From the NCBI GenBank assembly GCA_947629755.1, contig CANREY010000013.1, forward strand, positions 1-38,697: DNA of 38,697 bases, given 5' to 3'. The position numbers and the translations under genes were made by a program. The first letter of the stretch is position 1; the number at the start of each line of letters is the position of its first letter. The notes under the pieces are model-generated. The model was not told where the DNA came from. It made no database searches and saw nothing but the letters and a program-made list of their open reading frames with translations. Below, in pieces: positions 1-38,697 of the stretch. The stretch is from an uncultured Oscillospiraceae bacterium. Lineage in GTDB: Bacteria > Bacillota > Clostridia > Oscillospirales > Oscillospiraceae.

Positions 1-2042
<2,042 letters not shown>

Positions 2043-2066
2043 AAAATAACCTCCGTTTACGAGTTT

Positions 2067-2442
2067 TAAGGCGACGGGAGACGAACCCACGCCGGTTTCT
2101 GGCGGCGGATTTGCGCCCGTGCGTCGTCAAAGCCCTTGGCAATACGGAAGTATTCCCCGCGGGCTTTTCCTTGCCCGGACACAAATCCGCTCGCCAGAAA
2201 CTGCTTCGCACTCCACGCGGTGCAATTTTCGAGCGATTTTCCGTGGGTCGGAGGCCGCCTCAGGGGCCCCCACGCAATCGTGGTTGCGTGGGGAGAGGAG
2301 AAGCGATGCCAGCGCCTGAGCCCGACCGTAGGGAGGGCGAGGCAAAGCGGCATCGGCGACGACGACAAGGCAACGACGACAAGCGGAAAAGCGCCGAAAA
2401 GGGCCCGCGTGGAGCGGCGTGGGTTCGTCTCCCGTCGCCTTA
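2067..2442. mobile_element. MITE-like palindromic element, TA-flanked, no coding capacity
   Basis: Perfect 28-bp terminal inverted repeat TAAGGCGACGGGAGACGAACCCACGCCG at 2067-2094, with its reverse complement at 2415-2442. Internal inverted repeats are 2096-2113/2182-2200 and ~2267-2293. Confidence 0.7.
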
Positions 2443-2629
2443 CGGAATAATTATATTCTCTTTTCCCAGCCAGCGCAAGTAAAATTTCTCTTTTTCCCCA
2501 CATTTGGCCGGGCGTGAGCCAAAAATGTCATAATTAACAAATCGCCTATTGCAATTTTGCCTTTAACATAATAAAATACCTGTTGTAAGCGTATATTTTT
2601 GCGGCGGCGTTTCATGAGGATAATAAAAA

Positions 2630-5458
2630 ATGAAGCATTTAAAGCACGTCTCATCTAAACACGTAAGACGACAGACGAACTGGTCCCTTCTGGCCTTCGC
2701 CATACCCACGGTCTGTATGCTCACCGTTATGGCCATCGGCGGCTACTCCCCCTTCGGCGACTACTCCATGCTCTACTCCGACATGTTCCACCAGTATTAC
2801 CCCTTCTTCGTGGCCTTCCGCAAGGCGCTTCTGGGCGGACACGGCCTTATATACACCTGGAGCGTGGGTATGGGCATGGACTATCTGGGCCTTATCGCAT
2901 ACTATCTCGCCTCGCCTCTCAATCTTCTCGGTATTTTGGTCCCAAAGGGCGCGCTTTTGGGGCTTTTCTCCCTTTTTGTGCCCATAAAGCTCGGTCTGGC
3001 CGGTCTTTTCTTCTCTGTCTTTCTCCGAAAAGCGTTTCGGAAAAACGATATTTCCATCGCCATTTTCGGCAGCTTCTACGCCATGTGCGCTTGGGCGCTG
3101 GGCTATCAGTGGAATCTGATGTGGCTCGACACCTTCGCCCTGCTGCCCTTGGTGGTCCTTGGCGCTGTGGAGCTTCTTCGTGACAGGAAATTCGTCCTCT
3201 ACACCGTTACCCTCTTTCTCTCCGTATTCACAAATTACTACATCGGCCTTTTCACCTGCGTATTTGTGTTTTTGTTCTTTTTCGGCTACGAGCTGTGCCG
3301 CTGGCGTGGCTTTAAACGGTTTTTCACCGATTTGCTCTCCATCGGCTTTTTCTCCCTGCTTGCTATCGGCATGACGGCCGCTTTGGAGCTCCCGGCCCTG
3401 GCGGCCCTTCAGGATACATACTCCGCCGTCAACAAATTCCCCACGGGCTTTCAGCTCAACATCGCCGGTGAGAACACATGGAAGGGCTTTTTTGACGCTG
3501 TTCGGCAGACTCTCGGCAACTCCGGCGCCTGGGCCCCGCTCAATTTCAAGGAGGGCCTTCCCAACATCTACTGCGGCGCTGGAAGCGTGGTGTTGGCTTT
3601 CCTGTGCCTCACCACCCGTAAGGTGAAGCTGCGCGAAAAATTTTTCGGTGTGGCCCTTTTGTTCTTCTTTATCTCAAGCTTCATAATCCGTCAGCTCGAC
3701 TACATCTGGCACGGGTTCCACTTCACCAACATGATACCCTACCGCTTCAGCTTCCTATATAGCTTCGTGCTCCTGTGTATGGCCTACCGGGCTTACCTCC
3801 TGCGACACGAGCTGAGCCCTTGGCAGGTAGCGCTCAGCGGCATACTCGGCGGGGCAGTCATATTCGCCGGGGACGGGCGAGGCGATCCCGTCTACCTCTC
3901 CTGCAATCTGGCGTTCCTCCTGCTGTACACCGGCATTTTGCTCTGGGACACGCTGCCGGAAAAGCTCCGCGTGAGGGCGTCAGCGGCCGGTGAGAGCGCG
4001 CAAGCGCTCAGCGAAGACGATGCACTTGACCCGGACATCTCCGGTGAATTTGACCTGCCGGATATTGAGGTTGAGGCTGATCTCGCCGCCCGCCGGGAGC
4101 TCCGGCAAAAGAGGGCCTCCGTCGCCCTCGCCTGCGTCTTTTGCATTGAGCTCATTGTGAACATTCTCAATTTCGGCGTGAACTTCCCGCCCACCGCCGC
4201 CTCCAACTACCCCAAGGGCACTGTCGACACCTACGAAGCGGTGAGCTACATGGAGGAGCTGGAAAGCGGCAACCCCTTCTACCGGGCGGAGGTCACCCAC
4301 GCCCAGACCTTGAACGACGGGGCGCTCATCGGCTATAACGGCGTGTCCACCTTCACAAGCTCCGTGAACGTAAGCGTTACCCGTTTCATGCAGTCACTTG
4401 GCTACGCCGCCAGAGACAACTATAACCGCTACTGCTTTGAGGAGAGCTCCCCGGTGGCAAATCTCTTTCTCGGCCTTAAGTACATGATAGAGCGTGACGG
4501 ACAGGTGAAGGACAACGCCTATTTTAAGTGCCTCAGGAGCTTCGGTCAGGTCTCCCTTCTTGAGAATAACGCCTACCTCCCCTTGGGCTTCCTCACCCGC
4601 CCGGCCCTTGAGGAGGCCGACCTCACCGACACCGACCCCTTCGTCCTGCAAAACACCATGCTGTCCGCGGCCTCAGGCGTCTCCGGGAACTTCTGGCGCA
4701 ACATACCCACCTTCGACCTTGAGATAAAGGGCACCGAGGGCGTGGAGCTCACCGCCTCCCCCCAGAGCCGCTACTGCTCCTACAAGGGCGGCGCCGGCGG
4801 CACGGTATCGTATTTCTACACCGCCAACAATGAGGGCCTGCTGTGCGTACACCTGAATCTCTCCGCCCGCAACAGCTTCCGGGTCTACAAAAACGACCAG
4901 CTCATTTTCAGCGAGAGCATAACCCTGCCCCAGATGTTCTCCGTTTGTATGGCCGAGCCCGGAGACGTATTTGAGCTCCGCATGGACTGCCGGGCCAATG
5001 AGACGGGCTCCATGACGATAAAGGCCGCCATACTTGACGGCGAGCTCTTTGGTGAGGCCTACGAGGCGCTCTCCGCCTCTCCCCTTGAGCTCACGCGCTT
5101 TGACAGCACCTACGTGGAGGGCAATATAAGCTCCGTGACCGGCGGACTTCTCTACACCTCCATTCCCGACGACGGCAACTGGAGGGCCTTCGTGGACGGA
5201 AAGCCCGCGAAAATAACCGACGTCGGCGGCTGTATGGTGGCGGTCGAGCTGGACGCCGGGGACCACACAGTGACCTTCCGGTACAGCAATACCGCCCTCA
5301 CACTGGGGCTCAAGATAAGCCTCACCTGTGCCATGCTGTTCCTTGCCGCCCTGCTCATTCGCGCCCGGCCCGTAAGGCGTATGGGCAGGCACGAGAAGGG
5401 CCGGAGAAAAATCACCGGCAAAAACGCCGGAGCATATAAGGAGGAGAAAAATGACTGA
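2630..5458 (+). CDS. YfhO family membrane protein
   Basis: 942 aa, multi-TM; N-term GDYSMLYSDMFHQYYPFFVAFRKALLGG..YTWSVGMGMDYLGLIAYYLASPLNLL is typical of YfhO (GT-C-like). Confidence 0.85.
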   Translation: MKHLKHVSSKHVRRQTNWSLLAFAIPTVCMLTVMAIGGYSPFGDYSMLYSDMFHQYYPFFVAFRKALLGGHGLIYTWSVGMGMDYLGLIAYYLASPLNLLGILVPKGALLGLFSLFVPIKLGLAGLFFSVFLRKAFRKNDISIAIFGSFYAMCAWALGYQWNLMWLDTFALLPLVVLGAVELLRDRKFVLYTVTLFLSVFTNYYIGLFTCVFVFLFFFGYELCRWRGFKRFFTDLLSIGFFSLLAIGMTAALELPALAALQDTYSAVNKFPTGFQLNIAGENTWKGFFDAVRQTLGNSGAWAPLNFKEGLPNIYCGAGSVVLAFLCLTTRKVKLREKFFGVALLFFFISSFIIRQLDYIWHGFHFTNMIPYRFSFLYSFVLLCMAYRAYLLRHELSPWQVALSGILGGAVIFAGDGRGDPVYLSCNLAFLLLYTGILLWDTLPEKLRVRASAAGESAQALSEDDALDPDISGEFDLPDIEVEADLAARRELRQKRASVALACVFCIELIVNILNFGVNFPPTAASNYPKGTVDTYEAVSYMEELESGNPFYRAEVTHAQTLNDGALIGYNGVSTFTSSVNVSVTRFMQSLGYAARDNYNRYCFEESSPVANLFLGLKYMIERDGQVKDNAYFKCLRSFGQVSLLENNAYLPLGFLTRPALEEADLTDTDPFVLQNTMLSAASGVSGNFWRNIPTFDLEIKGTEGVELTASPQSRYCSYKGGAGGTVSYFYTANNEGLLCVHLNLSARNSFRVYKNDQLIFSESITLPQMFSVCMAEPGDVFELRMDCRANETGSMTIKAAILDGELFGEAYEALSASPLELTRFDSTYVEGNISSVTGGLLYTSIPDDGNWRAFVDGKPAKITDVGGCMVAVELDAGDHTVTFRYSNTALTLGLKISLTCAMLFLAALLIRARPVRRMGRHEKGRRKITGKNAGAYKEEKND

Positions 5459-6206
5459 GTTTGAGGCACTTCAAAAACGCGTGTCCGTCCGTTCCTATGA
5501 AAGCCGCGCCGTGGAGCCTGAGAAGCTTTCGGAGCTCGCCGCGCTCATTGACGAGATCAATTCCGCCTCCGGCCTGGCCTTCCGGCTCATAAATACAGGC
5601 GACGCCTCCGTCCCCGCGGTGAAGCTCTCCGGGGCCATGTTCTCCGGGACCGTGTCCTCCTGCGCCCTCCTTATCGGCGGAGCGGACGAGATAAGCTCCG
5701 AGATGGTGGGCTACTTCGGCGAGAAGCTGATGCTCCGGGCCGTGTCTCTTGGCCTTGGCGCCTGCTGGGTGGCCGGGACCTTCGACCGCAAATCGGTAAA
5801 CGTGGAGCTCCATGACGACCAGCGCCTCTGGGGCGTTATGCCCCTTGGCTACGCCACGGCGAAGGTGCCCTTAAAACAGCGCACCATTCGGGCCGCAATA
5901 CGGGGAAAGGACCGGAAGCTTGAGGATTTTATCGAGTCCGACCACCCCGTTTCCTCCCTTCCCAAATGGGTCATGGCCGGAGTGGAGGCTGTGAAGGCCG
6001 GCCCCTCCGCCGTAAACCAACAGCCGGTGAACATCGTCTACAAGGACGGCCTCGTCACGGCCCGGATCTGGAAGGAAAAGGCCAATTCCTTAAAATACAA
6101 TGACCTTGGCATCGCAAAATATCAATTTCAGGTGGCCGCCGAGGCCGCCGGTGTCCGCGGATTTTGGAATTTTGGGGACGGCGGGGAATTTATTGCGGAC
6201 AATTGA
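5451..6206 (+). CDS. Nitroreductase family protein
   Basis: MTEFEALQKRVSVRSYESRAVEPEKLSEL..., C-terminal GLGACWVAGTF and PSAVNQQPVNI motifs; overlaps the YfhO 3' end by 8 nt. Confidence 0.8.
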   Translation: MTEFEALQKRVSVRSYESRAVEPEKLSELAALIDEINSASGLAFRLINTGDASVPAVKLSGAMFSGTVSSCALLIGGADEISSEMVGYFGEKLMLRAVSLGLGACWVAGTFDRKSVNVELHDDQRLWGVMPLGYATAKVPLKQRTIRAAIRGKDRKLEDFIESDHPVSSLPKWVMAGVEAVKAGPSAVNQQPVNIVYKDGLVTARIWKEKANSLKYNDLGIAKYQFQVAAEAAGVRGFWNFGDGGEFIADN

Positions 6207-6271
6207 GCGAAAAGCAATGGCTTTCGTCAATTAATGTCAGCTTCAGGCAAATAATTGTTGACGGTTTTACT

Positions 6272-6352
6272 GGAATTTTCAGCATCATTGACGGATAATA
6301 GAACCGGCGGAGGATATTCGCCCCGCGCGGATATTTCCGTCATGAAAATTCC
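6272..6352 (+). promoter_or_regulatory. Candidate structured 5' UTR upstream of the small ORF
   Basis: Nested inverted repeats GGAATTTTC (6272-6280)/GAAAATTCC (6344-6352) and TGACGGA (6289-6295)/TCCGTCA (6336-6342), ending at the RBS GGGAGG. Confidence 0.4.
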
Positions 6353-6365
6353 GGGAGGCGTCAAG

Positions 6366-6635
6366 ATGAAAACAAAGTACACAAAGCTCATGATGGCCAG
6401 GGTCTCTGGAATGACATTATCCTATTTCCTCACCGAAGCCCAGGTCGAGATCGACGGCAAGCCGCGCTTACGCTACGGCGCGGCGGTGGAAACTCAGGGC
6501 GGAGACCGCGCCGAGGTCACGGACATGTACTCCGAAAAGGCCCCGGCTGAGGAATTTATCTCAAAGCTCCGCCGCTGTCTCGTAACGCCCATAACCTTAA
6601 AGGACGTGGCCTACGACGAAATTTGCTCGGTTTGA
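6366..6635 (+). CDS. Small conserved protein, DUF6514-like
   Basis: MKTKYTKLMMARVSGMTLSYFLTEAQVEIDGKPRLRYGAAVE...; GGGAGG RBS precedes ATG at 6366. The ORF-track start at 6255 is probably too long. Confidence 0.55.
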   Translation: MKTKYTKLMMARVSGMTLSYFLTEAQVEIDGKPRLRYGAAVETQGGDRAEVTDMYSEKAPAEEFISKLRRCLVTPITLKDVAYDEICSV

Positions 6636-6640
6636 TACGC

Positions 6641-6677
6641 AAAAAGAGGTAGAGCATCACACGCTCTACCTCTTTTT
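6641..6677. terminator. Bidirectional rho-independent terminator between convergent genes
   Basis: AAAAAGAGGTAGAGC-atcacac-GCTCTACCTCTTTTT. Confidence 0.9.
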
Positions 6678-6703
6678 GATTTATATCAGGTTGTGTTATT
6701 ATA

Positions 6704-8788
6704 TTACTTTTCCGCCGGGGAGTTGGAGGCGATGAAGGTGCCGAGCTGTACCCCCGACATGACGATTGCCGCCACCCATAAGGGGAGCACGCCGACGATA
6801 GCGAGTATCGCCGCGAGACACCGGACGCCGGCGTAGACCGTATTGGTCAGCGTCACACTGCGGCTGGCGCTCCTTGCGTATCTTATAAGCTTCGGAAGCT
6901 TCATAAGTCCCCCGGTGGGGATTATGACGTCCGGGAACTTGTCCGTGGCGTCAAGGCCCACGCCCAATGTCACGCCGATGTTGGCCATCTCAAGAAGCTC
7001 CCGGTCCTCACCGGCGCGGCTCACGACGATGAGCCTGTCCTCCCGCTCCTGAGTGTCTATAATATAGCGGAGTCTTGCGGCCTTGTCCTGTGGGCGGCAA
7101 TCGGAATAAATCTCCGAGATATTGACGCTCTTGCCCACATTCGTGGCGCTGAGGGCGTTGTCCCCGGTCATGAGGGCCACATTGGCCACTCTCTCCCGCC
7201 GCAGGGCCGAGGCCACGCTCTGGGCCCCCTCGCTCAGGGAGTCGGCGAAATCTATGCGCCCTACGCAGCTGCGGCCCACGCTCACAAATACGCAGGTGTC
7301 GCCGCTTACATAGAGGTCCCCCTTTATGCCGAGCCTCTCCATGAAATCTATGTTGCCCACGCCCACGATCTGGTTGCCCTCCATCATCACCATACTGCCG
7401 TAGCCCGGCTGTACGCGGTGGCGGAGTATGCGGCTCTTATCGGGCTCAAAGCCGGAGTAGTCCCGGATCGCCCGCATAAGCGGGTGGCCTGAGTAGGCCC
7501 CCGCGTAGGAGGCGAGGTAGAGTAGCTGTTTTTCGCTTATCCTCACCGGGTCCACGGCCCTCACAGTGTAATTGCCATCAGTCAGGGTGCCGGTCTTATT
7601 GAAGACCACAGAGCTTGCGTTGGCCGCGTCGGCCATCACGTCCGCCCCGGCGAAGCACACCCCGGCGGCAAAGGAGCTCTCCACGGAGTTGAGATAGGCT
7701 ATAAGCGCCGCGGCCTCGCCGTAAAAGGCGCACAGCGACAGCACCACAGCTCCTCTTGCCACCCATTTTGCAAAGTCCATGCCGTCAATAAGCGGCGGTA
7801 TAAGCGACACGAAAAGCCCCAGCACGAGCCCGCCCAGAAGCGTAAGGCGCTCTATCCTGCGCTGGTCCTCCATGGGCCTCATTCTCCCGCTCAGCACTCC
7901 ACGGACGCAGGCCATGCGCCTCAGTGTGGCCCTTGGGTCCTCAGGCTCCTCGCTTCGGCTGAGCCTGTCGGATATGATGTCCAGCTCCCGCTCGCAGTAG
8001 GCCGAGACCATATAGCGGCACACGTTGAACATGACGGCGGCGATGGCGGCCTCCACCAGATGGGCGGAGAGGCCGTAGATAATCACGGCGGCGAACATAA
8101 TGAAGCTTGCGGGAAGCCTCCCTGAGCCCATGTCGCCCAGTCCTCCCACGAAAAGCGGCACGCAGGCGATCACAAGTGCCCCGATAACGAGTACGCTCCA
8201 CGCCGGGTCCGGCAGGTCCGCCACGACGGCAGTACCGAGAATGAGCAGTGACAGCACCATTGCCGCCAAAAGGCCGAGAAAGCCGTTCGACACACTGAAG
8301 GGCAGACCGCGGGGCGGCTCGTCCTCCCACTCCTCCGCCTCCGGCGCCTCCTCCGGCTCCTCGTAGCGGCGGCGGGAGCGCCTCGGCTTTTTGGGAGCGT
8401 AGTCCTCCCCATCGTCCTCAAGCCCGTCAAAGCCGTCCTCACGGTCATAGCCGCCTTCCGGGGCGTATTCCCGGACGTACTCATGCTCCGGCGCATACTC
8501 CGGCTCCCGTCCCCGCCGTGTCTCCGGCGGATAATCCGGCTCCCTTGCGCGCTCAGGCTCCCGCTCATACCGGGCCTCCGGGCTGTACTCCGGCTCCGGC
8601 GCGTACTCAGGCTCCATTGAGCTTCTTGTGTCGGGCGTATATCCCCTCTCCGGGGCGCTCTCGCTCGTCGGACGTGGCTTCTCTCCCCTGGCCTCGGCCA
8701 GTATCTCGTCCACCGTATAGCCCGACGGGTCAACTCCGTCCATCGACTGGTCCGACAGGCCCTCAAGGTCAATATTTCTTCTATCCAT
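6704..8788 (-). CDS. P-type ATPase-like protein with degenerate catalytic motifs (predicted pseudoenzyme) and charged repetitive N-terminus
   Basis: SSVVFNKTGTLTDG (canonical VVFDKTGTLT), SGHPLMRAIRD, LMTGDNALSATNVG; the GDGxND region reads VVSRAGEDRELLEMANIGVTLG; no CPC motif and no TGES actuator. Confidence 0.8.
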   Translation of the reverse strand: MDRRNIDLEGLSDQSMDGVDPSGYTVDEILAEARGEKPRPTSESAPERGYTPDTRSSMEPEYAPEPEYSPEARYEREPERAREPDYPPETRRGREPEYAPEHEYVREYAPEGGYDREDGFDGLEDDGEDYAPKKPRRSRRRYEEPEEAPEAEEWEDEPPRGLPFSVSNGFLGLLAAMVLSLLILGTAVVADLPDPAWSVLVIGALVIACVPLFVGGLGDMGSGRLPASFIMFAAVIIYGLSAHLVEAAIAAVMFNVCRYMVSAYCERELDIISDRLSRSEEPEDPRATLRRMACVRGVLSGRMRPMEDQRRIERLTLLGGLVLGLFVSLIPPLIDGMDFAKWVARGAVVLSLCAFYGEAAALIAYLNSVESSFAAGVCFAGADVMADAANASSVVFNKTGTLTDGNYTVRAVDPVRISEKQLLYLASYAGAYSGHPLMRAIRDYSGFEPDKSRILRHRVQPGYGSMVMMEGNQIVGVGNIDFMERLGIKGDLYVSGDTCVFVSVGRSCVGRIDFADSLSEGAQSVASALRRERVANVALMTGDNALSATNVGKSVNISEIYSDCRPQDKAARLRYIIDTQEREDRLIVVSRAGEDRELLEMANIGVTLGVGLDATDKFPDVIIPTGGLMKLPKLIRYARSASRSVTLTNTVYAGVRCLAAILAIVGVLPLWVAAIVMSGVQLGTFIASNSPAEK

Positions 8789-8887
8789 TATCTCACCACC
8801 CGGTAAAATGGGAAGCGACCGAAGCCCCGAAAGCCCAAGGCCCGATCGCTTCCTTACATTTACGTCAATCGGTATTTTTTAAATATC

Positions 8888-9856
8888 TTACGCCTTACCG
8901 GCACAGCCGAGAACGTCGATGAGCTTGTGGGTCACGACGGCCTTTATGTTGGCGCGAGCCGGGGTCAGGTACTGGCGGGGGTCGAAGTGGTCGGGGTGCT
9001 CCGCGAAATACTTGCGGACGGAGCCGGTCATTGCAAGGCGCAGGTCGGAGTCAATGTTTATCTTGCACACGGAGAGCGTGGCGGCCTTGCGAAGCTGTTC
9101 CTCAGGTATACCCACGGCGTCTGGCATCTTGCCGCCGTTTTCGTTGATCATCTTCACATACTCCTGGGGCACGCTGGAGGAGCCGTGGAGCACGATGGGG
9201 AAGCCGGGCAGACGGCGGGAGACCTCCTCAAGTATGTCGAACCTCAGCGGAGGGGGAACGAGTATGCCCTGCTCGTTGCGGGTGCACTGGGCGGCGGTGA
9301 ACTTGTAAGCGCCGTGGCTTGTGCCGATGGCGATGGCAAGGGAGTCACAGCCGGTCTTCTGTACGAACTCCTCAACCTCCTCCGGGCGGGTGTAGCTGGA
9401 ATCCTCGGCGGAGACGTTGACCTCGTCCTCCACTCCGGCAAGAGAGCCAAGCTCGGCCTCCACAACCACGCCGTGGTCGTGGGCGTACTCCACCACCTTG
9501 CGGGTGATCTCGATGTTCTCCTTGAAGGGCTTGGAGCTTGCGTCGATCATGACGGAGGTGAAGCCGCCGTCGATGCAGGACTTGCAGGTCTCAAAGTCCG
9601 GGCCGTGGTCCAGATGCAGCGCGATGGGGATATTGGGGCACTCGATGACAGCGGCCTCCACCAGCTTCACAAGGTAGATGTGGTTGGCGTAAGCGCGGGC
9701 GCCCTTGCTGACCTGGAGGATCAGGGGGGCGTTCTGCTCACGGGCCGCCTCGGTGATACCCTGGACTATCTCCATGTTGTTGACATTGAAGGCGCCAACG
9801 GCGTAGCCGCCGTCGTAGGCCTTTTTGAACATCTCGGTTGTTGTGACTAAAGGCAT
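8888..9856 (-). CDS. fba: Class II fructose-bisphosphate aldolase
   Basis: MPLVTTTEMFKKAYDGGYAVGAFNVNNMEIVQGITEAA..., HLDHGPDFETC, MIDASSKPF; RBS AGGAGT upstream of ATG at 9856. Confidence 0.93.
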   Translation of the reverse strand: MPLVTTTEMFKKAYDGGYAVGAFNVNNMEIVQGITEAAREQNAPLILQVSKGARAYANHIYLVKLVEAAVIECPNIPIALHLDHGPDFETCKSCIDGGFTSVMIDASSKPFKENIEITRKVVEYAHDHGVVVEAELGSLAGVEDEVNVSAEDSSYTRPEEVEEFVQKTGCDSLAIAIGTSHGAYKFTAAQCTRNEQGILVPPPLRFDILEEVSRRLPGFPIVLHGSSSVPQEYVKMINENGGKMPDAVGIPEEQLRKAATLSVCKINIDSDLRLAMTGSVRKYFAEHPDHFDPRQYLTPARANIKAVVTHKLIDVLGCAGKA

Positions 9857-10068
9857 ATATATCACTCCTATGTAGAAATTTAGGGGTCACTTTAAGTTTA
9901 TTATACCATATCATTCGGTCAATTCAAGTATAAAAAATATTAAATTTACCTTTCCGTGGAAAAAATTCCGCTCAGCCTGTCCCCTGCCCGCGCCGCTTTT
10001 TTGATAATACTATACTAATGTATCAAAATACCGTCAAAACGGTAAAAACGCGGTCAAAAATCAAAAAT

Positions 10069-10090
10069 CCCTCCCGGAAAACCGGGAGGG
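10069..10090 (-). terminator. Rho-independent terminator after the aminotransferase
   Basis: CCCTCCCGG-tttt-CCGGGAGGG followed on the minus strand by ATTTTTGATTTTTG. Confidence 0.85.
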
Positions 10091-10097
10091 CGGTAAT

Positions 10098-11297
10098 TTA
10101 CGCGAGAGGCTCGTTATTTAAGAATTTCTCCAGCCTGTCGAGACCCTTTTTGATGTTCTCGATGCTGGTGGCGTAGCTCCAACGTATGTGGTTCTGGGAG
10201 CCGAAGGCCGCGCCGGGGACGGTGGCCACAAGTCCGTGCTTCAAAAGGGCTTGGGCAAAGTCGTCGGCGTTCTCGATCTTCTCCCCACAGAGGGTGGAGC
10301 CGAATGTCTTACTGACGTTCATAAAGATATAAAAGGCCCCGTCGGGAGGAAGACAGCTGACCTTGTCCATGGCGTTCACGCGGCTCACAAAGTACTCCCG
10401 CCTCTTGGCAAACTCCCGGCGCATATCCTCAACGCATGTCTGGTCCCCGGCGTAGGCCGCCACGGAGGCGTACTGGGCGATGTTGCTGGCGTTGCCGGTG
10501 GAGTGGCTGAGGTAGGTGTCCATGAGCTTTATGATGGGCTGAGGCCCCGCGGCAAAGCCGATACGCCAGCCGGTCATGGCGTAGGTCTTGGATACGCCGT
10601 TGACTATGACGGTCCTCTTGGCGAGCTCCGGGTCGATGGCGGCGGCGGAGACGAACTTGCCCTCATAGACCAGCGTGGCGTATATCTCGTCGTCAATGAG
10701 ATAGAGGTCGTTGTCGACTATGACCTTCGAAAGGGCCCTCAGCTCCTCCTCGGAATAGAGCATACCCGTGGGGTTGGAGGGGTTCGTGAGTATGAGGCAC
10801 TTTGTCTTGTCGGTTATGGCGGACTTGAGCTGTTCGGGGCTTATCTTGAATCTGGTGGACTCGTCGGTCCTGAGTATCACCGGCGTCGCGCCGCACATGC
10901 GTATGGCCTCCTCGTAGGTGACCCAGTAGGGCGCGGGAAGTATCACCTCGTCGCCGGGGTTAAGCATGACGCGCATTGCTATGTACAGGACGTGCTTCGC
11001 GCCGGAGGACACGCAGATGTTCTTGTTCTCGTACTCCAGACCGAAGCTGGCCTTCATATAGTCGCATATGGCCTTCTTGAGCGGCGCAATGCCGGAGGAG
11101 GCGGTGTAGTAGGACTTGTTCGTCTCAATGGCCTCGATGCCGGCCTTTTTTATGTGGTCGGGCGTGTAAAAATCAGTCTCGCCCGCGCCGAAGCTGACCA
11201 CGTCCACGCCTTGTGCCTTCAGCTCCTGACTGAGGGCGTTTATGGCGAGAGTGGCCGAGGGTTTGATGGCGGAGGCGACACCGGAGAGACTTTTCAT
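10098..11297 (-). CDS. Pyridoxal-phosphate-dependent aminotransferase (aspartate aminotransferase type)
   Basis: MKSLSGVASAIKPSATLAINALSQELKAQGVDVVSFGAGETDFYTP..., SNPTGMLY, VNGVSKTYAMTGWRIGF. Confidence 0.92.
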   Translation of the reverse strand: MKSLSGVASAIKPSATLAINALSQELKAQGVDVVSFGAGETDFYTPDHIKKAGIEAIETNKSYYTASSGIAPLKKAICDYMKASFGLEYENKNICVSSGAKHVLYIAMRVMLNPGDEVILPAPYWVTYEEAIRMCGATPVILRTDESTRFKISPEQLKSAITDKTKCLILTNPSNPTGMLYSEEELRALSKVIVDNDLYLIDDEIYATLVYEGKFVSAAAIDPELAKRTVIVNGVSKTYAMTGWRIGFAAGPQPIIKLMDTYLSHSTGNASNIAQYASVAAYAGDQTCVEDMRREFAKRREYFVSRVNAMDKVSCLPPDGAFYIFMNVSKTFGSTLCGEKIENADDFAQALLKHGLVATVPGAAFGSQNHIRWSYATSIENIKKGLDRLEKFLNNEPLA

Positions 11298-11649
11298 GAC
11301 AGGATTACCCCTTATTTCATTTAGATTTTACAGTCATTATATGCGCTATCCTGCATTTTTGCAAGTATCCAACGCCATTTTCATATGAATATGAATTTTC
11401 ATCAACCCCTGACTTTCATATTTTGTGCAAAATAACATGCTTTAGCGAATTTACTCAGCGTCGGCTGATTTTACGGCGTTATCAAGCGGCGCCCTTATGG
11501 GCCCGATTTGGGAGCACATCTTATTATTTAGATCCGTTATTTTGCCTCCCCTGCCAACTTTTCCTCCGGCGTATCAAAAGAAATCTCCCCGCAAATAATA
11601 AGCACCGCTAAGATTTTATGGTCTGAGACCATATACTCAAGGAGGAACT

Positions 11650-12060
11650 ATGAAAAAAGCGATATATATTGCGCTGGCCATTGTAATGGCCCTGTCACTT
11701 GTGGCTTGTGGCGACAGCTCCGACGCCGACAGGAGCGACAACACCAAAGACGGCGTCATCGGCGACGGCCTTGGCGACATCGGCGACGACATCAGGGACA
11801 CCGTTGACGACATCGGCGACGACCTCACCGGCATGAACAACAGCCGCCCCACCGACACCTCAAATCCCGGCAGCATCACCGGTAACGGCACCGGCAACGG
11901 CTCCGTCGGCGGCGGCACGGGCAACGGTTCCACCGGCAACGGCCATATGGGCGGCTCTACCGGCACCAACGGCACGACCGGCACCAACGGTACAAATGGC
12001 ACGACCGGCACTAACGGCTCCATCGGTAACGGTACCGGCAACGGAAGCATGACCCGATAA
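11650..12060 (+). CDS. Putative lipoprotein with low-complexity Asp-rich and Gly/Asn/Thr-rich repeats
   Basis: Signal peptide with lipobox MKKAIYIALAIVMALSLVACG; then GDxxGDIGDD and TGNG/GTNGTT repeats; RBS AAGGAGGAACT. Confidence 0.75.
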   Translation: MKKAIYIALAIVMALSLVACGDSSDADRSDNTKDGVIGDGLGDIGDDIRDTVDDIGDDLTGMNNSRPTDTSNPGSITGNGTGNGSVGGGTGNGSTGNGHMGGSTGTNGTTGTNGTNGTTGTNGSIGNGTGNGSMTR

Positions 12061-12082
12061 GCCTCAAGCTTCATTAAAAATT

Positions 12083-12107
12083 CGGCGGCGTGAATATCAC
12101 GCCGCCG
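12083..12107 (+). terminator. Rho-independent terminator
   Basis: CGGCGGCGTG-aatat-CACGCCGCCG followed by GTTTTCTTT. Confidence 0.85.
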
Positions 12108-12122
12108 GTTTTCTTTGAGATT

Positions 12123-13997
12123 TTATATATTTTTTTCTCTCTCCGCCATCGCCGCGCGGCGGCGGTACATATCGAGGTACGCCTCGCTCCTCAGCTTCTC
12201 CACAGCCGTTTTGAGCTCCTCCCGGCGGCCGGGCTTTTTGAGAAGCGCGGCCATAAACGGCGCGTACTTCCTCCCCGCCCCGGCAATGAGCTCCTCCACC
12301 GCCGCGTCAAATTCCCTGACGGGCCTATACCGGCTGGCGGTCTCCTCCACCGTGGAGGCCAGCACGTCGGCGGCGGCCACTATGCCGATGACCGGCCGGA
12401 CCTTCGTGGAGCTCAGATCGAAATCCACGGGGTAGCCGCCTTTGTCGTTATAGTACCTGTGGTGTCCCTTGGCCACGTCGGCGTAGGCCGCGGTGGATTC
12501 GTGCGCGCCCAAAAGCTCGTAGCCGCAGTGGGCGTGGAGCCTTATGAGCTCCTCCTCCTCCTCAAAAAGTCCCCGGCAGGCGGAATTTTCAAGGTGGAAA
12601 AAGTGCACCATTCCCGTGTCATAGAGCCTTCCCGCCGTCATGGCGAAGTCCAAAAGCTCCTCACGCCTTTCACGGACACCGTCGGCGTCCCTTGTCCCGC
12701 AGACGCCCGCCAGCTCCCCCGGACAGTCGTCCACGGCCCAACCGGCCAGCCTCCCGGCTATTTTTCCCGTTATCCACATTCGCACGTACCCCACCGGGTA
12801 GCGGGCGGCGAATACGTCCTGCAAAAGCTCAAAGAAGCTCACGCCCCCCTCCACCTCCCGGTAGGCGTAGAGGAACTGCTTGGCGAAGAAAAGGAGCTGC
12901 TCGTTGTTTTCATCGCTGGGAGCCCTGATGAGCCATGAGAGCATTCTGTCGGTCATGCGCCGTATCCTCAGCTCCCCGCCGGTGGGCATTTTCCCTCCGG
13001 GCATGAATTTCAGATACTCCATATAGTATGCCGGGGCGCTGAGGTAGGCGAAGGCTCCCTTTCCCCCAAGGTCGTCCATGGGCACCGACCTTGTAAGGGC
13101 GTATATCCCGTCAAGAAGCTCCTCGATGGTCATGGAGCCTGAGTGGTACATCGCCGCCAGATACGCGTACTGCCACCTGGGCTGCAATGGCTCTCCCCGC
13201 TCCCGCGCGGCCCTCAGCTGGCGCTCTTGGACTGTCTGGGCCGACTCCAGCACCTTGGCGAAGGCGTCGGGCCCGGCGTGGCCTGAGCGCAGGTAGTTGA
13301 GCATGGTCGTGCACTCCTGATGGCTCTTGTAGAGGTAGAGGTCCCACGGGAGCTCCGGCGTCTTTGCCCGTATGTCCGGGTCAGAGAGCAGCCTGATGCT
13401 CCGCGTCAGGGCCTCAAGCTTGCGCTTGGCTATCTCAGGCTGTGTCCCGTCGTAGCCGAGAGCGATGTTGCCCATGCTCCTGTGTATGTAGCCGCGGGTC
13501 TCGCTGTCCGCCGTGTCGTAATACTCCGTCTCAAAATATGACGCGGCCTCGGAAAAGCACATGCGCATTCTTGCCGAGTAGAGCCTTATGGGTCCGGGCT
13601 TGAGCATGGACTCCATGTTATATAAGCTCATGCCCACGAAGTACAGCTCCCTTATGAGCATATCCTGAAGATTTCTGTGTCTGGCGTAGTCCATAAGGGC
13701 CAGATGTATCCTGTAATGGAGCCACACGTCGCTCTGGGCCTGGTTGTTCATGAGCTTTCCCGCGAACTCCAAAAGGTCCGAAAGCTCCTCATCTGTAGCC
13801 GAGAGTATGTTGTCCAGAAGAGGGAAAAGCTCCTGACGCAAAAGGGCGGTCCCCCTCTCCACGGCCTGCCTCGTCTGAAGCACCAGCTTGCGTGAGGCGT
13901 CCACGAACTCCTCCGGCGTCATCTTCCCCGCGTCGGGCCCCACGTTCTCCGAGACTGACTTCAGGAGCCTTAAGTATTCCTCCTGATAGGCTCTCAT
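12123..13997 (-). CDS. HD-GYP-like domain protein with altered HD motif
   Basis: C-terminal RLHAHCGYELLG...GHHRYYNDKGGYP...VAAADVLAS matches HD-GYP spacing; the canonical LHDIGK position reads LYDTGM. Start overlaps the upstream kinase stop (ATGA). Confidence 0.7.
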   Translation of the reverse strand: MRAYQEEYLRLLKSVSENVGPDAGKMTPEEFVDASRKLVLQTRQAVERGTALLRQELFPLLDNILSATDEELSDLLEFAGKLMNNQAQSDVWLHYRIHLALMDYARHRNLQDMLIRELYFVGMSLYNMESMLKPGPIRLYSARMRMCFSEAASYFETEYYDTADSETRGYIHRSMGNIALGYDGTQPEIAKRKLEALTRSIRLLSDPDIRAKTPELPWDLYLYKSHQECTTMLNYLRSGHAGPDAFAKVLESAQTVQERQLRAARERGEPLQPRWQYAYLAAMYHSGSMTIEELLDGIYALTRSVPMDDLGGKGAFAYLSAPAYYMEYLKFMPGGKMPTGGELRIRRMTDRMLSWLIRAPSDENNEQLLFFAKQFLYAYREVEGGVSFFELLQDVFAARYPVGYVRMWITGKIAGRLAGWAVDDCPGELAGVCGTRDADGVRERREELLDFAMTAGRLYDTGMVHFFHLENSACRGLFEEEEELIRLHAHCGYELLGAHESTAAYADVAKGHHRYYNDKGGYPVDFDLSSTKVRPVIGIVAAADVLASTVEETASRYRPVREFDAAVEELIAGAGRKYAPFMAALLKKPGRREELKTAVEKLRSEAYLDMYRRRAAMAEREKNI

Positions 13998-15925
13998 TCG
14001 GGGCTCACCCCCTCGCGCCTTACAAATCTCTCAAGCACGTTCGTAAGGCTCTCTATGCTCACGGGCTTCGGGACGTGGTCGTTCATGCCCGCCCGCTTGC
14101 AGGCCTTTATGTCCTCCACAAAGGCGTTGGCACTCATGGCGACTATGGGCACTTCGGCGCTGTCGGGCCTTTTTAATTCCCGAATTGCCTTTGTGGCCTC
14201 AAAGCCGTTCATCACCGGCATCTGTATGTCCATGAATATGAGGTCAAAGCTCCCCGGCTCGCTCTTTTTGAATACCTCCACAGCCTCCCGGCCGTCCCCG
14301 GCGCAGGTGACGGTGGTGCCAAGCATCTCAAGTAGCTCCGTGCCGATCTCCTGATTGAGCTCGTTATCCTCCACCAAAAGCACCCTCATGCCCTCAAAGG
14401 ACGGCCCCTCGTCGCGGATACCGCTGTCCTTTTTCCGCTCCGGCGTGCAGGAGTAGAGCATATGGCCCAGCCTTGAGCGGAAAAGGGGCTTGGGGATAAA
14501 CGCCGTGATGCCGCACTTTCTCATCTCGTCCGCAGTCAGCGTCCACTCGTAGGAGGACATGAGGAATATGGGTATATCCCTTCCCAGCATCTCCCTGAGC
14601 TCCCGGCAGGCCTGAACGCCGTCCACCACCGGAAGCCGCCAGCCCAAAAGTATGGCGAAGTAATCCTCCCCGGCGCTTCTGGCCTTCTCGGCCATGTCCG
14701 TGGCCTCCCAGGCGCTCTCCACTATGTCGCACTCCATGCCCAGATCCGCGAGTATCTCCCGGATATTCGTCCGCGACGCGTCGTCCACGTCGGCGGCCAG
14801 CACCCGGTAGCCTTTGAGCTCCAAAAGCTCCTCGTCCCCGCTCTCCCGCTGCTCAAGTGGGAGCGTGACTGTGAATTTCGAGCCCTTGCCCAGCTCGCTC
14901 TCCACGATTATCTCGCCGTTCATCATCTTGACGAGGTTATATGTTATGGTCATGCCAAGGCCCGTGCCCTCTATCTTACGCACGCCCTCGGCCCGCTCGA
15001 AGGGCTGGAATATCTTCTCCAAGAATTCCTGGCTCATGCCCATGCCGGTGTCGGTTATCTCAAACTCGTAGTATGTATAATTGCGTCCCTCGGTGCCGGC
15101 AGAGCCCGTCTCCCTGATCCTGAGCGTTATCACGCCCTCCTCAGGGGTGAATTTCACGCAGTTTGACAGGATATTTATGAGCACCTGCTGAATCCTGAGC
15201 TGGTCGCCCCTGACCTTCTCATGGCGAAGGCCCGTGAAGTCCATCTCCACCCTCTGGCGCTTCCTGTCCGCCTGGGGCTTGAATACGGCCATGAGGGAGT
15301 GGACGAAGTCGGCCATGGTGAAGTCCTCCGGCGTCAGGGACATCTTGCCGCTCTCTATCCTCGACATGTCAAGTATGTCGTTTATGAGCGCCAAAAGGTG
15401 CTTTGAGCTTAAGGAGATCTTATCGAGGCAGTCCGCCACCCGGTCCGTCTCGTCAAGATGGGCCTGAGCTATTGTGGTCATGCCGATTATGGCGTTGAGG
15501 GGCGTCCTTATGTCGTGGGACATGCTGGATAAGAAGTCCGACTTTGCCTTATTTGCCGCGTTTGCCGCGTCCAGGGCGCTCTGGAGCGCCGCCTTAGAGG
15601 CCTCTATGCGCTGGGCCTGACGCTCCAAGTCCTCTGTCACGTCCCGCATGAGCATGACCTTATACCCGCCGGGGTAACCGCTTACGCTGACAGCGTAGCC
15701 GCGCTCCCACACTCTCCCCTGCCATGTCTCGCCGTCGGTCCCCGTCCGGTCAAGGGTCTCCCGCAACGACATCAAAAGCTCCGCCTCACGCCCGGCGGCT
15801 ATCCTTGCGGCGTTTTTGTTTTCATAGACTATCCGCCACCTTCCCCCTTCGCCCTTTTCCGCCACGAAGGCCGGAATGGCCAGCGGCCCGAAGGCCGGCT
15901 CCGGCGAATTGATTATCCCGTCCAT
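13994..15925 (-). CDS. PAS-containing hybrid sensor histidine kinase with two receiver domains (first degenerate)
   Basis: SHDIRTPLNAIIGMT (HisKA), TDTGMGMSQEFLEKIFQPF and GTGLGMTITYNLVKMM (HATPase), FAILLGWRLPVVDG (REC1), FDLIFMDIQMPVMNG (REC2). Likely start MDGIIN at 15925 after GGGGGGAGATAGGACT. Confidence 0.9.
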   Translation of the reverse strand: MDGIINSPEPAFGPLAIPAFVAEKGEGGRWRIVYENKNAARIAAGREAELLMSLRETLDRTGTDGETWQGRVWERGYAVSVSGYPGGYKVMLMRDVTEDLERQAQRIEASKAALQSALDAANAANKAKSDFLSSMSHDIRTPLNAIIGMTTIAQAHLDETDRVADCLDKISLSSKHLLALINDILDMSRIESGKMSLTPEDFTMADFVHSLMAVFKPQADRKRQRVEMDFTGLRHEKVRGDQLRIQQVLINILSNCVKFTPEEGVITLRIRETGSAGTEGRNYTYYEFEITDTGMGMSQEFLEKIFQPFERAEGVRKIEGTGLGMTITYNLVKMMNGEIIVESELGKGSKFTVTLPLEQRESGDEELLELKGYRVLAADVDDASRTNIREILADLGMECDIVESAWEATDMAEKARSAGEDYFAILLGWRLPVVDGVQACRELREMLGRDIPIFLMSSYEWTLTADEMRKCGITAFIPKPLFRSRLGHMLYSCTPERKKDSGIRDEGPSFEGMRVLLVEDNELNQEIGTELLEMLGTTVTCAGDGREAVEVFKKSEPGSFDLIFMDIQMPVMNGFEATKAIRELKRPDSAEVPIVAMSANAFVEDIKACKRAGMNDHVPKPVSIESLTNVLERFVRREGVSPE

Positions 15926-16044
15926 AGTCCTATCTCCCCCCCGATAGCTTTCAGGTGTATAAAAAACCAGTTTAATTATATCACCTCTTAGTCGTATTGT
16001 CCACATTTTACGATGTCTTTCGTCCCTTTTTTTCATACTATCCA

Positions 16045-16073
16045 TTGGCATTTTCATTTATTAGTGTTATAAT
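16045..16073 (+). promoter_or_regulatory. Sigma70-type promoter upstream of plsY
   Basis: TTGGCA-17 nt-TATAAT. Confidence 0.7.
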
Positions 16074-16116
16074 AGAACAAATCGGAGAGACAATTCGGAG
16101 AAGGGAGAGATATAAA

Positions 16117-16728
16117 ATGCTTCGAGCCATACTCTTTGTTCTGATAGGCTACATATCCGGAAGTGTGACATATATCCACATATTCTCCGCGCTTTTAAAA
16201 AAGGGCGACATCGTGTCCATGAGCCCCGACAAAAACCCCGGCTCAGCCAACGCCTTTACATACGGGGGCTTTGTCTGCGGGTGTCTCACTTTGTGCTTTG
16301 AGCTTTTGAAGGGCTTTGTCCCCGTGTGGCTCTATATGCACACCACCGGGGCCTCCTCCCCCTACGCCGTGACCTTCGTGGTTCTGGCGCCGGTAGTGGG
16401 CCACGCCTTTTCCATATTCCACGGCTTTCGCGGCGGCAAGGGCATCGCCGCCTCCTTCGGGGCGCTCTTGGGGCTCATGCCCATGTGGCTCCCCGCGGTG
16501 ACGCTGGCGTTCTTCTTCATATTCTTCTCCGTCGTGCTCCGCGTCACCCCCAATTTTTATAGGACTCTGGCTGCCTACATCGTATCCACCCTTGTCCTTA
16601 TCTTCGGGCATCTGCCCTTTCCCGTGTGGCTGGGCTTCGCGGCCATCTCGGCCGTTGTGACACTCAAGCTCCACATGAGCGCGGAGGAGAGAGAAAAAGT
16701 AAAGGTGAAGCTTCTATGGATGGACTGA
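16117..16728 (+). CDS. plsY: PlsY-like glycerol-3-phosphate acyltransferase (divergent)
   Basis: GYISGSVTYIHIF, KNPGSANAFTYGG, VVGHAFSIFHGFRGGKGIAASFG; start ATG at 16117. Confidence 0.8.
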   Translation: MLRAILFVLIGYISGSVTYIHIFSALLKKGDIVSMSPDKNPGSANAFTYGGFVCGCLTLCFELLKGFVPVWLYMHTTGASSPYAVTFVVLAPVVGHAFSIFHGFRGGKGIAASFGALLGLMPMWLPAVTLAFFFIFFSVVLRVTPNFYRTLAAYIVSTLVLIFGHLPFPVWLGFAAISAVVTLKLHMSAEEREKVKVKLLWMD

Positions 16729-17843
16729 TACTCTCCTGCGGCACCGGCGGCGGCCACAACTCAGCCGGTATGGCGGTGATGGAGGAGCTTCGTCGCCGTG
16801 GCCACGGCGCTGATATGATGAACCCCTACACACTAAAAAGCGAGGCCCTCGCCCACCGGGTGGACAACACGTATATAAAGCTCGTCCAGCGCGCGCCGAG
16901 GGCCTTCGGACTTGTCTACGGGGCCGGTAATCTATACCGCAAGCTCCCCTTAAACTCCCCCGTACAGCTGTGCAACAGGAAGCTCGCCGATCTCATGGAG
17001 CGCTATCTCGCCGAGAAAAAGTACGATTTTATAATAATGTCCCACCTTTTCCCGGCTGAGATAATGACCATATTGAAGCGCCGGGGCGTAAAGCTCCCCA
17101 AGACCGTATTCGTGGACACTGACTACACCTGCGCCCCCTTCTCCGAGGAGATAGACGTGGACGCGTGGGTCGTTCCCAACGATACGGTGCTTGAGGAATT
17201 TATCGCTCACGGCGTGCCCCGCGAGCGCCTCTACCCCTACGGTATCCCCGTGGCCTCCGCCTTTTCAAAGCCGGAAGCCAAGTCGGCGGCGAAGGCGAGA
17301 CTGCGCCTGCCTCCGGACACCAACTACATACTCATCTCCGGCGGGAGCATGGGCGCCGGGAGCCTTGAGACTGCCATAGAGGCCGCGAAGGAGACGCTGA
17401 CCGATAACGAGAGGGCAATAGTCATCTGCGGCTCAAATAAGGCCCTCTACGAAAAGCTCCGGGAAAAGCACGGCCACGACGTCATATTGGCCGGCCACAC
17501 CCACGACATGGCGGGATACATGCACGCCTCGGAGGCATATCTCACAAAACCCGGCGGCCTCTCCTCCACCGAGGCGGCCGTTCTGGGCATACCCATGATA
17601 CACCTGCCGCCGATCCCAGGTTGCGAGACGGTGAACGCGAAGCTCTTTTCCGACCTTGGCATGAGCATCACCTGCCGCTCCTCCCTCTCCTCCATGAAAA
17701 AGGCCCTTGAGGCCATTCGCGACCCCAACCTTCGCGCCTCCATGCTCCGCGCCCAGAAGACCCACGTCTCCCCCACCTCCGCCTCCGACATCTGCGCCCT
17801 CGCCGAGCGCCTCGCAAAACCGCCGGAAAACGCTGAAATATAA
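16716..17843 (+). CDS. MGDG synthase/diacylglycerol glucosyltransferase-like GT28 glycosyltransferase
   Basis: MDGLILSCGTGGGHNSAGMAVMEELRRRGH..., VFVDTDYTCAP, ILISGGSMGAGS, KPGGLSSTEAAVLGIPMIHLPPIPGCE; overlaps the plsY end by 13 nt. Confidence 0.85.
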   Translation: MDGLILSCGTGGGHNSAGMAVMEELRRRGHGADMMNPYTLKSEALAHRVDNTYIKLVQRAPRAFGLVYGAGNLYRKLPLNSPVQLCNRKLADLMERYLAEKKYDFIIMSHLFPAEIMTILKRRGVKLPKTVFVDTDYTCAPFSEEIDVDAWVVPNDTVLEEFIAHGVPRERLYPYGIPVASAFSKPEAKSAAKARLRLPPDTNYILISGGSMGAGSLETAIEAAKETLTDNERAIVICGSNKALYEKLREKHGHDVILAGHTHDMAGYMHASEAYLTKPGGLSSTEAAVLGIPMIHLPPIPGCETVNAKLFSDLGMSITCRSSLSSMKKALEAIRDPNLRASMLRAQKTHVSPTSASDICALAERLAKPPENAEI

Positions 17844-17860
17844 TAACACCCCCAAAAACC

Positions 17861-17893
17861 GCGCGGCCCCACGGGCCGCGCCTCTCTTTTTTC
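17861..17893 (+). terminator. Terminator after the glycosyltransferase gene
   Basis: GCGCGGCCC-cac-GGGCCGCGC followed by CTCTCTTTTTTC. Confidence 0.8.
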
Positions 17894-18045
17894 AAATAAT
17901 TTTCGCGGCGACATGCGCGTCGCGAAAATTACCTTTTGTTTTGCGGAGTGTATGGCCCTCCGGGCCATGCGCGGAGCAAAACGGCAGTAAAAAATCCAGA
18001 ATAGGTCCGCAGACCTTTTCTGGATTTTTTACGCACGTCCCCCAT

Positions 18046-18089
18046 AAAATAAAAGGATTGCGGCCCGCAGGCCGCATTCCTTTTATTTT
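18046..18089 (-). terminator. rpmE terminator
   Basis: AAAATAAAAGGAATGCGGCC-TGCG-GGCCGCAATCCTTTTATTTT on the minus strand, overlapping the rpmE stop. Confidence 0.75.
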
Positions 18090-18283
18090 AAGCCAAATTT
18101 CTTATTGAACTTATCCACGCGTCCGCTGGTGTCCACCAGCTTCTGCTTGCCGGTATAAAAGGGGTGACACTTGGAGCAGATTTCGACCTTGATGTCACTC
18201 TTTGTACTGCCGGTCTCAATGACCTCGCCGCAGGCGCACCGGATAGTGGTCTGCTCGTACTTGGGGTGGATGCCCTCCTTCAT
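18083..18283 (-). CDS. rpmE: 50S ribosomal protein L31 (Zn-binding type)
   Basis: [66 protein letters not shown]. Confidence 0.97.
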
Positions 18284-18328
18284 TATGTTCACCTCTTTCG
18301 TCTGTCGTCGTACTTTCACGCAACGGTT

Positions 18329-18357
18329 ATTGTATCACCGGTTACATGCGTTGTCAA
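18329..18357 (-). promoter_or_regulatory. Sigma70-type promoter of rpmE
   Basis: Minus strand TTGACA-17 nt-TACAAT. Confidence 0.8.
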
Positions 18358-18382
18358 CACTTTTTTTCGTTTAAGTCCTCTT

Positions 18383-19069
18383 TTAAACCACTCTCAAGGG
18401 CTTAAATCTCAGGTGGTCCGCCGATATGAGCTTATAGCTTATCCCCCGGTCCGCGCCCTCGAAGGCCAGCTGTCTGCCTGAGCCGTGTATATGTCCGTAG
18501 TAGCACTCATGTACGCCGTAGCGCTCCATCACGTCTATCATGCCAGCGGCGTAAAATTTCCCGAATATGGGCGGATAGTGGAGAAAAACTATCTTCCGCT
18601 CAGCGTCCCCGGCGCACTTCAAGCTGGCCTCCAGCCTCCCTATCTCCCGGTCCATTATCTTCTTATCGTGTGGCGCGGGATTTTCGTTGGGACACAGCCA
18701 CCCCCGTGTGCCGCATATGGCGGTGTTCTCGTAGAAAAAGCAGTTATTATTCAGTATTTCTATTGAATTTATGTTGTTTTCCCCGAAAAATTTCTTCGCC
18801 GCGCTGGCGGTGGACCACCAGTAGTCGTGGTTGCCCTTCAAAATTATCTTCCTCCCCGGAAGCCCGTCGATGAATTTAAAATCCTCAAGGCACCCGGCAA
18901 GGTCCATTCCCCAGGTGAGGTCCCCGCATATGACGGTGGTGTCCTCCGCACCCACGGTCTCAAAGCCCCGCAGGAGCTTGGTTATATGGTCGTCCCACTC
19001 CGGGCCGAAGACGTCCATGGGCTTGTCCGTCTCAAAGGACAGGTGGAGATCGCCTATGGTGAAAAGCAT
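18383..19069 (-). CDS. Metallophosphoesterase
   Basis: TIGDLHLS, VICGDLTWG, LKGNHDYWW, LHYPPIFGKF, YYGHIHG. Confidence 0.9.
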   Translation of the reverse strand: MLFTIGDLHLSFETDKPMDVFGPEWDDHITKLLRGFETVGAEDTTVICGDLTWGMDLAGCLEDFKFIDGLPGRKIILKGNHDYWWSTASAAKKFFGENNINSIEILNNNCFFYENTAICGTRGWLCPNENPAPHDKKIMDREIGRLEASLKCAGDAERKIVFLHYPPIFGKFYAAGMIDVMERYGVHECYYGHIHGSGRQLAFEGADRGISYKLISADHLRFKPLRVV

Positions 19070-19146
19070 TTTTTACCCCCCGGCAAAGTATAAAAACAGT
19101 CAAAGCTCAAATAATATGAGTGAAATTTTAAAAAAGGAGCAGGGAT

Positions 19147-19326
19147 ATGAGCGAAAACATAAATTGGGACGACAAGCTCAGCAGCGTCGGTTGCGACGTC
19201 GTCAACTGCCGCTACCACGGCAAGGACAACCACTGCCACGCCGACTCCATCGTGGTGGAATCACACTCAGCCATACGCAAGGCCGAGACCTTCTGCAACA
19301 CCTTCGAGGCCAAGAGCATCGACTGA
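19147..19326 (+). CDS. DUF1540 domain small Cys-rich protein
   Basis: Hand translation MSENINWDDKLSSVGCDVVNCRYHGKDNHCHADSIVVESHSAIRKAETFCNTFEAKSID*; RBS AAAGGAG upstream. 59 aa, below the track cutoff. Confidence 0.8.
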   Translation: MSENINWDDKLSSVGCDVVNCRYHGKDNHCHADSIVVESHSAIRKAETFCNTFEAKSID

Positions 19327-19351
19327 CCGGGCAATGTCCCGGTTTACATAA

Positions 19352-20839
19352 TTATTTAAGGAAATCCCTGACCTCTCCCTTAAGCTCCGTCTTGTCAAGG
19401 CTCCTTGTAAATCTGGCGGTCTTGCCCATCAGCGCCTTTAATGGAGCCGGGGCCGGAACGCCGCTTGCGCTCTCAAGCTCGGCTATGAGCTCAGGGCCCG
19501 TGTGTGCCGGTGTCTCACCGATGGCCTCAAGGACGGCGGCGCAGAATTTGTAGGGGCTGGCGGTGGAGACCACCACGCTCACCGTCTCATCACCCGTCGC
19601 CCTGCGGTACTTCTCCAATGCCCCGTAGGCCACGGCGGTGTGTGTGTCCATAAGATATTCGTGCTCTTTGAAAGCCCTCATTATTACCGCCTTGGTCTCC
19701 TCGTCGTCACAGCTTGCCGCTGAGAAGACGTCGTCAAGTGCCGACTTTATCTTATCGGAAATCTCGTACCTCCCCGTCTGCCTGAGCTTTTCCATATACC
19801 CCGCCGTCTCGCTGTCGTCCGAGCCGGACAGGTCAAAGAGGAGCCTTTCCAGATTGCTGGACACCAGTATGTCCATGGAGGGGGAGATGGTGGTGTAAAA
19901 GTCCCTGTTCCTGTCGTAAACGCCGGTATTTATAAAGGAGGTCAGCACGTCGTTTTTATTTGAGGCGCAGATAAGGCGCTTCACTGGAAGGCCCATCTTC
20001 ATGGCGTAGTACCCGGCAAGTATGTCGCCGAAGTTCCCGGTGGGCACGCAGAAGTTTACGCCGTCCCCCTCGGATATGTCCCCGGAGCTTATAAGGTCGC
20101 AGTAGGCGGAGATATAGTAGACTATCTGGGGAAGAAGCCGGCCCCAGTTTATGGAGTTTGCCGAGGAGAGCAGCCACCCGGACTTCGACAGCTCCTCCCG
20201 GAGCTCAGGATCGGAGAATATCTCCTTCACCGTGGTCTGGGCGTCGTCAAAGTTCCCGTTCACGGCGCAGACGGCGACGTTGGAGCCCTCTTGGCTCGTC
20301 ATCTGGAGCTTCTGTATGTCCGAAACGCCGTCCCTTGGGTAGAAGACCATTATCTTTGTCCCCTCCACGTCGGCAAAGCCCTCCAACGCCGCCTTGCCCG
20401 TGTCGCCGGAGGTGGCCACAAGGATACACACCTTCCTCGTCTCCCCGTTTTTCGCCGTGGCGGCGGTGAGAAGATAAGGGAGCATCTGCAAGGCCATGTC
20501 CTTAAAGGCGCAGGTGGGCCCGTGCCAGAGCTCAAGGAAGTGGGTCCTGTGGTCCAGCTTCCTCACCGGGGCGACCTTTGGCGTGTCGAAGCCCTCCGGC
20601 CCGTATGCTCGGTTCGTAAAGTCCGTGAGCTCCGCCACGGTGTAGTCCTCCAAAAAGAGCTTCATCACGTACACCGCCCGCTGGCGGTAATTCATACCCC
20701 GAAGCTCCCCTATGGCCCCCTTGGGCAATCTCGGTAAAACTTCCGGCACAAAAAGTCCCCCGTCAACGCTCAGGCCCCTCTCGATGGCCTGAGCTGACGA
20801 GACGTGTTCACTTTTGTTTCTGGTGCTGACGTAGCGCAT
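19352..20839 (-). CDS. thrC: Threonine synthase
   Basis: MRYVSTRNKSEHVSSAQAIERGLSVDGGLFVPE..., HGPTCAFKDMALQMLP, VATSGDTGKAALEGF, VPTGNFGDILAGYYA. Confidence 0.95.
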   Translation of the reverse strand: MRYVSTRNKSEHVSSAQAIERGLSVDGGLFVPEVLPRLPKGAIGELRGMNYRQRAVYVMKLFLEDYTVAELTDFTNRAYGPEGFDTPKVAPVRKLDHRTHFLELWHGPTCAFKDMALQMLPYLLTAATAKNGETRKVCILVATSGDTGKAALEGFADVEGTKIMVFYPRDGVSDIQKLQMTSQEGSNVAVCAVNGNFDDAQTTVKEIFSDPELREELSKSGWLLSSANSINWGRLLPQIVYYISAYCDLISSGDISEGDGVNFCVPTGNFGDILAGYYAMKMGLPVKRLICASNKNDVLTSFINTGVYDRNRDFYTTISPSMDILVSSNLERLLFDLSGSDDSETAGYMEKLRQTGRYEISDKIKSALDDVFSAASCDDEETKAVIMRAFKEHEYLMDTHTAVAYGALEKYRRATGDETVSVVVSTASPYKFCAAVLEAIGETPAHTGPELIAELESASGVPAPAPLKALMGKTARFTRSLDKTELKGEVRDFLK

Positions 20840-20858
20840 AAGCTTCTCCGTTCTGCCC

Positions 20859-21230
20859 CTACCTGTCGGCGGTAAAGGCGTCCTCGATATGGTTTATTGT
20901 GGGCTCCACGGTGTCCGTCCCCTCCGGGGCGTAGACCTCTATAACGTCGAACCGCACGGTTTTTTTCGTCTCGTGCCCGGCAAGGTACATGCTCGCCGTG
21001 GCTATGAGCTTTGACTGCTTTGTATAGCCCACCGCGTCCCGGCCCTCCTGAACAAAGTCATTCTTTCTCGTCTTGACCTCCACGAAAGCGAGCGTTTTCC
21101 TGTTCTCGGCGATGAGGTCTATCTCCCCAAGTCTCGTCCGGTAGCCGCTGGCCACTATTTTATAGCCCTTTTTCCGCAAAAATTCCGCCGCCGCGGCCTC
21201 GCCCCAGCGGCCAATGAGCTTTGTGTTCAA
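20859..21230 (-). CDS. YraN/UPF0102 family endonuclease-like protein
   Basis: [50 protein letters not shown]. Confidence 0.9.
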
Positions 21231-21823
21231 TGTATTTTCCTCAAAAACGTCCGCCGGTGTATCTCCGACGGCCCCAGCTCACGTATGGCCTCGTAGTGCT
21301 CCCGCGTGCCGTAGCCCTTGTGCTTTTCAAAGCCGTAGCCGGGGTATTTGACGGCGAGCTTGCACATCAGTCTGTCCCTCGTGACCTTGGCAAGTATGGA
21401 CGCCGCCGCCACGTTGGCGCTCCGGCTGTCCCCCTTCACCGCGGTGACGCTGGGGTACTCAATGCCCGTGTTCCTGTTGCCGTCAATGATAGTCATGTCC
21501 GGCATAACGCCCAGAGCCTCAATTGCCCTGTTCATGGCAAGGTACGTGGCGTTTAAAATGTTGAGCTTATCTATCTCCTCATGGGAGGCGAAGGCTATGC
21601 CGTAGTGTAGGGCCTTCTCCCGTATCACGTCAAAAAGCGCCTCGCGCTTTTTCTCCGTGAGCTTCTTTGAGTCGTCAAGGCCCGGTATCTCAAGCCCCAT
21701 GGGCAATATCACCGCCGCGGCGCAGACGGGCCCCGCCAAGGGTCCCCTGCCGGCCTCGTCCACTCCGGCCAAGAGCTCAAAGCCCTCGGCGCAAAGTCCC
21801 CTCTCTATCTCCCAAAGGTCCAT
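21227..21823 (-). CDS. rnhB: Ribonuclease HII
   Basis: [25 protein letters not shown]...[17 protein letters not shown] overlap with YraN. Confidence 0.95.
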
Positions 21824-21825
21824 GC

Positions 21826-22689
21826 TCAGCCCTCCAACGTGTCCAGCGTCACCCGGCCCAGCTTTCCGCCGCGAAACTCGTCCAATAGCACCTTGGACAT
21901 GCGCTCGGTGTCAAGCTCCCCGCCGGAAACGAGAAACCCCCGGCGCTTCGCGGCCCTCTCCAAGAGCTCAAATCCGTCACTCTCGGCGTTGACCTCGATG
22001 CCGTAGCGCTCCGTGAGCCTCTCCGGGTACAGGTCCCTCAATCTCTCCATGAGCCTCGCGCCCAGCGTCTCGCTGTCAAGTATCTCGTCCCTGACGGCCC
22101 CGGTGAAGGCCAGATTCTCCCCCACTACGCGGTCCTCAAATCTTGGCCACAGCAACCCCGGCGTGTCAAGAAGCTCCACGCCGTTCCCGGCGCTTATCCA
22201 CTGCTTTCCCCGTGTCACTCCCGGCCTGTCCGAGGCCTCGGCGGCCCGGCGCTTGGCGACCCTGTTTATGAATGAGGACTTCCCCACGTTCGGTATGCCC
22301 AATACCATTACCCGGACGCTCCTGCCCGTCTGGCCCTTTTTGGCCCAAGCTGTAAGCTCGCTTTTGAGCATATCCCGCACAGCGCCCGTAAAGCCGCCCA
22401 CGCCCTTGCCGGACTTGCAGTCCGTCTCCAGCACCCGAAGGCCCCTCTCCCGAAAATACCGGCTCCACTCACGTGTTTTGTCGGGGTCCGCCTGGTCCGC
22501 GCGGTTTAAAATGAGGAGCCTCGGCTTTCCGGCGGTGAGCTCGTCTATGTCCGGGTTGCGGGAGGACCTGGGCACTCTGGCGTCCGTCACCTCGCACACC
22601 GCGTCAACGAGCTTGAGGTTCTCGGCCACCATTCTCTTTGCCTTGGCCATGTGGCCGGGGAACCACTGTATGGTCATCTCCTCAGCCAT
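21826..22689 (-). CDS. rbgA: Ribosome biogenesis GTPase YlqF/RbgA
   Basis: [66 protein letters not shown]; start 22689 inside the longer track ORF. Confidence 0.92.
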
Positions 22690-23297
22690 CAGTCTATACT
22701 CCCTATCCTTGAAAGATCCCGCTTTCCACGCGAGCCCATGTCGTCGGAGATTTGGGACGGGTAGACTATCATCACGGCCCTGCCTATGACGCACCTTGTG
22801 TCCACCATGCCGATGGACTCCGTGCGGCTGTCGGTGGAGCGGTTGCGGTTGTCGCCCATGAGGAATAAACACCCCTCCGGCACCGTGACCGGGCCGGAGA
22901 AGTCCTCCCTCTCCATGGTGGGCGCGTTGATGTAGGGCTCGTCAAGGGCCTCGCCGTCCACGTAGACTATCCCCTTTTCAAAGTCAATATCCACGGTCTG
23001 CCCCTCAGTCGCTATGACGCGCTTTACCAGCGGCTCCGGGCCGTAGCTGTCCGTCTGGACCACAACCACGTCGCCGGGCTTTGGCGTATACAGAAAATTG
23101 GTGGTCAGTATCTTATCCTCGTCATGGAGCGTGGGATACATGGAGTTGCCCTTCACGTTCACGACCCTCAGCAAAAACATAAAGACGAGTATGCCCACAA
23201 CAAGGGCCACCACCACGCACTGTATCCAGTCGTAGAGCTCCATTTTGCTGTCTTTTTTTGCCTCGGCCTTTTTTACCATATCCGCACCACCTCTCAT
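22689..23297 (-). CDS. lepB: Signal peptidase I
   Basis: VVNVKGNSMYPTL, PLVKRVIATEGQTVDID, GCLFLMGDNRNRSTDSR. Confidence 0.93.
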   Translation of the reverse strand: MRGGADMVKKAEAKKDSKMELYDWIQCVVVALVVGILVFMFLLRVVNVKGNSMYPTLHDEDKILTTNFLYTPKPGDVVVVQTDSYGPEPLVKRVIATEGQTVDIDFEKGIVYVDGEALDEPYINAPTMEREDFSGPVTVPEGCLFLMGDNRNRSTDSRTESIGMVDTRCVIGRAVMIVYPSQISDDMGSRGKRDLSRIGSID

Positions 23298-23348
23298 TTA
23301 GTATTATATCGAAAAAAGGGGGACACAGCCCCCCTTTTTCATTTGCTG

Positions 23349-23690
23349 TTAAATTCTCTCCTTGACCTTGGCGTTCTTGCCGACCCGGTCTCTCAGGTAG
23401 TAGAGCTTGGCCCTGCGGACCTTGCCGCGCCGTACAGTCTCCACAGACACGATGCTGGGAGAATGTACCGGGAAGACCTTCTCGCAGCCTACGTTGTAGG
23501 AGATACGGCGGACGGTGATGGTCTCGTTGATGCCGCCGTGCTTCTTGGCGATGATAGTACCCTCAAAAGCCTGATTGCGCTCCCTGTTGCCCTCCTTTAC
23601 GCGGACGGTGACGCGGACGGTGTCGCCTACGTTCATCTCAGGAAGCTCCGGCTTCATGTACTGCTGATTAAGAGTCTCGACTAAATTCAT
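23349..23690 (-). CDS. rplS: 50S ribosomal protein L19
   Basis: [53 protein letters not shown]...; start 23690 after GGGGAGG. Confidence 0.96.
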
Positions 23691-23783
23691 TTGTGCGCTC
23701 CTCCCCTCTTGATAGGCGTTCGTACCGCACTGCACGGCATAGGACCGCCCCGATGAGCAGTTTTTATCTGCAAAAGCTTAGGT

Positions 23784-23812
23784 ATTGTACCACACTATAA
23801 TGTAAATTGCAA
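23784..23812 (-). promoter_or_regulatory. Promoter of rplS
   Basis: Minus strand TTGCAA-17 nt-TACAAT followed by a ~90-nt leader with GGCGGT..ACGAACGCC/GCCGTGCAGTGCGGT pairing. Confidence 0.65.
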
Positions 23813-23857
23813 GAACTTTTTTCACATAATGTGGTTTTTTTCAGATAATTTTAAAGC

Positions 23858-24838
23858 TCACATTCCGGAGCGGAGGGCGTTCATGAGATTATAGTTGTGC
23901 TCCCCCAAGTCCTTCTTCATCTGAAGGGCCTCCACTATGTCCATGGGGAACATCTTTATGCCGTCGTAGCATATGACCTTGTTTGTCATGCCCTCGGCCA
24001 AGACCTTGACAGCGTTATAGCCGAAGTCCGCCGCCAGCACACGGTCACGGACGGTGGGCCGGCCGCCACGCTGGACGTGGCCGATGATTGTGGCGCGGGT
24101 GTCCATGCCGGTCTCCTTGTTGATTATGGCCGCCACGTCCGTGGCGTGGGCCGCGCCCTCGGCCACGATGACGGCGTAGTTTGTGCGCCCGTGGAGCTGT
24201 CCCTCTCTTATGGGCAGTATGACGTCCCGCTTATAATCTATGGGCTTTTCCGGCACAAGCACCGCCGTGGCGCCCACGGCGAGGCCCACGTAGAGGGCCA
24301 GATACCCTGCCCTGTTGCCCATGACCTCCACAACGGAACAGCGCTCGTGGGACTTCATGGTGTCGTTTAGCTTGTCTATGCACTCTATTGCCGTGTTGCA
24401 GGCCGTGTCAAAGCCGATGGTGTAGTTGGTGCAGGCTATGTCGTTGTCGATGGTGGCCGGTATCCCGCACACGCTGATGCCGTACTTTGAAAGCTCCAGC
24501 GCTCCCCGGAAGGTCCCGTCGCCGCCCACGCACACAAGGCCGTCGATGCCCCTGAAGCGGCATATGTCCGCCGCTCTCTGCACGCCCTCCGGCGTGCGGA
24601 ACTCGGCGCTTCTGGCCGTATATAAAAGGGTCCCGCCAAGGCTGGTGATGCCGGAGACGTCCAATGGCGTCAGCGGCTCCATATCGCCGGTTATTAGCCC
24701 GTGGTATCCCCGGCGCACGCCGATGCACTCTATGCCGTAGCTGTGGGCCGTGCGGGCCACAGCCCGAATGGCCGAATTCATTCCCGGAGCGTCGCCGCCG
24801 GAGGTGAGCACGCCTATTCTGTGGACACTTGATTTCAT
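23858..24838 (-). CDS. pfkA: 6-phosphofructokinase
   Basis: IGVLTSGGDAPGMNSAIRAVAR, VCVGGDGTFRGA, PATIDNDIACTNYTIGFDTA, GHVQRGGRPTVRDR. Confidence 0.96.
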   Translation of the reverse strand: MKSSVHRIGVLTSGGDAPGMNSAIRAVARTAHSYGIECIGVRRGYHGLITGDMEPLTPLDVSGITSLGGTLLYTARSAEFRTPEGVQRAADICRFRGIDGLVCVGGDGTFRGALELSKYGISVCGIPATIDNDIACTNYTIGFDTACNTAIECIDKLNDTMKSHERCSVVEVMGNRAGYLALYVGLAVGATAVLVPEKPIDYKRDVILPIREGQLHGRTNYAVIVAEGAAHATDVAAIINKETGMDTRATIIGHVQRGGRPTVRDRVLAADFGYNAVKVLAEGMTNKVICYDGIKMFPMDIVEALQMKKDLGEHNYNLMNALRSGM

Positions 24839-24856
24839 ATTGTTGCCTCCATTTCT

Positions 24857-25507
24857 CTATCTGAAAACGTGGAAATCCTTATCATATAGCTCAAGCCGCC
24901 GAAACCGGGCAAAATCCGGCGCGAAAAACGGCGCGTTCTGCCCGATGGCGGAAATAAGCTGTGCCGGCGAGAGGGCCGGATCGCCCACCGCAAGCCTTAC
25001 CCTGAGCGTGAGCACGCCCTCGTCCGCGCGCTTCACATCGCAGGCGGCGATGAGGGGCCTGACGTCCACCGTGGCTGTGGAGCGCTTCGTTTTCTTCTCC
25101 ATGACCAGCTTATCGCCTGTCAGGAGCCTCAAAAGGCCCCCCTCATCTGTATCTTTACTATCGTAAAACAAATCGGCCTCAATGTCAAGCCATTTGATGT
25201 CTTTAAATTTATAAGTTTCCTCGTAAGCCTCCGTTACCTCTATCCCCTCCGGGAGCGCCCTGTTCAAAAGCGCCGGCACCGTGTCAAGGGGTAAGTCCTC
25301 GGCGAGCTTAAAGTCCATGAGCTCGCACACGCTCTCCGTCCCCACGGGGAGCGGCAGGGCGAATACCATATAGGGGTGGGGATTGAAGCCCTCGGTGTGC
25401 TTTATGGGCACCTTGGCCCTTATGAAGGCCCTCTGCATTGTGCGCATGAGGTCAAGGTGGGATATGAACTTCGCCCGGCCCTCCTTTTTAAAGAGTATCC
25501 TACTCAT
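24857..25507 (-). CDS. TIGR03936/DUF2344 radical SAM-associated protein
   Basis: MSRILFKKEGRAKFISHLDLMRTMQRAFIRAKVPIKHTEGFNPHPYMVFALPLPVGTES. Confidence 0.9.
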   Translation of the reverse strand: MSRILFKKEGRAKFISHLDLMRTMQRAFIRAKVPIKHTEGFNPHPYMVFALPLPVGTESVCELMDFKLAEDLPLDTVPALLNRALPEGIEVTEAYEETYKFKDIKWLDIEADLFYDSKDTDEGGLLRLLTGDKLVMEKKTKRSTATVDVRPLIAACDVKRADEGVLTLRVRLAVGDPALSPAQLISAIGQNAPFFAPDFARFRRLELYDKDFHVFR

Positions 25508-27335
25508 CGCACTTCCTCCTCTCAAGAAGGCAGCTCGCGCCACAGCCCATGCACTTCACCCGGCAGTCCGGGGTTATCTCCCCCCTGTACGCCGCCGCCC
25601 GCTCACGGGCAAGGTAGCTTTTCGTGACACCCACGCTTATTACGTCCCATGGGAAGATCTCATCGTCGCCTCTCACCCTGTTGGCGTAAAAATCCGCCCT
25701 CAAGCCGCAGGCGTCAAAGGCCGCTATCCACCTACTGAAGCCGAAGTAGTCCGTCCATGAGTCGAGCCGCCCGCCCTGCCTCCATACCTCCTCGATGACC
25801 GCGCCCATTCGCCTGTCGCCTCTCGACAGGGCCGCCTCGATGAGGCTCACATGTGGCTCGTGCCAGTTATAGACTATGGAGCGGGAGTTTATGCTGTCCT
25901 TTAGCAAATGTACCCGCCTTAAATATTCCTCCACACCCACTTGGGCCTCCCACTGAAAGGGCGTGTGGGGCTTGGGCACGAACATGGAGGTGCTGACGGT
26001 TATTTTCACCCCACGGGCCTTGTTTACGGCGTGCTCCCGCCATGTGTGCAGGACCTTCTCGGCCAGCCTCGCAATCGAGACCACGTCCTCGTCCGTCTCC
26101 GTGGGCAGGCCCAGCATGAAGTAGAGCTTTAAGGTGTTCCAGCCGCCCTCAAAGGCTATGCGGCAGGAATTTAAAAGCGCCTCCTCCGTCACGTTCTTGT
26201 TTATAACGTCCCTCAGCCTCTGGCTCCCGGCCTCCGGGGCGAAGGTGAGGCCGGACTTGCGCACCTTCTGTACCCGCTCCATGAGGCCCATGGAGAAGTT
26301 GTCCGCCCGGAGCGAGGGCAGGGACAGGCTTATCTTCCTTGGCTCGCACCACTCCAAAAGTCCGTCCGTGAGCTCCGGAAGGCCCTTAAAATCGCTGGTG
26401 GACAGGCTTGAGAGAGTTATCTCCTCATATCCTGAGCTCTCCAGCGCCCTTTTCGCCTTATCAAGCAGGTACCCCGTGCCGTGCCGCCTCACTGGCCGGT
26501 AGGCAAAGCCCGCCTGACAGAACCTGCACCCGCGCACACACCCGCGAAATAGCTCCAGCACCACCCTGTCGTGGACTATCTCGGTGGAGGGCACTATTGC
26601 CTTCGTAGGGAAGTAGGCGCTGTCCATGTCCTCTATTATCCGCTTCGTGACCCTCTCCGGCGCGCCGTCGAGACACTCAACGCGCCGAAGCGTCCCGTCC
26701 TCATTGTATTCCGGCTCATAGAGCGAGGGCACATACACGCCCTTGATGTCCGCCGCCGCCCGCAAGAACCGCCTCTTGTCCCAATTTTCGCTTTTGGCGT
26801 AGCGCAGGAGCCTCAGCACCTCAAGATCCAGCTCCTCCCCCTCGCCTAAGACAAAGAGGTCCACAAAATCCGCCATGGGCTCCGGGTTTATACAGCTTGT
26901 CCCCCCGGCGAAGACGAGGGGCGTAAGCCCCGCCCTGTCCGCGCTCCTCACCGGAAGTCCCGCAAGGTCCAGCATGTTGAGGACCGACGTATACGCCATC
27001 TCGTACCCAAGGGAAAATGCTATGGCGTCAAACTCCCCGATTGGGTCGCCGCTCTCAAGGGCGTAGAGGGGTATGTTGGCGCGCCTCAGCTCCTCCTCCA
27101 TGTCCCCCCATGGGGCGAAGCACCGCTCGCACCACATTTTCGGCTCCTCATTTATGGCCCCATAGAGTATCTGGAGCCCCAGATTCGACATACCTATCTC
27201 GTAGGTGTCCGGGAAGCAGAACGCCACACGCAGGTCCACGTCGGACTTGTCCTTGACTGTCTCGTTATACTCCCCGCCCGTATATCTGGCCGGCTTTTGT
27301 ACCCGGTTCAGTATCCTCTCAAGCTCATCTCTCAC
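25500..27335 (-). CDS. TIGR03960-type B12-binding-domain radical SAM protein
   Basis: RVQKPARYTGGEYN, ELFRGCVRGCRFCQAGFAYRPVRRH, FAPEAGSQRLRDVINKNVTEE. Confidence 0.92.
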   Translation of the reverse strand: MRDELERILNRVQKPARYTGGEYNETVKDKSDVDLRVAFCFPDTYEIGMSNLGLQILYGAINEEPKMWCERCFAPWGDMEEELRRANIPLYALESGDPIGEFDAIAFSLGYEMAYTSVLNMLDLAGLPVRSADRAGLTPLVFAGGTSCINPEPMADFVDLFVLGEGEELDLEVLRLLRYAKSENWDKRRFLRAAADIKGVYVPSLYEPEYNEDGTLRRVECLDGAPERVTKRIIEDMDSAYFPTKAIVPSTEIVHDRVVLELFRGCVRGCRFCQAGFAYRPVRRHGTGYLLDKAKRALESSGYEEITLSSLSTSDFKGLPELTDGLLEWCEPRKISLSLPSLRADNFSMGLMERVQKVRKSGLTFAPEAGSQRLRDVINKNVTEEALLNSCRIAFEGGWNTLKLYFMLGLPTETDEDVVSIARLAEKVLHTWREHAVNKARGVKITVSTSMFVPKPHTPFQWEAQVGVEEYLRRVHLLKDSINSRSIVYNWHEPHVSLIEAALSRGDRRMGAVIEEVWRQGGRLDSWTDYFGFSRWIAAFDACGLRADFYANRVRGDDEIFPWDVISVGVTKSYLARERAAAYRGEITPDCRVKCMGCGASCLLERRKCDE

Positions 27336-27351
27336 GGCCGCACCGCCTTTT

Positions 27352-27972
27352 TCATACTTTCCTATTATGAGATTTTACACCAAACCCGGCCGTTTTGCAA
27401 CATGCTTTTATCATTGTTCCCGCGCATAAAAGTGCCGTCACGTTCCCGCGGCTCCTGACGAATATGTATACCCCTCCCGCCGCCAGCGCCGCCCCGCAGA
27501 CGATATTCATGGCCGTAGACAGTATATACGCCCAGCTCGGCCCGAATAAAGCCCCGCACACGTCGGAAAACGCCCTCCCCCCGTCCATGGGCCCCATGGG
27601 CAGGAGGTTAAAGAGGCTGTACAGGGCGCTTATCGACCCCAGAGCGATCAAGGTCTCCCGCCACTGTCCCGCCACACGCTCCGCCATCATGGAGCATAAA
27701 AGGGCCAGCGCTCCCCCGGCGGCGGGCCCCATAAGCGCCACAGCCGCGTCCTGCCGGTATCCGAGACCTCCCCGGACGTCTATCTCCGCCCCGCCGGGCG
27801 CTATACATATCCCCTCCACCTTCGCCCCGAAAATTTTTATGGCGACAATGTGCCCCAGCTCATGGACTGCCGCCGCCGTCAGCGCCAGAACCGCCATTTT
27901 CGGCCCCGACAGAGCCGCTATGGCCGTCAGCGCCAGCACCGCCCCCGGCGTGACCCGGAGATTTTTCGTCAC
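27352..27972 (-). CDS. M50 site-2-protease family metalloprotease (SpoIVFB-like)
   Basis: AVHELGHIVAIKIFGAKVEGICIAPGGAEID..., NLLPMGPMDGGRAFSDV. Confidence 0.85.
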   Translation of the reverse strand: MTKNLRVTPGAVLALTAIAALSGPKMAVLALTAAAVHELGHIVAIKIFGAKVEGICIAPGGAEIDVRGGLGYRQDAAVALMGPAAGGALALLCSMMAERVAGQWRETLIALGSISALYSLFNLLPMGPMDGGRAFSDVCGALFGPSWAYILSTAMNIVCGAALAAGGVYIFVRSRGNVTALLCAGTMIKACCKTAGFGVKSHNRKV

Positions 27973-28745
27973 TTAAGGTACCCCTCCGGGTCCACATACT
28001 CCCCGTCCACGATGAGCTCAAGGTGGAGGTACGCCCCCTCCTCATCTCCCATAAAGCCGATCTCGCGCCCCGCCTCCACCGTCTCGCCGCCGGCCGCCGA
28101 GGTCTGGCCCATGTGGGCGTATATGGTCTCCACCCCGCCCTCATGGGAGATTATGACATATTTTCCGTAGGTGGTGCTCTCCCCCACCGCCATGACCCGC
28201 CCCGCGGCCATAGCGCGGACCGCCTCGCCGGGGCTTGCCGAGACGTCGCACCCGTAGTGGAAGCTCACCGTCCCCGCCCCGTCTCTCCGGTAGCCGAAGG
28301 GCACCGTGACCTCACCCTCCACGGGCCTTAAGAGCGCAAGGTCCAGCTGTGGCGTCTCGGCGGAGACGTACTTCGGCAGCGGCAGATCCGCAAGCTCCAC
28401 GCCGTCCGTAGCTCCCGCCGGCAGGTCCTCCCCGTCCCCGGAATCCGACGCCGGCTCCCGGCTGTCCTCTCCCGCGCCAAAGGCGTACATCACCGAGCTT
28501 TTCGCCGCCCCAAAGAGCCCCGCGCCGCCGTCACGCTCCTCGGAAAATACCCTGACCGCCCCGTCAAGGTCTATCCCCAGCGCCAGCGCGGCCTTGTCCC
28601 TGAGCTTCCTCATGGTCCCCGGAAACACCGCCCAGGCCGCCACAACGAAAATGAGAAGCCACAGGCAGACCCTTCCGAACCCCCCGGAGCTTCTCACCTT
28701 CCCCCCTCGCCTTCTCCCCGCTCTCCTTCTCCCCTCGTACACCAT
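27969..28745 (-). CDS. M23/LytM-domain membrane protein (SpoIVFA-like)
   Basis: VPFGYRRDGAGTVSFHYGCDVSASPGEAVRAMAAGRV..VETIYAHMGQTSAAGGETVEAG..AYLHLELIVDGEYVDP; one N-terminal TM; overlaps the M50 gene by 4 nt. Confidence 0.82.
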   Translation of the reverse strand: MVYEGRRRAGRRRGGKVRSSGGFGRVCLWLLIFVVAAWAVFPGTMRKLRDKAALALGIDLDGAVRVFSEERDGGAGLFGAAKSSVMYAFGAGEDSREPASDSGDGEDLPAGATDGVELADLPLPKYVSAETPQLDLALLRPVEGEVTVPFGYRRDGAGTVSFHYGCDVSASPGEAVRAMAAGRVMAVGESTTYGKYVIISHEGGVETIYAHMGQTSAAGGETVEAGREIGFMGDEEGAYLHLELIVDGEYVDPEGYLK

Positions 28746-28889
28746 CTTGACACCCCCAACAAAATTTCTGCTACAATATATTCCCATTGTCCACCCCTTA
28801 TAACGAAAATTTATGATCCCCCGCAAAAGCGGAGGACCAAAGTCAATCGTGTAGAATTATACAAACGCGGGCAGCGCTAAATCGCGCTG

Positions 28890-29771
28890 TCATTTAGGAA
28901 ATTTAAGCGTTATCGTAAGGCGCGGAGATGTGTAGGAGGCTGTGAGGGTGGCGTCCATCTGTTCGGCGAGGGTCCTTGCAATGGCGAGGCCCAGACCGGT
29001 GGAGCCGCGGGCGGCCTCCACGGTGAAAAATCGGTCGAAAAGCCGCCCCACCGTCACCTCGTCAAGCCCCGGCGCGGTATTTGTGAAGCGAAGCTCCCCG
29101 TCCTCCGTCAAAGCTATCTCCAGATCCCCGGCGCTATATTTAAGGGCGTTGCCGAGTATATTCCCCAGCACCCTCGCCAGCGCCGCCCGGTCCACGCTCC
29201 GCACTACCGGCGCCTCCGGCAGCGAAATGACGGGCTCGATGCCCCGTGAGCGAAGGGCGGCGTATAGACCGGCTACCGCCTCCTCCAATGCGGCCCGAAG
29301 GTCCGTAAGCTCCGGGGAGAGTGGCCGGGAGGACTGGATCACCGAATAGCGAAAGAGCTCCTCGGTAAGCCGCGTCATTGCCTCCGCCCTGTCGGAGATG
29401 AGCTCCAGATACCGTCTTGCCTCCTTTGTGAGGTCCTCGCGGGCCATGAGGTCAAGATAGCCCCTGATGGCCGTCAGCGGCGTTCGCAGATCGTGTGAGA
29501 TGCCCGTCACCGCGTCCCGAAGCTCCCTGTCGCCGTTCAGATACCGTCTGCGCTGTTCCCGTAGCAGTCTCAGCTGCCCGTTGAGCCGGGAGGCCAACCG
29601 CATGGCGTGGGCGTCCCGTGTGGGGACGGCAATAAGCGTGTTCGTGTCCTCCTCCAGCCTCTCGGTCAGCCCCGCGCTTATCTCGTCAAAGGCGCGCTGA
29701 AGCAGCCGCGTTTTCACCCAAAGAGTGATCACCGCGGCCAGCAGCGTCAGACAGAGCAGCCATGGAAGCAT
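28890..29771 (-). CDS. Sensor histidine kinase
   Basis: GISHDLRTPLTAIRGYLDLMAREDL, LGNILGNALKYS, GSTGLGLAIARTLAEQM. Confidence 0.93.
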   Translation of the reverse strand: MLPWLLCLTLLAAVITLWVKTRLLQRAFDEISAGLTERLEEDTNTLIAVPTRDAHAMRLASRLNGQLRLLREQRRRYLNGDRELRDAVTGISHDLRTPLTAIRGYLDLMAREDLTKEARRYLELISDRAEAMTRLTEELFRYSVIQSSRPLSPELTDLRAALEEAVAGLYAALRSRGIEPVISLPEAPVVRSVDRAALARVLGNILGNALKYSAGDLEIALTEDGELRFTNTAPGLDEVTVGRLFDRFFTVEAARGSTGLGLAIARTLAEQMDATLTASYTSPRLTITLKFPK

Positions 29772-29784
29772 GACCTCACCAACC

Positions 29785-30552
29785 TTACTTCAAATCTTTT
29801 CTCAAAAACAACGGCAGACCCGCGCCAGTAGTCAGAACGATGAACATTGCCGAATATGGCATCAGCGCCTCCGGCGGATACCGTAAGCTATCAGTTTCGA
29901 TGAACCTCAACTGATCTCCCTGTCCAATGGGCAGCAAATTATAGAAAAACCGGGACAGGGCCGCCTCAGGGCAGTTGTCGTGGGCGATGATCTCTGCGAG
30001 CAGAAAGCGGGTGCAGATCAAAAAGGTGATTCCCACCACGGCCAGACAAGTCACTATGGAGACGGAGGGCCGGATACAATTCATGCCCAAAGCGGTGAAC
30101 AGGGCGCTCCACGCCACGCACACCAGCAGTACCGCCGCCAAATAGACCGGCAGCCTTGACGGGTCCGGCATAGGGCCGTGGGCCAGCCAGCACAGTACCG
30201 CCGCCACACCGGCGTAGAGCAGGGCCAGCCCTACGGCCACCGCTGACACGGTGACCAGGGCGGCACTGTACACTCTCCACCGGGCACAGCCCACGATCAG
30301 CTTGTTCCGAATCGCGCCGCCATCATACTCTCCGCCCAGAAACATGGAGGCAAAGATGGCCAGTATGATTGGCAGTTCAAGGCGCATCTCCCCAAACAGA
30401 ATTATCGCCCAGCGGTCCTGGGCGGCCTGATCCGCCACGGTGAACTCCATCGCTCCGCTCCGAACAGCCAGAGCAATCATGACCACAACGCAAAGCCAGA
30501 ACACCCGGCTCCTTCCCAACCGGGAGAAAAAGGAGGATAACTGATTCATCAT
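29785..30552 (-). CDS. ABC transporter permease (ABC-2/lantibiotic-immunity type)
   Basis: SRVFWLCVVVMIALA..., MFLGGEYDGGAIRNKLIVGCARWRVYSAALV; six-TM profile. Confidence 0.75.
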   Translation of the reverse strand: MMNQLSSFFSRLGRSRVFWLCVVVMIALAVRSGAMEFTVADQAAQDRWAIILFGEMRLELPIILAIFASMFLGGEYDGGAIRNKLIVGCARWRVYSAALVTVSAVAVGLALLYAGVAAVLCWLAHGPMPDPSRLPVYLAAVLLVCVAWSALFTALGMNCIRPSVSIVTCLAVVGITFLICTRFLLAEIIAHDNCPEAALSRFFYNLLPIGQGDQLRFIETDSLRYPPEALMPYSAMFIVLTTGAGLPLFLRKDLK

Positions 30553-30564
30553 ACGTCTACCTCT

Positions 30565-31353
30565 CTATCGAAGCTCCTGCCGCCGGAACAGAAATAGGCC
30601 AACGGCAGTGGACAGCGCGGTCATGGCCAGCGCCCAGCCTGCCATGGAGAGAAACCCTGCCGTCTCCAAAGCGGCATACCGGGCCAACTGACCGGCGGGA
30701 AGAAAATCGTACAGCAAGTGGCACAATCCGTACCAGCGGGTGTCCGTCCCTGGCATCTGCTCACAGCGGAGTAGGTAGAGCCTGATCTGGCTGGCCGCCA
30801 GTTGTCCCGTCAGTGCCAGGGCCGCGCATGGGATTACAGCCGCCGCCCTTCCTCCCATGGCCGTAATGACGGCGGTGAACAGGGCGGACAGAGACAGGGA
30901 AGTCAGCATTGTCCCCATCAGTGTGCGCAGAATGACAGAAACGCCCGACCTGGGCGGACCGTAGAGTGGAAGGCCCACAATTAGACTGACCTCAGGGGTG
31001 ATGATGCAGACCGCGAACCCGCCCAGCGCTACGGCGACCATTTGGGACAGGTATACCTTTGTCCGGGGGATGCCATGGGCAATCATATTTCTCACCCCGC
31101 CGCTGGAGAACTCCGTTCCAAGGTGCATGGCGGCAAATCCGGCCATAAGATAGCTGTAAATATTGGCGTAGGAAAACAGGAATTCCTCCAGATAGAGGAT
31201 ACGGTCCGCGTCTCCCAAGTCGATAAAAACCTGGTTGGTGTGATACTAGGAAAACAACATGGCGAGGGAGAAAAACGAGGCAAGGAGTCCCGCCGCCCAC
31301 AGGCCGTGGCTCCGAAGAAGGCGGACCAATCCGGCGGACATCAGATCACCCAT
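30565..31353 (-). pseudogene. ABC transporter permease with in-frame amber stop at codon 36
   Basis: From ATG 31353: MGDLMSAGLVRLLRSHGLWAAGLLASFFSLAMLFS*YHTNQVFIDLGDADRILYLEEF...; TAG at 31246-31248, same frame continues to 30565. Confidence 0.75.
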
Positions 31354-31365
31354 ACCGTCACCCCC

Positions 31366-38697: not shown

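Follow-up and report, generated by a model that had tools for sequence, protein, structure and literature searches.

A genus-wide family of P1B-ATPase-like proteins lacking the catalytic parts of a pump, encoded beside the fructose-1,6-bisphosphate aldolase gene in Oscillospiraceae

The stretch of DNA analyzed here (38,697 nucleotides, referred to as the window) encodes a 694-aa membrane protein related to heavy-metal ATPases directly behind an aldolase gene (Table 1). An earlier note, made from the letters alone, had described an open frame of 694 codons at 6704-8788; the frame is real, but it lies on the minus strand, which the note had missed, and stops break the matching frame on the plus strand. 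The source genome (130 contigs totaling 2.2 Mb, completeness 97%) contains two further P-type ATPase genes elsewhere, both with a DKTGT site and a PF00122 domain; an intact ZntA-like pump is present in the same genome (C57). Next to the aminotransferase gene of the window, a short ORF that looks secreted (11650-12060, plus strand; MKKAIYIALAIVMALSLVACGDSSDADRSD...) contains repeats rich in Gly, Thr, and Asn (GTNGTTGTNG).

Table 1. Features at and around the pseudo-P1B-ATPase gene (positions refer to the window).
Feature	Position	Strand	Basis
16-bp hairpin resembling a terminator, following the pseudo-ATPase gene	6640..6678		consensus scan
Pseudo-P1B-ATPase gene (family A), 694 aa	6704..8788	-	ORF and translation; NCBIfam/PDB relatives; homologues in 30 same-genus genomes
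IVVSRAGEDRELLEMANIGVTLG (residues 587-609) in place of the GDGxND hinge	6962..7030	-	alignment and motif table
TGDN (541-544), invariant	7157..7168	-	sequence comparison
N-domain GxG (462/464) and GN (478/479), nucleotide-binding residues, invariant	7352..7408	-	sequence comparison
Invariant His435 (HP motif, N domain)	7484..7486	-	24/24 and 29/29 members
Codon AAT, Asn397 replacing the phosphorylated Asp	7598..7600	-	sequence read; N/S in 28/29 genus members
Cytosolic connector, residues ~271-305, at the expected place of actuator/TGES	7874..7978	-	no A domain in any of 29 genus members
Acidic tail at the N-terminus (residues 1-164), disordered	8297..8788	-	AF2 pLDDT < 50 at 1-25, 35-83, 85-164
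Tail motif YTVDEILAE, residues 24-32	8693..8719	-	AF2 helix 26-33; motif also present in family B tails
Strong hairpin in the gap from fba to the pseudo-ATPase gene, perhaps an attenuator or partial terminator	8811..8853	-	fold z = -4.0, 0/200 shuffles as stable
fba, class II fructose-1,6-bisphosphate aldolase, immediately upstream	8888..9856	-	PF01116 E=2e-101
Sites resembling promoters ahead of fba, the best being TTGAAT-16-TATAAT (9927-9900)	9895..9927	-	consensus scan, not functional evidence

The only Pfam match in the 694-aa protein is a HAD domain (PF00702, 3.6e-10). NCBIfam places it among the relatives of P1B heavy-metal ATPases (TIGR01525, E=6e-49), with a score (167 bits) far below the cut-off of 346, and the closest solved structure by sequence is that of ZntA (PDB 4umv, E=3.8e-23). 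The test for descent within the P-type ATPase fold superfamily was met by sequence and fold homology over the P and N domains and M3-M6; the protein is a derivative of a Zn/Cd-type (P1B-2) P-type ATPase. An AlphaFold2 model, computed from an alignment (A1) of 24 members of the family to which the protein belongs (family A), comprises 399 residues at pLDDT >= 90, and its top Foldseek matches are P1B ATPases. The P/N part superposes on that of CopA with AMPPCP-Mg (TM 0.88, 2.3 A). The fold of these domains, the prediction of which the earlier note had proposed as a check, is thus predicted to be kept: according to the model, the ATPase fold survives, the catalytic residues do not.

The window protein failed three of the tests for an active pump (the Asp of DKTGT, the actuator TGE(S), and the GDGxND hinge), and it has none of the signature residues of a P1B-2 Zn/Cd ATPase (the M4 CPC, the M5 Lys, and the M6 Asp). 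Every catalytic loss that had been proposed from the letters was found again. At the phosphorylation site, the codon 7600-7598 is indeed AAT (context GTG GTC TTC AAT AAG ACC GGC ACC, encoding VVFNKTGTLTDG), and the motif reads NKTGT. Whether Asn is fixed in the clade, the question raised with this claim, was addressed by collecting homologues and tabulating 29 genus sequences, 28 of which carry N or S where the Asp should be; in A1, position 397 is N in 20 members, S in three, and D in one, the single family A member with Asp being L028 (DKRGT). The GDGxND hinge, likewise said to be lost, is replaced by VSRAGED in the window protein and is gone in all genus members. TGES had not been visible because the whole actuator domain is missing: Pfam returned no match to PF00122 in the window protein, the stretch between the helices where the domain is expected comprises only ~50 residues, and the domain is missing in 29/29 genus members. 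The absence of a CPC metal motif was confirmed, and it extends to all genus members compared except L032, which contains CPC, yet has NKTGG as its phosphorylation motif. In addition, the M5 Lys is replaced by Arg and the M6 Asp by Met in the window protein. As no phosphorylatable Asp, Mg-binding hinge, actuator domain, or metal site is left, the inability of the window protein to run the Post-Albers pump cycle is well supported, as far as sequence can tell.

When 60 related genomes were searched, family A was found in 30 of the 34 belonging to the same genus (the window's own counted), at 27-87% identity. The carriers are Oscillospiraceae/Clostridiales MAGs, many of them named "Lapin" (rabbit, by name) or coming from the rumen of goat and cattle. 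A close homologue with intact DKTGT and GDGxND, which would have refuted the proposed pseudoenzyme, was not found among the genus members; an orthologous active pump of which the window copy is a degraded version was rejected as well, an intact orthologue at the locus being absent in the genus. For the window gene and L004, dN/dS (Nei-Gojobori) is 0.082 over the whole gene and drops to 0.043 when only the P/N domain is counted; further close family A pairs range between 0.04 and 0.29, and dS exceeds 1 in basal and some other pairs. On these substitution ratios, family A is under strong purifying selection, and the "dead" P/N domain is the most constrained part, since dN/dS is lowest there. The test for a pseudoenzyme, catalytic losses throughout a clade under purifying selection, was met. 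A decaying gene or a sequencing or assembly error, which the lack of multiple catalytic motifs might suggest, is therefore hardly tenable and was rejected on the homologues, the shared Asn, and the dN/dS values: the frame is open, the same losses occur in 29 sequences, P/N residues are invariant, and the position after fba is conserved. Asn397 in particular cannot be put down to a sequencing error because it is common to independently assembled genomes at such divergent identities. That the protein has a conserved, non-transporting role, as had been suggested, is well supported by the lack of an intact close homologue together with the purifying selection.

What has been conserved is concentrated around the nucleotide site. 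HP and TGDN, which had been noted as retained, are both invariant in the genus members compared, and H435, G462, G464, G478, N479, T541, G542, D543, and K569 are conserved in 29/29; thus, of the tests for an active pump, the one for a nucleotide-binding N domain (HP, GxG, GN) with TGD and the P-domain Lys was passed. Of 28 invariant alignment columns, 27 lie inside the P/N domain. In P1B ATPases, the Glu located five residues before the HP His contacts adenine. This position is Gly in 20/22 main-clade members, the window protein included, and Glu in 6/7 basal members. Since this residue and GDGxND are both gone, the affinity of the window protein for Mg-ATP may be low.

Linkage to aldolase is a near-constant feature of family A. 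In 26/26 loci with a contig reaching far enough (window included), fba is located directly upstream on the same strand, which meets the test for membership in an fba operon by conserved gene order; the flanking genes vary more. Where the pseudo-pump is missing, in four genus genomes, aldolase matches are at best remote (40-44% identity), which is weak support because neighboring genes drop out together from incomplete assemblies. Within the main clade, aldolase identity is 94-98% versus 41-65% for the pseudo-pump. That the pseudo-pump diverges fast and aldolase is near-invariant disfavors a tight direct complex of the two and argues for a rather indirect tie, although direct control of aldolase by the pseudo-pump remains possible. 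A stable hairpin is found in the gap between the two genes in most loci. For the majority of basal loci (L054-L060 gaps), inspection by eye shows a stem with a T-run that resembles a terminator and has TATAAT immediately before it. No terminator in the fba/pseudo-ATPase gap passed the consensus scan. The hairpin suggests that the pseudo-pump is expressed by attenuated read-through or from its own promoter. A simple bicistronic operon was not shown, as the hairpin occupies the gap, and co-transcription is unproven. In several genera (L090, L091, L143, L144), a phosphofructokinase-like gene, as read from sequence, is located divergently beside fba.

The gene 3' of fba was also read in 80 further genomes of the family with a more distant aldolase, and a P-type-ATPase-like ORF was present there in 20, four of them intact and 16 degenerate. 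Three intact ones, from three other genera (L213, L225, and L240), form fba-arsR-zntA loci, in which the pump is separated from fba by an ArsR-type regulator, Pfam-confirmed for L213 (L213:1181-1543) and with an ELCVCD-like metal-site sequence in two of the three; the fourth (L191) is located 2.2 kb from fba. The 16 degenerate ORFs, together with L142-L145 (fba linkage of L145 unverified), amount to ~20 pseudo-pumps from at least 10 genera. Those assigned to a separate lineage are L188, L189, L192, L193, L198, L202, L208, L211, L212, L217, L237, L247, L252, L253, and L142-L145. Around 30 aldolases from other genera that are closer to the window's had no P-type-ATPase-like neighbor. In the tree, the genus clade is recovered as a single group (support 100). 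A second group unites the remaining aldolase-linked pseudo-pumps, L145 excluded, and has the intact fba-linked L240 and L213 at its base. One origin for all pseudo-pumps was rejected (AU p = 0.0022), a result of moderate weight because it rests on a quick tree with long branches; descent of the genus clade from an fba-arsR-zntA locus was not resolved. The two lineages have undergone opposite losses: the genus clade has kept the nucleotide site and shed the metal site, whereas in the other lineage the membrane Lys and Asp/Glu are each conserved in 19/19 and the HP and GN motifs are mostly gone, the His being left in 4/19 and the Asn in 3/19. Retention of the Lys-Asp pair there may be structural only. 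As these pseudo-pumps have lost the nucleotide residues, nucleotide binding is not the common denominator of the aldolase-linked proteins.

The N-terminal tail of the window protein is predicted to be disordered except for a lone helix (26-33) within YTVDEILAEAR; the tail peptide around it reads YTVDEILAEARGE. A similar motif, FSLESILAE(F/Y), with S45, I46, L47, and E49 invariant, is located in the N-terminal tail of a second group, family B (L295; L322 in the source genome), membrane proteins mostly of 730-950 aa. Family B is present in almost every genome of the genus, with weaker matches order-wide, and its gene sits between those for an rlmB-like methyltransferase and an EF-G-like protein; the loci (L322:1495-3966 in G000:C55, the source genome, and L301-L330) are unannotated. 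No Pfam family was matched by family B. Its member L295 matched TIGR01525 (E=8e-7), and the family B profile matched A1 (E=8.5e-5, probability 60%); at that probability, descent from P1B ATPases, inferred from these matches, is likely but not certain. A tight DNA pattern for the motif matched 23 times across 60 genomes; 22 of the matches belong to family B and one to family A, and the reversed control gave none. Most family A members fail this pattern because the last motif residues differ, and the sharing of the motif between families A and B thus rests on a looser alignment of the tails. An unlinked pseudo-pump, L123, ends in FTLEDILKEF at its C-terminus. As a general genome-wide motif, the tail motif was rejected: looser DNA patterns were near background or hit unrelated proteins (such as a serpin-like and a condensation-like ORF), and specificity was confined to the tight pattern.

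How a P-type ATPase deprived of its cycle might serve the cell can only be inferred, as there are no binding, expression, or phenotype data. Our preferred reading, held with as much doubt as confidence, is a nucleotide-binding, non-cycling, low-abundance membrane switch or scaffold made from an attenuated aldolase locus. The nucleotide would be held in the cleft between the N and P domains, binding being inferred because the cleft residues are invariant. Replacing Asp with Asn in pumps such as Na,K-ATPase raises the affinity for ATP; here, Asn at the Asp site would permit binding without phosphoryl transfer. Nucleotide-driven closing of N on P would then be relayed both to the helices in the membrane and to the disordered tail, where the short helix would dock a partner, and the switch or scaffold would most likely be coupled to energy status or glycolysis. 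The earlier suggestion of a nucleotide-sensing or scaffold protein matches the retained nucleotide site and the tail motif, again by inference and without binding data.

Of the alternatives, a membrane scaffold without any ligand, in which the P/N fold is a stable platform only and the tail motif recruits the partner, is unlikely but has to be taken seriously: the motif is near-invariant in family B, where even fewer ATPase motifs are left, family A and the C-terminus of L123 show it too, and the other aldolase-linked lineage does without the nucleotide residues. It leaves unexplained, however, why H435, GxG, GN, TGDN, and K569 are invariant in 29 sequences down to 27% identity and why the P/N domain has the lowest dN/dS. 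An improbable role is that of a regulatory subunit, that is, an inactive partner in a heteromer with an intact P-type ATPase such as the ZntA-like pump (C57) of the same genome. The pseudo-pump has kept the P1B fold, but its gene adjoins no intact pump, there is no evidence for an interface, and P1B ATPases are mostly treated as monomers. Transport by an unusual route, be it passive facilitation of metal or ion flux or the use of another nucleophile, is quite improbable: the membrane Lys and Asp/Glu maintained in the other aldolase-linked lineage, the CPC of L032, and the Asp of L028 would be compatible with it, but the window protein has no CPC, M5 Lys, M6 Asp, A domain, or hinge. On a wider scale, P-type ATPases may have become non-pumps repeatedly in the Oscillospirales, with the tail motif of families A and B recruiting a common partner in scaffolding or signaling for central metabolism. 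This idea, which covers family A, the separate aldolase-linked lineage (Lys/Asp kept, nucleotide site not), and the order-wide family B, is tentative and rather doubtful.

Catalytically dead members are well known among kinases and phosphatases. To our knowledge, dead P-type ATPases, or conserved dead ion pumps in general, have hardly been described; no paper joining the terms "P-type ATPase" and "pseudoenzyme" was found in the open-access papers searched, and titles and abstracts offered nothing relevant on a link between aldolase and P-type ATPase genes. Family A is a pseudoenzyme branch of the P-type ATPases and, being conserved under selection without the parts of a pump, of which few cases are known, it probably has a new, non-transport job. 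The earlier note was right on the losses and the identity of the protein; it had missed the loss of the A domain, the linkage to fba, and the other pseudo-pump families. With a genus-wide family under selection and sister lineages at different stages beside aldolase, the conversion of a pump into a non-pump is directly testable, and the intact fba-arsR-zntA loci serve as outgroup. Annotation by similarity to P-type ATPases will over-count metal pumps in these gut bacteria.

ZntA/CadA (P1B-2; 4umv, TIGR01512/TIGR01525) are the nearest known systems in sequence and fold, with the same arrangement of P, N, and M3-M6. Unlike them, the window protein lacks the actuator domain, the catalytic Asp, GDGxND, CPC, and the M6 Asp, and it has a 164-residue disordered tail and no metal-binding domain. 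The model superposes on the P/N structures of CopA (3a1c, 3a1d, 2b8e; TM 0.82-0.88, 2.3-2.8 A), from which the window protein differs by Asn at the Asp position and by the lost hinge and adenine-site Glu. Family B shares with it the tail motif and, likely, the P1B origin, but is much more degenerate, located away from fba, and order-wide. The nearest known analogue is human TMEM94, a P-type-ATPase-like membrane protein without TGES, which is reported, on structural grounds, not to go through a Post-Albers cycle and for which a micromolar affinity for AMPPCP was determined by thermophoresis (PMC12134183). Its status is disputed, with ERMA/TMEM94 interpreted as an ER Mg ATPase in a paper from 2026. 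Unlike the window protein, TMEM94 is eukaryotic, belongs to another lineage, and has kept an A-like domain and the Asp (D417).
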